From: Actinomycetota bacterium
GTDB lineage: Bacteria > Actinomycetota > Thermoleophilia > Solirubrobacterales > 70-9
DNA: 53,043 bases
Direction: 5' to 3'
Assembly: GCA_005885405.1 (NCBI GenBank)
Contig: VAYN01000017.1
Span: forward strand, 1-53,043
Positions within the stretch are counted from its first letter, which is position 1, and each line of letters begins with the position of its first letter. The position numbers and the translations under genes were made by a program. Positions 1 to 53,043 of the stretch are shown here, one piece after another. The notes under the pieces are model-generated. The model ran no database searches, was not told where the DNA came from, and worked only from the letters and a program-made list of their open reading frames with translations.

Positions 1-1407
1 CTGCGCGAGGACCACATTCGGATCCCGATCCGCGAGGCCGAGCAGCAGATCCTCCCGGGTGCGAAGACGAGGCTCTGGACCTTCGGCGGCAGCTTCCCCG
101 GGCCAACGATCCGCCGCCGCGCCGGTCAGCGGACCAAGGTCACCTTCCACCACGAGCTGCCCGGGAAGGTGGGGGAGCTCTCGATCCACCTCCACGGCGC
201 CCACGCCCGCACCCAGTTCGACGGCCAGCCGGGCGGCCTCACCAAGAGGCAGCCGACCTCCTTCTTCTGTGACATCCCGCGCGGGCTCTCGGCCCGTGAG
301 ATGGGCAACGACCTCCTGCTCGAGCCGGGCGGGCGCAAAACCTACGTCTACGACTTGATGGAGGACGGGCGGCCCGAACGCGGCTCGCTCCAGTGGTACC
401 ACGACCACCGCCTCGATCGCACTGCACCCCATACCTGGAAGGGCCTGGCGGGGATGTTCATCGACGAGGACTCCTTCGAAGACGAGCTCGCCCTGCCGAG
501 CGGCGACCGCGACCTGCCGCTGATGATCTGCGACCGCAGCTTCGACCGCCGCAACCAGCTGACTGACCCCTTCAGCGGCCAACGTCCGCCCGCTGACGGC
601 ATCCTCGGCGAGAGCGTGCTCGTCAACGGCGCCTTCATGCCCCACCACCCGGTCGAGCCGGTGCGCTACCGGTTGCGGCTGCTCAACGTCTCCTCCTTCC
701 GCAGCTACAACCTGCAGCTATCCAACGGCGCCCCGATGGTCCAGATCGCGACCGAGAGCGGCCTGATGCCGAAGCCGGTGCGGCGCCGCGAAATCCTCCT
801 CGGCCCGGCCGAGCGGGTCGAGGTAATCGTCGACTTTTCGTCGCTGGCGGGGGAGAGCGTCGAGCTCCGCAGCGGCAAACGCCACTCCGGGCGTAACCCG
901 ACCGGCGCCCACACCTACGGCGGGGCGCTGATGCAGTTCCGGGTTGGCGGCGGCCGCGTTCCCGACCGCGTCCACATCCCGCGCCACCTGCGACCGCTAC
1001 CGGCCTGGACCCGCAAGGCCACACGCAAGCCGGACAAGCGCTGGGAGATCACGATCGGCGGCTTCTTCAAGACCACCTGGAGGATCAACGGCCGCACCTT
1101 CAACCCCGCCCACTCCGAGGCCTTCCCGAAGCTGAACACGACCGAGACCTGGGAGATCGTCAACAAGACCAACGTCGCCCACGTGATGCACCTGCACCAC
1201 ACCGACTGGTACCTGCTTGAGCGCAACGGCAAGCCGCCACCGCCCTGGGAAGACTGTCTCAAGGAGACCTTCTTCGTCTACCCGAACGAAAAAATTCTCC
1301 TTGCCGGTCATTTCTCCGACTACACCGGGAAGTACGTGATCCACTGCCACATGCTCGATCACGAGGACCATGGACTAATGAGCCAATTTCAGGTCGTCAG
1401 GGGTTAA
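1..1407 (+). CDS. Multicopper oxidase, 3' part (5' end outside window)
   Basis: The frame is open from base 1, so the gene starts upstream of the window and only the last 468 codons are present. Four copper-binding blocks are visible: HLHGAH near 184-201, WYHDH near 394-408, a block containing HVMHLHH near 1180-1200, and HCHMLDHEDHGLM near 1341-1379. The last block carries the type 1 copper cysteine, two histidines and the axial methionine. The layout is that of three-cupredoxin laccases and bilirubin oxidases (CotA/FtsP-like), which oxidise phenols or metals and reduce oxygen to water. Location cannot be judged because the N-terminus is missing; such enzymes are usually exported. It ends 30 bp before a diguanylate cyclase on the same strand. 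The substrate is unknown; family confidence is high. Confidence 0.93.
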   Translation: MREDHIRIPIREAEQQILPGAKTRLWTFGGSFPGPTIRRRAGQRTKVTFHHELPGKVGELSIHLHGAHARTQFDGQPGGLTKRQPTSFFCDIPRGLSAREMGNDLLLEPGGRKTYVYDLMEDGRPERGSLQWYHDHRLDRTAPHTWKGLAGMFIDEDSFEDELALPSGDRDLPLMICDRSFDRRNQLTDPFSGQRPPADGILGESVLVNGAFMPHHPVEPVRYRLRLLNVSSFRSYNLQLSNGAPMVQIATESGLMPKPVRRREILLGPAERVEVIVDFSSLAGESVELRSGKRHSGRNPTGAHTYGGALMQFRVGGGRVPDRVHIPRHLRPLPAWTRKATRKPDKRWEITIGGFFKTTWRINGRTFNPAHSEAFPKLNTTETWEIVNKTNVAHVMHLHHTDWYLLERNGKPPPPWEDCLKETFFVYPNEKILLAGHFSDYTGKYVIHCHMLDHEDHGLMSQFQVVRG

Positions 1408-1437
1408 GGAAACGCTCGCGTTTGCCGATGCCCGGGC

Positions 1438-2814
1438 ATGGGTTCTCCCGAAAATCGGGTAAGCATTCGACCGCCCGCCGTGACCCGGGCCCGGGCGACC
1501 GCAGCGCTCCTCGTCGCCGGCTCCGCCCTGGTTGCGATCTCCCTCGTCCTTCCCCACCCGAGTGGCGGCGACGAAACCGCCCTTGTGCTCACCGCCCTGG
1601 CGATGGCGGTCGCGGGTGGGTTCGTCTGGCTGACTGCCAAGCGGATCCCAGGCATCGGCGTGCACCTGCTCCTTGCCGCGGTCACCGCGGTCACCTCGCT
1701 GCTGATCTACGAGAGTGGAATTGCGGTCGGGCAGTACGGGACGATCTTCGTCTGGGCAACGCTCGTCACCTCGATCTATTTCCCGCGCCGTATCGCCGCC
1801 CTTCACCTCGGTTGGCTGCTCGTCACCTACGGCACCGTTCTCCTCTTAGTTGAAAGCACGGCGGGCTACTCGCCGCTCACCCGCTGGCTCTTCACCATGA
1901 TCTCCCTCTCGGTGGTGATGCTGCTGATCACCAGCATCGTCGCCCGCCGAGCCCGCGCCGACGAGCGCGCCCGCCGCTTCTTCGACCTCTCCCGCGACAT
2001 GCTCTGCACCGCCAACGCCGAGGGCTACTTCGTCGAGCTGAACGACGCCTGGAGCGTGCACCTCGGCTATGCCCCCGATGAACTGCGCGCGGTCCCGTTC
2101 CTCGAGCGCGTCCACCCGGACGACCGTGAGCGAACCGAAGCCGAGTCCGCCGGCCTCTTTGAAGGCGCCGAGACGCTCCAATTTGAAAACCGTTACCTGG
2201 CCAAGGACGGCAGTTGGCACTGGTTGCGCTGGAGCTCGCAGCTCTCGCCGGACGAGTCAATGGTCTACGCCCGCGCTACCGACGTCACCCACCTGAAGCA
2301 GATCGAGGCTGAACGCGAGGAGCTGCTCGGCCAGGTCCAGGAGATGGCCCGCCACGACCAGCTCACCGGCCTCTCGAACCGGCGCGCCCTCGAGGAACAG
2401 CTGCCGCGGGCGATGGCCCGTGCCCGGCGCCGGCGCTCGCCGCTCTCGGTGGCGATCCTCGACATCGACCACTTCAAGGACTACAACGACAGCCACGGCC
2501 ATCTCGCCGGCGACGAAGTCCTGCGCGCCTGCGCCAAGGCCTGGGACTCGGCGCTCCGCGGCGAGGACATGATCGTCCGCTTCGGCGGCGAGGAGTTCCT
2601 CGTCCTCCTTCCCGACACCCCGCCCGAGCAGGCGGCGGAAATCGTCGAGCGGCTGCGGTCGAATACACCGATGGGGCAGACCTGCTCGGCCGGTCTCGCC
2701 TGCTGGGACTTCGCCGAGAGCATCGACGATCTGCTCGGGCGGGCGGACAAAGCCCTCTACCTGGCAAAGGCCGGCGGCCGCAACCAGCTGGCCGAGGCGA
2801 CGCTGAGCGAGTAA
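1438..2814 (+). CDS. Membrane PAS-GGDEF diguanylate cyclase
   Basis: A 458-residue protein predicted to make cyclic di-GMP from two GTP. Residues about 20-170 hold roughly five or six hydrophobic segments, forming a membrane sensor of MASE type. A PAS fold follows (about 175-290), containing HPDDRER and the WLRWSSQ strand, then a GGDEF domain to the end. The active site reads RFGGEEF, a functional GGEEF. Five residues before it lies RGED, an intact RxxD inhibitory site, so product inhibition is expected. The sensed signal is unknown. The start is ATG at 1438, 30 bp after the multicopper oxidase stop, and the stop is 10 bp before the RNA methyltransferase, so the three genes may be co-transcribed. 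A second c-di-GMP protein lies at 50586-52478. Confidence 0.93.
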   Translation: MGSPENRVSIRPPAVTRARATAALLVAGSALVAISLVLPHPSGGDETALVLTALAMAVAGGFVWLTAKRIPGIGVHLLLAAVTAVTSLLIYESGIAVGQYGTIFVWATLVTSIYFPRRIAALHLGWLLVTYGTVLLLVESTAGYSPLTRWLFTMISLSVVMLLITSIVARRARADERARRFFDLSRDMLCTANAEGYFVELNDAWSVHLGYAPDELRAVPFLERVHPDDRERTEAESAGLFEGAETLQFENRYLAKDGSWHWLRWSSQLSPDESMVYARATDVTHLKQIEAEREELLGQVQEMARHDQLTGLSNRRALEEQLPRAMARARRRRSPLSVAILDIDHFKDYNDSHGHLAGDEVLRACAKAWDSALRGEDMIVRFGGEEFLVLLPDTPPEQAAEIVERLRSNTPMGQTCSAGLACWDFAESIDDLLGRADKALYLAKAGGRNQLAEATLSE

Positions 2815-2824
2815 TGATGCGCGG

Positions 2825-3577
2825 ATGGGCCGCGCAGAGCACGAACGAGCGGTGCGCTTCCGCACCGCGCGCCGCGATCCAGAGCTGACCGTCGTCGAGG
2901 GCTTCCACGCCCTCAAGCACGCGCTCCGCTTCGGGGCCGAGCTGGTCGAGGCGGTCGCGGTCGATCCGGGCTCGCTGGATGAGATGGCCGGTGACCTCGC
3001 CCCCGACCTCGCCGGTCAGCTTGCGGATCGGGTCGAGCCGGTCGATAAGGAGACGCTGGCGGGGCTGGTGCCGCTGGTCCCCCATACCGGCGTGGTCGCG
3101 ATCGCCCGGCGCCCGCGGGTCGACCTCGAGGCGGCGCTGGCCGACCCAACGCCGGCGCCGGCGGTCCTGCTCGAGCAGCCGCGCAACATGGGCAATATCG
3201 GCGCCTGCATCCGCGTCGCCGCGGCGGCCAACGCCGCGGCGCTGATCACGACCGGCGAGAACGACCCCTGGCACCCTGACGCGGTCCGCGGCGCCGCCGG
3301 GCTGCAGTTCGCGCTTCCCGTCGCTGCGGTTGAGGCACTACCGCAGAGCGACCGGCCGCTGCTGGCGATCGACCCGGAGGGGGAGGAGCTGGCGCCGGAG
3401 CGCCTGCCCGCCCGCGCCGTCCTCGCTTTCGGGACCGAGCGCCACGGTCTCAGCAGCGAGGTCTTCGAGCGGGCAGACGCCCGTGTCTCCATTCCGATGC
3501 GCGAGGGCGTCTCCAGCCTCAATCTGGCGACCTCGGTTGCAATTGCGCTTTTTGTGATGAAAATGGGGGCCTCGTAA
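2825..3577 (+). CDS. TrmH/SpoU-family RNA 2'-O-methyltransferase
   Basis: A 250-residue SPOUT methyltransferase that would transfer a methyl group from SAM to a ribose 2'-OH in rRNA or tRNA. The three SpoU motifs are all present: NMGNIGACIR at 121-130, FGTERHGLS at 202-210 and the segment 224-238 containing SLNLATSVAI. The first 100 residues form the N-terminal substrate-binding domain typical of RlmB/TsnR-type members, so this is not the short TrmL type. The modified position cannot be told from sequence; 23S rRNA is the usual target of this subgroup. The ATG at 2825 follows the cyclase stop by 10 bp. No motif is missing. Confidence 0.9.
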   Translation: MGRAEHERAVRFRTARRDPELTVVEGFHALKHALRFGAELVEAVAVDPGSLDEMAGDLAPDLAGQLADRVEPVDKETLAGLVPLVPHTGVVAIARRPRVDLEAALADPTPAPAVLLEQPRNMGNIGACIRVAAAANAAALITTGENDPWHPDAVRGAAGLQFALPVAAVEALPQSDRPLLAIDPEGEELAPERLPARAVLAFGTERHGLSSEVFERADARVSIPMREGVSSLNLATSVAIALFVMKMGAS

Positions 3578-3594
3578 ACCAGGAAAGGAATCCT

Positions 3595-3990
3595 TTGCTT
3601 CTACCAGTGGCTGACATCAGCTTCGGGGAACTGCTTCTGATCGCGCTCGAGGTCTTCTTCTTCGTGATCTGGATCTGGATCCTGATCACCATCCTCAGTG
3701 ACCTCTTCCGCGACCACGAGCTGTCTGGCTGGGCAAAGGCTGCCTGGGTCCTGTTCCTCGTCTTTATCCCGTTCCTGACGGCGCTGATCTACCTGATTGC
3801 GCGCGGTGAGGGGATGCGAGACCGGACGATCAAAGCCCAAGCGGACGCGAAAGCGCATTTCGACGAATACGTCCGCACCCAGGCCGGCGCCGGCTCCGCC
3901 GACGAGCTGCACAAGCTCTCGGAGCTGAAGGCCAAAGGCGATCTCAGCCAGGACGAGTTCGACAAGGCGAAGGCAAAGCTGCTCGCCTAG
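3595..3990 (+). CDS. Two-helix membrane protein with C-terminal SHOCT domain
   Basis: A 131-residue protein with two transmembrane helices (about 10-33 and 46-68) that match the phospholipase D nuclease N-terminal (PLDc_N) hairpin. A charged linker and a SHOCT domain (about 102-131, containing LKAKGDLSQDEF) follow. SHOCT domains bind nucleic acids or proteins, often at the C-terminus of membrane proteins, and no enzymatic role is known. The start is TTG at 3595, preceded at 6 nt by a strong ribosome binding site (AGGAAAGGA, 3581-3589). The gene begins 17 bp after the methyltransferase stop, so it probably ends that operon. Function unknown. Confidence 0.85.
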   Translation: MLLPVADISFGELLLIALEVFFFVIWIWILITILSDLFRDHELSGWAKAAWVLFLVFIPFLTALIYLIARGEGMRDRTIKAQADAKAHFDEYVRTQAGAGSADELHKLSELKAKGDLSQDEFDKAKAKLLA

Positions 3991-4046
3991 GGACGCCTGA
4001 AAAGTCCTGCAACTGCAAGGGAAGTTGCGGATTATCGACCCCTTGC

Positions 4047-4083
4047 CGGACGGCGCAGGCGCTTCGCTAGCCTGCGCCGTCCG
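4047..4083 (+). promoter_or_regulatory. Perfect 14-bp hairpin abutting the wall-hydrolase start codon
   Basis: Bases 4047-4060 are the exact reverse complement of 4070-4083, with a 9-nt loop (GCTTCGCTA). The right arm ends on the first base of the GTG start codon at 4083. There is no T-run after it, so it is a poor intrinsic terminator for the upstream gene. By position it would cover the ribosome binding region of the next gene. A smaller 6-bp hairpin (GCAACT/AGTTGC, 4009-4028) lies just upstream. Function is inferred from position only. Confidence 0.5.
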
Positions 4084-5318
4084 TGCTGTTTGCCTCTTCT
4101 ACGCGTACGGGGCGGCACCGAATCCTGGTCGCCGCCGCGCTTTTCCTCGTCGCGCTCTGCGTGCTGGCGGTCTCCTGGGCTGAATCGGCCCCGGCCGATC
4201 CGCGGGACAAACTCGAAGCGACGCGGGACAAGCTCGAAGGGGTGCGCGAAGAGAGCAGCGACCTGACCGCGACGATCGCCGAACAGAACCGGGCGATCGA
4301 CGCCAAGCTCGGCGAAGTCTCGGCCCTGCGCCAAGAACAGGAAGCGGTCGAGGCCGAACTGGCCGAAAAGCAGGCCGAGCTCGACCGCGCGACGGCGGCG
4401 CTCGAAGCCGAAGAAGCGCACCTCGAGCGGGTGCGGGCGAAGCTGCAGAAATCCCTCGACCTGCTGGGCGACCGCCTGGTGGCGATCTACGAGTCCGGCT
4501 CCCCCGACGTCCTCGACGCGATCCTCGAATCCGAAGACTGGGCGGAGATCAGCGCCCAGACCGAATACGTGCGCCAGATCCAGGCCTACGACGACGCCGT
4601 CGTCGACCGGGTCAAGGACCTGCGCGACGAAGTCCGCACCGCGGTCGAGAAGCTCGACGAGCAGCGGGCCGAGATCGAAGAAGTGCGGGATGCCGTCGCC
4701 GCCAAGGAGCGCGAAGTCGCCGCCGCCCGCGAAGAAGCGCAGGTGCGGTTTACCGAGCTGAAGTCCGAACAAGCCGCGCGCCAGGAAGCGCTCGACGAGC
4801 TGCAGTCGCGCGAATCGCAGCTCAGCGACAACCTCTCGGCGATCTCCGAACAGATCGCCTCCGAAGGCGGCGACGCGACCGAAGGCATGATGCCGGCGCC
4901 GCTCAACCCGAGCCAGGAAGCGCAGCTGATCACCGAAAGCGAAGCGAGCGCCCCCGCCTCGGCACCGCAGGCGGTGAAGGAAGTCGTCTCCGCCGCCAAC
5001 TCGATCGCGACCACGCCTTACATCTGGGGCGGTGGCCACGGCTCCTTCGAATCCTCCGGCTACGACTGCTCGGGCTCCGTCAGCTTCGCCCTCCACGGCG
5101 CCGGTCTGCTGGAAAGCCCGCTGGACTCGACCGGCCTCGAGACCTGGGGCGAACCTGGCCCGGGCCGCTGGATCACCGTCTACGCCAACGCCAGCCACGC
5201 CTGGATGGTCGTCGCCGGCATCTCCTTCGACACGAGCGGCGGCGCCGGCCCCCGCTGGCACGATCCCTGGGCGTCTTCGCCCGAAGGTTTCATCGCGCGT
5301 CATCCAGCTGGTCTTTGA
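4083..5318 (+). CDS. Secreted coiled-coil NlpC/P60 peptidoglycan endopeptidase
   Basis: A 411-residue exported wall hydrolase. An N-terminal signal segment (about 12-36) is followed by a long alanine/glutamate-rich coiled coil (about 40-265) similar to the regulatory arm of RipA/CwlO-type proteins. The C-terminal NlpC/P60 domain runs from about 295 to the end. The catalytic cysteine is C329 in YDCSGSVSF and the histidine is H372 in SHAWMVV. Such enzymes cut D-Glu to diaminopimelate bonds during growth and division. GTG at 4083 is the only start that keeps the signal peptide, because an in-frame stop lies at 4068. Glutamate is written mostly as GAA here, whereas neighbours such as acs use GAG almost exclusively. 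The start region lies against a perfect hairpin. Confidence 0.9.
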   Translation: MLFASSTRTGRHRILVAAALFLVALCVLAVSWAESAPADPRDKLEATRDKLEGVREESSDLTATIAEQNRAIDAKLGEVSALRQEQEAVEAELAEKQAELDRATAALEAEEAHLERVRAKLQKSLDLLGDRLVAIYESGSPDVLDAILESEDWAEISAQTEYVRQIQAYDDAVVDRVKDLRDEVRTAVEKLDEQRAEIEEVRDAVAAKEREVAAAREEAQVRFTELKSEQAARQEALDELQSRESQLSDNLSAISEQIASEGGDATEGMMPAPLNPSQEAQLITESEASAPASAPQAVKEVVSAANSIATTPYIWGGGHGSFESSGYDCSGSVSFALHGAGLLESPLDSTGLETWGEPGPGRWITVYANASHAWMVVAGISFDTSGGAGPRWHDPWASSPEGFIARHPAGL

Positions 5319-5350
5319 TTCAGCCCAGGCGCCTCGGGTAGGTTTGCGCC

Positions 5351-7318
<1,968 letters not shown>

Positions 7319-7324
7319 ACGCAT

Positions 7325-7347
7325 TTGTCCCCGGTATGCGGGGACAA
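7325..7347. terminator. Bidirectional hairpin between convergent genes
   Basis: An 8-bp perfect stem (TTGTCCCC at 7325-7332 with GGGGACAA at 7340-7347) and a 7-nt loop lie exactly between the acs stop (7318) and the channel stop (7348). The symmetrical position suits a shared terminator, though neither side has a strong T-tract. Confidence 0.6.
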
Positions 7348-8100
7348 CTACGTTCGGCTAGCCATTCGCTCGATCGCAAGCTCGAGCGCCTGCAGCTGCT
7401 CTTGGACGCTCTTCAGTTCGCGCAGTGCCAGCGCCTCGGCGCTCAGCTTCTCCTCCTCGAGCTCTTCCTCGATCTCGGCGATTTCGGGCGCCAGGAAGCG
7501 CTGGGCGAAGGAGCCGGTGAGGAGGGCGACGAAGCCGATCCCGATCAGGAGGACGAAGACGGAGACGACCTCGCCGCCGGTCGTACTCGGCTCGATGTTC
7601 GACCCGAGCGTGGTCATCGTCGTGATTGCCCAGTAGATGTCGTCCCAGAAGTCGAGGTCTTGCCGCTGCTCGAAGGCGTCGAAGAGGGCGGCGCCGCCGA
7701 CGACCGAGAGCAGCGCCAGCAGCGCGGCATAGCGGACGCCCTCCAGCGAGAAGACCTCGCGCGAGAGCTGGGCGAGTCGCAACAGGCGCAGCAACCGCAG
7801 CAGGCGCAGGACCCGCAGGCTCTGCAGGCCGGCGGGCAGGACCGGCGGGGTGAAGAAGACGATGACGAAGTCCAGCGGGTGGTGGCGGAGCCAGGTGCGC
7901 CGGTCCGGCACCACTGAGAGCATCACCACGAACTCGAACAGGAAGGCGGTCCAGGTGATCCAGTTGAGGGCGACGGCAACGTCCTGCAGCAGCCCGCCCG
8001 GCTCGGACTCGGTGATCGCCACGGTGGGCAGCGTCAGCGCCGCCGCGATCAGCATCGGCGTTTTCAGCCGTTCGGCGACCCGGGTACTGCGAGCGTCCAT
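7348..8100 (-). CDS. Voltage-gated-type six-helix cation channel with degenerate selectivity filter
   Basis: A 250-residue membrane channel subunit. Hydrophobic helices S1-S3 occupy about 15-90. S4 is unmistakable: arginines at 96, 99, 102, 105 and 108 recur every third residue. S5, pore loop and S6 follow (about 122-200), then an acidic coiled coil (about 205-245) likely to drive tetramerisation. The pore loop reads TMTTLGSNIEP at 161-171, where potassium channels have TVGYGD, so potassium selectivity is doubtful. ATG at 8100 is chosen because upstream residues in the same frame are low-complexity and unlike the family. It lies downstream of the binding-protein gene on the same strand. The ion is unknown; the voltage-sensor fold is clear. 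Confidence 0.85.
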   Translation of the reverse strand: MDARSTRVAERLKTPMLIAAALTLPTVAITESEPGGLLQDVAVALNWITWTAFLFEFVVMLSVVPDRRTWLRHHPLDFVIVFFTPPVLPAGLQSLRVLRLLRLLRLLRLAQLSREVFSLEGVRYAALLALLSVVGGAALFDAFEQRQDLDFWDDIYWAITTMTTLGSNIEPSTTGGEVVSVFVLLIGIGFVALLTGSFAQRFLAPEIAEIEEELEEEKLSAEALALRELKSVQEQLQALELAIERMASRT

Positions 8101-8197
8101 CCCCGGGCCGTAATGGACAGGCGTCTGCGCGTCCTTCGCGGTCACCGCGACTTGTTCGACGTCAGGCGGCCGGTGCCTCCAGCGAAGCGGGGGGGGT

Positions 8198-9517
8198 TCA
8201 GCCGTGCCGGGCGGCCTTGACCAGCGACGGCCCCGGCTCGACGACCTGGAACGGAACGAAGGTCTTGCGCGCGACCGAGACGGTGATTGGGCCGACGCTC
8301 GGGTCGCCGCTGGGGAGGATCTCGAAGCTGCCGGTGATGCCATTGCGGACCGAGGTGGAGCGGACGGCGTCGATCGTGCCGGTGCGGTCGCGTCCTTTGC
8401 CGATCGCGTCGAGGACGACGCTTGCGGCCTGGCCCGCGTAGGGCGCATACAGTTCGACCGGCCCGCCGAGGTCCTTTTCGAGTTCGCCGACGAGCTTCGC
8501 GCCGGGCCCGGTGAGGTTCTGCGGCACCTGACCCGGGACGCTGGCGAACATCCCCTTCGAGGCCTTGCCGGCGAGGTCGATCGTCGACTGCTGGGCGAAG
8601 CCGTCGGGCGCGAGCAGCTCGACGCCGCTGTTGGGGCCGAGCACCGCGACCTTGTCCTTGATCAGCCGGGCGCCGTTGGACTCGGTCAGGCCGGCGAGCA
8701 GGACGGCGTCCGGCGCGGTGTCAGCGACCATCCCCATCAGCCCTCGGTAGCTCGAGGCGTTGACGTTCCAGGCCTTGAAGCCGACGACGTGGATGCCGAG
8801 CTTGCGGGCGGCGCCGCGGAAGGTCTTCGCCTGGCCGAGGCTGGTCGGGTCTTTGCCGGCGTAGAGGACGTAGGCGTCCTTCACTCCCCGCTTGCGGGCG
8901 AAGCTCGCCAGCCCGGCGCCCTGGTAGGCGTCGTTGGGGACGACCCGGGCGTAGTTCCGCCGCCCCGGATAGAGGCTCTTCGGCTCGCCCTTGCCGCAGC
9001 TCGGGCTCGAGTGGGTGAGGCACATCAAGGTGTTGCCGGGGGAGACCATCGCCACACCGCCGCCCGGCGCCTGGCTGAGGATCGGGATCATCACCTCGGC
9101 GCAGCCGGAGTTGTAGGTGCCGATCACCCCGAGGACGCTGGGGTTGGCCGCGTAGGCCTTGGCGTTCGCCTGACACTGCGCCTTCGTCCAGAGGCCGGTC
9201 TTGGCGTTCGAGTCGTCGCAAGCCTGGAAGCCGACTTTGACCCCGCCCGCCTGCCAGTTGGCGCCCTCGAGGACGAGCCGGATCGCGTCGTTCATCTGCA
9301 GCGAGCGCTGCTTCGAGTCCCCCTGCAGCGGCAGGTCGGAAACGACGAGCGCCTCGGGGTCGCCTTTGCCGCCGTACTGGAGCGGCCCGCAGGCCGAGGA
9401 CCCGACCGCACTGGCCGCCGGCGCCGCGGCGTCGCTGTTGCCGCCGAGCACGAAGACCGCAAGCGCGCCGAGCAGGAGGGCCGCAAGGCTAGTGGTCTTC
9501 AGCAGGCGCAGGGACAA
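8198..9517 (-). CDS. Branched-chain amino-acid type ABC substrate-binding protein (LivK-like)
   Basis: A 439-residue exported protein with a signal peptide (about 1-31, no lipobox cysteine) and a type I periplasmic-binding fold of the Peripla_BP_6/LivK family. The family pattern is seen in the N-terminal ALVVSDLPLQGDSK strand, VLGVIGTYNSGCAEVMIPIL and the later YAPYAGQAASVVLDAI segment. Members bind amino acids, amides or urea, or act as ligand sensors. No permease or ATPase partner is encoded nearby, so it is an orphan that may serve a distant transporter. The next gene in the same direction is the voltage-type channel, 97 bp downstream. Ligand unknown. Confidence 0.85.
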   Translation of the reverse strand: MSLRLLKTTSLAALLLGALAVFVLGGNSDAAAPAASAVGSSACGPLQYGGKGDPEALVVSDLPLQGDSKQRSLQMNDAIRLVLEGANWQAGGVKVGFQACDDSNAKTGLWTKAQCQANAKAYAANPSVLGVIGTYNSGCAEVMIPILSQAPGGGVAMVSPGNTLMCLTHSSPSCGKGEPKSLYPGRRNYARVVPNDAYQGAGLASFARKRGVKDAYVLYAGKDPTSLGQAKTFRGAARKLGIHVVGFKAWNVNASSYRGLMGMVADTAPDAVLLAGLTESNGARLIKDKVAVLGPNSGVELLAPDGFAQQSTIDLAGKASKGMFASVPGQVPQNLTGPGAKLVGELEKDLGGPVELYAPYAGQAASVVLDAIGKGRDRTGTIDAVRSTSVRNGITGSFEILPSGDPSVGPITVSVARKTFVPFQVVEPGPSLVKAARHG

Positions 9518-9576
9518 GACGAGACCACCCTAGCCCCTACGCCGGGCGCCCCCGCGTTGGGCCCCAGAAACGACAA

Positions 9577-9597
9577 GACCCGCCGCGAAGGCGGGTC
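9577..9597 (-). terminator. Intrinsic terminator of the minus-strand RNA
   Basis: An 8-bp GC-rich stem (GACCCGCC 9577-9584 with GGCGGGTC 9590-9597) and a GCGAA loop. Read on the minus strand it is followed by TTGTCGTTT, a T-rich tract. It therefore fits termination of a minus-strand transcript coming from about 9788, and lies 60 bp before the binding-protein start. Confidence 0.65.
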
Positions 9598-9787
9598 GAG
9601 TCTGGCGATGCGGGGAACCACCCCACAGGCGGCCGACACCTGTGCCTCAACTTAGCACGCTGCCCGCCATCCTCGACCCGCTGCCGCGGTATGTCTGCGG
9701 AGGGCGCCGGACTCGAACCGGACCCGGAGGTGAACCGGGCAAAGTGGGTGTCGGCCACCTGGAGGCACCTGCCTCCATCGCCCTCCG
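9577..9787 (-). ncRNA. Candidate structured RNA beginning with a tRNA-like (8/4, long variable arm) fold
   Basis: No credible protein is encoded between the exporter stop (9887) and the binding-protein start (9517). On the minus strand, 9698-9786 folds by hand into an 89-nt class II cloverleaf. It has an 8-bp acceptor (GGAGGGCG/CGCCCTCC), a 6-bp D stem with a 4-nt loop, a 5-bp anticodon stem, a variable arm with a 5-bp stem, a 4-bp T stem with the canonical TTCGAGT loop, and G at position 73. The 8/4 geometry resembles selenocysteine tRNA and the reported allo-tRNAs. The anticodon loop, however, reads CCGACAC: it lacks U33 and is not UCA, and CCA is not encoded. The RNA appears to run on to the terminator at 9577, giving about 210 nt. 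A competing long-range pairing exists (9627-9640 with 9747-9760). SRP RNA and tmRNA signatures were sought and not found. Identity is open. Confidence 0.45.
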
Positions 9788-9794
9788 GCGGCCG

Positions 9795-9822
9795 ATCCTA
9801 GGAGTGAAATTCTGCACTTCAA
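9795..9822 (-). promoter_or_regulatory. Sigma-70-like promoter for the candidate RNA
   Basis: On the minus strand TTGAAG (9817-9822), a 16-nt spacer and TAGGAT (9795-9800) resemble -35 and -10 boxes. The expected start point, about 7 nt further on, falls at or within a base or two of the 5' end of the tRNA-like fold (9787). The exact agreement with the fold supports both features. Confidence 0.5.
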
Positions 9823-9886
9823 GGGCCGTTACTGAATTGATCCAAAGGAATGACAGTCCTGTGTCACTTCCGTTCGAAATGGGCCC

Positions 9887-11329
9887 CTAAGAGCTTGATT
9901 CCGCCACCGGCTCCGCCCCCAGCTCCACGTGCGCGCGGCTGTCCGCGTTGCGGATCAGGAGGAGCGTCGCGACGAGGCCGAGGATGGCGAAGCCGGCGCC
10001 GACGAGGAAGGCGGAAGAGAAGCCGTCGGTGAGGACGGCGGGGTCGCGGGAGTCGCCGATCTCGGAGTTGGCGATCGCGGCGAGGATCGCGAGGCCGAGG
10101 GCGCCGCCGACCTGCTGGGAGGTGTTGATGAGGCCGCTGGCGAGGCCCTGCTCGCGGTCTTCGACGCCGGAGACGGCGGCGATCGTGACCGGGACGAAGG
10201 CGAAGCCGAGGCCGACGGCGGCAAAGAGGGAGGGGCCGAGGATGTCGGCGAGGAAGGTGCCGTCGGGGCTGATCTGGGAGAACCAGAGGAGGCCGATGGC
10301 GATGAAGACCATGCCGGCGGCGAGGATCGGCTTGAAGCCGACTTTCGTCACCAGGCCGGAAGCGACGCCGGCAGAGAGCATGATCGCGACCGCCAGCGGC
10401 AGGTAGGAGAGCCCGGCCTTAATCGCGCTGTAGCCGAGCACCTGCTGCATGTAGAGCGAGATGAAGAAGAACATCGAGAAGAGCGAGGCGCCGACGAGGA
10501 TGCCGACGACGTTGGCGCCGGTGATCGTCCGCAGGCGGAAGATCGAGAACGGGACGAGGGGCGCGCGGGAGCGGCGCTCGATCGCGACGAAGGCGATCAG
10601 GAGGATCGCGCTGGCGGCGAGGACACCGATCGTCTGGGTCGAGCCCCAGCCGGCGTCTTCGGCGTCGAGCAGGGCGAAGACGAGGGCGGAGAGCCCGAGC
10701 GTGATCGTCGTCGCGCCGGCGACGTCGAAGGTCCGCACCTCCTGCTCGGCGCGGGATTCGGCGATCAGGCGCGGGGCCAGCGCCGCGGCGGCGATCCCGA
10801 TCGGGACGTTGACCCAGAGCACCCACTCCCAGCCGAGGTATTCGGTGAGGATGCCGCCGAGGAGGACGCCGGCGGCGCCGCCGGAGCCCGCGACCGCGCC
10901 CCAGATCCCCAATGCTTTGTTGCGCTCGGCGCCGTCTTTGAAGGTGGTGGCGACGATCGAGAGCGCAGCGGGGGAAAGGATCGCGGCGCCGAGGCCCTGG
11001 ACAGCGCGGGCGACGACCAGCTGCCCGGAGCTGCTCGCCAGCCCGCCGAACAGCGAAGCGATCGCGAAGAGCACGAGCCCGAACATGAAGACGCGCCGCC
11101 GCCCGAGCAGGTCGGCGAGGCGGCCGCCAAGCAGGAGGAAGCCGCCGAAGGTGAGGACGTAGGCGTTGACCACCCAGGGCAGACTGCTCTCAGTGAAGTC
11201 GAGCGCTTCGCCGATCGTCGGCAGGGCGACGTTGACGATCGAGGCGTCGAGCACGACCACGAACTGGGCCGAGCAGAGCAGGATCAGGGCGATCCAGCGC
11301 TTGTCGCGGGCCTCGGCGGCGTCGGTCAC
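9887..11329 (-). CDS. DHA2-family MFS drug exporter (EmrB/QacA type, 14 helices)
   Basis: A 480-residue proton-coupled efflux pump of the inner membrane. The N-terminal helix carries QFVVVLDASIVNVALPTIG, the family motif D1 region. The loop after helix 2 has GGRLADLLGRRR (motif A), and a motif C-like stretch (GSGGAAGVLLGGIL) marks the antiporter class. The length and about 14 hydrophobic segments match DHA2 rather than the 12-helix DHA1 group. Substrates are probably hydrophobic drugs or dyes but cannot be assigned. ATG at 11329 faces the DUF2277 gene divergently across 87 bp. No dedicated regulator is adjacent. Confidence 0.92.
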   Translation of the reverse strand: MTDAAEARDKRWIALILLCSAQFVVVLDASIVNVALPTIGEALDFTESSLPWVVNAYVLTFGGFLLLGGRLADLLGRRRVFMFGLVLFAIASLFGGLASSSGQLVVARAVQGLGAAILSPAALSIVATTFKDGAERNKALGIWGAVAGSGGAAGVLLGGILTEYLGWEWVLWVNVPIGIAAAALAPRLIAESRAEQEVRTFDVAGATTITLGLSALVFALLDAEDAGWGSTQTIGVLAASAILLIAFVAIERRSRAPLVPFSIFRLRTITGANVVGILVGASLFSMFFFISLYMQQVLGYSAIKAGLSYLPLAVAIMLSAGVASGLVTKVGFKPILAAGMVFIAIGLLWFSQISPDGTFLADILGPSLFAAVGLGFAFVPVTIAAVSGVEDREQGLASGLINTSQQVGGALGLAILAAIANSEIGDSRDPAVLTDGFSSAFLVGAGFAILGLVATLLLIRNADSRAHVELGAEPVAESSS

Positions 11330-11416
11330 GAGACGAGCTCCATTCCGCCGCGGAGGATTTCACATCGGCTTCGCCGGCTCTTCTCGAATCCTGCTGTCTC
11401 GGCCTATGATCGAGGC

Positions 11417-11686
11417 ATGTGCAGAAACATCAGAACCCTCCACAACTTCGACCCCCCCGCGACCGACGAGGAGATCCAGGCCTCGGCGCTGCAGTACGTG
11501 CGCAAGATCAGCGGCTCGACCAAGCCGTCGCAGGCCAACGAAGAGGCTTTCGACGAGGCGGTCGAGGCGGTGGCTGGCGTCACGCGGCAGCTGCTGGACC
11601 GCCTCGTCACCAACGCACCGCCGAAGGATCGCGAGGTCGAGGCCGCCAAGGCTAAGGCCCGCTCCGAAGCGCGCTTCGCCGCTTAG
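11417..11686 (+). CDS. DUF2277 family small protein
   Basis: An 89-residue protein beginning MCRNIRTLHNFDPPATDEEI, the hallmark N-terminus of the DUF2277 family, with the conserved segments ALQYVRKISG and LVTNAPPKDREVEA. These proteins are widespread in actinobacteria and chloroflexi and have no established function; the MCRNI start with Cys2 is nearly invariant. ATG at 11417 gives the family's usual length. A much longer frame continues upstream through the antisense strand of the exporter but is not a gene. It stands alone, 23 bp from the convergent lamin-tail gene. Confidence 0.88.
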   Translation: MCRNIRTLHNFDPPATDEEIQASALQYVRKISGSTKPSQANEEAFDEAVEAVAGVTRQLLDRLVTNAPPKDREVEAAKAKARSEARFAA

Positions 11687-11709
11687 TCAGGAGCGCTTCA
11701 AGGGCCGGG

Positions 11710-12354
11710 CTAGGCCTCACAGGCCAGGCCGTCGCCGTCTGCGTCGAGTTCGAAGGGATCGCGAGCGGGTCGATGCGTGAGGAAGAACGCCTGGGCCTGT
11801 GCGTGGGAGAGAAATCCAGTGCAATCCCAGTCTCGCCTTCTCTGGGGCCCACAGTTGTCGCCTATATCTCCGTCTTGGCGGGAGGGATAGCTTTGCGTTT
11901 CGACTCTCTCATCGGCAGCGTTCCGAAGGAAGATGGTGTCGCCGGAGTTCGTCCACCGAGGGATGTCACTGTCGCCGTAGACGTCGAGCGAGGTGTTGCG
12001 CCGTGGTCTTCCTCCCGGATGAACCCTGACACTCCCCCCTGGCTCTAGCGAGAACTGACCGAATTCGTTAATCCGTCCAGCGGAGTCGTAGAGCTTCCAA
12101 GAGGTCAAACTCACTTCCTCTTCGGCCTCGTTGACGAGACAGACGTACTCACCTGCTGCGGTGTCGTGGTGGGGTGGGTTGACGAGCGAAGATTCGGCAA
12201 CGACATGAATGCCTGACGCGGGATCGCCCTCATCGCTGAGGATTTCCTCGCCGAAGTGGTTCACCAAAAGGGCAATCGCGGAAGCGACCACAGCCAGGAG
12301 CACCCACTTGGTGGCTCGGCGCCACCGTTTCTTCAGCCAGGTTAAAGCCCGCAT
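11710..12354 (-). CDS. Membrane-anchored lamin-tail (LTD) plus excalibur-domain protein
   Basis: A 214-residue extracytoplasmic protein. One N-terminal transmembrane anchor (about 15-36) follows a basic stretch. A lamin-tail immunoglobulin-like domain follows (about 50-155: CLVNEAEEEVSLTSWKLYD, then WTNSGDTIFLRN). The C-terminus is an excalibur-type calcium motif ending DADGDGLACE, preceded by DWDCTGFLSHAQAQAFF. LTD domains often occur with surface nucleases or adhesins and excalibur motifs with wall-located proteins; here no catalytic domain is present. Codon use is less GC-biased than in neighbours, hinting at later acquisition. It is divergent from the marR-MFS pair and shares the 114-bp regulatory gap with it. 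Role unknown. Confidence 0.75.
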   Translation of the reverse strand: MRALTWLKKRWRRATKWVLLAVVASAIALLVNHFGEEILSDEGDPASGIHVVAESSLVNPPHHDTAAGEYVCLVNEAEEEVSLTSWKLYDSAGRINEFGQFSLEPGGSVRVHPGGRPRRNTSLDVYGDSDIPRWTNSGDTIFLRNAADERVETQSYPSRQDGDIGDNCGPQRRRDWDCTGFLSHAQAQAFFLTHRPARDPFELDADGDGLACEA

Positions 12355-12437
12355 GTCGCGTCAGACCGTACTGAGAGCCAAAGAAGACACGTGGGCTTGG
12401 GTAATGACGACGACCGTTGGAGAGGAGATCGAAAAGA

Positions 12438-12452
12438 TAGTTTGCTAAACTA
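12438..12452. promoter_or_regulatory. Palindromic operator, probably for the adjacent MarR regulator
   Basis: TAGTTT GCT AAACTA is a perfect 6-bp inverted repeat with a 3-bp centre, 16 bp upstream of the marR start. A weaker AT-rich inverted repeat (ATTA...TAAT, 12452-12466) overlaps the start region. MarR proteins bind such palindromes in their own promoters, so autorepression, and possibly repression of the divergent LTD gene, is inferred. Confidence 0.65.
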
Positions 12453-12468
12453 ATTACCAGAGCTAATC

Positions 12469-12936
12469 ATGATGATGAACCCAACCGACAGTCACACCCA
12501 ACCACCTCTGGCCGAGCGCGCCGCGCACCTACGCACGGCGATCGTCCGCACCGCCCGGCGGCTGCGCCAGGAGGCGGCGGCCGAGACCAGCGGCTTGACC
12601 CCGACCTCGGTGGCGGCGCTGGCGACGATCGAGCGCCACGGGCCGATGACCCCGAGCGAGATCGCCGCGATCGAGCGGGTCAAACGGCCGACGATCACCC
12701 GCACCCTCGCCTGCCTCGAGCGGGAGGGCCTGATCGACCGCGCCCCCGATCCGGAGGACGGGCGCAGCGCCCTCGTCAGCGTCAACGGCGCCGGCCGCGA
12801 GCGGCTGCGGCGCCTGCGCGGGCGCAAGAATGCCTATTTGGCGCGACGCATGCGCGACCTCTCCGCCGAGGAAGTGGAGACGCTCGAGCGGGCGGCCGAG
12901 ATCCTCGAGCGGATGCGGGAGGGAGAGCGGTCTTGA
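12469..12936 (+). CDS. MarR-family transcriptional regulator
   Basis: A 155-residue winged-helix regulator. The helix-turn-helix lies at about 55-85 (MTPSEIAAIERVKRPTITRT) and the wing contains the family signature PDPEDGRSALVSV. MarR proteins bind DNA as dimers and are released by small ligands or oxidants. ATG at 12469 is the first of three consecutive ATG codons, so the exact start is uncertain by two residues. The stop overlaps the exporter start (TTGA), so both proteins are translated from one message. By context it probably represses its own operon through the palindrome just upstream and is induced by a substrate of the exporter. Confidence 0.92.
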   Translation: MMMNPTDSHTQPPLAERAAHLRTAIVRTARRLRQEAAAETSGLTPTSVAALATIERHGPMTPSEIAAIERVKRPTITRTLACLEREGLIDRAPDPEDGRSALVSVNGAGRERLRRLRGRKNAYLARRMRDLSAEEVETLERAAEILERMREGERS

Positions 12937-14177
12937 CGGCCGCGATCCGCCACTCGTTCAACTCGCTGGAGGTCCCCAACTACCGACGCTACTTTGCCGG
13001 CCAGCTGGTCTCCCTCTCAGGGACCTGGATGCAGACGGTGGCGGCGATCTGGGTCATCCTCACCCTCACCGACAGCGGTATTGCCGTCGGCCTGACCACG
13101 GCGCTGCAGTTCCTGCCGATGCTGCTGATCGGCGCCTGGGGCGGCCTCCTCGCCGACCGCTTCCCGAAACGGCGGCTGTTGATGACCACGCAGGCGCTGA
13201 TGGCGATCCCGGCCGTCTGGCTTCTCGTCGTCACCGCGACCGGCGTCGTCGAGCCGTGGATGGTCTACCTCGGCGTCTTCGCGATGGGTGCGGTCAACGC
13301 GGTCGACAACCCGACCCGCCAGAGCTTCGTCTTCGAGATGGTCGGCGCCGACCGCGTCGTCAACGCGGTCAGCCTCAACAGCGTCATCGTCCAGGCGGCA
13401 CGGATCGTCGGCCCGGCGCTGGCCGGGATCCTGATCGCGACTGTCGGCGTCGTCCCCTGCTTCGCCCTCAACGCGCTCACCTTCGTCGCGATGATCTTCG
13501 CGCTGCGGGGGATGGACCCGGCCCGCCTCCACGCGGCGCCGGTCGCCGAGCGCGAGCCGGGGGCGATCCGCGCCGGGCTGCGCTACGTCCGCCGGACCCC
13601 GGAGCTGATGGTGCCGCTGGCGCTGATGGGTCTGGTCGGGACGCTCGGCTTCAACTTCCAGGTGGTGCTGCCGCTGCTGGCGAAATTCAGCTTCGAGTCC
13701 GGGGCGATGACCTACGCCGCCCTGGTCTCGGCGATGGCAGTCGGCTCGATCGCCGGCGCCCTCGTCAACGGCCACCGCGGTCGCACCGGCCCCCGCCTGA
13801 TCGCCGGCGGCGCACTGGCCTTCGGCGTCTCCGCCCTGCTGGCGGCGGCGATGCCAAGCCTCGCCCTGGAGATCCTCATGCTCGCCATCCTCGGTGCCGC
13901 CGCCGTCACCTTCGCCGCAACGATCAACTCCACCCTGCAACTGGCGGTAACCCCGGAGATGCGAGGCCGAGTAATGGCCCTCTACAGCGTCGTCTTCCTA
14001 GGCTCAACCCCAATAGGAGCCCCCCTGACCGGCTGGCTAGCCCAAAATTACGACCCCCGAGTAGCCCTCTACCTAGCCGGCGCCTCGGGCCTCCTTGCAG
14101 CATGGGTAGCGCACCACAGCTTCACCCAAATCAAAGGCCGCCACGAATCAGCAACCGGAGAACACGCCGCGGCGTAG
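12933..14177 (+). CDS. MFS exporter (EntS-like, MFS_3 family)
   Basis: A 414-residue, roughly 12-helix major facilitator. It has FAGQLVSLSGTWMQTVAAIW in helix 1, motif A as GGLLADRFPKRR in the loop after helix 2, and NPTRQSFVFEMV later, a pattern typical of EntS-like exporters of siderophores or drugs. The TTG start at 12933 overlaps the marR stop by 4 nt (TTGA), indicating translational coupling. Co-expression with MarR suggests inducible efflux. From about 13960 to the stop, codons ending in A (CTA, GTA, ATA, CCA, GCA) become frequent, unlike the first 1000 bp and the neighbours. The gene ends one base before a large inverted repeat. Confidence 0.9.
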   Translation: MTAAIRHSFNSLEVPNYRRYFAGQLVSLSGTWMQTVAAIWVILTLTDSGIAVGLTTALQFLPMLLIGAWGGLLADRFPKRRLLMTTQALMAIPAVWLLVVTATGVVEPWMVYLGVFAMGAVNAVDNPTRQSFVFEMVGADRVVNAVSLNSVIVQAARIVGPALAGILIATVGVVPCFALNALTFVAMIFALRGMDPARLHAAPVAEREPGAIRAGLRYVRRTPELMVPLALMGLVGTLGFNFQVVLPLLAKFSFESGAMTYAALVSAMAVGSIAGALVNGHRGRTGPRLIAGGALAFGVSALLAAAMPSLALEILMLAILGAAAVTFAATINSTLQLAVTPEMRGRVMALYSVVFLGSTPIGAPLTGWLAQNYDPRVALYLAGASGLLAAWVAHHSFTQIKGRHESATGEHAAA

Positions 14178-14296
14178 CGAGAGCCGGTGGGGGTGCCCCG
14201 GTACTTGGCATGGAGCCGGCCCGCAGCGGCCCGAGGCGCCAGCCAAAAGGCGATTCAGCCGGCGGAGGTGCTCCGGGGCACCCCCACCGGCTCTCG
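14178..14296. repeat. 119-bp element with perfect 24-bp terminal inverted repeats
   Basis: Bases 14178-14201 are the exact reverse complement of 14273-14296. The 71 bp between them include smaller GCCGGC-containing inverted segments. It fills the gap between the convergent exporter (stop 14177) and binding-protein (stop 14306) genes. It could be a very strong bidirectional terminator or a small MITE-like element. No target duplication or coding potential is seen, and no second copy was noticed in this window. Confidence 0.7.
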
Positions 14297-14305
14297 CCCC
14301 ACTAA

Positions 14306-15298
14306 CTACGAACCGATGTAACCGGCCGATTCGAGATACGCCGTAGCAGCCTGCTTAGGCGTTTCCTTTTCAAGTTCGACCCGAGCATCAAGCTCCTGCA
14401 CAACCTTCAGATCGAGCCCTTCCTGCACCTGCAGGATCGTCTTTTCGTAATCGGGCCCGGCTTCTTCGGCGACTTTCTGCGTCGTCACGAAGATGACGTT
14501 CCCGGCCGGGAAGACTTCCTTGTCGTCTTCGAGGATGACGAACTTGTCGCTCTCAGCCGAGAGCTGCGGGTCGGTGGTGAAGAGGATCGAGAGATCCGCC
14601 TGACCCTTTTCCAGCACCGTGTAGCGGAGGCCGATGTCTACGGGGGTAAACGACTTGAATTTCAGCCCGTACAGTTCTTCGAGCCCAGCCAGGCAGTCGA
14701 TCCGCTGGCGGCACTCGGGGGAGCCGTAGAGGGACAGTTTTTCGGAGACCCCTTCGAGGTCGGAGACCGTCTTCAGGTCATATTTTTCGGCCGTCTCGGT
14801 GGTCGTGCCGACCGCGTTGGCGCTGGCGAACGGAGTCGGTTCGAAAGCCTGCAGGCCTTCTTTTTCGAATTCTTCGTTCGCCTTTTCCCACGCTTCCGTG
14901 GCATCGGCGGGGACTTCTTCTGGTTCGAGGCCGAAGAACGAGGTGAGGGCCGTTGAGGCGTACTCCGGGTAGCCGGAGATCTGCCCGCTCTTCACCGCTT
15001 TCTGGGCGACGGTTTCGGAGCCGAGGTTGAGCGCGCTCTTGACTTTGTACCCCGCCGCGGTCAGAGCCTGGGCGTAGATTTCGCCGAGGATTTCCTGTTC
15101 GGGAAAGTTCTTCGAGCCGATCGTCAGGCTGACTTTGCCGTTGTCGGGATTGGACTGGATCGCCCCTGCTTCGCCGCCGCTTTCGGTCGAGCCGGAAGTG
15201 GTGCTGTCGTCGCTGCCGCAGGCGGCGACGCCGAGGGTCAACGCGAGCGCAGCCAGCGCCGCAAGCAGCACTCGCACTCTCGTCTTATCGGTCCTCAC
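14306..15298 (-). CDS. Osmoprotectant (glycine betaine/choline) ABC binding lipoprotein
   Basis: A 330-residue OpuAC/ProX/OsmF-family binding protein that would deliver quaternary amines such as glycine betaine, choline or carnitine to the adjacent permeases. The lipoprotein signal peptide ends in the lipobox LGVAACG (Cys27), then a Ser/Thr-rich linker. The core begins with LTIGSKNFPEQEILGEIYAQ, the conserved start of this family, and contains GSETVAQKAVKSGQISGYPEY. It is the last gene of a minus-strand operon: ATPase (broken), permease, permease, binding protein. A 60-bp gap separates it from the second permease. Glutamate is mostly GAA, unlike most neighbours, perhaps because of high expression. 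Confidence 0.93.
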   Translation of the reverse strand: MRTDKTRVRVLLAALAALALTLGVAACGSDDSTTSGSTESGGEAGAIQSNPDNGKVSLTIGSKNFPEQEILGEIYAQALTAAGYKVKSALNLGSETVAQKAVKSGQISGYPEYASTALTSFFGLEPEEVPADATEAWEKANEEFEKEGLQAFEPTPFASANAVGTTTETAEKYDLKTVSDLEGVSEKLSLYGSPECRQRIDCLAGLEELYGLKFKSFTPVDIGLRYTVLEKGQADLSILFTTDPQLSAESDKFVILEDDKEVFPAGNVIFVTTQKVAEEAGPDYEKTILQVQEGLDLKVVQELDARVELEKETPKQAATAYLESAGYIGS

Positions 15299-15358
15299 TT
15301 AATGCCTCCTCTTGGGGTGGTTTGGGTGGGTTGTGAGTTTGTAAGTAGGTGAATCAGG

Positions 15359-16072
15359 TCACGCAGTCTTTACCTTCAGCCCGTCAGACGTAAGCCGCCG
15401 CTGCAAAAGCGCGAGCAGACCCTCCAGTGACAAGGCGAGCAGAGCGACGAGGATTGCGCCGGCGAGACGGCCGTCTTCGCCGTAGATGGAGGCGTTGATG
15501 ATGAAGTCGCCGAGGGTGACGACACCCGCCAGCGGGGCGATCGTCGCGGTGGCGACGATCGCGATCGTGGCGCTGCGCACGCCTCCCATCACGGTCGCGA
15601 TCGCGAGCGGCAGCTCGACCTTGCGGATGATCGCCATCTCGCTCATCCCCATGCCGCGGGCGGCGTCGACCGCGGCGGGATCGACCTGACGGACGCCGAC
15701 GTAGGCGTTGGTGAGGATCGGGGGGATGCCGAGGACCGCAAGCGCCAGCGTCACCGGCACCAGCCCGATGCCGATCAGGGCGGCGACGAGGGCGATCAGC
15801 GCGAGCTCGGGAAGCGCCCGGCCCGCGTTCCCGAAGCCGATCACCACCCCCTCGCCTTTCCCGCGGTGCCCGAGGTAGAGCCCGAGCGGGAGGGCGATGA
15901 CCAAAGCCACCGCCAGCGCCAGCGCAGTCACCTCGAGCTGCTTCAGCGCCAGTTCCATCGCCTGTTCGAAGCCGCCGACCTTCTTGCCGCCGGTGACGTT
16001 GGAGGTCTGCGGCTCGAGGATGAATTCGATCGCGCCGCCGAAGGAAGCGAGGGGGAGCAGCGCCGCGCTCAT
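15359..16072 (-). CDS. Osmoprotectant ABC permease (OpuCD/OsmY type)
   Basis: A 237-residue inner-membrane permease of the OpuCB/OpuCD class. After a short N-terminal tail come about five hydrophobic helices starting near 45 (VTALALAVALVIALPLGLYL). The cytoplasmic EAA loop for docking the ATPase is DAARGMGMSEMAIIRKVELP. ATG at 16072 is chosen because it overlaps the upstream permease stop by 4 nt (ATGA), the operon's usual coupling; a longer reading in the same frame is only antisense noise. It would pair with the neighbouring permease and binding protein, but the shared ATPase is frameshifted. Confidence 0.92.
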   Translation of the reverse strand: MSAALLPLASFGGAIEFILEPQTSNVTGGKKVGGFEQAMELALKQLEVTALALAVALVIALPLGLYLGHRGKGEGVVIGFGNAGRALPELALIALVAALIGIGLVPVTLALAVLGIPPILTNAYVGVRQVDPAAVDAARGMGMSEMAIIRKVELPLAIATVMGGVRSATIAIVATATIAPLAGVVTLGDFIINASIYGEDGRLAGAILVALLALSLEGLLALLQRRLTSDGLKVKTA

Positions 16073-16812
16073 ATCGTTCTCGCCCGCCGCCAGGGGGTGG
16101 TGAGGCGCTGGATCGCCAGCAGGATCGCGTCGAGCGCCAGTGCCATCACGACCACGATCGCGAGCGAGATGAAGATGCTGGTCGGGAAGGTGAGGTTGCC
16201 GCCGCCGTAGATCTGGGTGCCGAGTCCGCCGCCGCCGATGAACACAGCCAAGGTCGCGATCGCCACGGTGCTGACGACGGCGATCCGCAGCCCGGCGATG
16301 ATCTCGGGCGTCGCCAGCGGCAGCTCGACCCGCCAGAGGATCTGCCGGTCCGTCAGGCCCATCCCGCGCGCCGCGTCCTTGACCGAAGACGAGACGTTGT
16401 CGAGTCCCAGCATCGTGTTGCGGTAGATGATCTGCAGGGTGTAGACGGCGAGGGCGATGATCGCCGTGTCTTTCCCGAGCCCGGTCACCGGCAGCAGGAG
16501 GAAGAAGAAGGCGATGCTGGGGATCGTGTAGAGGACGCCGGTGGCTGCGAGAAGCGGCGCACGAAGCCAGCCCCTGCGGTGGGCGAAGAGCGCCAGGGCG
16601 AAGGCGACCGCGAAGCCGATCACGACGGAGATTACGACCAGCTCTAGGTGCTGGACGGTGGGGGTGCCGAATCGGTCGAGGTTGTCCTTCGCCCAGTCGA
16701 AGCAGAACGGCTCGTCCGGGCGGGCCTGGCACGGCAGCGAGCCGGAGTCCCGTTCGCGGAAGAAATCCCCGCCGACGTCACCAGCCGCTGCGAGCAGCGC
16801 GACGCTAGTCAT
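16069..16812 (-). CDS. Osmoprotectant ABC permease (OpuCB/OsmW type)
   Basis: A 247-residue permease with an extended N-terminal extracytoplasmic segment holding [17 protein letters not shown], then about six membrane helices and the EAA loop [20 protein letters not shown]. The [12 protein letters not shown] stretch near the C-terminus is typical of glycine betaine/choline permeases. ATG at 16812 overlaps the end of the ATPase gene by 8 nt; an in-frame ATG 27 bp earlier is possible but lies further inside that gene. Together with the second permease it forms the membrane channel of the importer. Confidence 0.92.
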
Positions 16813-17943
16813 GAGGCCTCTCGACGGCCGAGTGCTCATCCGTCTTGGCCTCCGGCGAGGCGAGGAACTCGGAGATGATCTCGACCGAGAGGACGCCGAC
16901 GATCCGGCCCCGGTGGTCGACCACCGGGGCGTACTGGGTCTCGTGCTGGAGGAGGTCGGCGAGCGCGTCCCGCATCACGTCGTCGAGCTCGAGGACGGGG
17001 CCGAGCGGTGAGTCGGGCTTGCCGGGAACGACGTCGACAGCGAGGTCACGCTCGCTGAGCCAGCCGAGCGGGCGGCGCTCGCCGTCGACCAGCAGCGGGA
17101 AGGGGACTTCAACGTCGGCCGCGTCGAGCTTCGCCCGCACCTCGGCCGTCGCCTGGCCGACGTGGGCGAGCGGCGCCTCCCAGAGGTTGATGTCGGAGAC
17201 GCGCATCAGCGCCAGTCGCTTCAGCGCCCGGTCGGCGCCAACGAAGTCCTCGACGAACTCGGTCGCGGGCGCCATCAGCAACTCCGCCGGGGTCGCGTAC
17301 TGCTCGACCCGGCCGCCCTCGCGCATGACCGCGATCCGGTCGCCCATCTTGATCGCCTCGTCGATGTCGTGGGTGACGAAGAGAACGGTCTTCTGGATCT
17401 CCGCCTGGAGGCGCAGGAACTCGTTCTGGAGGCGCTCGCGGTTGATCGGGTCGATCGCGCCGAAAGGCTCGTCCATCAGCATCACCAAGGGGTCCGCGGC
17501 AAGCGCCCGGGCGACGCCGACGCGCTGCTGCTGGCCGCCGGAGAGCTGGGAGGGGTAGCGGTCGCCGAGCTCGGGGTCGAGCCCGATCAGCTCCAGCAGC
17601 TCGGCACTGCGGGCGCGGATCCGGTCCTTCTGTTCTGGCTGATCGTGCGGTGGGGGAAGAGGCCGATCTGCTGGATCACGTAGCCGATCTCCCGCCGCAG
17701 CTGGGCGGGCTCGCGGTCGCGGACCGAGCGCTCGCCGATGAGGACGTCGCCCTCGCTGATCTCTACCGTGCGGTTGACCATCCGCATCGCCGTCGTCTTG
17801 CCGCAGCCGGAGGGGCCGACGAGGACGCAGATCTCCCCCGCGGGGACCTCGAGGGAGAGGTGGTCGACCGCTGGCTCTGAGGAACCGCGGTAGAGCTTGG
17901 TCGCTTCGTCGTAGCGGACCGAAGAGGCCTGGTCGTCGCTCAC
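16805..17943 (-). pseudogene. Osmoprotectant ABC ATPase with CBS domains, broken by an internal deletion/frameshift
   Basis: Two overlapping frames together make one OpuCA/OsmV-type ATPase. The first (GTG at 17943 to 17587) has Walker [10 protein letters not shown] and the Q-loop [14 protein letters not shown], then runs into nonsense and a stop. The second frame resumes with [19 protein letters not shown] and contains the signature [16 protein letters not shown], Walker B VMLMDEP and two CBS domains to the stop at 16805. In relatives about 15 residues (TIAENIATVPRLLGW-type) lie between HRTI and this point. Here they are missing and the frame shifts at about 17629-17645. The start overlaps the mtaD stop (GTGA). 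Either the transporter is inactive or the sequence has an error. Confidence 0.85.
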
Positions 17944-19181
17944 AGCCCTAGCCTCCCTGCTCGCTCGGCGGCACGGGCGAGGATCTCGTCCAGCTCCGGG
18001 ATTTCGCCGTCGCGCATGAGGACGCGGCCGGCGACGACGGTGGTTGCGACAGCGGCACCGCTGGCAGCGTAAACGAGGTCGGACACGAGGTCACCGATAC
18101 CCAGCTCGGGGGATTCCTTGCGGAGGAGGAGGAAGTCGGCCGGGGCGCCCGCTTCGAGCGGGGTTGCGCCGAGGAGCGGCGCTTGGGCGCCGGTGGCGAC
18201 CGCCAGCGCCTCCTCGGCCTCGATCGCGGTCGGGTCGGCGGCGGCGTGCTTCTGGGCCAGCGCGAAGGTCTTCAGGTCGGCAAAGAGGTCGAGCGAGTCG
18301 TTGGAGCCGGCGCCGTCGGTTCCGAGGCCGACGCGGACGCCGACGGTGCGGGCCGCCGGGAAGGGAAAGACACCGCCGACGGCGAGCTTCATGTTCGCGA
18401 CGGGATTGGAGACGACGGTGGCGCCGCGCTCGGCGATCAGCGCCAGCTCGTCGGGGTCGAGCCAGACGCCGTGGGCCAGGACCGTGCGCTCGTTCAGCAT
18501 CCCCAACCGGTCGAGGTAGAAGGCTGGCCGCTCACCATGCTCGGCGAGGCAGTCCTGGACCTCTTTCTCGGTCTCCGAGAGGTGAATCTGCACCGGCAGC
18601 TCGCGCTCGGCGCTGAGCTCGCCGATCCAGCGCAGTGACTCTTCGCTGACCGTGTAGATGGCGTGCGGGGCGAGGGCGGGGGTGATGTGAGGCCCAAAGC
18701 CCTCGAGTTCCTCGAGGCCGGTGTGGGCGGCTCTGCGCAGCTCCTCGGGGGAGCTGTTGAGATCGAAGAGTGGGGCGCCGATCGTGGCGCGGACACCGGC
18801 TTCCTCGACCGCGCGGGCGGTCGCCGCCGGCTGCCAGTACATGTCCCAGAAGCGGGTCGTGCCGCTGCGCAGCATCTCCGCGCAGGCGAGCCGGGCGCCC
18901 CAGTAGACGTCGTCGGCGTCGAGCTTCGCCTCGACCGGCCAGATCTTCTCTTCCAGCCAAGGCATCAGTGGCAGGTCACCACCGGAGCCGCGGAAGAGCG
19001 TCATCGCCGCGTGCGTGTGGCCGTTGACGAGCGGCGGGACGAGGTGGGCGCCGCCGGCGTCGATCGTCTCGTCGCCAGGCTCGGAGGTGACAGCGGCGCC
19101 CAGCGTCGCGATCGTCCCGCGCTCGCACCGGACCCCGACCCGCTCCCCGTCCAGAAGCGCGTTCTCGACCGTCAGCGCCAT
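17940..19181 (-). CDS. mtaD: Methylthioadenosine/S-adenosylhomocysteine deaminase (amidohydrolase)
   Basis: A 413-residue metal-dependent amidohydrolase of the MtaD/SahD group, which deaminates 5'-methylthioadenosine or S-adenosylhomocysteine to the inosine forms. Metal ligands and active-site motifs are in place: [32 protein letters not shown] and [14 protein letters not shown]. It could instead deaminate a related nucleoside such as aminodeoxyfutalosine; no menaquinone genes are near. It follows the MTA-phosphorylase-like gene across a 46-bp gap filled by a hairpin that buries its ribosome binding site and ATG. Its stop overlaps the start of the ABC ATPase (GTGA), an unexpected coupling of nucleoside salvage to osmoprotectant uptake. 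Confidence 0.88.
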
Positions 19182-19228
19182 TCCGTGGTTCCTTTGTCCG
19201 GATATAGAGGACTAAAGAACCACGGAAT
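19180..19228. repeat. Palindromic repeat element between mtnP and mtaD (copy 1)
   Basis: A 49-bp inverted repeat: 19180-19199 pairs with 19209-19228 with two mismatches, loop GATATAGA-like. The left arm begins ATTCCGTGGTTCCTT, identical over 15 nt to the element inside egtB at 44526. On the mRNA strand it starts at the mtnP stop and ends at the mtaD start codon, so the folded RNA includes the AAAGGA ribosome binding site of mtaD. It may be a mobile palindromic repeat used as a translation attenuator. Confidence 0.7.
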
Positions 19229-19914
19229 CATCGGCCCACCGCCCCGAGGCGCGGCAGGACCGCTGCCAGGCCCTCGCGCAGTCGCTCGGCGTTGACGAGG
19301 CGGTCAGCTTCCATCGCCGCCGTGCTGACCTCGCCCTCGCCGAGGCCGTTGGCGAGGTTGTCGACGACGCAGAGGGCGGCGTAGTCGAGGCCGAGCTCGC
19401 CGGCGACGACGCACTCGGTCGCGATCGTCATCCCGACGACGTCGGCGTGCGCCGCCATCAGCCGGATCTCCGCCGGCGTCTCGAAGCGCGGTCCGCGCGC
19501 CTGCCAGTAGACGCCGCCGTCGCGCGGCGCCTGGCCGCTCTCGCCCCAGGCCGCGATCACTTCCTGGCGCCAGCCTGCGGCAAAGCCGGGGGCGGAGTGG
19601 GCGCGCGCGTCGCCGAAGATCGAGTCGCCGAGGTTGAGGGCGATGAAGTCGTCGGGACAGACGAGGGCGCCGACGCCGAGCTCGTCCGGGCGCAGAGAGC
19701 CCACCGACCCGATCCCCAGCACCCGGTCGCAACCTTGCTCCAGCAGCGGTCGCAGGCTCGTCTCGTGCTCGATCTGGTGGGGGAGGACGAAGGTCCCCTC
19801 GGGGCTGCGGTGCCGCTGCACGATCGCCGCCCCCTGGTCGGCCGCCGCCGCAGCGATCTCCTCGCCGCCAGGGCCAAGGGCGTTGCTGCCGAGGATCACA
19901 GCCAGTCGTCCCAT
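19228..19914 (-). CDS. mtnP: Methylthioadenosine/methylthioinosine phosphorylase-like (MTAP/PNP family)
   Basis: A 228-residue nucleoside phosphorylase of the MTAP subgroup, cleaving the glycosidic bond of a methylthio- or purine nucleoside with phosphate. Family landmarks are the start strand LAVILGSNALG, PHQIEHE, GSVGSLRPDELGVGALVCPDD, FETPAEIRLMAAHADVVGMT and ATECVVAGELGLDYA. The base-specificity loop is VVDNLANG rather than the TDYD of adenosine-type enzymes. Together with the adjacent deaminase this suggests a methylthioinosine route (deaminate, then phosphorolyse), as known in Pseudomonas. It is somewhat shorter than typical MTAP (about 260-280). It lies 21 bp downstream of the photolyase on the same strand. 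Confidence 0.8.
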   Translation of the reverse strand: MGRLAVILGSNALGPGGEEIAAAAADQGAAIVQRHRSPEGTFVLPHQIEHETSLRPLLEQGCDRVLGIGSVGSLRPDELGVGALVCPDDFIALNLGDSIFGDARAHSAPGFAAGWRQEVIAAWGESGQAPRDGGVYWQARGPRFETPAEIRLMAAHADVVGMTIATECVVAGELGLDYAALCVVDNLANGLGEGEVSTAAMEADRLVNAERLREGLAAVLPRLGAVGR

Positions 19915-19935
19915 CGCGCGATCCTATGCGCCCGT

Positions 19936-21291
19936 TCAGCCTTCGCGTTGCGCTTTGAACGCGGCCGCGGCCTCGTCGTGGTCGACCAACGGCTCGGGAT
20001 AGTCGAGGCGCTCGAAGCCTTCCATCCGCCAGGGCCGGAAGATCGCCTTGCCGCGGACCGACTCGAGCTCTGGCAGGTAGCGCCGCACGTAGAGCCCGTG
20101 CGGGTCGAAGCGCTCCGCCTGGCGCACGGGGTTGAGGACCCGATTGGGCCGGGTGTCGTTGCCGGTTCCCGCCACCCACTGCCAGTTGCCGGCGTTGTTG
20201 GCGATCTCGCCGTCGGTGAGCAGGTCCCAGAAGTGCCAGGCGCCGGGCCGCCAGTCGATGTAGAGGTCCTTGCAGAGGAAGGAGGCGACGGTCATCCGCG
20301 CCCGGTTGTGCATGTAGCCCTCCTCGGCCAGCTGGCGCATCGCGGCGTCGACCAGCGGGTACCCGGTTCGGCCCTCCCGCCAGGCCTCGAAAGCGCGCTT
20401 CGAGCGCGACCAGCGGTCACCGCGCCGGCGGTAGTCGCGGTGGGGGAGGGACGGGGTCGCCGCCAGCACCTGGTGGTGGAAGTCCCGCCAGCAGAGCTGC
20501 CGCACGAAGGCCGCCCCGCCCCGCCGCTCGCCCGCTTCGTGGGCCAGCTCCAGCGGCGAGACGCAGCCCCAGCGGATGTAGGCGCTGAGGCGCGAGGTGC
20601 GGTCGCCGGCGAGGTCGTCGTGACCGTCTTCGTAGCTGCCGACGCCGTCGCGGAGGAAGGCGCGCATTAGCTTCCGGCCCTCGCTCTCGCCTCCCGGCAT
20701 GCGCTTCGGCGAGGGCTTGCCGTCGATGAGCGAGTCCAGCGCGGGCAGCCGCCCCGCCGCCAGCTTGCTCGGAACCGAGAGCCTGCGCGGCGCCTCGTGC
20801 CCGTGTCGCCACGGAACCTGGCTCCAGGCGCGATGGAAGGGGGTGAAGACCTTGAAGTGATCGCCGCTGCCCGGCGTCACCTGGCCCGGCGGCACCACCG
20901 TCACCCCCGGGTGGGCGCTGAACTCGATCCGCTCCTCCTCACACGCCCGCGCCAGCCGCTCCTCGCGCTCACGCGCGTAAGCGCTCCAGTCGGCGCTGAC
21001 GTGCAGCGCGGTCGCTCCGCACTCGCGCGCCACCGCAATCGCCTCCTGCACCGGGTCTCCGCGGCGGACGCACAACCGCCCGCCCGCCTTGCGCAGCGCC
21101 TCGTCGAGGTCGTGCAGCGCCTCGAGCATGAAGGCGACCCGGTTCGGAGCCGCGAAGCGCGACCCCAGCAGGCGCTCGTCGAGGACGAACAGCGGCACAA
21201 CGCGCTCCGCCTTCGCCGCCGCGGCCAGCGCCGGGTGGTCGTGGACGCGGAGGTCCCGGTTGAAGAGGACGACGGAGGTCTCGATTGCCAT
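19936..21291 (-). CDS. phr: Deoxyribodipyrimidine photolyase (class I)
   Basis: A 451-residue flavoprotein that uses blue light to split cyclobutane pyrimidine dimers in DNA. It has the N-terminal antenna domain (VVLFNRDLRVHDHPAL) and the FAD/catalytic domain with LSAYIRWGCVSP, FVRQLCWRDFHHQ, EGRTGYPLVDAAMRQL, MHNRARMTVASFL and the tail motif AGTGNDTRPNRVLNP. These match bacterial CPD photolyases rather than FeS-type (6-4) enzymes. ATG at 21291 is only 12 bp from the divergent DUF6328 start. An exposed, sunlit habitat is consistent but not proven. Confidence 0.94.
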   Translation of the reverse strand: MAIETSVVLFNRDLRVHDHPALAAAAKAERVVPLFVLDERLLGSRFAAPNRVAFMLEALHDLDEALRKAGGRLCVRRGDPVQEAIAVARECGATALHVSADWSAYAREREERLARACEEERIEFSAHPGVTVVPPGQVTPGSGDHFKVFTPFHRAWSQVPWRHGHEAPRRLSVPSKLAAGRLPALDSLIDGKPSPKRMPGGESEGRKLMRAFLRDGVGSYEDGHDDLAGDRTSRLSAYIRWGCVSPLELAHEAGERRGGAAFVRQLCWRDFHHQVLAATPSLPHRDYRRRGDRWSRSKRAFEAWREGRTGYPLVDAAMRQLAEEGYMHNRARMTVASFLCKDLYIDWRPGAWHFWDLLTDGEIANNAGNWQWVAGTGNDTRPNRVLNPVRQAERFDPHGLYVRRYLPELESVRGKAIFRPWRMEGFERLDYPEPLVDHDEAAAAFKAQREG

Positions 21292-21302
21292 ATGTTCCTG
21301 AA

Positions 21303-21842
21303 ATGGGGAACGGAGGGAACGAGGAGAAGGATCAGCGCAACCGGGAATCGGGTCGCGACGAGACCGAAGAGGAACGCCTCGATCGCAACCTCAGCGAGCT
21401 CCTGCAGGAGCTCCGGGTCGCCCTCCCGGGTGTCCAGGTGCTATTCGCCTTCCTGCTCGCGGTGCCGTTCCAGCAGGGCTTCGAAAAGATCACCAGCTTC
21501 CAGAAGGACGTCTACTTCGGGACGTTGATCTGCACTGCGTTCTCCGCGGTGATGCTGATCTCACCGTCTGCCTACCACCGCGTCACCTTCCGCTACCAGC
21601 AGAAGCGCAAACTGATCTTCTACGCCAACCAGTTCTCGATCGCCGGCCTCGTCTTCCTGGCCCTGGCGATGACGGGGGCGATCATGCTGGTCACCAACTA
21701 CCTCTTCGGCACCACGATGACGGTCGTCACCACCGCCCTCGCCGTCCTTGCCTTCAGCTTCTTTTGGTTCGGGTTGCCGCTGCGCCGCCGGCTCAGCCTC
21801 GGCTCCGGTCAGGAGCCTCTAGCTGAGCCCGAAAACGAGTGA
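21303..21842 (+). CDS. DUF6328 family four-helix membrane protein
   Basis: A 179-residue protein with a polar, charged N-terminus (about 1-35) and four hydrophobic segments. It carries the family core LPGVQVLFAFLLAVPFQQGF, then FGTLICTAF and SPSAYHRVTFRYQQK, as in DUF6328 proteins. Some members were once named sodium/proton antiporters without evidence; no function is established. The ATG at 21303 is preferred; a TTG six codons earlier is possible, and neither has a good ribosome binding site. Its last 50 bp overlap the convergent HD-hydrolase gene. Confidence 0.8.
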   Translation: MGNGGNEEKDQRNRESGRDETEEERLDRNLSELLQELRVALPGVQVLFAFLLAVPFQQGFEKITSFQKDVYFGTLICTAFSAVMLISPSAYHRVTFRYQQKRKLIFYANQFSIAGLVFLALAMTGAIMLVTNYLFGTTMTVVTTALAVLAFSFFWFGLPLRRRLSLGSGQEPLAEPENE

Positions 21843-22404
21843 GCTCCGCCTCGAGCCCGTCGAGGAAGGGGAGCTCCGGCGCCTTCTCGCGCAGCAGCGC
21901 CAGGTCGGCTTCCCAGATCTCGGTCTTCAGCTCGATCGGGACCTTGAACTCATCGCGGACGGCGTCGCCTTCGGCTTCGTAGGCGGCGCGCAGGGTGGAG
22001 ACGTTGGTCAGCTTGTCGGAGCCGTAGATCGCCATCGCCTCGGGGTCGGCCGCCGCCACCCGTTCGCGGTGCTCGGTCTTGCGCTCGCGGTAGGAGTCGA
22101 GCGCTTCGTCGTCGGTGAGGGCGCCGACCATGCCGGCGACGTCGTCGCCGAACTGCTTCCGCAGTTCGTCCAGCGTGGTGTCGGAGTCCTCGATGACGTC
22201 GTGCAGCAGCGCCGCCGCCAGCACCTCATCGCGGTAGCCGAGCTCCTCGAGCCGAGCGGCGACTGTGATCGGGTGCTCGACGTAGGGCATCCCGCCGCTG
22301 CCGTTGCGGGTCTGCCCGGCGTGGTCCTTGCGCGCCTGCTCGAGCGCGCTGCGCACCAGCGGCGAGCGCTCCGCGGCTGCCTCGATCCTCTCGCGGTGGT
22401 TCAT
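21793..22404 (-). CDS. HD-domain small alarmone hydrolase (SpoT/MESH1-like)
   Basis: A 203-residue single-domain HD phosphohydrolase resembling the hydrolase half of RelA/SpoT, predicted to remove the 3'-pyrophosphate from (p)ppGpp. Catalytic residues align with Rel: H44 in YVEHPI, HD at 68-69 and ED at 72-73 in LLHDVIED, and the aspartate of SDKLTN (ADRLHN in Rel). No synthetase, TGS or ACT domains are present. ATG at 22404 overlaps the MBL gene stop (ATGA), making it the last gene of a coupled PAS-MBL-HD operon. Its 3' end overlaps the DUF6328 gene by 50 bp. Activity on other nucleotides is possible. Confidence 0.82.
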   Translation of the reverse strand: MNHRERIEAAAERSPLVRSALEQARKDHAGQTRNGSGGMPYVEHPITVAARLEELGYRDEVLAAALLHDVIEDSDTTLDELRKQFGDDVAGMVGALTDDEALDSYRERKTEHRERVAAADPEAMAIYGSDKLTNVSTLRAAYEAEGDAVRDEFKVPIELKTEIWEADLALLREKAPELPFLDGLEAELTRFRAQLEAPDRSRG

Positions 22405-23282
22405 ACGGCCGCGGCGGCTTTGGCGGCCCGCGCCGGCAGCTCGACCTCGCTGCGCTCGACCGCGAGCTCGAGTGTGCCCGGGTCGCCGCCGAGCTCGACC
22501 CACTGCTGCTGCGCTGCGGCACCGAGCTCGTCGAGCTGATCGTCGGAGTGGAGCGGATCGTGGTGGAAGAGCAGGGTGCGCTCGGCCCCGGTCCGCCGCG
22601 CGAAGCTGAGGGCGTGGGAGGTGGCCGAGTGGCCCCAGCCGACGTGACACGGGTACTCGGCGTCGGTGTACTGGCCGTCGTGGATCAGCAGCGAGGCGTC
22701 GCGGGCGAGGGCGAAGCCGGAGATCCAATCCTCGTCCATCTGCGCGAGGTCGGCGCCGAGCGCCGGCTCGTGGTCGGGGATGTAGGCGAGCGAGGAGTCG
22801 CCGTCGTCGATTCGGTAGCCGAGGGTGGGGCCGCGGTGGGTGACCGAGGCGGCGCGGATGCGGGCAGAGCCGATCTCCCACTCGCTCTCAGGGCAGTGGC
22901 GGAAGGAGACGTCGCAGGGGAGCTCGCGCACCTCGACTGGGGAGAGCGGCGCCGAGATGTAGCGGGCGATGCGGTCGCGCAGCGAGGCCTCGGGCGAGGC
23001 CGGTCCCCAGATCACGATCTCGGTCTGCGGCCGGAAAGCCGGGGCGAAGAAGACGAGGCCCTGGATGTGGTCGAGGTGGAGGTGGGTGAGGAGGATGTGG
23101 AGCCGGGCCGGCTCGTCGGGGAGGGCGAGGCCAAGGCAGCGGATGCCGGTGCCGGCGTCGAGGGCCAGCATCGAGCCGTCGGAGAGGGTGACGCCGACGC
23201 AGGAGGTGTTACCGCCGTAGCGGATCGTTTCCGGCCCCGGGGCCGGGATCGACCCCCGCGTCCCCCAGAGCTTGACCTTCAC
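22401..23282 (-). CDS. Metallo-beta-lactamase-fold hydrolase
   Basis: A 293-residue cytoplasmic hydrolase starting KVKLWGTRGSIPAPGP, the N-terminal signature of the phosphodiesterase-like MBL group often found beside PAS, GAF or response-regulator modules. The metal site is THLHLDHIQG; further ligands lie in SVTHRGPTLGYRI, AYIPDHEP and LLFHHDPLHSD. RNase Z and cyclic-nucleotide phosphodiesterases share this layout, but the substrate cannot be assigned. GTG at 23282 overlaps the PAS gene stop and its own stop overlaps the HD gene start, so all three proteins are made together. Confidence 0.85.
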   Translation of the reverse strand: MKVKLWGTRGSIPAPGPETIRYGGNTSCVGVTLSDGSMLALDAGTGIRCLGLALPDEPARLHILLTHLHLDHIQGLVFFAPAFRPQTEIVIWGPASPEASLRDRIARYISAPLSPVEVRELPCDVSFRHCPESEWEIGSARIRAASVTHRGPTLGYRIDDGDSSLAYIPDHEPALGADLAQMDEDWISGFALARDASLLIHDGQYTDAEYPCHVGWGHSATSHALSFARRTGAERTLLFHHDPLHSDDQLDELGAAAQQQWVELGGDPGTLELAVERSEVELPARAAKAAAAV

Positions 23283-23698
23283 GCCGGTTCCGCCCCGTTG
23301 CCGTTGGCGGTCGGCCAGAAGACGGCGATCGCGCCCTGCGAGCCGTGCGGGGTCTGGATCGGGAAGGCCGAGACCTCGACCTCGTGGTGGGTTCCGTCGG
23401 TCGAGCGTACGGTCAGCTCGGCATGGGCGGGACGGCCGCCGCGCACCGCCGTCACCAGCGGCAGCTCGTCATAGGGGATCGGCTCACCGTTCTCGTCGAA
23501 GGGGCCGAAGAGGGAGCCCCACTCCTGCGGGCCGACCGTCCCCAGCTCCTCGAAGCGTTTGCCGAGCAGCATCCCGGCGGCCTCGTTGTAGAAGACGAGG
23601 AGCCCGCCCTCGTCGACCAGGAACGCTGGCGTCGAGAGGGCCGACATCAGGTTGCGGGCAAGGATCAGCTCCAGGGGTCTCTGCGTCACGAAAGACAC
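23279..23698 (-). CDS. Stand-alone PAS-domain protein
   Basis: A 139-residue protein consisting of essentially one PAS fold: PAFLVDEGGLLVFYNEAAGMLL (helix and PAS core), ELPLVTAVRGGRP, then the strand HHEVEVSAFPI and IAVFWP. It has no output domain, so it probably acts by binding a partner, most simply the co-translated MBL or HD enzyme. GTG at 23698 is the start; the stop overlaps the MBL gene (GTGA). The cofactor or ligand is unknown. Confidence 0.8.
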   Translation of the reverse strand: MSFVTQRPLELILARNLMSALSTPAFLVDEGGLLVFYNEAAGMLLGKRFEELGTVGPQEWGSLFGPFDENGEPIPYDELPLVTAVRGGRPAHAELTVRSTDGTHHEVEVSAFPIQTPHGSQGAIAVFWPTANGNGAEPA

Positions 23699-23790
23699 TT
23701 TAGATCGTCAAGTTCGAACTGCCACTAGTTGCCGGGTTTCTACGCAGAGAGCCAAGAAGACGGAGGTTCCCCGGGTGAGTGTTTCAACGG

Positions 23791-23806
23791 AGTGACTTTC
23801 GTCACT
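23791..23806 (-). terminator. Hairpin downstream of the ABC exporter operon
   Basis: AGTGAC TTTC GTCACT forms a 6-bp stem; on the minus strand the loop is a GAAA tetraloop. It lies 18 bp after the permease stop (23824) and 93 bp before the PAS gene start. There is no strong T-tract, so terminator function is a modest inference. Confidence 0.4.
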
Positions 23807-23823
23807 TAGATTTGCCGAACTGG

Positions 23824-24624
23824 TTAGCCGGCGGCTTCGGCGCTGCGGAGGCCGCCGCGGGCCCAGGTGGCGAAGAGGAGCGAGAGCGCGATGCCGATCG
23901 CGAAGGCGAGGCCGACGACGACCGGGTCGCCGGAGATGAAGCCGCGGCCCGCCTCGAGCAGGGCGGTGATCGGGTTGATCGAGGCGATCGTGTGAATCCA
24001 GCCGCTGAGGAGGTCGAGGGGGACGTAGACCGGGGCGAGGAAGAGGATGAGGAAGGTCGGGAACTGCATCAGCGGTCCGCCCTGGATCGAACGGACGCGG
24101 AGGGCGACGCCGGCGGCCCAGAGGGTGGCGGCGACGTTGACGAGGACGGCGAGGGCGTAGAGGGCGACGATTTCGCCGGCGCTGCCGCCGACGTTCATCC
24201 CGGCGACGAGGGCGACGGCGGTGAGGACGGTCCAGGTGACGACGGCGCGGAAGAGGGCCGCCAGCGAGTAGCCGAGGACGATGCCGCTGCGGTGGCCGGC
24301 GGCGAGCATGTAGCGGCGGCCGAACCCGGTCTCGAAGTCCCGCGCCATCGCGAAGCCGGTGAAGACGCCGCCGAAGGCCGCCGACTGCAGCAGCACGAAG
24401 ACGAACTGGAAGGCGGTGTAGCCGCTGGGGAAGTCGAAGCCGGGGACTTCGCCGATCGCGGCGAGGCCGCCGGCGAAAGAGACAAAGAAGAAGAGCGGGA
24501 AGAGCAGCGACGGCACGATGAAGGCCGGGTTGGTGAGGAAGTTGTGAATGCTGCGCCAGGCGACGGCGCGGCCGACCGTGATCCTGCTGCTTACCTGGGG
24601 TTCGGCGGGTCGGTTCGCGCTCAC
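23824..24624 (-). CDS. ABC-2 type exporter permease (DrrB-like), second subunit
   Basis: A 266-residue inner-membrane permease with about six helices, starting with a polar N-terminus and WRSIHNFLTNPAFIVPSLLFPL, the typical ABC-2/DrrB first helix. RDFETGFGRRYMLAAGHRSG is the conserved cytoplasmic loop before helix 3. GTG at 24624 overlaps the stop of the first permease (GTGA). It differs from its partner, so the exporter is probably a heterodimer of permeases with one ATPase. Drugs or lipids are likely substrates; the regulator is probably the divergent MarR protein. Confidence 0.9.
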   Translation of the reverse strand: MSANRPAEPQVSSRITVGRAVAWRSIHNFLTNPAFIVPSLLFPLFFFVSFAGGLAAIGEVPGFDFPSGYTAFQFVFVLLQSAAFGGVFTGFAMARDFETGFGRRYMLAAGHRSGIVLGYSLAALFRAVVTWTVLTAVALVAGMNVGGSAGEIVALYALAVLVNVAATLWAAGVALRVRSIQGGPLMQFPTFLILFLAPVYVPLDLLSGWIHTIASINPITALLEAGRGFISGDPVVVGLAFAIGIALSLLFATWARGGLRSAEAAG

Positions 24625-25400
24625 GTCCGCACCAGCCTCGTCTTCAGGGCGCTGCTGGCCGCCGTCATCCCGACAACGCCGACCGCCGCTGCGATCCCGA
24701 AGCCGAGGGCGAGCTGGTCGAGCTCCCAGCCTTCGATCAGCAGCGAGCGGATCGCCTCCAGCAGGTAGGTGACCGGGTTGACGCTGGCGATCGCGTGAAA
24801 CCAGTCGGTCGTTAGGAGGTCGAGCGGCAGCGCCATCGCCGAGAGGAAGAGGAAGACAAAGAAGACAGGGAAGAGGCCCTGGACCGCCTCGCCGGAGCCG
24901 AAGCGCAGCGCGGCGAAGAGGCCGATCGTCCCGAAGGCGACGGTGATCGTCACCGAGAGGACGACGAGGACGATGGCGCCGCCGGCGCCGGCGGCGAGTT
25001 CGGCGCCGGCGATCAAGCCGACGCTGAGGTAGACGACCGCTTGGACGATCCCGAGGACGAGCGAGCCTGCCAGCAGGCCGCTGAGCAGGGCGGCGCCGCG
25101 CAGCGGGGTCAGCGCCAGGCGGTTGAGGAAGCCGGTCTCGATGTCGCGAGCGAGGTCGGTGCCGGAGTTCATCACCGAGAAGAGGGCGCCCTGGATGAAG
25201 GGGACGGCGAGGATGAAGGTGAGGTAGGAGTCGGTCGGGAAGCCGGGCAGGTTGGTCGCGTCTTTGAGGCCGCCGGCGTTGACCGCGAGGAGGAAGAGCG
25301 GGAAGACGATCGCGGGGACGATCTGCGCCGGCTGGCGCAGGGTCCGCAGCACCGAGCGGTGCGCGAGCTGCCCGATCTGGTTGCGGAGGCTGCTGCTCAC
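24621..25400 (-). CDS. ABC-2 type exporter permease (DrrB-like), first subunit
   Basis: A 259-residue permease with six predicted helices: RSVLRTLRQPAQIVPAIVFPLF in the first and RDIETGFLNRLALTPLRG in the conserved loop. The region ASVNPVTYLLEAIRSLL near the C-terminus is a family hallmark. GTG at 25400 overlaps the ATPase stop and its own stop overlaps the next permease, so ATPase and both permeases are made in equal amounts. It is related to the second permease by an old duplication. Confidence 0.9.
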   Translation of the reverse strand: MSSSLRNQIGQLAHRSVLRTLRQPAQIVPAIVFPLFLLAVNAGGLKDATNLPGFPTDSYLTFILAVPFIQGALFSVMNSGTDLARDIETGFLNRLALTPLRGAALLSGLLAGSLVLGIVQAVVYLSVGLIAGAELAAGAGGAIVLVVLSVTITVAFGTIGLFAALRFGSGEAVQGLFPVFFVFLFLSAMALPLDLLTTDWFHAIASVNPVTYLLEAIRSLLIEGWELDQLALGFGIAAAVGVVGMTAASSALKTRLVRT

Positions 25401-26413
25401 GCCGCCCCGACCGCCTCGGTCTCGCCGGTCTCGGAGTCAGCCGCCTCCTCCTCGTCGGAGCCCTCGAGCGAGCGGCCGGTCTTGGCGAGGAAGACGTCGT
25501 CGAGGGAGGGCGCGTGCAGCTGCAGGTGCTCGATCGCGATCGAGTCGGCGTCGAGGGCGCGCACCACCTCGGCCAGCTGCGACTCGCCGCCCTCGAGGCG
25601 GACGGAGACGCCGCGCGGGGAGGAGCCGGCCCGCTCGCCGAAGCGGCCGAGGACTGCGGCCATCCGCTCGCGGTCGCCTTCTGAGCGCGGGACGGCTTCA
25701 ACGGTGGGGCGGCCGATCTCCGCCTTCAGCTCGGCCGGGGTCCCCTCGGCGACGAGGTGGCCGTGGTCGATGATCCCGACCCGGTTGGCGAGGGCATCGG
25801 CCTCCTCCAGGTACTGGGTGGTGAGGAAGACGGTGACGCCGTCCTCGCCGGCGAGCCGGGCGACCTCTTCCCAGAGCGCGGTGCGGCTTTGGATGTCGAG
25901 GCCGGTCGTCGGCTCGTCAAGGAAAAGGATGCGCGGCTGGTGGGCGAGCGCGAGCGCGAGGTCGAGCCGGCGCTTCATCCCGCCCGAGTATCCGCCGACC
26001 TTGCGGTCGGCCGCGTAGGCGAGCCCGACCCGCTCCAGCAGTTCGTTGCCGCGGGTTTCGCGCTCGCGCTTGCCGAGGCCGTGGAGGGCGGTCTGCAGGC
26101 GCATGTGCTCGCGCCCAGTCAGCAGCGGGTCGAGCGCGGCCTCCTGCAGGGCGGCGCCGATCGTCGCCCGCACCTGCGGGCCCTGGGCGACGACGTCAAA
26201 GCCGCCGACGCGGGCGGTGCCGGCGGTGGGAGGGAGGAGGGTGGTCAGCATCAGGACGGTCGTCGACTTGCCGGCACCGTTGGGGCCAAGAAAGCCGTAG
26301 ATCTCGCCCTGCGCGACCTCGAGGTCGATGCCGTCGACGGCGCGCGGCCCGTTCTTAAACTCGCGGACCAGCCCCTCGACTTCGATCCCGCCCCGATCCG
26401 TGCTCTCAGTCAT
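25397..26413 (-). CDS. ABC exporter ATPase (DrrA-like)
   Basis: A 338-residue ATPase energising the two adjacent permeases. Walker A is GPNGAGKST, the Q-loop lies in IGAALQEAALD, the signature is GGYSGGMKRR, Walker B ILFLDEP and the switch follows in FLTTQYLEEAD. The C-terminal 100 residues form the DrrA-type accessory domain, ending in an acidic tail. The daunorubicin-resistance family exports antibiotics, lipids or polyketides; no biosynthetic cluster is near, so defence or lipid export is equally likely. It is divergent from a MarR regulator across 72 bp of AT-rich operator DNA. Confidence 0.93.
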   Translation of the reverse strand: MTESTDRGGIEVEGLVREFKNGPRAVDGIDLEVAQGEIYGFLGPNGAGKSTTVLMLTTLLPPTAGTARVGGFDVVAQGPQVRATIGAALQEAALDPLLTGREHMRLQTALHGLGKRERETRGNELLERVGLAYAADRKVGGYSGGMKRRLDLALALAHQPRILFLDEPTTGLDIQSRTALWEEVARLAGEDGVTVFLTTQYLEEADALANRVGIIDHGHLVAEGTPAELKAEIGRPTVEAVPRSEGDRERMAAVLGRFGERAGSSPRGVSVRLEGGESQLAEVVRALDADSIAIEHLQLHAPSLDDVFLAKTGRSLEGSDEEEAADSETGETEAVGAA

Positions 26414-26462
26414 GCGACGCTCCTACCAAATTGCTTTCCAAACTCGAAATTTGAGGCTAGCA

Positions 26463-26483
26463 AAATTTGAGATACTCTAATTT
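26463..26483. promoter_or_regulatory. Palindromic operator between ABC exporter and MarR
   Basis: A 21-bp near-palindrome with arms AAATT...AATTT and inner GAG...CTC ends 2 bp before the marR ATG. A second imperfect copy, CTCGAAATTTGAG (26442-26454), lies nearer the exporter. The paired, AT-rich sites in an otherwise GC-rich region fit MarR control of both divergent units. Confidence 0.6.
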
Positions 26484-26485
26484 CG

Positions 26486-26926
26486 ATGAAAACCGGTAAC
26501 ATCAATGCAAAGGGGGACTTGGCGACCGAGGCCTGGGGGCTTCTGACTGGCCTGGTCTATCCGCCGCCCTTCCTCTCGATCGCCCGGGAATTTGACCTTC
26601 GCCCGTCGACCTTCGCGGCGCTGCGGGCGCTAGAGCAGCCGCGGACGATGGGTGAACTCGCCGGCCTGTTGCACTGCGACAACTCCAACGTAACCGGCAT
26701 CGTCGACAGCCTCGAAGACAAGACGCTCGCGGTTCGCAAACCCTCGGAGGTCGACCGGCGCATCAAGGTGGTCGAGCTCAGCGGGCAGGGGGAGACCCTT
26801 CTCACCCGCTTGAAGCGCGAGGTCGCCAAGCCGCCGGCATGGGTGAAAGACCTCCCCGAGGAGGACCAAGAGGCGCTACGGGACATCCTCGAGAAGGCAG
26901 TTGCCAGTAGAACTCCCGGTTCGTGA
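26486..26926 (+). CDS. MarR-family transcriptional regulator
   Basis: A 146-residue winged-helix regulator with recognition region TMGELAGLLHCDNSNVTGIV (about 54-73) and the wing motif KPSEVDRRIKVVELSG. The sequence before the helix-turn-helix (PPPFLSIAREFDLRPSTFAALRAL) is typical of MarR. Its stop overlaps the acyltransferase start (GTGA). Divergent from the ABC exporter, it probably represses both directions through the palindromes in the gap. The single cysteine, in LHCDNSN, could permit redox sensing, which is speculative. Confidence 0.9.
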   Translation: MKTGNINAKGDLATEAWGLLTGLVYPPPFLSIAREFDLRPSTFAALRALEQPRTMGELAGLLHCDNSNVTGIVDSLEDKTLAVRKPSEVDRRIKVVELSGQGETLLTRLKREVAKPPAWVKDLPEEDQEALRDILEKAVASRTPGS

Positions 26927-27570
26927 AGGAGCGCACCCGCACCTATTCCGTGGCGATGACCGTCAACCGGCCCGTCGCCTGGTGGGGCCGGATGCAGGTC
27001 GAGGGGCTGGATGCCCTGCCGGAGCAGGGCCCGCTGCTGATCCTCGGCAACCACGACAGCCACTGGGATCCGGTGATGGTCGGGATCGCCGCCTTCAAGC
27101 GACGCCAGATCCGCGCCCTCGCCAAATCCGAGCTCTGGGAGGTGCGCGGCCTCGGCCCGATCCTCAACGGCATGGGGCAGATCCCGATCCAGCGCGGCAA
27201 AGGCGACAAAGACGCGCTGGCGAAAGCGATCGAGACCCTCCGCGCCGGCGCCTGCATCGGCGTCTTCCCCGAGGGCACCCGCTCGAAGGGCAAGGTCCTG
27301 CGCGCCCGCAGCGGCGTCGGCCGCCTCGCCCTCGAGGTGCCGGAGGCGCACGTCACCCTGGTCGCGATCGAGGGCACCTCGGACCTCACCGGCTTCCCCC
27401 GCCGCCCTCGCATCCGCCTTCGCTTCTTCGACCCGGTCGGCGGCCAGCCCCGCCCCGACGAGGACCCGGGAGCCCTCTCCGCCCGCCTCCTCTCAGAGAT
27501 CCGAGAGCTCGTCCCCCCTTCGATCTCCTACCGCAAGCGCGCCAAGCTCAGCGGCGTCAGCGAAGACTAG
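26923..27570 (+). CDS. plsC: 1-acyl-glycerol-3-phosphate acyltransferase (PlsC family)
   Basis: A 215-residue acyltransferase that would acylate lysophosphatidic acid in phospholipid synthesis. The catalytic HX4D box is NHDSHWDP, followed by GMGQIPIQR (block II) and GVFPEGTRS (block III, glycerol-phosphate binding). No transmembrane helix is obvious, so it is likely peripheral on the membrane. GTG at 26923 overlaps the marR stop (GTGA). Co-translation with a MarR regulator facing an ABC exporter suggests a membrane-stress or lipid-export unit; substrate specificity within the family is uncertain. Confidence 0.88.
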   Translation: MKERTRTYSVAMTVNRPVAWWGRMQVEGLDALPEQGPLLILGNHDSHWDPVMVGIAAFKRRQIRALAKSELWEVRGLGPILNGMGQIPIQRGKGDKDALAKAIETLRAGACIGVFPEGTRSKGKVLRARSGVGRLALEVPEAHVTLVAIEGTSDLTGFPRRPRIRLRFFDPVGGQPRPDEDPGALSARLLSEIRELVPPSISYRKRAKLSGVSED

Positions 27571-27578
27571 GTTGCCGT

Positions 27579-27618
27579 CTCCGAACTTCGGTGCCCTATA
27601 GGGGCCCAAAGTTCGGAG
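27579..27618. terminator. Two-tier hairpin between convergent plsC and lipoprotein genes
   Basis: A 10-bp outer stem (CTCCGAACTT 27579-27588 with AAGTTCGGAG 27609-27618) encloses a GC-rich inner stem around a TATA loop. It lies between the plsC stop (27570) and the lipoprotein stop (27632) and fits a bidirectional terminator. Confidence 0.6.
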
Positions 27619-27631
27619 AGGCGAGTGAGGC

Positions 27632-28195
27632 TCAGTCCTCGGGCTCTTGGCCGTTGGGCTGGAGGGCGTACCACTCGGCTCCGAACTGGTCGATGTCGTT
27701 GCCGTTGGCTTCACCCGGGTTCTGGTCGCCGGCGTAGGTGTAGAGGGGCCATCCGTTGTAGGTGACCTGGACCGTTCCGTCTTTGCGCTTGGTCGTGCCG
27801 AGCATGCTGCGATCGGCGGGGCCCTGCGCTTGCGGGTTGCCTTCGGTCAGGAGCGGGGGCCAGGCGGCGGCGCAGGCGTCGTAGCAGGACGAAGTCGACC
27901 CCTTGTCCTTATGGAAGTCGTAGAGGGTGAGGCCTTGGGAGGTGACGAGGATCGTGCCCAAATCGCCCACCTTGGCTGCGGAGACGATGCCGTCACCGCC
28001 CCCGCTGGAGGCTTCGGCACCTTCCCCGTATCCGCCTTTAGCGGAGGCTTCGCTGGTTTCCGCTGCCGGCTTGCTGCCCCCGTCGCCCTTGCCCCCGTAG
28101 GCGCTGCCGGTGCTCGAGTCGCTGCTGCTGCCGCAGCCGGCGACGACAAGCGCCAGGACGACGACCAATGCCAGCGCGTAGGTGATCCTGTTCAC
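27632..28195 (-). CDS. Secreted-repeat (COG4315) lipoprotein
   Basis: A 187-residue exported lipoprotein. The signal peptide ends in the lipobox VVAGCG (Cys21), then comes a Ser/Gly/Lys-rich linker (to about 70). Two copies of the Secreted_repeat motif follow: GTILVTSQGLTLYDFHKDK with CYDACAAAWPPLL, and TVQVTYNGWPLYTYAGDQNPGE with GAEWYAL. Related proteins sit on the actinobacterial cell surface and have no proven role; a redox or haem link is sometimes suggested. GTG at 28195 overlaps the anti-sigma stop (GTGA), so it is the third gene of a sigma/anti-sigma operon and a likely target or co-sensor of that system. Confidence 0.88.
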   Translation of the reverse strand: MNRITYALALVVVLALVVAGCGSSSDSSTGSAYGGKGDGGSKPAAETSEASAKGGYGEGAEASSGGGDGIVSAAKVGDLGTILVTSQGLTLYDFHKDKGSTSSCYDACAAAWPPLLTEGNPQAQGPADRSMLGTTKRKDGTVQVTYNGWPLYTYAGDQNPGEANGNDIDQFGAEWYALQPNGQEPED

Positions 28196-28908
28196 GTCGG
28201 TTCCTCCTCGTTGTGGATGTTCAGGTCCGCGACCGGCCCATCCACCGGTGCGACGAAGGTGCGCTTGCCGGTGTCGACCACGACGGCCCGCGTGCGCGAG
28301 AGGTCGAGGGCCGAGCTGAGGACGGCGTCGGAGTCGTCCCCCCAGCGGTAGCGGAAGGTTCCGGCGGGATAGGAGGCGCCGCCGGCGCCCCGCAGCCAGA
28401 CGCGGCAGAGCGTTCCCGACGGAACCCCGTGCACGTACATGTGGATCTCGGTCCCGTAGGAGTGCGGCTGCAGCGTCGCGTCGATGGTGATGCCCGGGGG
28501 CAGATCGGCGAACCGGACCTGCTGCTCCGGACCGCTGCTCCCATCGCCGCCGCCGAAGACGAAGAGGAGGAGCACCGCCGCCACCGCGGCCACCGTCGCA
28601 CCACCGAGCGCGAAGCCGCCGAACAGTCGCCGGCGCTGCCGCGTCTCACTCCGCTCGCGCTCCGCCGCAATCGTCGCCGCGACGCGCTGGCCCAGCTCCG
28701 GCGGCGGCTGCGGCGCCGGCCCGAACCGCGCCGGATCGGCGTGGGGGAGCATCAGCGCCACTGGCTGCAGGGACGCGAGCTCCTCACGGCAGTTGGCGCA
28801 GCCGTCGAGGTGCGCCTCCAGCCCCGCCCGCTCGTCACCCTCCAGATGCCCGAGCGCATACGCGCCGAGCAGCTCGCGCCACTCGCGGCAGTCGTTCCTA
28901 GTCTTCAT
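28192..28908 (-). CDS. Anti-sigma factor with zinc-finger N-terminus
   Basis: A 238-residue transmembrane anti-sigma factor. The cytoplasmic N-terminus carries the ZAS zinc motif in AHLDGCANCREEL, which binds the sigma factor. One membrane helix lies at about 95-118 (ALGGATVAAVAAVLLLFVFG), and an extracytoplasmic RskA-like domain makes up the rest. ATG at 28908 lies 11 bp inside the sigma gene. By family precedent it holds the sigma factor inactive until proteolysis or oxidation of the zinc site releases it; which applies here is not visible. Confidence 0.9.
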   Translation of the reverse strand: MKTRNDCREWRELLGAYALGHLEGDERAGLEAHLDGCANCREELASLQPVALMLPHADPARFGPAPQPPPELGQRVAATIAAERERSETRQRRRLFGGFALGGATVAAVAAVLLLFVFGGGDGSSGPEQQVRFADLPPGITIDATLQPHSYGTEIHMYVHGVPSGTLCRVWLRGAGGASYPAGTFRYRWGDDSDAVLSSALDLSRTRAVVVDTGKRTFVAPVDGPVADLNIHNEEEPT

Positions 28909-29437
28909 AGCCCATCTCCTCGAGCACGACCCGCAGCGCCCGCAGCCCGTAATAGACGCGGCTCTTCACAGTTCCCTCCGGCACGCCCAGCTCCGCCGCC
29001 ACCTCGGCGTACGGCCGTCCCCGGTAGTAGGTCTCGACGATCACCCGCCGGTGGTCCTCGCCGATCCGCCGCATCGCCTCCTCGACCTGCCAGGCGGTCA
29101 GCGCCTCATCAAGCGGCTCGACGCTCGGCTCGACCCCGCCCTCGGCGACCCGCGGCCGCACCGACCGCGCCCGCCCGAGGTCGATGACGACGTTTCGCAG
29201 GATCGCGAAAAGCCACGTCCGCAACGACCCGATCTTCGGGTCGAACCGGTCCCCCGCCCGCCAGGCGCGGACGAAGGTCTCCTGCACCGCCTCTTCGGCG
29301 AGGCCGGCGTCTCCCAGCGAGCGGACCGCGAAGCCGTACAGCTCACCGGAGTGGGCGGCGTAGGCCTCGCGGACGTCTCGCTCGCGGCTGAGCGCGCCCC
29401 GGGTCGAATTTCCAAGCTGGATCATCCGACCCGGCAT
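28898..29437 (-). CDS. ECF-type RNA polymerase sigma factor
   Basis: A 179-residue extracytoplasmic-function sigma factor. Region 2 runs from about 22 to 90 (YAAHSGELYGFAVRSLG, then QETFVRAWRAG and RTWLFAILRNVVID). Region 4 spans about 118-172 (RRVIVETYYRGRPYAEVAAE and GTVKSRVYYGLRALR). It heads the operon with the anti-sigma factor and the surface lipoprotein, like SigK/SigL systems of actinobacteria. The ATG at 29437 is used; an ATG four codons later is an alternative. Self-activation of its own promoter in the gap to 29483 is likely, but no clear consensus could be recognised. Confidence 0.92.
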   Translation of the reverse strand: MPGRMIQLGNSTRGALSRERDVREAYAAHSGELYGFAVRSLGDAGLAEEAVQETFVRAWRAGDRFDPKIGSLRTWLFAILRNVVIDLGRARSVRPRVAEGGVEPSVEPLDEALTAWQVEEAMRRIGEDHRRVIVETYYRGRPYAEVAAELGVPEGTVKSRVYYGLRALRVVLEEMGYED

Positions 29438-29482
29438 ACGCTCCCCGGCAGCGCCGGGTTCAAATACCTCCTAAGAGAGCCC

Positions 29483-29629
29483 CTATTCGAGCTTTCCGAT
29501 CTTGAAGATTTTCGTCCCGCAGTCCGGGCAGACACCCTGGATCGCCGGACGACCGTTCTTCATCGTCACCTGTTTGGCGTCTTTGATCTCGACCTTCTTG
29601 CGCTCCTTGACGCAGTAACCCTCAGGCAT
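29483..29629 (-). CDS. DUF5679 mini zinc-ribbon-like protein
   Basis: A 48-residue protein: MPEGYCVKERKKVEI, then QVTMKNGRPAIQGVCPDCG and TKIFKIGKLE. The CPDC pair and the sequence around NGRPA match DUF5679, small zinc-ribbon-like proteins of actinobacteria and archaea with unknown role. Only one cysteine (C6) is present in the first knuckle, where a C-x2-C pair would be needed for a full zinc ribbon. A textbook ribosome binding site (AAAGGAGG on the minus strand) precedes the ATG at 29629. It lies 45 bp upstream of the sigma factor gene on the same strand, so co-transcription is possible. Confidence 0.75.
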   Translation of the reverse strand: MPEGYCVKERKKVEIKDAKQVTMKNGRPAIQGVCPDCGTKIFKIGKLE

Positions 29630-29823
29630 GAAGGGGCCCTCCTTTCGTTGCCGCTAGGCGGCAGATCTCGCCTTCCGGGCGAGGTGGATTGAGGCGAATG
29701 TAACGCAGGTCCATGACGCTCCCGCCAAACTTCGTGCGAATCCGCACGAGACGCCGACGCTCAGCGTCAACTACCCTGCCCCCGCAGTCGCAAGCCCTTG
29801 CCAAGCCTCGAAGGAGATAAGGA

Positions 29824-30987
29824 ATGCCCGAAGCAGTAATCGTCGACACCATCCGCACGCCGATCGGCCGTGCCTTCAAGGGCTCGCTGGCCCAGCTGCG
29901 GCCCGAGGAGATGGGCGCCTACGTGGTCGACCAGCTGCTCGAGCGCAACCCCGACGTCGACCCGGCGCTGATCGAAGACGTCTTCTGCGGCGTCGGCATG
30001 CCGCAGGGCCTCGAGGCCTTCAACATCGGCCGCATCATCTCCCTGCTCAGCGAGAAGCTGCCGCAGGAGGTCAACGGGGTAACTGTCTCCCGCTACTGCT
30101 CCTCCAGTCTCGACGCGATCCGCCACGCCGGCAACGCGATCAAGGCCGGCGAGGGCGACGCCTACCTCGCGGTCGGAGTCGAGTGGGTGAGCAAGTTCAA
30201 CGAGCGCACCGAGCCCGCCGGCGCCGCCGATCGCAACCCCAACCTGATCGGCGAGAACGGCCAGCCCAACGCCTACATCGACATGGGCATCACCGCCGTC
30301 AACGTCGCCAAGAAGTACGAGGTCAGCCGCGCCGACATGGATAAGTTCGCGCAGCGCTCGCAGGAACTCGCCGTCCGCTCTCAGGAAGACGGCTTCTTCG
30401 ACCGCGAGATCGTCCCCGTCAAGCTCGAGGACGGGACCGAAGTGACCAAGGACGACGGTCCCCGCGCCTCCTCGACCCTGGAGAAGCTTTCCGAACTGCC
30501 GGAGGCCTTCGAGGGCGGCGGCGGCGTCACCGCCGGTAACTCCTGCCCGCTCAACGACGGCGCCGCCGCGGTGCTGCTGATGAGCGCCGACAAAGCCAAA
30601 GAGCTGGGCCTGAAGCCGCGCGCCCGGATCATCACCGCCGCCACCCACGGCAACGAGCCGGAGCTGATGGGCGTCGCCCCGATCGGCGCGATCAAGAAGG
30701 TCCTCGACCGCGCCGGGATGTCGATCTCCGACGTCGACCGGGTCGAGCTGAACGAGGCCTTCGCGGCTCAGGTGATCCCGATCATGGCCGAATGCGGGAT
30801 CGACGAAGACAAGCTCAACACCCACGGCGGCGCGATCGCCCTCGGCCACCCCTTCGGGATGACCGGCGCCCGGATCATGGGAACGCTGCTGAACGTGCTC
30901 GAGACCGACGACAAGCAGGTCGGCCTGGAGACGATGTGCGTAGCGGGTGGGCAGGGCAAGGCGATGTTGGTGGAACGCCTCAACTAA
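29824..30987 (+). CDS. Acetyl-CoA acyltransferase (thiolase)
   Basis: A 387-residue type II thiolase that cleaves 3-ketoacyl-CoA with CoA, or condenses two acyl-CoAs. The acylated cysteine is C92 in [22 protein letters not shown] supplies the catalytic histidine and [10 protein letters not shown] the second cysteine. NEAFAAQ is also present. Length and motifs match FadA-type enzymes of actinobacteria. The ATG at 29824 has a strong ribosome binding site (AAGGAGAT, 29811-29818). Enoyl-CoA hydratase and thioesterase genes follow on the same strand after a large hairpin, forming a fatty-acid degradation group. Confidence 0.93.
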
Positions 30988-30994
30988 GCCGCGA

Positions 30995-31034
30995 TTGGTG
31001 AGTTGTGGGGGCTATGACCCCTACAACTCACCAA
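30995..31034 (+). terminator. Long hairpin after the thiolase gene
   Basis: A 12-bp perfect outer stem (TTGGTGAGTTGT 30995-31006 with its complement at 31023-31034) continues through a G-T pair into a further 4 G-C pairs, with loop CTATGA. It starts 8 bp after the thiolase stop and ends 20 bp before the hydratase GTG, so it could terminate or attenuate transcription between the two genes. No T-tract follows. Confidence 0.55.
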
Positions 31035-31053
31035 CCAGCGTTAGGGTCGGCTC

Positions 31054-31968
31054 GTGGAGACGCTCCTCTACGAGACCGACGGCCGCGTCGCGCGGATCAC
31101 CCTGAACCGCCCCGAGCGGGGCAATGGCATCACCTCTCAGATGCCGGTCGAGCTGGCCGAGTGCGTCGAGCGGGCGAACCTCGACCCCGAGGTGCACGCG
31201 ATCGCGCTGGCCGGCAACGGCACGGGCTTTTGCGGCGGCTACGACCTCGTCGCCTCGGCCGAGGGCGACATGAGCGAGCTGGGGGAGGGAGGCGCGACGC
31301 CGCCCGGCTCGCCCCTCGACCCGGCCGTGATTGGCGCCAACCACGTGCCGGACTCGAACTGGGACCCGGTCACCGACTACCAGTTTATGAGCCGCAACGT
31401 CCGCGGCTTCATGAGCCTCTTCCACTCCGAGAAGCCGGTCCTCTGCAAGGTCCACGGCTACTGCGTCGCCGGCGGCACCGACATGGCGCTCTGCTCCGAC
31501 CTCCTGGTCATCGCCGAGGACGCCAAGATCGGCTACCCGCCGGCGCGTGTCTGGGGTTCGCCAACCACCTCGATGTGGGCGAGCCGGCTGGGGCCGATGC
31601 GGGCCAAGCGCCTGCTCCTCACCGGCGACTCGCTAACCGGAGCCGAGGCGGCGGAGTGGGGGCTGGCGACCGAGGCCGCGCCCGCCGCCGAGCTCGACGA
31701 GCGCTTCGAGCGCCTGCTCGAGCGCGTCGCCCGGATGCCGATCAACCAGCTGGTGATGATGAAGCTGCTGGTCAACCAGACCCTCCACGCCCAGGGCCTC
31801 ACCCAGACCCAGGTCCTCGGCACCTTCTTCGACGGCGTCGCCCGTCACACCGAGGAGGGCCACGCCTTCGTCCGCCGCGCCTCCGAAGCGGGCTTTCGCG
31901 AGGCGGTGCGCGAGCGCGACGAGCCCTACGGCGACCACGGCCTCGAAGGCTTCGGGCTCGACCCGTAG
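31054..31968 (+). CDS. Enoyl-CoA hydratase/isomerase family protein (crotonase)
   Basis: A 304-residue crotonase-fold enzyme that probably hydrates a trans-2-enoyl-CoA. The oxyanion-hole segments are ALAGNGTGFCGGYDL (about 51-65) and VHGYCVAGGTDMALCSDL (about 129-146). RVWGSPTTSMWASRLGPMRA replaces the usual Glu-containing stretch of classical hydratases, so another crotonase reaction is possible. It is longer than the standard 260 residues because of an insertion at about 70-110 (SELGEGGATPPGSP). GTG at 31054 is the only start giving the conserved N-terminal strand. It lies between thiolase and thioesterase genes. Confidence 0.88.
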   Translation: METLLYETDGRVARITLNRPERGNGITSQMPVELAECVERANLDPEVHAIALAGNGTGFCGGYDLVASAEGDMSELGEGGATPPGSPLDPAVIGANHVPDSNWDPVTDYQFMSRNVRGFMSLFHSEKPVLCKVHGYCVAGGTDMALCSDLLVIAEDAKIGYPPARVWGSPTTSMWASRLGPMRAKRLLLTGDSLTGAEAAEWGLATEAAPAAELDERFERLLERVARMPINQLVMMKLLVNQTLHAQGLTQTQVLGTFFDGVARHTEEGHAFVRRASEAGFREAVRERDEPYGDHGLEGFGLDP

Positions 31969-32013
31969 ATCTTGTTCTTAGATCCTGTTCTTGATGATTA
32001 AGCTGCCGCGGCG

Positions 32014-32463
32014 ATGAGCGACTCTCCGCACCCGAGCTCGATGATCACCCCGGAGTCGGTCCGCGCCTTCCTGCCCGGCAGCTTCCCGGGCGACCTCGGA
32101 ATCGAGCCGCTCGAGGTCGAGGACTCCCACGCCCGCGGCAGCATCGTCGTCGACAAGCGCCACCTGCACCCCGGCGGCTTCGTCCACGGCGGCGTCTGGA
32201 CCGCGCTCGGCGACACCGTCGCCGCCTGGTCGACCTTCCGCTGCATCCCGCCCGGCCACAACTTCACGACGATCGAGCTGAAGCTGAACGTCTTTGCCGC
32301 CGGCATCCTCGGCGACGAGATCGAGGCCCGAGCCGAGCCGCTCCACGTCGGCAAGAGCACGGTCGTGATCGAGGTCCGGATCGAGCGCCGCCGCGAGGGC
32401 TCAAAGCCGCGCCTGGCAGCGAACCTGATCGTCTCCCAGTTCGTCCTGCCGCCGGCTGGCTAG
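32014..32463 (+). CDS. PaaI-type hotdog-fold acyl-CoA thioesterase
   Basis: A 149-residue hotdog thioesterase that would release CoA from aryl- or acyl-CoA. The active-site region is HPGGFVHGGVWTALGDTVAA (about 53-72), followed by HNFTTIELKLNVFAA and the strand GKSTVVIEVRIERR. ATG at 32014 follows the hydratase by 45 bp. In context it may recycle CoA from intermediates of the neighbouring beta-oxidation genes. Its TAG stop shares the four bases CTAG with the stop of the convergent ligase gene, leaving no intergenic space. Confidence 0.9.
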   Translation: MSDSPHPSSMITPESVRAFLPGSFPGDLGIEPLEVEDSHARGSIVVDKRHLHPGGFVHGGVWTALGDTVAAWSTFRCIPPGHNFTTIELKLNVFAAGILGDEIEARAEPLHVGKSTVVIEVRIERRREGSKPRLAANLIVSQFVLPPAG

Positions 32464-33602
32464 CCGCGCGCCAGGAAGTCGCTCGCCAGCATCCCGACCA
32501 GCCGCGGCAGCGATTCCAGCGAGCGGGCGAGGTCGATCTGCCGCTGCGCCCCAGTGCGCGCGCCGAGCTCCGGCACCCGTTCCAGCTCCGCCTCGCAGCC
32601 GAGGTCCTGCGCGTGCGGGCGGCAGACGGCGACCAGGTCGGCCAGCAGCTCCCGCGCCGGTACCCGCCGTTCCAGCTCCGGCTCGATCAGCTCGGCGTCC
32701 ATGCCGTCGCGCGCCGCCAGGAAACGGTTCTCGGAGAGCACCTCCTGCGGCATCCACCGTTCGAGGTGCGCCGCTTCCTCGACCTCGGCGCGGACGATGC
32801 ACTGGACGAGTGCCGCGATCGCCGCGGTCTCGGCCAGCTTCGTCTGCGCATCCATGATCCGCACCTCGATCGTCCCGAAGCGCGGCTGCGGCCGCACGTC
32901 CCACCAGAGGAAGGTCGGCTCCGGCACCGCCCCGGAGCGGATCAGCACGTCGACCGACTCGACGTAGTCGGCGTAGTCCTGGAAGTCGCGCGGAATCCCG
33001 ACCCGCGGGAACGCCTGGAAGAGCGGCGTCCGCGCCGAAGCGAGGCCGGTGTCCCGACCCTGCCAGAAGGGCGAGTTGACCGAAAGCGCCAGCAGCAGCG
33101 GGATGTGGGTGCGGAGCCGATTGGCGACGCGGACCGCGTCTTCGGCGTCGGGAACGGCGACGTGGACGTGGAGGCCGAAGGTCGGCTCGCGCCGCGCCAG
33201 CTCCCGCATCGAGCCGTAGACGAACTGGTAACGCTCGCCGGCGGAGACGACGATCTCCTGCCAGACGGCGAACGGATGGGTGCCGGCGGAGGCGGCGCGC
33301 ATAGAGAGCGGCTGCAGCGTCTCCGCCAGCTCGCGGCGCAGCGCCCCCAGCTCCTCGATCGAGTCGCCGATCGTCGGGTGGACCCCCGTCTGAATCTCCA
33401 GCGCCGAGCCGTGCGTCTCCGCCGTGAAGCTGCCGTCGTGCCCGAGCAGCCGCGGCAGGACCGAGTCGATCCGGTGCGCCAGCGCCCAGCTGACCTCGTC
33501 GAGCAGCATCACCTCCTCCTCGATCCCCACCGTGTAGGGGCCGAGCTCGTGCGGCTCGGCCCAGGTCGCCCAGGCCGGAATGGTGCCGGCCCCCTCGCTC
33601 AC
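32460..33602 (-). CDS. Glutamate-cysteine ligase family 2 protein (YbdK-like carboxylate-amine ligase)
   Basis: A 380-residue GCS2 enzyme, expected to activate the gamma-carboxyl of glutamate with ATP and join it to an amine. Conserved features are VGIEEEVMLLD at the N-terminus, HGSALEIQTG, LHVHVAVPD, FLWWDVRPQPRFGTIEVRIMD and the C-terminal ENRFLAARDG. YbdK proteins have only weak glutamate-cysteine ligase activity and their real substrates are unclear. GTG at 33602 overlaps the amidotransferase stop (GTGA); extra residues upstream in frame are ignored. It is the last gene of a three-gene ligase/amidotransferase operon, so it may act on a gamma-glutamyl or peptide-like product of its partners. 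Confidence 0.9.
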   Translation of the reverse strand: MSEGAGTIPAWATWAEPHELGPYTVGIEEEVMLLDEVSWALAHRIDSVLPRLLGHDGSFTAETHGSALEIQTGVHPTIGDSIEELGALRRELAETLQPLSMRAASAGTHPFAVWQEIVVSAGERYQFVYGSMRELARREPTFGLHVHVAVPDAEDAVRVANRLRTHIPLLLALSVNSPFWQGRDTGLASARTPLFQAFPRVGIPRDFQDYADYVESVDVLIRSGAVPEPTFLWWDVRPQPRFGTIEVRIMDAQTKLAETAAIAALVQCIVRAEVEEAAHLERWMPQEVLSENRFLAARDGMDAELIEPELERRVPARELLADLVAVCRPHAQDLGCEAELERVPELGARTGAQRQIDLARSLESLPRLVGMLASDFLARG

Positions 33603-34423
33603 GCCACCTCGCGTCCGCTGCGACCCTGGAACCCGCTCCCCTCGTCCCTGCAGACCTTGACAAAGTTGCGGAAGAGGCTCTTCTCGTAGGGCCGGTGGAC
33701 GAGCGTCTCGGCGTGCCACTGGACGCCGATCAGGAACTCCCGCCGCGGGTCCTCGATCGCCTCGATCGTCCCGTCGGGCGCCCGCGCCGTCACCTCCAGC
33801 CCCTCGCCGAGCCGGTCGATCGCCTGGTGGTGGAAAGAGTTGACGTCGAGCGCGTCGGCGACCCGCAGCTCCTCATAGCCGAGGGCGCGGGCGAGGCGGC
33901 TGCCGGGCTCGATCTCGACCGCGTGGCTGGTCTCGGTCCCGGGGGTAATCTGCCGGTGCGGGATCACCTCGGAGACCTCCGGCAGGTGCTGGTGGAGGAC
34001 GCCGCCGCGGACCACGTTCAGCGCCTGGGTGCCGCGGCAGATCGCCAGGATCGGCATCTCGCGCGCGTCGGCGCGGCGGGCGACGTCGAGCTCGAAGCTG
34101 TCGAGGTCGGGCTCGGTCGGGCCGAGCTCCGCGTGGGGGTCGGCGCCGTAGTTGCCGGGGTGGAGGTCAGGGCCGCCGGAGAGGCAGAGCCCGTCGAGCC
34201 GGTCGAGCAGCGGCTCGATCGCCTCCCCGTCCAGCAGCGGGATCACCAGCGGCAGTCCGCCGGCGGCCTCGACCGCCCGCAGGTAGGTCAACCCCAGCGC
34301 CAGCTCGCGGACCCGCGGCTCCCCCTCGGGGATCGGCGTCCCCCGCTCTGGCGCTCGCACCTCAGAAGTCGTGACTCCGATTAAAGGTCGCATTTGCAGC
34401 GAAGCTAACGAACGGCGCTTCAT
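33599..34423 (-). CDS. Class I glutamine amidotransferase-like hydrolase (peptidase C26, PuuD-like)
   Basis: A 274-residue GATase1-fold enzyme of the gamma-glutamyl hydrolase group. The nucleophile is the cysteine of ILAICRGTQALN and the catalytic histidine is in IGVQWHAE; the GLCLSGGPDLHPGNYG loop forms the oxyanion region. Relatives hydrolyse gamma-glutamyl-GABA or similar amides. ATG at 34423 overlaps the ATP-grasp stop (ATGA); an internal ATG at 34393 gives the more usual N-terminus (MRPLIGVTTS). In the operon it would either trim gamma-glutamyl products or supply ammonia to the ligases. Confidence 0.9.
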   Translation of the reverse strand: MKRRSLASLQMRPLIGVTTSEVRAPERGTPIPEGEPRVRELALGLTYLRAVEAAGGLPLVIPLLDGEAIEPLLDRLDGLCLSGGPDLHPGNYGADPHAELGPTEPDLDSFELDVARRADAREMPILAICRGTQALNVVRGGVLHQHLPEVSEVIPHRQITPGTETSHAVEIEPGSRLARALGYEELRVADALDVNSFHHQAIDRLGEGLEVTARAPDGTIEAIEDPRREFLIGVQWHAETLVHRPYEKSLFRNFVKVCRDEGSGFQGRSGREVA

Positions 34424-35859
34424 CCTTGCTCCCCGTCGACTACCCAGGTGTCCTTGCAGCCACCGCCCTGAGAGCTGTTGACCACCATCTCGCCGGCCTT
34501 CTGGGCATAGCGGGTGAGGCCGCCGGTCATCGCCGTCTCGCCCTCCGGCCCGCTGACGACGAACGGGCGCAGGTCGAGGTGGCGCGGCTGCAGGGAGGAG
34601 CCGCAGACCGTCGGATGGGTGGAGATCGCCACCGTCTCCTGGGCGATGAAGTGCTCGGGACGGCGCCGCAGCAGGCCGAGCGCCCGCTTGCGCTGCGGCT
34701 CGGTCGCCCGCGGCATGATCGTCACCCCGTGGCCGCCGAAGCCGCCCCGCGGCTTGATCACCAGCTCCTCCAGGCGCTCCATCGCCTCCGCGCGGGCGCT
34801 CTCGTCGGAGAGGTCGAAGCTGGGGACCGAGCGCAGCAGCGGCTCGTCGCCGAGGTAAAACTCGACCATCCGCTCGACGTAGGCGTGGGTGAGCTTGTCG
34901 TCGGCGAGGCCGGTCCCGAAGCAGTTGAGGCAGCGCACCCGCCCCGAGCGCAGCGCCGGCAGCAGCAGCTCGCCGAGGTCAGTAAGGGAGCCGTCCGGCT
35001 CGCAGAGCCGGTCTTCGTCGAGGCGCCGGTAGATCACGTCGATCTGCTCGCGCTCGCGGCCGCGGCGGGCGAAGAGCCGGCCGCGGCTCGCCTCGAGCTG
35101 CTCCGGCGCCACCACCGCCAGCCCCAGCTCGCGGCCGAAGCGCTCGTGCTCGTACCAGGCCCCGTTCTCGGGGCCGTCGCTGAGGATCACCGCTTTGGGC
35201 TCGCCGCGGCCGTCGGGAGCGGCGGCAAGGATCGCCGCCCGCATCGCCTCGACGTAGCCCTGGTCGAGGTCATGCGGCCGCAGCTCGGTCTCTAGCTCCG
35301 GCGCGACCACTTCGCGGACGGCGAAGGCGTAGCAGGCGCCCGAGGGCATCCGCAGGTTGTCCTCGAGGACCCGGAACTCGCCGTCCCCGTCGCGGACGAG
35401 GTCGAGACCGGCGACGGTGGCCGGCGGCGCCTCGGGATCGATCAGCCCGCGCATCACCGGTTCGTAGCCCTCTGAGGTCTCGAGCAGGCGGCGGGGGACG
35501 ACCCCGGCGTCGAAGATCCGCTGCGGCCCGTAGGCGTCAGTGACGAATGCGTTCAGCGCCCGCGCCCGCTGTCGCAGCCCCGGCTCCACCGCCTCCCATT
35601 CCTCGGCGGTGAGCAGCCGCGGCACCGGGTCGACGTCGATCTCGCGGTCGGGGCCGAACTGCAGCCCCGCCGCGCGGACGTTGGACCGGACGCGCTCGCG
35701 CAGCGCAGCCAAGTCGCACCGCGCGAGCGCGTCGAGCAGCTCCGCGTAGGGACGGCGCGGAGCCCCGGTCGCGGCGAACGCCTCGTCGAAGTGCCCCGCG
35801 TCGAGCGGGTACCCGCCGGCTCCTGGGGAGGGCCGGGCCGGCTTCAAGGTCGTCGCCAT
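34420..35859 (-). CDS. Circularly permuted ATP-grasp family protein
   Basis: A 479-residue protein of the circularly permuted ATP-grasp type (old DUF404/DUF407). It has RQRARALNAFVTDAYGPQ near residue 100, VLEDNLRMPSGACYAF, VRCLNCFGTGLADDKL and a C-terminal ATP-binding region with LVIKPRGGFGGHGV and DLRPFVV. Such enzymes are predicted to make peptide or amide bonds. In other genomes they sit beside alpha-E and transglutaminase genes; here the partners are a C26 hydrolase and a GCS2 ligase. ATG at 35859 is chosen over one 12 codons earlier because the shorter form starts like the family. Product unknown. Confidence 0.88.
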   Translation of the reverse strand: MATTLKPARPSPGAGGYPLDAGHFDEAFAATGAPRRPYAELLDALARCDLAALRERVRSNVRAAGLQFGPDREIDVDPVPRLLTAEEWEAVEPGLRQRARALNAFVTDAYGPQRIFDAGVVPRRLLETSEGYEPVMRGLIDPEAPPATVAGLDLVRDGDGEFRVLEDNLRMPSGACYAFAVREVVAPELETELRPHDLDQGYVEAMRAAILAAAPDGRGEPKAVILSDGPENGAWYEHERFGRELGLAVVAPEQLEASRGRLFARRGREREQIDVIYRRLDEDRLCEPDGSLTDLGELLLPALRSGRVRCLNCFGTGLADDKLTHAYVERMVEFYLGDEPLLRSVPSFDLSDESARAEAMERLEELVIKPRGGFGGHGVTIMPRATEPQRKRALGLLRRRPEHFIAQETVAISTHPTVCGSSLQPRHLDLRPFVVSGPEGETAMTGGLTRYAQKAGEMVVNSSQGGGCKDTWVVDGEQG

Positions 35860-35922
35860 GGTCGCACGGTAGGTCCCAGGTACCCGCCGCCCCATGGCCC
35901 TTAGTCGAAGATTTCCACCTCT

Positions 35923-38355
35923 CTACTGGCCCGCTGGAGAAGCGGGGGCATCCACCCGTTCCTCGGGAACTTCCAAAGCTTCTATTTGAGGGACTTTCCA
36001 GAGCAGGCTGGAGATCGTCAGCCCGATCGCGACCGAGAGGAAGACGAGGAACCATTCGCCGGGACCGAGCAGGACGAGGTCGAAGAAGTCGCGCAGGAAG
36101 GGGAGGGCGAGGATGCCCGCGTAGGCGCCGCCGAGCGCCAGCACCATCGCCAACATGTTGCTCTGGATCGCGATGTGCTCGCGGCCGGGGCCGCGCTCGA
36201 GCAGGAGGATGAAGGCGAGACCCAGCGCGATCAGGGTCGAGGTCGCTGCGGTTCTGCCCTCGGCGAGCGTGCCGCCGGCGACGGTATCGACGAGGAAGAA
36301 GGAGAGGATCGAGGCGAGCGCCGTCGAGATCCCGGCCGGGACCGCGAAGGCCGCCAGCGCCCGCAGCAGGCGGCCGCGGTAGAGCGGCCCCTCCGAGGGC
36401 AGCAGCGCCAGCGCGAAGGAGGGGATCCCGATCGTCAGCAGGGCGGCGACAGTCAGATGTCGCGGCAGGAAGGGGAAGACGAAGCCCGGCACCGCGACGA
36501 GCAGGATCAGCGTCGCCGCGTAGACCGTCTTCGTTAGGTAAAGGCGGCCGAGGCGGTGGATGTTGCGGGCGATCCGCCGTCCCTGCCCGATCGCCTCCGG
36601 CAGCCGCGAGAACTGGTCTTTGAGCAGGACGACGTCGGCGACGCCTTTGGTCACCTGCGTCCCCGAGCCCATCGCCACCGCCATCCGCGCCCGCTTCAGC
36701 GCCGGGACGTCGTTGACGCCGTCGCCGATCATCGCCACGTAGCGCCCGGCGGCGACCAGCGCCCCGACCAGCGCTTTCTTCTGCTCAGGTTTGATCCGGC
36801 AGAAGATCGTGTTCTCGGTCGCGGCCTTCGCCAAGCCCTCCTCGTCCTCGGGCAGGTCCGGCCCCTCGATCACTCCGGCGTCCTGCGGTACGCCGACCGC
36901 GTAGGCGACCGCGGTCACGGTCGCGGCGGCGTCGCCGGAGATCAGCTTCAGGTCGACTTCCTCCTCGCGCATGTAGGCGACCGTTTCGGCGGCATCGGGC
37001 CGCAGCGTCTCCTCCAGCACGACCAGCGCCAGCGGCGTCAGCTGCGGCGCCCCCTTGGCGGCCGGGTCCTCGGGCAGCGTCTCGCTGCTCTGGCCGAAGG
37101 CGACGACGCGCCGCCCCGCGGCGGTTTCCTCTTTCAGCTTCTCGGCCAGCCGCGGCGGCAGACTCAGCGCCCCCGACTCGGCGAGGATGTCGGGCGCTCC
37201 CAGCACGTAGGTCCCGCCGTCGCTGCCGCCGTCGAGGGAGACGCCGCTCCACTTCCACTCCGAGGAGAACGGGACCTCGCCGCGCACCGTCCCGGGTTTC
37301 CCTGGGAACTCCTCGGCGATCGTCTCCAGCGTCCCATTGCGGTTGCCGGCGCTGGCGGCAAAGCGCCCCAGCGCCGCCGCCCCGGACTTGGGATCGACGC
37401 CGTCGGCGTACTCCACCGTGGTCAGCCGCAATTCGCCCGCGGTCAGGGTCCCGGTCTTGTCGACGCAGACAGTGTCGACCGAGGCGAGGCTCTCGGTCGC
37501 GCTCATCTGCTGCACCAGCGTGTCCCGTTTGGCCAGGTGTTTGGCGGCGACCGCGAAGGTGACGCTCATCAGCAGGACGAGACCCTCGGGAATCAGGGTG
37601 ACGAGCCCGGCGGTGGCCGTCTGCGCCGCCTCCTCGAGCGGTACCGCCCGCAGCTTCAGGCTGAGGATGAGGACGATCGCCAGCGGCACCATGATGTAGG
37701 TGGAGGCGAGGATCACCCGGTTCACCTCCTCCTGCAGGGGGGAGGGCGGGTGGCGGAAGGTCTTTGCCTCGCCCGCGACTTTGCCGGCGTAGCTCTCCTC
37801 GCGGACCGCGTCGACGATGTAATGGCCGGAGCCGGAGACGCAGAAGGAACCCGACAGCACGCGGTCGCCGTCATCCTTCTGGATCCCGTCGGACTCGCCG
37901 GTCAGCAGGGACTCGTCCATCGTCAGCCCGCGGGATTCGGAGACCTCGCCGTCGGCGACGAGCTGGTCGCCGGGGCCGACCGCGATCAGGTCGCCGGGCA
38001 CGACCTCGTTGGCGATCAGCTCCATCTCGGCTCCGTCGCGGACCACCCGCGCGTGGGGGGCGACGAGGACGGCGATTTCGTCCAGCGTCTCCTTCGCCTT
38101 CTTCTCCTGGTAGATGCCGATGCTGGAGTTGACGACGGCGATCAGGCCGAAGATCGCGTCGGCGTAGAGCCCGAGCCCGATGTCGAGGACGAAGAAGCCG
38201 GCGATGATCGCGTTGAAGAGGGTGAAGACATTGGCGGCGACGATGCTCGCCAGCGAGCGCGAGGAGTCCTGGGCCGGCGGCCCTAACTTGCGCAGGCGCG
38301 CTTGCGCCTCCTTGCTGGAGAGTCCCTGGTCCACGCTGGGTTGGCCGTTACCCAT
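35923..38355 (-). CDS. Cation-transporting P-type ATPase
   Basis: An 810-residue P-type pump. It has the actuator loop (TMDESLLTGESDG), a fourth helix with LIPEGLVLL, the phosphorylated aspartate in DKTGTLT (near residue 298), the nucleotide domain and the hinge MIGDGVNDVPALKRA. About ten membrane helices are predicted. The PEGL motif and the absence of N-terminal metal-binding domains or a CPC motif exclude heavy-metal pumps and point to calcium, magnesium or another hard cation. It is somewhat shorter than SERCA-like pumps. ATG at 38355 is preferred to an upstream TTG. The start is 31 bp from a divergent oxidoreductase gene. Confidence 0.92.
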   Translation of the reverse strand: MGNGQPSVDQGLSSKEAQARLRKLGPPAQDSSRSLASIVAANVFTLFNAIIAGFFVLDIGLGLYADAIFGLIAVVNSSIGIYQEKKAKETLDEIAVLVAPHARVVRDGAEMELIANEVVPGDLIAVGPGDQLVADGEVSESRGLTMDESLLTGESDGIQKDDGDRVLSGSFCVSGSGHYIVDAVREESYAGKVAGEAKTFRHPPSPLQEEVNRVILASTYIMVPLAIVLILSLKLRAVPLEEAAQTATAGLVTLIPEGLVLLMSVTFAVAAKHLAKRDTLVQQMSATESLASVDTVCVDKTGTLTAGELRLTTVEYADGVDPKSGAAALGRFAASAGNRNGTLETIAEEFPGKPGTVRGEVPFSSEWKWSGVSLDGGSDGGTYVLGAPDILAESGALSLPPRLAEKLKEETAAGRRVVAFGQSSETLPEDPAAKGAPQLTPLALVVLEETLRPDAAETVAYMREEEVDLKLISGDAAATVTAVAYAVGVPQDAGVIEGPDLPEDEEGLAKAATENTIFCRIKPEQKKALVGALVAAGRYVAMIGDGVNDVPALKRARMAVAMGSGTQVTKGVADVVLLKDQFSRLPEAIGQGRRIARNIHRLGRLYLTKTVYAATLILLVAVPGFVFPFLPRHLTVAALLTIGIPSFALALLPSEGPLYRGRLLRALAAFAVPAGISTALASILSFFLVDTVAGGTLAEGRTAATSTLIALGLAFILLLERGPGREHIAIQSNMLAMVLALGGAYAGILALPFLRDFFDLVLLGPGEWFLVFLSVAIGLTISSLLWKVPQIEALEVPEERVDAPASPAGQ

Positions 38356-38385
38356 TCGACCCCTATTCAATAGGGTGCGGGAACT

Positions 38386-39441
38386 ATGGGCCTGAAGCTT
38401 GGACTCAACCTGGGTTACTGGGGGATCGGCCCGGCCGGCGAGGAGGCCGCGGAAATCGTCCGCACCGCCGAGGGTCTGGGCTACGAGTCCGTCTGGGCGG
38501 CGGAGTCCTACGGCTCCGACGTCGTCAGCGTCCTCGCCTGGCTGGCGGCGCAGACCGAGAAGATCAACCTCGGCGCCGCGATCATGCAGGTGCCGGCGCG
38601 CCCGCCCGCGGCGGCGGCGATGGCCGGGGCGACGATCGACAAACTCTCCGGCGGTCGCTTCCTCTTCGGCTTCGGCCCCTCGGGCCCGCAGGTCTCAGAG
38701 GGCTGGTACGGCGTCCCGTACGCGAAGCCCTGGGGGCGGACCCGCGAGTACATCGAAGTGGTGCGGGAGATCATCGCCCGCGAGGGCCCCGTCAACCACC
38801 AGGGCGAGCACTACACGCTGCCGCTGCCCGGCGGCGAGGGCAAGCCGCTGAAGCTGAACTTCCATCCGCTGCGCAACGAGATCCCCGTCTTCGTCGGCGC
38901 GATCGGGCGCAAATCGGTGGAGATGGCAGCTGAGATCTGCGACGGCTGGATCCCGATCTTCTTCAGCGTCGACGCCTTCGAGGCGACCTGGGGCGAGCAC
39001 CTGGAGGCGGGCTTCGCCAAGGGCGGCCGCCAACGCTCCGACCTCGAGGTCAGCCCCTCGCTACAGGTCGCGATCGACGGCGATCTCGAGGCGGCGAAGA
39101 ACGTCGTCAAGGCCGGCCTTGTCCTCTACTTCGGCGGCATGGGCAGCCGCAAAACGAACTTTTACGTCGACCTCGCCCACCGCTTCGGCTTCGGCGAGGT
39201 CGCCGATGAGGTCCAGCAGCGCTTCCAGGACGGCGACCGCGCCGGCGCCTTCGAGGCGATGCCGGACGAGATCGTCGAGGCCACCTCGCTGGTCGGGACC
39301 GAGGCCGAGGTCGCGGAGCGGATCGAGCGCTTCCGCGGTGCCGGCATCGACCGCCTGATCTGCTCGCCGGTGCATGTCGAGCGCTCCCAGCAGGAGCACA
39401 CGCTGGAGCGACTGGCCACCCTGGCGGGCGTCTCCGCCTGA
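38386..39441 (+). CDS. LLM-class (F420-dependent type) oxidoreductase
   Basis: A 351-residue TIM-barrel protein of the luciferase-like monooxygenase superfamily, in the F420-binding branch common in actinobacteria. Family features are LGLNLGYWGIGP, GYESVWAAESYGSDVVSVLAWLA, INLGAAIMQVPARPPAAAAM, GRFLFGFGPSGPQVSEGW and a C-terminal DRLICSPVH. The specific substrate is unknown; relatives reduce or oxidise lipids, sugars or xenobiotics using F420 or FMN. It lies divergent from the P-type ATPase and 56 bp upstream of the transhydrogenase operon, and could be transcribed with it. A distant paralogue lies at 49703-50635. Confidence 0.9.
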   Translation: MGLKLGLNLGYWGIGPAGEEAAEIVRTAEGLGYESVWAAESYGSDVVSVLAWLAAQTEKINLGAAIMQVPARPPAAAAMAGATIDKLSGGRFLFGFGPSGPQVSEGWYGVPYAKPWGRTREYIEVVREIIAREGPVNHQGEHYTLPLPGGEGKPLKLNFHPLRNEIPVFVGAIGRKSVEMAAEICDGWIPIFFSVDAFEATWGEHLEAGFAKGGRQRSDLEVSPSLQVAIDGDLEAAKNVVKAGLVLYFGGMGSRKTNFYVDLAHRFGFGEVADEVQQRFQDGDRAGAFEAMPDEIVEATSLVGTEAEVAERIERFRGAGIDRLICSPVHVERSQQEHTLERLATLAGVSA

Positions 39442-39497
39442 TCGGCAGGGGTCGGGGCACCCTCCTGGCCTGATCGCATATCCTCCCGCGCCGCGCC

Positions 39498-40616
39498 ATG
39501 AAGATCGGAGTGCCAAAAGAGACCGCTGCTGGGGAGCGCCGTGTCGCGCTGATCCCCGACGTCGTCAAATCGTTGAAGAAGAACGAGAAGGTCGACGTCG
39601 TCGTCGAGTCCGGGGCCGGAGAGGCCGCCGGCCACACCGACGCCGCCTACCAGGAGGCCGGGGCCACGGTCGGTGCCGCCGACGCCGCCTGGGGCGCCGA
39701 CATCGTCCTCCACGTCGCCGTCCCCAGCGCCGAGGACATCTCGAAGCTGAACGGCAACCAGCTCTTCATCTCCCACCTCAACCCCTGGGTTGCGGCGGAC
39801 ACGAACAAAGCTCTTGCCAGCGCCGGCGTCACCGCCTTCGCGATGGAGGCGATCCCGCGCACGACCCGCGCCCAGGCGATGGACGCGCTCTCCTCGCAGG
39901 CCGCCGCCGCCGGCTACGCCGCGACCCTGATCGGCGCCCGCGAGTCCGGCCGCTTCTTCGGGATGATGACCACCGCCGCCGGCACCGTGCCCCCGGCCAA
40001 GGTCCTCGTCCTCGGCGCCGGCGTCGCCGGCCTGCAGGCGGTCGCCACCGCCAAGCGCCTCGGCGCGATCGTCACCGGCTTCGACATCCGCCGCGCTGCC
40101 TGGGAGCAGATTGCCTCGCTCGGCGGTCGCCCGCTGGAACTGGACTTCATCCCCGACGCCGAGGGGGAGGGCGGGTACGCCCGGCCGCTGACCGACGAGG
40201 AGAACGCGCAGGTGCGCGACGCCCTCGCCGAGAACGCGGCGAAACAGGACATCATCGTCACCACGGCTGCGATCCCGGGCCGCCCGGCGCCGCTGCTGAT
40301 CACCGCCGAGGGCGTCCGCAACATGGCCCCGGGCTCAGTGATCGTCGATCTCGCCGCCGAGACCGGCGGCAACTGCGAGCTGACCCAGCCCGGCCAGACC
40401 GTGGTCGAGGGCGGGGTGAAAGTGATCGGCACCCGCAACCTCCCCTCCGAGATGCCGGCGCCGGCCTCCCAGCTCTACGCCAAGAACCTCGAGAACCTGC
40501 TCGGCCTGATCGTCACCGAGGAGGGCGAGACGAAAGTCGACTTCGAGGACGACATCATCGCCGCCGCCTGCATCACCCAGAGCGGCGAGATCAAGAACGA
40601 GAGGGCAGCGAAGTAG
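39498..40616 (+). CDS. pntAa: NAD(P) transhydrogenase alpha subunit, soluble part
   Basis: The 372-residue NAD(H)-binding domain I of proton-translocating transhydrogenase, starting MKIGVPKETAAGERRVALIP. It contains the Rossmann motif VLGAGVAGLQAVATAKRLGA and the mobile-loop region. Length matches the split alpha-1 subunit of actinobacteria and Rhodospirillum, in which the membrane part is a separate protein. The complex uses the proton gradient to transfer hydride from NADH to NADP and so supplies NADPH. ATG at 39498; the next gene starts 2 bp after its stop. Confidence 0.96.
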   Translation: MKIGVPKETAAGERRVALIPDVVKSLKKNEKVDVVVESGAGEAAGHTDAAYQEAGATVGAADAAWGADIVLHVAVPSAEDISKLNGNQLFISHLNPWVAADTNKALASAGVTAFAMEAIPRTTRAQAMDALSSQAAAAGYAATLIGARESGRFFGMMTTAAGTVPPAKVLVLGAGVAGLQAVATAKRLGAIVTGFDIRRAAWEQIASLGGRPLELDFIPDAEGEGGYARPLTDEENAQVRDALAENAAKQDIIVTTAAIPGRPAPLLITAEGVRNMAPGSVIVDLAAETGGNCELTQPGQTVVEGGVKVIGTRNLPSEMPAPASQLYAKNLENLLGLIVTEEGETKVDFEDDIIAAACITQSGEIKNERAAK

Positions 40617-40618
40617 CC

Positions 40619-40933
40619 ATGAGCTTGATGACCGAGATCACGATCTTCGTCCTCGCCGTCTTCGTCGGCTTCGAGGTCATCTCGAAGGTGCCGACGACCC
40701 TGCACACGCCGCTGATGTCGCAGACCAACGCGATTCACGGCATCGTCATGCTCGCTGGCCTGATCGTCCTCGGCTATGCCGACGACGGCCTCGAGTACGT
40801 GATCGGGACGATCGCCGTCGCCTTCGGCGCGATCAACATCGTCGGTGGCTTCATGGTCACCGACCGGATGTTGGGCATGTTCGCCAAAAAGCCGAAACCG
40901 AAAGCCTCCTCTGACGGGAAGGGCGGCGCCTGA
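40619..40933 (+). CDS. pntAb: NAD(P) transhydrogenase alpha subunit, membrane part
   Basis: A 104-residue subunit with three transmembrane helices (about 5-25, 38-56 and 62-82) forming part of domain II, the proton channel. VISKVPTTLHTPLMSQTNAI is the conserved loop of this subunit. The charged, lysine-rich tail (KKPKPKASSDGKGG) is cytoplasmic. ATG at 40619 lies 2 bp after the pntAa stop, and the stop overlaps the pntB start (TGATG). Confidence 0.94.
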   Translation: MSLMTEITIFVLAVFVGFEVISKVPTTLHTPLMSQTNAIHGIVMLAGLIVLGYADDGLEYVIGTIAVAFGAINIVGGFMVTDRMLGMFAKKPKPKASSDGKGGA

Positions 40934-42348
40934 TGGTCGAGGCCGTTTTCCAGCCGGGCGGCGACGCGGCGACCGCCCTCTACATCGTCGCCTTCTCGCT
41001 CTTCATCATCGGGATCAAACAGGGCACCCACCCGACCACGGCCAAACGCGGCAACCTGATCGCCGCCGTCGGCATGGCGGTCGCCATCGTCACCACCCTC
41101 TTGCTCGACGGGATGGGCAACTGGGGCCTGATCTTCCTCGGTCTCGGAATCGGCACCGCGGTCGGCGTCATCGCCTCGATCCGCGTGCAGATGACCGAGA
41201 TGCCTCAGATGGTCGCCCTCTACAACGGCGTCGGCGGCGGCGCCGTCGCCCTGATCGCCTGGTCGGAGATCCGTCACGGGATCTCGCTCGGCGAGGATTT
41301 CCCGCTCGACGAGCTGATTCCGGTCATCTTCGCCGGCGTCGTCGGCTCGGTCTCCTTCTGGGGCTCGAACATCGCCTTCGCCAAGCTCCAGGACCTGATC
41401 CCGACCCGGCCGATCGCGGCGCCCGGCCAGCAGGTGATCAACGCCGTCCTGCTGCTCGCGATCGTCGTCATTTGCGTCATCCTCGCGGTCGACCACGAGT
41501 CGCCCTCGCAGGGCCTCTTCATCCTTCTGCTCGTCCTTGCGGCGATCCTCGGCAACCTCGTCGTCCTGCCGATCGGCGGCGCCGACATGCCGGTCGTAAT
41601 CTCGCTGCTGAATGCCTTCACCGGCCTTTCCGCCGCGGCCGCCGGCTTCGCCCTGGACAACGTGGCCCTGATCGTCGCCGGCACCCTGGTCGGCTCCTCT
41701 GGAACGATCCTCACCCTGGAGATGGCGACGGCGATGAACCGCTCGGTCTCCAACATCCTCTTCTCCGGCTTCGGCGGCGCGCCTTCGGGTGGCGGCGGCG
41801 GGACGGGCGAGGAAAAGCCCCACGTCTCGATCGGCGCCCAGGATGCGGCGATCAAGCTCGCCTACGCCGACTCGGTCGTGATCGTCCCCGGCTACGGCCT
41901 CGCCGTCGCCCAGGCCCAGCACGCGATCAAGGAGGTCGCCGACGAGCTGGAAAAGCGCGGGGTGACGGTCAACTACGCGATCCACCCGGTCGCCGGCCGC
42001 ATGCCGGGCCACATGAACGTCCTCCTCGCCGAGGCCGACGTCGCCTACGAGAACCTGAAGGAGATGGAGGAGATCAACCCGGAGATGTCGCGCACCGATG
42101 TCGCCGTGGTCGTCGGCGCCAACGACGTCACCAACCCAGCGGCGAAAAACGATCCGGACTCGCCGATCGCCGGGATGCCGATCATCGAAGTCTCCGAGGC
42201 CCAAGAGGTGATCGTGATCAAGCGCTCGCTCAGCCCCGGCTTCGCCGGCATCGATAACGACCTCTTCTACGAACCGAACACCTCGATGCTCTTCGCCGAC
42301 GCCAAAGCGGCCGCGGCGGAAATCGCATCCGAGATCGGCAACCTCTAG
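40933..42348 (+). CDS. pntB: NAD(P) transhydrogenase beta subunit
   Basis: A 471-residue subunit with about nine membrane helices (domain II, first 280 residues) and the NADP(H)-binding domain III at the C-terminus. Domain III is marked by VPGYGLAVAQAQHAIKEVAD, YAIHPVAGRMPGHMNVLLAE, VVVGANDVTNPAA and KRSLSPGFAG. The GSSGTILT stretch and a glycine/serine-rich linker (APSGGGGGT) join the domains. It completes the pntAa-pntAb-pntB operon. Its TAG stop shares CTAG with the stop of the convergent carboxypeptidase pseudogene. Confidence 0.96.
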   Translation: MVEAVFQPGGDAATALYIVAFSLFIIGIKQGTHPTTAKRGNLIAAVGMAVAIVTTLLLDGMGNWGLIFLGLGIGTAVGVIASIRVQMTEMPQMVALYNGVGGGAVALIAWSEIRHGISLGEDFPLDELIPVIFAGVVGSVSFWGSNIAFAKLQDLIPTRPIAAPGQQVINAVLLLAIVVICVILAVDHESPSQGLFILLLVLAAILGNLVVLPIGGADMPVVISLLNAFTGLSAAAAGFALDNVALIVAGTLVGSSGTILTLEMATAMNRSVSNILFSGFGGAPSGGGGGTGEEKPHVSIGAQDAAIKLAYADSVVIVPGYGLAVAQAQHAIKEVADELEKRGVTVNYAIHPVAGRMPGHMNVLLAEADVAYENLKEMEEINPEMSRTDVAVVVGANDVTNPAAKNDPDSPIAGMPIIEVSEAQEVIVIKRSLSPGFAGIDNDLFYEPNTSMLFADAKAAAAEIASEIGNL

Positions 42349-43033
42349 CCGGTCGCCAACCCGGCCGCGACGGCTGGGCTCGCAAGCTCCGAAGCGAGGG
42401 AGCGAACGGCTGCTGCGCTGCGCGTCACGAGCGCGGCGCTTACTTGCCGCGGTAGCTCGACCACGAAGGCGGTGCTCTGCGGGAAGTGGTGGTTCTGCCA
42501 GCGGGAGGCGCTGCCGGGGTAAGGACCACGGAGCCGGACGAGGGGGAAGCCGATCAGCCGCGAGATGCGCCGTGCGGCGAAGGGATTCCCCGCGGGCCGA
42601 TCGACGAGACCGAAGGGCTGGTGGAACCAGATCGTCACGTCGGGCTTCTCGCGGAGGATGAGGCGGTAGGCGGCACGGGACTCTGGCTCAGAGAGGGGCC
42701 CGGTGCCGGAATATTCGCCGCCGTCGAGCGGCCGCCAGCGAAAGGGGAAGTTGCGGTTGAGGTCGACGCCGTGGGCGTTGCCCCTGGTGCCGGCGGCAAC
42801 GCCGTCGGGGTTGATCGTCGGCACGACCAGGAGCTCGACTCGGGCCGGATGTCGCCGACGATCAGCACCCTCAGCTTCGGGTCGGCGGGCTCACTGGCGA
42901 AGAGGGAAATCGGACGGCCCTGGACGGATTGCCCGATCACCTGGCGACCGCCGGCGACCGCCTGACTTTGTCCGCCGAAGCAGACGAGGAGGGTCAGGGC
43001 GGCCACTGCTCGGAGTCGTCTCGAACCTGACAC
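42345..43033 (-). pseudogene. Secreted M14 zinc carboxypeptidase, inactivated by internal deletion
   Basis: A signal peptide and the start of an M14 peptidase (VIGQSVQGRPISLF, then LRVLIVGDI) are read in one frame from GTG at 43033. Just afterwards, near 42850, the frame changes. The second frame continues ARVELLVVPTINPDGV, then GNAHGVDLNRNFPFRW, and the catalytic-glutamate strand AFVVELP to the stop at 42345. In intact murein-peptide carboxypeptidases of this type VGDI is followed by HGxE, the zinc-binding histidine and glutamate. Here that segment (by family comparison about 20 residues) is absent. The product cannot be active unless this is a sequencing or assembly error. Stops of both frames were checked by hand. 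Confidence 0.82.
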
Positions 43034-43087
43034 GAAGCCGGCACTCTAGGCACCCACGCGTAGGACCTTGCTCCCTAGCTTCGACCC

Positions 43088-43972
43088 ATGCGGTCGGAGC
43101 GCGGACAGGGGACGGTGGAGTGGGTCGGGCTGGTGCTGCTGGTCTCGGTAGCGATGCTGGGGCTGGTCGCCGCGGGGGCGCGGGTGCCGGGAGCACCGCT
43201 GGCGCGGGCGCTAGCGGACCGGATCCTCTGCGCGGCCTCGCTCGCCGACGGCTGTGGCGACGAGCCGGCGCTGATCGCCGCCTACGGTAGCGACGTCGGG
43301 CGATTGGTTCGGCAGCAGATGCCGGCGTTCACCTTTGAGCAGGGGTCGCGGGCGGTGCCGGTCGATTTCAGGCGATGCCGTAGCAGTGAGTGCGGAGATG
43401 CCTCCGGCGAGGGGCTGGTCGATCAGACCGACCAGGGCCTGCCGGTGACGGCCTTCGTCCACGTGATCGATTGCCGCGAAGGCGCCGCGGAGGAGACCGA
43501 GGCCGGCGCCGACTGTACCGGCGACCGCGCCGGGAACCTCTACGTCCAGTACTGGACCTACTACGCCGATTCGGCGACGCTGCGCGGGGTGCCTGTCGCC
43601 GGCGCGAAGGGCTACCACGCCGACGACTGGGAGTCCGTCCAGTTTCGGATCGGTCCCGATGGCAGCGTCGATCAGCGCGCCTCCTCCCACCACGGCTACA
43701 ACTACAAGCGCAACTCGGGCAACTGGGCATCCGACGCCGGTGTCGCCTCCCACGATGGCTGGGGCGAAGCAACCCACCTCCTGCTCGTCTCGGGCGGCAG
43801 CCACGCGGGCAACGCCTTCGCCTTTGCCGAGATCGATCGGTTCACGCCGAGCAGCCGGGTCCACCTGGTCCCGCTTGAGCCGATTGCCGCGGAGGGCGGC
43901 TTCGAGTTCGCGGTCTCGGCACCCTGGCTGAAGAAGGTCTGGCTCGATCCCGAGGCGAGAGGAACCGACTGA
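43088..43972 (+). CDS. Secreted protein with pilin/TadE-like N-terminus and Vps62-like domain
   Basis: A 294-residue protein. The first 30 residues (MRSERGQGTVEWVGLVLLVS and on) have the form of a class III (Flp/TadE-type) prepilin: basic leader, G before a glutamate-containing hydrophobic helix (GQGTVEW). The body holds NLYVQYWTYYADSATLRG, GYHADDWESVQFRI and SSHHGYNYKR, resembling the YW...DWE core of Vps62-like extracellular domains. No enzymatic function is known for that domain. Export and possible processing by a prepilin peptidase are inferred; no tad or pilus genes lie in the window. ATG at 43088; egtB starts 25 bp after the stop. Confidence 0.65.
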   Translation: MRSERGQGTVEWVGLVLLVSVAMLGLVAAGARVPGAPLARALADRILCAASLADGCGDEPALIAAYGSDVGRLVRQQMPAFTFEQGSRAVPVDFRRCRSSECGDASGEGLVDQTDQGLPVTAFVHVIDCREGAAEETEAGADCTGDRAGNLYVQYWTYYADSATLRGVPVAGAKGYHADDWESVQFRIGPDGSVDQRASSHHGYNYKRNSGNWASDAGVASHDGWGEATHLLLVSGGSHAGNAFAFAEIDRFTPSSRVHLVPLEPIAAEGGFEFAVSAPWLKKVWLDPEARGTD

Positions 43973-43996
43973 CTATTCACATCCCGGTAAGGATCG

Positions 43997-45175
43997 ATGT
44001 GTAGGGTCGGTTTCATCCCGGCCGACGTTCTCCCCCAGTCGAAGGCAGCGATCGCGGCAGCCCTCGCCGAAGCGCGGGAGCGGACCCTGGCGCTGGTCGC
44101 GCCGCTTGACGACGAGCAGCTGAACACGGTCTACTCGCCGATCCTCAGTCCCCTCGCCTGGGACCTCGGTCATATCGCCAACTTCGAGGAGCTCTGGCTG
44201 GTGCAGACGATCGGCGGACGGGAGCCGCTGCATGGCGACCTCGGGCGCTTCTATGACGCGATCGAGAATCCGCGCAAGGTTCGTGGCGAGCTGCCGATCC
44301 TGCGCGACGCCGAGCTGCGCTCCTACATGGCGGACGTTCGCGAGCGCACCCTCGAGGTGCTGGAGGGCGTGGAGATCGACGGTGACGCCGAGGACCCGCT
44401 GCTGCGGGACGGGTTCGTCTACGAGATGCTGCTCGCCCACGAGCTCCAACACAACGAGACGATGCTGCAGTTGCTGCAGCTGGTCGATGGTTACGAGCTA
44501 CCGCCGGCGATCGAGGCCGAACGAAATTCCGTGGTTCCTTCCGGTCGCTCAGGGTCCGAAAGGAACCACGCAACGGGGCCGGGGGACGAGATGGTCGCGA
44601 TTGCGGCCGGGGAGTACGAGATCGGCGCTCCGGAACGCGGTTTCGCATACGACAACGAGCGCCCGCGGCACACCGTCGAGCTCGGGGCCTTCGAGATCGA
44701 TCGAACGCCCGTCAGCAACGGCGCGTACATCTCTTTCATGGAGGAGACGGACGCCGAGCCGCCGCTGTACTGGGAGCGCGATGGCGATGCGTGGGTCGAC
44801 ACCGCCCGCGGCCGGCGCGAGCCGGTCGACCTCGCCGATCCCGTCATCCACGTCTCCTGGGACCAGGCTGACGCCTTCGCCCGCTGGGCCGGCAAGCGAC
44901 TGCCGACCGAGTTCGAGTGGGAGGCGGCGCGCCCCCAGCTCGGTGGCCTCGGCCACGGCTGGGAATGGACCTCCTCGGACTTCCTCGCCTACCCGGGCTT
45001 CGAGGCCTTCCCCTACCGCGAGTACTCCGAGGTCTTCTTCGGCGACGAGCACAAGGTCCTGCGCGGCAGCTCCTGGGCCACGCACCCGCGCGTCGCCCGG
45101 CCCAGCTTCCGCAACTGGGACCTGCCGCAGCGCCACCAGATCTTCTCCGGCATCCGCTGCGCGAGGGACGCATGA
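43997..45175 (+). CDS. egtB: Ergothioneine synthase EgtB (iron-dependent sulfoxide synthase)
   Basis: A 392-residue enzyme that joins hercynine to cysteine or gamma-glutamyl-cysteine using oxygen. The N-terminal DinB-like domain carries the iron ligands HELQHNE (148-154) and H59. The C-terminal FGE/sulfatase-like domain begins at MVAIAAGEYEIG (199-210) and contains RTPVSNGAYISFM, GKRLPTEFEWEAA, EWTSSDF, REYSEVFFG and KVLRGSSWA. Between the domains, residues 176-193 are encoded by a palindromic repeat, an in-frame insertion. The domain is compact between EWEAA and EWTSSDF, as in some actinobacterial relatives. ATG at 43997; the stop overlaps egtD (ATGA). Confidence 0.92.
   Translation: MCRVGFIPADVLPQSKAAIAAALAEARERTLALVAPLDDEQLNTVYSPILSPLAWDLGHIANFEELWLVQTIGGREPLHGDLGRFYDAIENPRKVRGELPILRDAELRSYMADVRERTLEVLEGVEIDGDAEDPLLRDGFVYEMLLAHELQHNETMLQLLQLVDGYELPPAIEAERNSVVPSGRSGSERNHATGPGDEMVAIAAGEYEIGAPERGFAYDNERPRHTVELGAFEIDRTPVSNGAYISFMEETDAEPPLYWERDGDAWVDTARGRREPVDLADPVIHVSWDQADAFARWAGKRLPTEFEWEAARPQLGGLGHGWEWTSSDFLAYPGFEAFPYREYSEVFFGDEHKVLRGSSWATHPRVARPSFRNWDLPQRHQIFSGIRCARDA
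44526..44573. repeat. Palindromic repeat element inside egtB (copy 2)
   Basis: The left arm begins ATTCCGTGGTTCCTT (44526-44540), the same 15 bases as the mtnP-mtaD element at 19180. An 11-bp perfect stem (44530-44540 with 44560-44570) continues after one mismatch into 3 more pairs, loop 44545-44555. The 48 bp are a multiple of three and free of stops, so egtB stays open and gains a polar, basic linker between its two domains. Confidence 0.72.
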
Positions 45176-46143
45176 CGATCGCGATCGACGTCCACCTCGA
45201 CGCCGACGCCGCGGCGAGGATGGCCCGCGACGTCCGCGCCGGCCTCTGCGACTACCCGAAGGAGCTGGCCCCGAAGTACTTCTATGACGACCGCGGCTCG
45301 CGCCTCTTCGAGCAGATCACCGAGCTGCCCGAGTACTACCCGACCCGGGCCGAGCGGGAGATCCTCGAGCAGCGCTCGGGGGAGATCCTCGACGCCGCCG
45401 GCTGCCCCAGCACGCTGACCGAGCTCGGCTCCGGCTCGGCGGCGAAGACCCGCCACCTGCTGAGCGCTATGCGCGACCGCAACAGTCTCCATACCTACGT
45501 CCCCGTCGACATCTCCGAGGAGATCACCCATCGCACCGCCGCCGAGCTGGTCGACGAGTACCCGGGGCTGAACGTCCACGGGCTCGTCTGCGACTTCGAG
45601 CAGTACCTGGAGCGAATTCCGCACGGAACCGACCGGCGGATGATCGCCTTCCTCGGCGGCACGATCGGCAACCTCTACCCGCGCCCGCGGCAGGACTTCC
45701 TCGAGCGGATCGCGGCCCTCCTCGGCCCCAGCGACCACCTGCTCCTCGGCACCGACCTGATCAAGGATCGCGCCCGACTTGAGGCTGCCTACGACGACAG
45801 CGCCGGCATCACCGCCGAGTTCAACAAGAACGTCCTCGCGGTCCTCAACGAGGAGTTCGACGCCGACTTCGACCTCGACGCTTTCGAGCACGTCGCCCGC
45901 TACGACGCCGAGGCCGAGCGGATGGACATCCGGCTGCGGTCGCTGGCCGACCAGGAGGTCCGGCTCGAGGGCCTCGACCTCGACGTCCCCTTCGCCGCCG
46001 GCGAGGAGATGCGGACCGAGATCTCGACCAAGTTCAGCCGCGAGCGGCTCGAATCTGTCTACGCCGGCGCCGGCCTGGAGCTGCGGGGCTGGTTCACTGA
46101 CGCGGACGGCGACTACGCCCTCAGCCTCGCCGGCGTCGCCTAG
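45172..46143 (+). CDS. egtD: L-histidine N-alpha-methyltransferase EgtD
   Basis: A 323-residue SAM-dependent methyltransferase that makes hercynine from histidine by three methylations, the first step of ergothioneine synthesis. Family segments: [49 protein letters not shown] (SAM binding), [12 protein letters not shown] and the C-terminal [13 protein letters not shown] at 45172 overlaps the egtB stop; a longer frame upstream is antisense to nothing real and is ignored. With EgtB it covers the first two steps; egtA, egtC and egtE are not in the window, so cysteine may be the direct sulfur donor or the genes lie elsewhere. Its stop shares CTAG with aguA. Confidence 0.95.
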
Positions 46144-47243
46144 TCCGGCGCCGGGACCGCCGGAACCTGCTGGGTAATGCAGTGGATGTTGCCGCCGCCA
46201 AGGAGGATCTCGCGCGCCGGCACCCCGACCACCTCACGGTCGGGGAAGGTGCGGCGCAGGATCGCCGCTGCCTCCTCGTCGTGCCGGGGATCCAATAGCG
46301 GCATCACGATCCCCGAGTTGCCGAGGTAGAAGTTGACGTAGGAGGCGGCCAGGCGGTCGCCGGCGCGGCGCGGCTGCGTGTCCTCGCCTGTGTCGACGCC
46401 CTCAGCCTCCTCGGCTGAGATGTGGAGAGGGCCGGGGGAGGGGAGGAAGACGACTTCGAGCGAGCGCCCCCGCGCGTCGGTCGCGGCTTCGAGCCGCTCG
46501 CGCGCGTCGTGGGAGATCGCGTGCTGAGGGTCGTCCTCGTCGTCGCTCCAGGTCAGCAGCACCTTGCCCGGTGCGGCGAAGCAGGCGAGGTTGTCGACGT
46601 GGCCGTCGGTCTCGTCTTCGAAGACGCCGGCGCCGAGCCAGAGCACCTTCTCGGCCCCCAGGTATTCGAGCAGCACCCGCTCGATCTGCTCCTTCGAGAG
46701 GTCGGGGTTGCGGTTGGGATTGAGCAGGCACTCTTCCGTCGTCAGCACCGTCCCCTCGCCGTCGACGTGGATTGCACCGCCCTCGAGCACGATAGGCGCC
46801 CGGTAGCGGTCGTCGCCTTCGATCTCCAGCACCTTCGCCGCGACCCGTTCGTCGCGGTCCCAGGGGAAGTAGAGGCCCCCGTCGGTCCCGCCCCAGGCAT
46901 TGAAGTGCCAGTCGACACCTCGGCGCCCGCCGGCGCCGATTACGAAGGTCGGCCCGTGGTCGCGAATCCAGGCGTCGTCGCTGGAAATCTCGACCACGCG
47001 CACCTCGGCCGGCAACAGCGCCCGGCAGTTCTCGAACTGGGCATCGGAGACCGCCATGGTCACCGGCTCGGACTCGGCGATCGCCGCCGCGACCGCGGCG
47101 TAGGCCTCCTGCGCCGGCTTGGCGCCGAGACGCCAGTTGTCCGGCCGCTCGGGCCAGGCCATCCAGCAACCGGCGTGGGGCTCGAACTCGGCCGGCATCC
47201 GGAAGCCGTCTTCGGCAGGCGTCGATTTCAGGGTCAGACCCAT
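46140..47243 (-). CDS. aguA: Agmatine deiminase
   Basis: A 367-residue enzyme of the peptidyl-arginine deiminase fold that converts agmatine to N-carbamoylputrescine and ammonia. Conserved motifs: [67 protein letters not shown] and [13 protein letters not shown] with the catalytic cysteine near the C-terminus. ATG at 47243 is 20 bp from the divergent GTG of the carbamoylputrescine amidase, the next enzyme. The two genes would share one short promoter region. Polyamine synthesis from arginine is the expected role; no arginine decarboxylase is present here. Confidence 0.95.
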
Positions 47244-47262
47244 TCCCCTCTATCTTGACCCA

Positions 47263-48225
47263 GTGGACGAGATCCGCCTGATCCGCGCCCCCGACCCGCC
47301 CGAGTCGCTCGCCCGCACGCGCGAGCCGAGCCGGCCGCCGTTCCGGATCGGCGCCGTCCAGCACCACTGGCACCCCAACGCCGACGAGCATGAGGGGGCA
47401 TTAGAGGAGGGGATCCGTCTCGCGGCCGAGGATGGGGCGCAGCTCGTCTGCCTGCAGGAGCTGACCTTGAGCCGCTACTTCGCCGTCGATCCCGCTGGCC
47501 CGAAGGCTGCGGGCGCCGAACCGGAGGAGCTGCCGGGCGGCCGCACCTTCGAGTTCGCCGCACGGATGGCGGCGGCGCACGGAATCCACGTCCACGCGTC
47601 CCTCTACGAGCGCGCCGACGCCGAGGACGGCCTTGGCTTCAACACCGCGATCGTCGTCTCTCCGGCAGGGGAGCTGGTCGCCCGCACCCGCAAGCTCCAT
47701 ATCCCCGTCACCGCCGGCTACCACGAGGACCGCTACTTCCGGCCCGGCCCCGGCGACGCCGAGGCCTTCCCCCTTGTCGGTCTCGGCGAGGTCAACCTCG
47801 GCCTGCCCACCTGCTGGGACCAGTGGTTCCCAGAGGTCGCGCGCGCCTACAGCCTCGAGGGCGCCGACGTCCTCATTTATCCAACCGCGATCGGCTCCGA
47901 GCCCGACCACCCGGACTTCGACACCCAGCCGCTCTGGCAACACGTGATCGTCGGCAACGGCATCGCCAACGGCGTCTTCATGGTGGCGGTCAACCGCATC
48001 GGCACCGAGCCGCCCCTCACCTTCTACGGCTCCTCCTTCATCTCCGACCCCTACGGCCGAATCCTCGCCCAGGCCCCCCGCGACGAACCGGCTGTCCTGG
48101 TTGCTGACCTCGACCTTGACCAACGCCGAGACTGGCTGGAGCTCTTCCCCTTCCTAACTACCAGACGCCCCGATGCTTACACGAGGTTGGCGGAAGAAGC
48201 GACGAAGCTTCAGACGGATAGGTAG
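47263..48225 (+). CDS. aguB: N-carbamoylputrescine amidase
   Basis: A 320-residue nitrilase-superfamily enzyme that hydrolyses N-carbamoylputrescine to putrescine, CO2 and ammonia. The Glu-Lys-Cys triad is visible: E in CLQELTLSRYF, K in TRKLHIPV and C in LPTCWDQWFPE. HEDRYFRPG and GGxDVLIYPTAIGSEP-like segments are as in AguB. The N-terminus has about 30 additional residues (DEIRLIRAPDPPESLA) before the core. GTG at 47263 is preferred because the frame upstream is antisense to aguA. Divergent from agmatine deiminase, with which it completes the agmatine-to-putrescine path. Confidence 0.94.
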   Translation: MDEIRLIRAPDPPESLARTREPSRPPFRIGAVQHHWHPNADEHEGALEEGIRLAAEDGAQLVCLQELTLSRYFAVDPAGPKAAGAEPEELPGGRTFEFAARMAAAHGIHVHASLYERADAEDGLGFNTAIVVSPAGELVARTRKLHIPVTAGYHEDRYFRPGPGDAEAFPLVGLGEVNLGLPTCWDQWFPEVARAYSLEGADVLIYPTAIGSEPDHPDFDTQPLWQHVIVGNGIANGVFMVAVNRIGTEPPLTFYGSSFISDPYGRILAQAPRDEPAVLVADLDLDQRRDWLELFPFLTTRRPDAYTRLAEEATKLQTDR

Positions 48226-48632
48226 TGGGCGACGGGTAGGGGTACCTGGAAGCACCGCTCCCAGAAACGTACCCTACGGTTTGGTAACGAACCGACGGTT
48301 AGTCTGTACACAGTAACCGGCAAACAGGTAAAAGGTAGTAACTGTGACGGTGAAGGTGGCTGACCCTTTGGCTCAAGCAATCTTGAGTAATACTGTCTCC
48401 GTACCTTGACAGAAATCCGGGCTTCATCTACCGTCGCTTCGCGGGGTGGGAAAGGCCCTTAGCCTGATGAGCAGGGAGGGAACCACCCCGGGAAAGCGAG
48501 TTCGGGCAGATGGGAACAGTCGAGACCATTTTCTTTGCCGACCGACTTGAGCGGCCCTGTGACTTCGTCACTAATCGGCTTATCGTCACGACTGATCGCG
48601 TCCGAATTGAACATATAGGAAAGGAAGATCCG
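48226..48632. other. 407-bp intergenic region at the edge of a lower-GC patch
   Basis: No convincing coding frame was found. It contains a perfect 6-bp inverted repeat CTCAAG CAAT CTTGAG (48372-48387), an outer GGGTAC...GTACCC pair (48239-48285 area) and a sigma-70-like promoter at 48406-48434. The frame beginning at 48510 is open into the next gene but lacks a ribosome binding site and would bury that gene's signal peptide, so 48435-48632 is read as a long 5' leader. Confidence 0.5.
48406..48434 (+). promoter_or_regulatory. Sigma-70-like promoter
   Basis: A perfect -35 box TTGACA (48406-48411), a 17-bp spacer and TACCGT (48429-48434). Transcription would begin near 48441, giving about 190 nt of leader before the secreted-protein gene at 48633. 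The CTCAAG inverted repeat lies 19 bp upstream and could be a regulator site. Confidence 0.45.
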
Positions 48633-49076
48633 ATGAAGAGGCTCCTTGTGGCGGCATGCGCCTTTGCCGCTTTGCTTGTACCTGCATTTGCATACGCGTC
48701 TAGAAAAACAGGGTTGAACGAATTCATGGAATTCGAGGACCTAACAATGGAAAGGAACACCATGGATCACACCTGCACGCTTCTCAGCGAAAAAGCGCGC
48801 TGCGTGCCAGTGAGTCAAGCCATCACCTGCTACGTGGGCGGTTTTTCTCTCGACACAGCACAACTGACGGTGTCGAGCACCCCAGTCAAAGGCAATCCCA
48901 AACCAACGGACTTCAGCGAGGGCGTAGTTCGTGCGACAGAACAACTGACGGTGCAAAGCACCATCGCCGGCGAAATCAACCAATCACCGAACAACCCGAG
49001 CAGTGATCGCAGGGAATTCACCACTTCAACCATTGGAACCGATGAAGGCATCCAGCTAAAAGCGCGCCTCGCATAA
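48633..49076 (+). CDS. Secreted protein of unknown function with internal repeat
   Basis: A 147-residue protein with a clear signal peptide (MKRLLVAACAFAALLVPAFA, cleavage likely after AYA near residue 22). The mature part contains three cysteines (in HTCTLL, ARCVPV and ITCYVG) and two copies of a QLTVxST motif (AQLTVSSTPVKG and EQLTVQSTIAGE), suggesting a beta-rich repeat. No family is recognised. ATG at 48633 follows a good ribosome binding site (AGGAAAGGAAG). GC is lower than in neighbours: a hand count of 48661-48720 gives 29 G/C of 60. Probably horizontally acquired or an orphan gene. Confidence 0.65.
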   Translation: MKRLLVAACAFAALLVPAFAYASRKTGLNEFMEFEDLTMERNTMDHTCTLLSEKARCVPVSQAITCYVGGFSLDTAQLTVSSTPVKGNPKPTDFSEGVVRATEQLTVQSTIAGEINQSPNNPSSDRREFTTSTIGTDEGIQLKARLA

Positions 49077-49204
49077 GGGCAAGAACCAGAGCAGCGCCCG
49101 AGGGCATCACCAGCTGATGTCCGCGTCGTAACGGTCGCACCCTCCCGTTCGTCGCCCGAGTTTGAGGCGGGACAGCCAGACGCGTAAGAGCGTCAGGGAG
49201 AGTT

Positions 49205-49687
49205 ATGAGCGACCTAGAGCAGCCCCAGAATCAACCTGAGCCTGATCCAAAGGGCAGTGTCCCGCTTCCTCGGGACGAAGATCTCGAAGACGAGCTTCAG
49301 GCCGTCAAGGAAGCACTCGACGCCCCTAGGCCGGACAGACCCGTTGCTCCCTCTGAATTGACAAACGCCGGGGAAGTCACACTTGAGCGTGAACGGGGCA
49401 CAGTCAGGCGGGAGCGCGTCGAACTGGACGGACTAATCGACGGCAATAAGGACATCACGTTCAAGAGAAAGACGCTGGTTTTTGTCCTCGCTCTTCTGGG
49501 TTTTGTCGCTTTGGGGTCGCTCGCGGTCATCGCCAAAGGGATGACCGAAGACACTTATCCGGTTATGGCATATGCGGTGGCAGCACTCTCCGGAGCTGGC
49601 GGCGGCAGCGTTTTTGTTTGGAACGTCTACGTCAAAGCCACGGCACCGTCGAAACCCGCACCCGAACCTACGGCGGAGGGGCCGTAA
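49205..49687 (+). CDS. Two-helix membrane protein of unknown function
   Basis: A 160-residue protein with a long acidic, proline-rich cytoplasmic N-terminus (about 1-85, including LEDELQAVKEALDAPRPDRP and a charged TLERERGTVRRERVELDG). Two hydrophobic helices follow (about 90-110, LVFVLALLGFVALGSLAVIA, and 120-140, with GAGGGSVFVWNVYV), then a short polar tail. No family is recognised. ATG at 49205 has an AGGGAG ribosome binding site. It shares the lower GC and codon use of the preceding secreted-protein gene and lies 128 bp after it, so both may have arrived together. Confidence 0.6.
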   Translation: MSDLEQPQNQPEPDPKGSVPLPRDEDLEDELQAVKEALDAPRPDRPVAPSELTNAGEVTLERERGTVRRERVELDGLIDGNKDITFKRKTLVFVLALLGFVALGSLAVIAKGMTEDTYPVMAYAVAALSGAGGGSVFVWNVYVKATAPSKPAPEPTAEGP

Positions 49688-49702
49688 CCCGAAACGCCCT
49701 GT

Positions 49703-50635
49703 CTAGGCAGGCGCCAGCGCCTCGATCGTCTCCGCCAGCTTGTCCGGCGTCACGATCGGGGTCAGGATCGGGAGGGTGATGCCTCCGGCGACGAAGGCGT
49801 CGAGGCGCTCCTTCATCTGCTCGGGGGAGCCGAAGATGAACATCTCCTCGATCAGCTCCCAGGGTGCCGCCGCGGCTGCGCCCTGGCGGTCGCCGGCCTC
49901 CCAGGCCTCGACCATCGGCGCGATCTCCTCGCCGTAGCCGAGCCAGCGGTAGAAGTTGGCGTAGACCGGGACGGTGATATAGGAGGAGAACATGAAGCGG
50001 GCGAGCGGCTCGACCTGCTCGCGCTCGCCGGGAATGCAGAAGAAGCGACAGAGGAGCTCGAAGCCCTCGGCCGCGCCCTGCAGCTGTGCCGTCACCTTGG
50101 GCAGGCCCGCCAGCGGCAGGAAGTTGGTGAAGGCGCCGTCGGCGCGCTCGACCGCGAGCTCCAGCATCTTGCCCCGCAATGCCGCCAGCACGACCGGGAC
50201 CCGGTGCGCCGGCTTCTGTTCCAGCTTGAAGCCGGTCTCCGTCCGCTCGCCGGCCAGGGCCGGTTCGAGGAAGTCCAACGTCTCCCGCACCTTGCTCAGC
50301 GGCCGCTCGAACGGAATCCGGTTCCAGCCTTCGACGATCCGGTCCGAGGAGGAGCCGATCCCGAGCACGAACCGCCCTTCGGAAGCATCGGCGAGCGCCG
50401 CCGCCTGCTGCGCCAGCAGCGCCGGCCCGCGCTGGAAGACGCCGACGATCCCGGTCCCGAGCCGCGCCCGCTCGGTCCAGGCGGCGCTCAGCGCCAGCGG
50501 CGTGAAGCCATCCGGGCCGGCCGTCTCACCCGTCCAGAGGTCGGTGTAGCCGGCAGCCTCGGCGCGCCGGACATGCTCCTCGTGCTCAGCGAGCGTCAGT
50601 CCCGGCAGCGGCAGCGTCAGACCCCAGCGATCCAT
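49703..50635 (-). CDS. LLM-class (F420-dependent type) oxidoreductase
   Basis: A 310-residue luciferase-like TIM-barrel oxidoreductase: WGLTLPLPGLTLAEHEEHVR, GYTDLWTGETAGPDGFTPLA, RLGTGIVGVFQRGPALLAQQ, GRFVLGIGSSSDRIVEGWN and a C-terminal GSPEQMKERLDAFVAGGIT. It belongs to the F420-linked actinobacterial group and is only distantly like the one at 38386-39441. Substrate unknown. Its ATG at 50635 lies 50 bp inside the 3' end of the GGDEF-EAL gene, so it is probably translated from the same message. Confidence 0.88.
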   Translation of the reverse strand: MDRWGLTLPLPGLTLAEHEEHVRRAEAAGYTDLWTGETAGPDGFTPLALSAAWTERARLGTGIVGVFQRGPALLAQQAAALADASEGRFVLGIGSSSDRIVEGWNRIPFERPLSKVRETLDFLEPALAGERTETGFKLEQKPAHRVPVVLAALRGKMLELAVERADGAFTNFLPLAGLPKVTAQLQGAAEGFELLCRFFCIPGEREQVEPLARFMFSSYITVPVYANFYRWLGYGEEIAPMVEAWEAGDRQGAAAAAPWELIEEMFIFGSPEQMKERLDAFVAGGITLPILTPIVTPDKLAETIEALAPA

Positions 50636-52478
50636 CGACCGCGAGCCTATCGTCGCCGCGGTCGTTGCGGACCTCGAAGCGCCGGTTCGGCGACCACTGC
50701 TGGAAGAACGATTCGGCGTCCTGGGGACTGAGCGGCCGGGTGAAGAGGAAGCCCTGACCGTTGTCGCACTCCTTATCGCGGATCAGCGAGAGGTCCTGGG
50801 GACGCTCGATCCCCTCTGCGGTCGTCTCGATCTCTAGCGCTTTGCCGAGCTGGACGAGGGTGTGGAGGAGGATCTCGTTCTCGCCTCCCTCGGCCAGCTG
50901 CGAGACGAAGGAGCGGTCGATCTTCAGTACGTCGACCGGAAATTTCCGCAGGTGCGCCATCGAGGAATAGCCGGTGCCGAAGTCGTCGACGGCGATCCTG
51001 ACCCCCAGCTCTTTCAGCGCGTGCAGTCGCCGCGCCGTTTCTTCGGCGTTGCTCATCAGGCTCGTCTCGGTGATCTCGAGCGTCAGCGCCTCCGGCGGCA
51101 GCCCGCTCGCCTCCAGCGCGGAGACGACGTCGTCAATCAGATCGTCGGTGTCCAGCTGCAACTGGGAGACGTTGACCGAGAGCCCCAACGGCCGCTCCTC
51201 CTGTTGCCAGCGGGCAGCCTGGACGCAGGCCTCCTTCAGGACCCAGGCGCCGACCTCGACGATCAGCTTCGAGTCCTCGAGCAGCGGGATGAACTCCTCC
51301 GGCTGGACGACCCCCCGGCCCGGGCGGCGCCAGCGGATCAGCGCCTCGACCCCGGTCGGGACCATCGTCTGCAGGTCGAAGGTGGGCTGGTAGACGAGGA
51401 AGAACTCGCCGCTGGCGAGCGCGCTCTGCAGGTCCATCTCGATTTCAAGCCGCGACTGCACCTCGTCCTCCATCCCGGACTCGAAAACGAGGAAGCGGCT
51501 CTTGCCGCCCCACTTGGCCCGGTACATGGCGATGTCGGCATCGCGCAGCATCTCTTCGGCGGAGGCGCGGACCCCGGTCGCGATACCGATGCTGGCGTTG
51601 ACGTGCACCAGGGTCTCGCCGCCCTCCCCGAGCGAGAACGGCTCGCTGAACGCTTCCAGCAAGCGCTCGGCGACAAGCTCAGGGCCGGCGGCCAGCGACA
51701 TCCCCTCGGCGACGACGACGAACTCGTCGCCCCCCATTCGACCCAAGGCGTCGGTCTCCCGGATCACGCCTTCGAGCCGTTCGGCGACGGCGCAGAGCAG
51801 TTCGTCCCCGGTCGCGTGACCGAGCGAGTCGTTGATCGCCTTGAAGTTGTCGAGGTCGACGAACAGTGCCGCTACTGGCTCGGAGTTGTGGCGAGCGCGG
51901 GTAAGGGTCTGTTCGATTCGGTCGAGGATCAGGGTCCGGTTCGGGAGGCCGGTCAGCGCGTCATGGGTGGCGAGGAAGACGAGTTCTTTCTCGCGGCTGG
52001 TCAGTTCCTCATGGGCACGCTGGCGCTCGTCCTCGAAGGACTGGCACATCCGAACCAGGGTGACGTCGAGGCTGCGCTGGACCATCCCCCGCGCGGTTGC
52101 CAGCGTCGCGGGGGTGAGGTCGAGGTCGGCGGCGCTCTCGTCGAGCACCTCGAGAGTGGCGTCGCGCCAGCGCAGGCAGCGTTTCGTCACCTCGTTCAGC
52201 GCGGCCTCGCGCTGGGAGGCGAGCTGGGCGAAGATCCGCCACGACTCCTGCCCGACCTCGCGAGCGACCGCCTCGCCCTCGCCGGCCATCCAGCGGGCGA
52301 CGGCGACGGTGGAGACGGTGCCGACGTCCTCGAAGCTGTCTTCGACAACGCGGTCCAGTGTCTTCAAGGATTCGGCCGAGCTGCGCATCATCCGCGCCAC
52401 CACCTCGGTGGTGCGCGCGCTCAACTCCTGCCCCAGCCGCGAGAGCTCGGTGGCCTCCATGGAGCGCCCATCGGCCAC
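50586..52478 (-). CDS. GGDEF-EAL c-di-GMP turnover protein
   Basis: A 630-residue soluble protein with three parts. A helical N-terminal region (about 1-165, unknown sensor, including an E-rich helix before THDALTGLPNR) is followed by a GGDEF domain (about 165-330) and an EAL domain (about 345-605). The cyclase site is RMGGDEF, preceded by RETD, an intact inhibitory RxxD. The EAL domain has EALIRW, NVSQLQL, EITETSLM, DDFGTGYSS, KIDRSFV and TTAEGIE, all needed for phosphodiesterase activity. Both activities may therefore be real. The start is GTG at 52478, with ATG at 52460 possible. It is divergent from the bisphosphatase gene across about 90 bp. Confidence 0.93.
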   Translation of the reverse strand: MADGRSMEATELSRLGQELSARTTEVVARMMRSSAESLKTLDRVVEDSFEDVGTVSTVAVARWMAGEGEAVAREVGQESWRIFAQLASQREAALNEVTKRCLRWRDATLEVLDESAADLDLTPATLATARGMVQRSLDVTLVRMCQSFEDERQRAHEELTSREKELVFLATHDALTGLPNRTLILDRIEQTLTRARHNSEPVAALFVDLDNFKAINDSLGHATGDELLCAVAERLEGVIRETDALGRMGGDEFVVVAEGMSLAAGPELVAERLLEAFSEPFSLGEGGETLVHVNASIGIATGVRASAEEMLRDADIAMYRAKWGGKSRFLVFESGMEDEVQSRLEIEMDLQSALASGEFFLVYQPTFDLQTMVPTGVEALIRWRRPGRGVVQPEEFIPLLEDSKLIVEVGAWVLKEACVQAARWQQEERPLGLSVNVSQLQLDTDDLIDDVVSALEASGLPPEALTLEITETSLMSNAEETARRLHALKELGVRIAVDDFGTGYSSMAHLRKFPVDVLKIDRSFVSQLAEGGENEILLHTLVQLGKALEIETTAEGIERPQDLSLIRDKECDNGQGFLFTRPLSPQDAESFFQQWSPNRRFEVRNDRGDDRLAVDGSLGSDAAAAGTDAR

Positions 52479-52565
52479 CGGCTGAGAGGTCTTGAGTGGT
52501 GGTCATCACTTGGCACGGATTTCGATTGGGGCAAACGTCCAAGTCAGGAGGCCGGCGCCGCTCCC

Positions 52566-53043
52566 ACGGCCGCCAAGCCCGACCGCAACCTCGCTCTCGA
52601 GCTCGTCCGCGTTACCGAGGCCGCTGCCCTCGCGAGTGCCCGCTGGTCCGGCCGGGGCGACAAGATCGCCGCCGATCAGGCGGCGGTCGACGCGATGCGC
52701 CACGTCCTCGATTCAGTCTCGATGGACGGCACCGTCGTCATCGGCGAGGGCGAGAAGGACGAGGCACCAATGCTCTACAACGGCGAGGGGATCGGCGACG
52801 GCACGCCGCCGGTCGTCGACATCGCCGTCGACCCGCTCGAGGGGACCAGGCTCTGCGCCTTGGGGATGCCAAGCGCAATCGCGGTGATCGCTCTGGCCGA
52901 GCGCGGCACGATGTTCGACCCCGGCCCCTGCGTCTACATGGAGAAGATGGCGGGCGGGGAAGAGATCGCCGACCTGCTCGATCTTGACCGGCCGCTGCCG
53001 GAGACCTTGAAGCTGATCGCCCAGCGCAAGGGCGGCTCGGTCG
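52566..53043 (+). CDS. glpX: Fructose-1,6-bisphosphatase class II (GlpX), 5' part
   Basis: The first about 160 residues of a GlpX-type bisphosphatase; the rest lies beyond the window. It catalyses the gluconeogenic step fructose-1,6-bisphosphate to fructose-6-phosphate. Seen are DRNLALELVRVTEAAALASA, GRGDKIAADQAAVDAMR, VIGEGEKDEAPMLYNGE, VAVDPLEGT-type metal motif (IAVDPLEGTRL) and ERGTMFDPGPCVYMEK, all as in actinobacterial GlpX. No ATG, GTG or TTG occurs in frame at the expected place. An AGGAGG box (52546-52551) precedes, at 14 nt, an ACG (52566) where relatives have ATG, so a rare ACG start or a point change is inferred. Confidence 0.85.

What the first reader, a model, noticed from the sequence alone, without database searches (positions are those of the whole stretch)
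9577..9822. Independent minus-strand RNA gene starting with an 8/4 tRNA-like fold
A sigma-70-like promoter, a hand-foldable 89-nt class II cloverleaf starting at the predicted transcription start, and a terminator with a T-rich tail line up over about 240 bp without coding potential. The acceptor/T-stem geometry (8+4), 6-bp D stem with 4-nt loop, long variable arm and G73 recall selenocysteine tRNA and the described allo-tRNAs. The anticodon loop CCGACAC lacks U33, however, and the RNA seems to extend about 110 nt beyond the cloverleaf. It could be a new tRNA-mimic RNA, a degenerate allo-tRNA or an unrecognised housekeeping RNA.
Basis: partly seen in the sequence, partly recalled or inferred. 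Interest (0 to 1): 0.82.

Follow-up and report, generated by a model that had tools for sequence, protein, structure and literature searches.

The report
tRNA mimic with antisense partner RNA
A small stand-alone gene pair found here appears to make an odd transfer RNA and, next to it, a second tiny RNA that matches its anticodon arm, which could be a poison tRNA kept in check by its own antidote RNA.

Summary
In detail: minus strand 9697-9788 encodes an intact 8/4 class II cloverleaf (RNA1), with a promoter-like sequence before and a terminator after it. Covariance models recovered relatives in the window's class and in named Chloroflexi and Falkowbacteria records and IMG/VR contigs. The cloverleaf covaries strongly. 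In 34 of 43 loci an exact 9-18 nt complement of that locus's own anticodon arm lies within 300 nt (2.9 expected from other loci; 0 of 34 ordinary tRNA-Ser/Sec genes). In 32 of these 34 it starts 4-11 nt after a TANNNT box; in 27 of 34 a terminator-like hairpin follows. RNA2 is downstream in 31, upstream in 2, divergent in 1. RNA1 keeps Y33, A37 and mostly G34 and G73; its anticodons mostly read frequent codons (GUC, AUC, CUC, UUC, GGC). Shown from sequence: two genes and private pairing. Inferred: RNA1 is seryl-charged and toxic by missense decoding, RNA2 its antitoxin (about 0.5). No transcript data.

The parts
9795..9822 (-). RNA1 promoter-like sequence: TTGAAG (9822-9817), 16-nt spacer, TAGGAT (9800-9795), ending 6 nt before the modelled 5' end
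   Evidence: read from sequence; TANNNT 4-12 nt upstream in 20 of 40 family members, without a control; not reported by the strict consensus scan
9697..9788 (-). RNA1: 8/4 class II cloverleaf. Acceptor 9786-9779 / 9706-9699, D arm 9776-9761, anticodon arm 9759-9743, variable arm 9740-9722, T arm 9721-9707, G73 at 9698
9748..9754 (-). RNA1 anticodon loop CCGACAC; anticodon GAC at 9752-9750, C33, A37
9649..9654 (-). RNA2 -10-like box TAAGTT, ending 8 nt before the anti-anticodon; its -35 match is only 3 of 6
   Evidence: family: TANNNT 5-14 nt before the complement in 27 of 30, 2.6% of control positions
9631..9640 (-). RNA2 anti-anticodon GGTGTCGGCC, exact 10-nt complement of RNA1 anticodon-arm bases 9756-9747
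9612..9624 (-). RNA2 small hairpin GGGG-TGGTT-CCCC, similar to GGGG-TNGCT-CCCC in several relatives
9577..9597 (-). Terminator hairpin with tail TTGTCGTTTC: end of RNA2, probably also of an RNA1 read-through transcript. A near-identical hairpin follows the MFS gene in G009, where no RNA1 was found
9570..9642 (-). RNA2 as a whole (ends approximate): short antisense RNA, 64 nt from anti-anticodon to the end of the terminator stem

Best explanation
The locus is a two-RNA module. RNA1 is an 8/4 allo-tRNA-like RNA whose transcription probably begins at or next to its acceptor stem. RNA2 is a separate short antisense RNA with its own promoter-like box; its first 9-18 nt complement RNA1's anticodon arm, and in most members a small hairpin and a terminator follow. 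Shown by sequence: both gene structures, their pairing, and the private coevolution of each pair. Inferred: RNA1 is charged by SerRS (G73, GGAG acceptor like the host tRNA-Ser genes, long variable arm; serine identity does not use the anticodon) and, when free, puts serine at frequent hydrophobic or glycine codons, which is toxic. RNA2 covers the anticodon and neutralises it. The module would then act as a stand-alone RNA-RNA toxin-antitoxin or selfish element inserted between ordinary genes. Confidence in the two-gene architecture alone is about 0.93.
For: (1) Cloverleaf covariation on 37 sequences: 94.8% of cells paired, 24 of 29 pairs with two-sided changes; slid controls 42-51% paired (alignment fitted to the structure). 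(2) Own-arm exact complement of at least 9 nt within 300 nt in 34 of 43 loci; other loci's flanks give 2.9 expected; summed length 465 against a maximum of 349 in 50,000 permutations. Ordinary tRNA-Ser/Sec genes: 0 of 34. (3) TANNNT ends 4-11 nt before the complement in 32 of 34; with a 5-14 nt limit 27 of 30 against 2.6% of control positions. (4) Terminator-like hairpin after it in 27 of 34 against 3 of 34 shuffled. (5) RNA2 is downstream in 31 of 34, divergent in L078, upstream in the Falkowbacteria copies L107 and L177, so it behaves as a separate unit. (6) Three loci with the same flanking gene end in one genus (L085, L089, L131) have different arms and RNA2 segments that follow, with some wobbles or mismatches. 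(7) Paralogs L066 and L077 differ at 9 of 93 bases, 7 of them in the anticodon arm. (8) Extra RNA2-like units without a cognate RNA1 beside them in L120 and L130; the L120 one matches the L078 arm, the best of 43 arms, over 13 nt. L117 has an eroded cloverleaf (29.5 bits) with an RNA2-like unit kept. (9) Anticodons GAC 11, GAU 11, GAG 7, GCC 5, GAA 2 of 41; Y33 and A37 41 of 41; G73 39 of 43; the codons they read rank 2, 6, 4, 1 and 10 in four window genes. (10) Patchy presence: no match in the 11 other genomes of the genus, most of them incomplete drafts; where a Pfam family was found, flanking genes were ordinary and differed between loci (20 loci looked at).
Against: No transcript, charging or toxicity data. 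RNA1 of the window has C33 and a GCAG 3' end without encoded CCA (the three tRNA-Ser genes of this genome that I read also lack it). The -35 of RNA2 is weak in GC-rich members, 3 of 6 in the window; at least 4 of 6 in 11 of 34 loci with a -10 box, control 10%. Nine of 43 loci lack an exact complement of 9 nt or more: L085, L089 and L180 pair with wobbles or mismatches, L066, L077, L079, L181-L183 do not. Counting the three cloverleaf-like loci that I left out (L115, L117, L134) as misses it is 34 of 46. By duplex energy the own flank is the best of all 43 flanks in only 24 loci (mean -28.4 own, -20.4 others). The 9 Acidobacteria allo-tRNA-like loci have no such partner (1 of 9 with a 9-nt downstream match). 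The models were trained on family members, so conservation counts lean towards them. Selection for pairing would also fit a non-toxic regulated tRNA.
Confidence: 0.55

Rival explanations
1. Regulated allo-tRNA: RNA1 is a useful, non-toxic tRNA giving controlled mistranslation, or decoding particular messages, and RNA2 tunes its dose.
For: Intact tRNA core with Y33, A37, G73. An 8/4 and a 9/3 allo-tRNA from Silvibacterium bohemicum inserted serine in E. coli (review PMC7609411, passages).
Against: Sporadic presence in close relatives and change of anticodon and arm between orthologous or paralogous copies fit a conserved decoding role poorly.
Confidence: 0.2
2. Non-decoding tRNA mimic: RNA1 is a decoy or sponge (for RNA2, a tRNA nuclease or a synthetase) and does not enter translation; RNA2 releases or is titrated by it.
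For: C33 in 6 of 41 loops; in the predicted folds of several members the bases before the acceptor pair with bases 73 and 74, which would hide the 3' end.
Against: Conserved G34 and A37 and serine-type acceptor ends; the start of RNA2 changes together with RNA1, so it has no obvious fixed outside target.
Confidence: 0.15
3. Cis-acting attenuator or T-box-like leader: one long transcript whose anticodon loop pairs with the downstream segment and switches the terminator for the next gene (the SBP gene at 9517).
For: The whole 214-nt RNA folds well (z -4.06); some linker hairpins carry short complements.
Against: RNA2 lies upstream or divergent in L107, L177 and L078; it has its own -10 box; neighbouring genes differ in the loci examined; two same-genus genomes keep the MFS-SBP order without the element.
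Confidence: 0.06
4. Ordinary or degenerate tRNA (Ser or Sec) with chance complementarity nearby.
For: Rfam tRNA-Sec 44.4 bits.
Against: No UCA anticodon; permutation and ordinary-tRNA controls; strong covariation.
Confidence: 0.02

Closest known systems
allo-tRNAs, 8/4 type (Mukai et al. 2017, known here only through passages of the review PMC7609411)
   Same: 12-bp acceptor branch split 8+4, long variable arm, serine-type identity elements, diverse sense anticodons. [quoted passage not shown]
   Different: The review passages that I saw mention no partner antisense RNA. The review names Clostridia, Proteobacteria and Acidobacteria; most members found here come from the window's class, which I sampled most, and have G34 anticodons. 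The 9 Acidobacteria loci found here (5 of them with loop CTTATAA, anticodon UAU) have no family-like RNA2 beside them.
RNA toxin with RNA antitoxin such as CreTA (PMC8501985, abstract read)
   Same: An RNA toxin acting on the tRNA pool, held down by an RNA antitoxin; small loci.
   Different: CreT is a short-ORF RNA that sequesters a rare tRNA, and CreA guides a CRISPR effector to repress it. Here RNA1 is itself tRNA-like and RNA2 can pair with it directly. TA type names are from recall.
tRNA-Sec (RF01852)
   Same: Long acceptor branch, 6-bp D stem with 4-nt loop, long variable arm, G73.
   Different: 8/4 split (the 8/5 of bacterial tRNA-Sec is from recall and the review); anticodon is not UCA; below the gathering score. 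Model R3 scored the ordinary tRNA-Ser and tRNA-Sec genes tested at 54.7 bits or less, against up to 91.8 bits for family members; the ranges overlap at the low end (family members down to 44.1 bits with R2).
T-box leaders (from recall)
   Same: An RNA segment that pairs with an anticodon loop, near a terminator.
   Different: 9-18 nt pairing that reaches into the stem, own -10 box, no amino-acid related gene seen as a constant neighbour, no Rfam T-box match in the window.

Membership tests
allo-tRNA (8/4) | 12-bp acceptor branch as 8+4 with long variable arm | tested here: met
allo-tRNA (8/4) | serine-type identity: G73, G1-C72, G2-C71 | tested here: met
   G73 39 of 43; 1-72 GC 37 of 37, 2-71 GC 35 of 37; three host tRNA-Ser genes begin GGAG with G73; identity rules from PMC9976931 passages
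allo-tRNA (8/4) | used in translation | not testable with these tools
   needs charging and reporter assays
tRNA-Sec | UCA anticodon and score above the family threshold | tested here: not met
   anticodon GAC; 44.4 against 47 bits
RNA-RNA toxin-antitoxin | dedicated RNA able to pair with the toxin RNA, encoded beside it | tested here: met
   34 of 43 loci, permutation control, ordinary-tRNA control 0 of 34; transcription of RNA2 itself not shown
RNA-RNA toxin-antitoxin | toxicity of one RNA and rescue by the other | not testable with these tools
   bench test needed
T-box riboswitch | matches the Rfam model; leader of an amino-acid related gene | tested here: not met
   no match; neighbours vary, though a few are amino-acid genes such as the pair resembling proB and proA in L127

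The most novel reading that the evidence does not exclude
A new RNA-only toxin-antitoxin class in several phyla: the toxin is a seryl-charged missense tRNA aimed at the most used hydrophobic and glycine codons, and the antitoxin is a short 'anti-anticodon' RNA whose first bases coevolve with the toxin's anticodon arm, so that each copy is insulated from the others.
Probability: 0.45. Interest if true: 0.95.

Novelty: categorically new. Interest (0 to 1): 0.87.

Why it matters
According to the review PMC7609411 the natural role of allo-tRNAs is still speculative. A dedicated antisense partner with covarying specificity gives them one that can be tested directly: a controlled, possibly toxic, decoding RNA. 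It would be a toxin-antitoxin system in which the toxin is a tRNA and the antitoxin is its base-paired mask. It would also be a natural way to switch one tRNA off by a short RNA, and it explains some odd 'tRNA' calls (Gly, Ile, Val, Leu with long variable arms) in bacterial genomes.

Tried and rejected
tRNA-Sec or a degenerate tRNA-Ser: rejected. Plain DNA search for relatives: 4 of 101 genomes matched; besides the window's own genome these were the terminator only (G009), a 27-base match inside an apparent coding region (G083) and a short tRNA-like fragment (G071). Attenuator for the SBP gene: disfavoured because two same-genus genomes keep MFS-SBP without the element and RNA2 can be upstream or divergent.

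Link with a particular neighbouring protein: none seen. I made 68 Pfam queries (67 distinct proteins) around 20 loci in seven calls; 11 of 40, 16 of 20 and 4 of 8 gave a family. Many picks were wrong-frame ORFs, so I picked again by GC3. The other loci's neighbours were not examined. PADLOC on 10 proteins gave a hit for one. PHROGs on 8 proteins of L135-L137 gave a terminase in L136.

A second viral pattern gave 0 contigs. The phylum-wide R3 scan (346 genomes) brought 27 new loci; I checked 14 with ARAGORN and all 14 were tRNA-Ser or tRNA-Sec. L181-L183 have no RNA2 nearby. Three of the 27 pattern stretches (L106, L117, L122) had no R2 match; L117 gave a weak one later. For L066 and L077 an antisense transcript on the opposite strand (TGGTAAGAT box in the variable arm, antisense-facing terminator upstream) is only my reading of the sequence.

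Rows dropped before the 43-locus count: exact duplicate cores; three tRNA or irregular tRNA-like hits (L131:1989, L134:5844, L134:5592); 9 Acidobacteria loci; and L115 (partial, 35.6 bits), L117 (eroded, 29.5 bits) and L134:5501 (54.2 bits, inside a cluster of irregular tRNA-like sequences). With those last three, and looking only downstream on the same strand, the earlier count was 30 of 40. The 4-11 nt limit for the TANNNT box was set after seeing the distances. One search used 34 loci with a -10 box: L085 and L180 added, L071 and L120 (no box) left out. The ordinary-tRNA control used 32 loci that I picked from those held.

Literature: Mukai et al. 2017 is not held, so its text was not seen. 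'Allo-tRNA' with 'toxin-antitoxin' found one paper, the review PMC7609411; 'allo-tRNA' with 'antisense' found one, unrelated by its title; the listings showed nothing on such a pair. Papers opened: PMC7609411 and PMC9976931 (passages), PMC8501985 (outline and abstract).

Full report
Observation. The minus strand at 9697-9788 forms an 8/4 cloverleaf (-53.5 kcal/mol, z -4.08). The nearest Rfam family is tRNA-Sec at 44.4 bits, below its gathering score of 47. Because that model had matches in all 101 genomes and 14 of 14 control genomes, this only says that the RNA is of tRNA descent. ARAGORN reports nothing in the window. The terminator is found by the scan; the promoter is a weak consensus match (8 of 12, read by eye). 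Window coordinates of the parts were checked.

Setting. Upstream on the same strand is an MFS transporter gene (stop codon at 9887-9889), downstream a substrate-binding-protein gene (8198-9517). Nine MFS orthologues of the genus were compared, the window's own included; one (L043) is cut by a contig end. In two of the other seven (L038, L041) an SBP relative (77% and 72% identity) follows the MFS gene after a short gap and there is no element; in the other five no SBP lies within the 1.5-kb flank. In G009 a near-identical terminator follows the MFS gene and no cloverleaf was found. The element therefore looks inserted in this lineage (inference). R1 found no copy in the other 11 genomes of the genus, most of them incomplete drafts, but a second copy in the window's own genome, G000 C5:29872-29963, L078.

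Relatives. A covariance model from the window sequence alone (R1) matched 12 of 232 genomes of the order at E <= 0.001, with 16 matches, the window's own included. Three of these (L074-L076) are ordinary tRNA-Ser by ARAGORN. A model from 14 sequences (R2) gave 31 matches of 54 bits or more in 23 of 399 genomes of the class; the 14 training sequences are among them. Weaker matches bring 120 of 399 genomes over E 1e-4; from the phylum scan with R3, 14 of 14 such loci checked were tRNA-Ser or tRNA-Sec, so the weaker ones are mostly background (inference). A T-arm pattern scan of the named genome collection returned 27 stretches, among them Conexibacter isolates, Solirubrobacterales bacterium 67-14 (three copies), a Chloroflexi MAG, a Falkowbacteria MAG and Acidobacteria MAGs; R2 matched 24 of the 27. 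Four IMG/VR contigs also matched; three of them (L135-L137) have RNA2 and L136 has a terminase gene about 11.5 kb away. R3 searches of the phyla of the Falkowbacteria and Chloroflexi genomes gave 2 of 239 and 5 of 251 genomes at E <= 1e-8, the starting genomes included.

Cloverleaf. On 37 distinct sequences 94.8% of cells pair, 24 of 29 pairs show two-sided changes, and slid structures give 42-51%. The alignment was fitted to the model structure, so these numbers lean towards it; the contrast is nevertheless large.

Anti-anticodon. I asked whether each anticodon arm has an exact complement within 300 nt, on either side and either strand. In 34 of 43 loci it is at least 9 nt. Other loci's flanks would give 2.9. 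The summed length is 465, and the largest of 50,000 permutations is 349. Counting three left-out loci (L115, L117, L134) as misses it is 34 of 46. By duplex energy the own flank is better on average (-28.4 against -20.4) and the best of all 43 in 24 loci. Among 34 ordinary tRNA-Ser and tRNA-Sec genes treated alike, none reaches 9. Of nine Acidobacteria allo-tRNA-like loci (five with the UAU loop CTTATAA), one has a 9-nt downstream match and none a family-like RNA2. Six loci found last, after the pairing had been noticed but with a model that knows nothing of it, serve as a check: L177 and L184 have an exact complement after a -10 box, L180 has one with wobbles, L181-L183 have none.

RNA2. In 32 of the 34 loci a TANNNT box ends 4-11 nt before the complement (limit set after seeing the data). 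With a 5-14 nt limit it was 27 of 30 in an earlier set, against 2.6% of control positions. A -35 of at least 4 of 6 is seen in 11 of 34 loci with a box (control 10%); it is 5 of 6 in L078, L107, L135-L137, L180 and L184, and 3 of 6 in the window. A terminator-like hairpin follows in 27 of 34 (shuffled control 3 of 34); from the complement to the end of its stem is 54-79 nt in 26 of these 27, while in L093 the caller picked an inner hairpin. L107 and L177 have T-rich hairpins that failed the caller's limits. RNA2 lies downstream in 31 of 34, divergent upstream in L078, and upstream in the two Falkowbacteria copies L107 and L177. These placements argue that RNA2 is a gene of its own and not the tail of RNA1.

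Private pairing. Three loci with the same flanking gene end in one genus (L085, L089, L131) have different arms, including a change between GAU and GAC, and RNA2 follows with some wobbles or mismatches. Paralogs L066 and L077 in one genome differ at 9 of 93 bases, 7 of them in the anticodon arm; neither has a separate RNA2. L120 and L130 carry an extra RNA2-like unit with no cognate cloverleaf beside it. L117 has an eroded cloverleaf with an RNA2-like unit. In G027, L079 lacks its own RNA2 but could pair with that of L071 (-24.7 against -32.2 kcal/mol for the true partner; unrelated pairs average -20.4).

What RNA1 would decode. Of 41 seven-base loops, Y33 and A37 are in all, G34 in 37, A35 in 34. 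Anticodons are GAC 11, GAU 11, GAG 7, GCC 5, GAA 2, and five singletons. G73 is in 39 of 43. In four genes of the window (1988 codons) the codons GGC, GUC, CUC, AUC and UUC rank 1, 2, 4, 6 and 10. Three host tRNA-Ser genes start GGAG and have G73 without encoded CCA. [quoted passage not shown] A seryl tRNA reading NUC and GGC codons would be harmful; this step is inference.

Function. The most likely reading is an RNA-RNA toxin-antitoxin or selfish module (about 0.5). A regulated useful allo-tRNA (0.2) and a non-decoding mimic (0.15) are not excluded. A cis attenuator is disfavoured by the placement data. Shown from sequence: two gene structures, conserved fold, conserved private pairing. Not shown: transcription, charging, decoding, toxicity, neutralisation.

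Novelty. RNA1 alone is a new member of the allo-tRNA kind, which I know here through passages of the review PMC7609411; the original paper is not held. The pairing with a dedicated antisense RNA was not found in the held literature (listings). I therefore rate the module as categorically new, with the caution that its function is untested.

Noticed in passing
L070, L072, L077-L080, L173, L174, L177, L181-L183: ARAGORN calls several family members ordinary tRNA-Gly, Leu, Ile, Ser, Val, Arg or Pro, so public annotations may list them as normal tRNAs.
   Followed up: partly
L080, L067, L086, linker after the cloverleaf: A second, shorter anti-anticodon with a GGG..CCC hairpin sits inside the linker hairpin of RNA1 (read); in several others the linker loop carries a 4-6 nt complement.
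   Followed up: partly
L134:5501-5917: A predicted viral contig with several irregular tRNA-like sequences in a row.
   Followed up: no
L104, L109, L112, L113, L116, L118, L119, L121, L128: Acidobacteria 8/4 allo-tRNA-like genes, five with loop CTTATAA (anticodon UAU), without a family-like RNA2 beside them.
   Followed up: partly
L127:4258-7375: Two cloverleaf copies in tandem between genes resembling proB and proA (gene names from recall of the Pfam domains).
   Followed up: no
L102:6425-7696: A DUF4143/AAA protein near one copy matches PADLOC candidate model PDC-S01.
   Followed up: no
L004:1501-1549: A short tRNA-like fragment upstream of an apparent methionyl-tRNA synthetase gene in G071; the gene name is from reading the sequence.
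   Followed up: no
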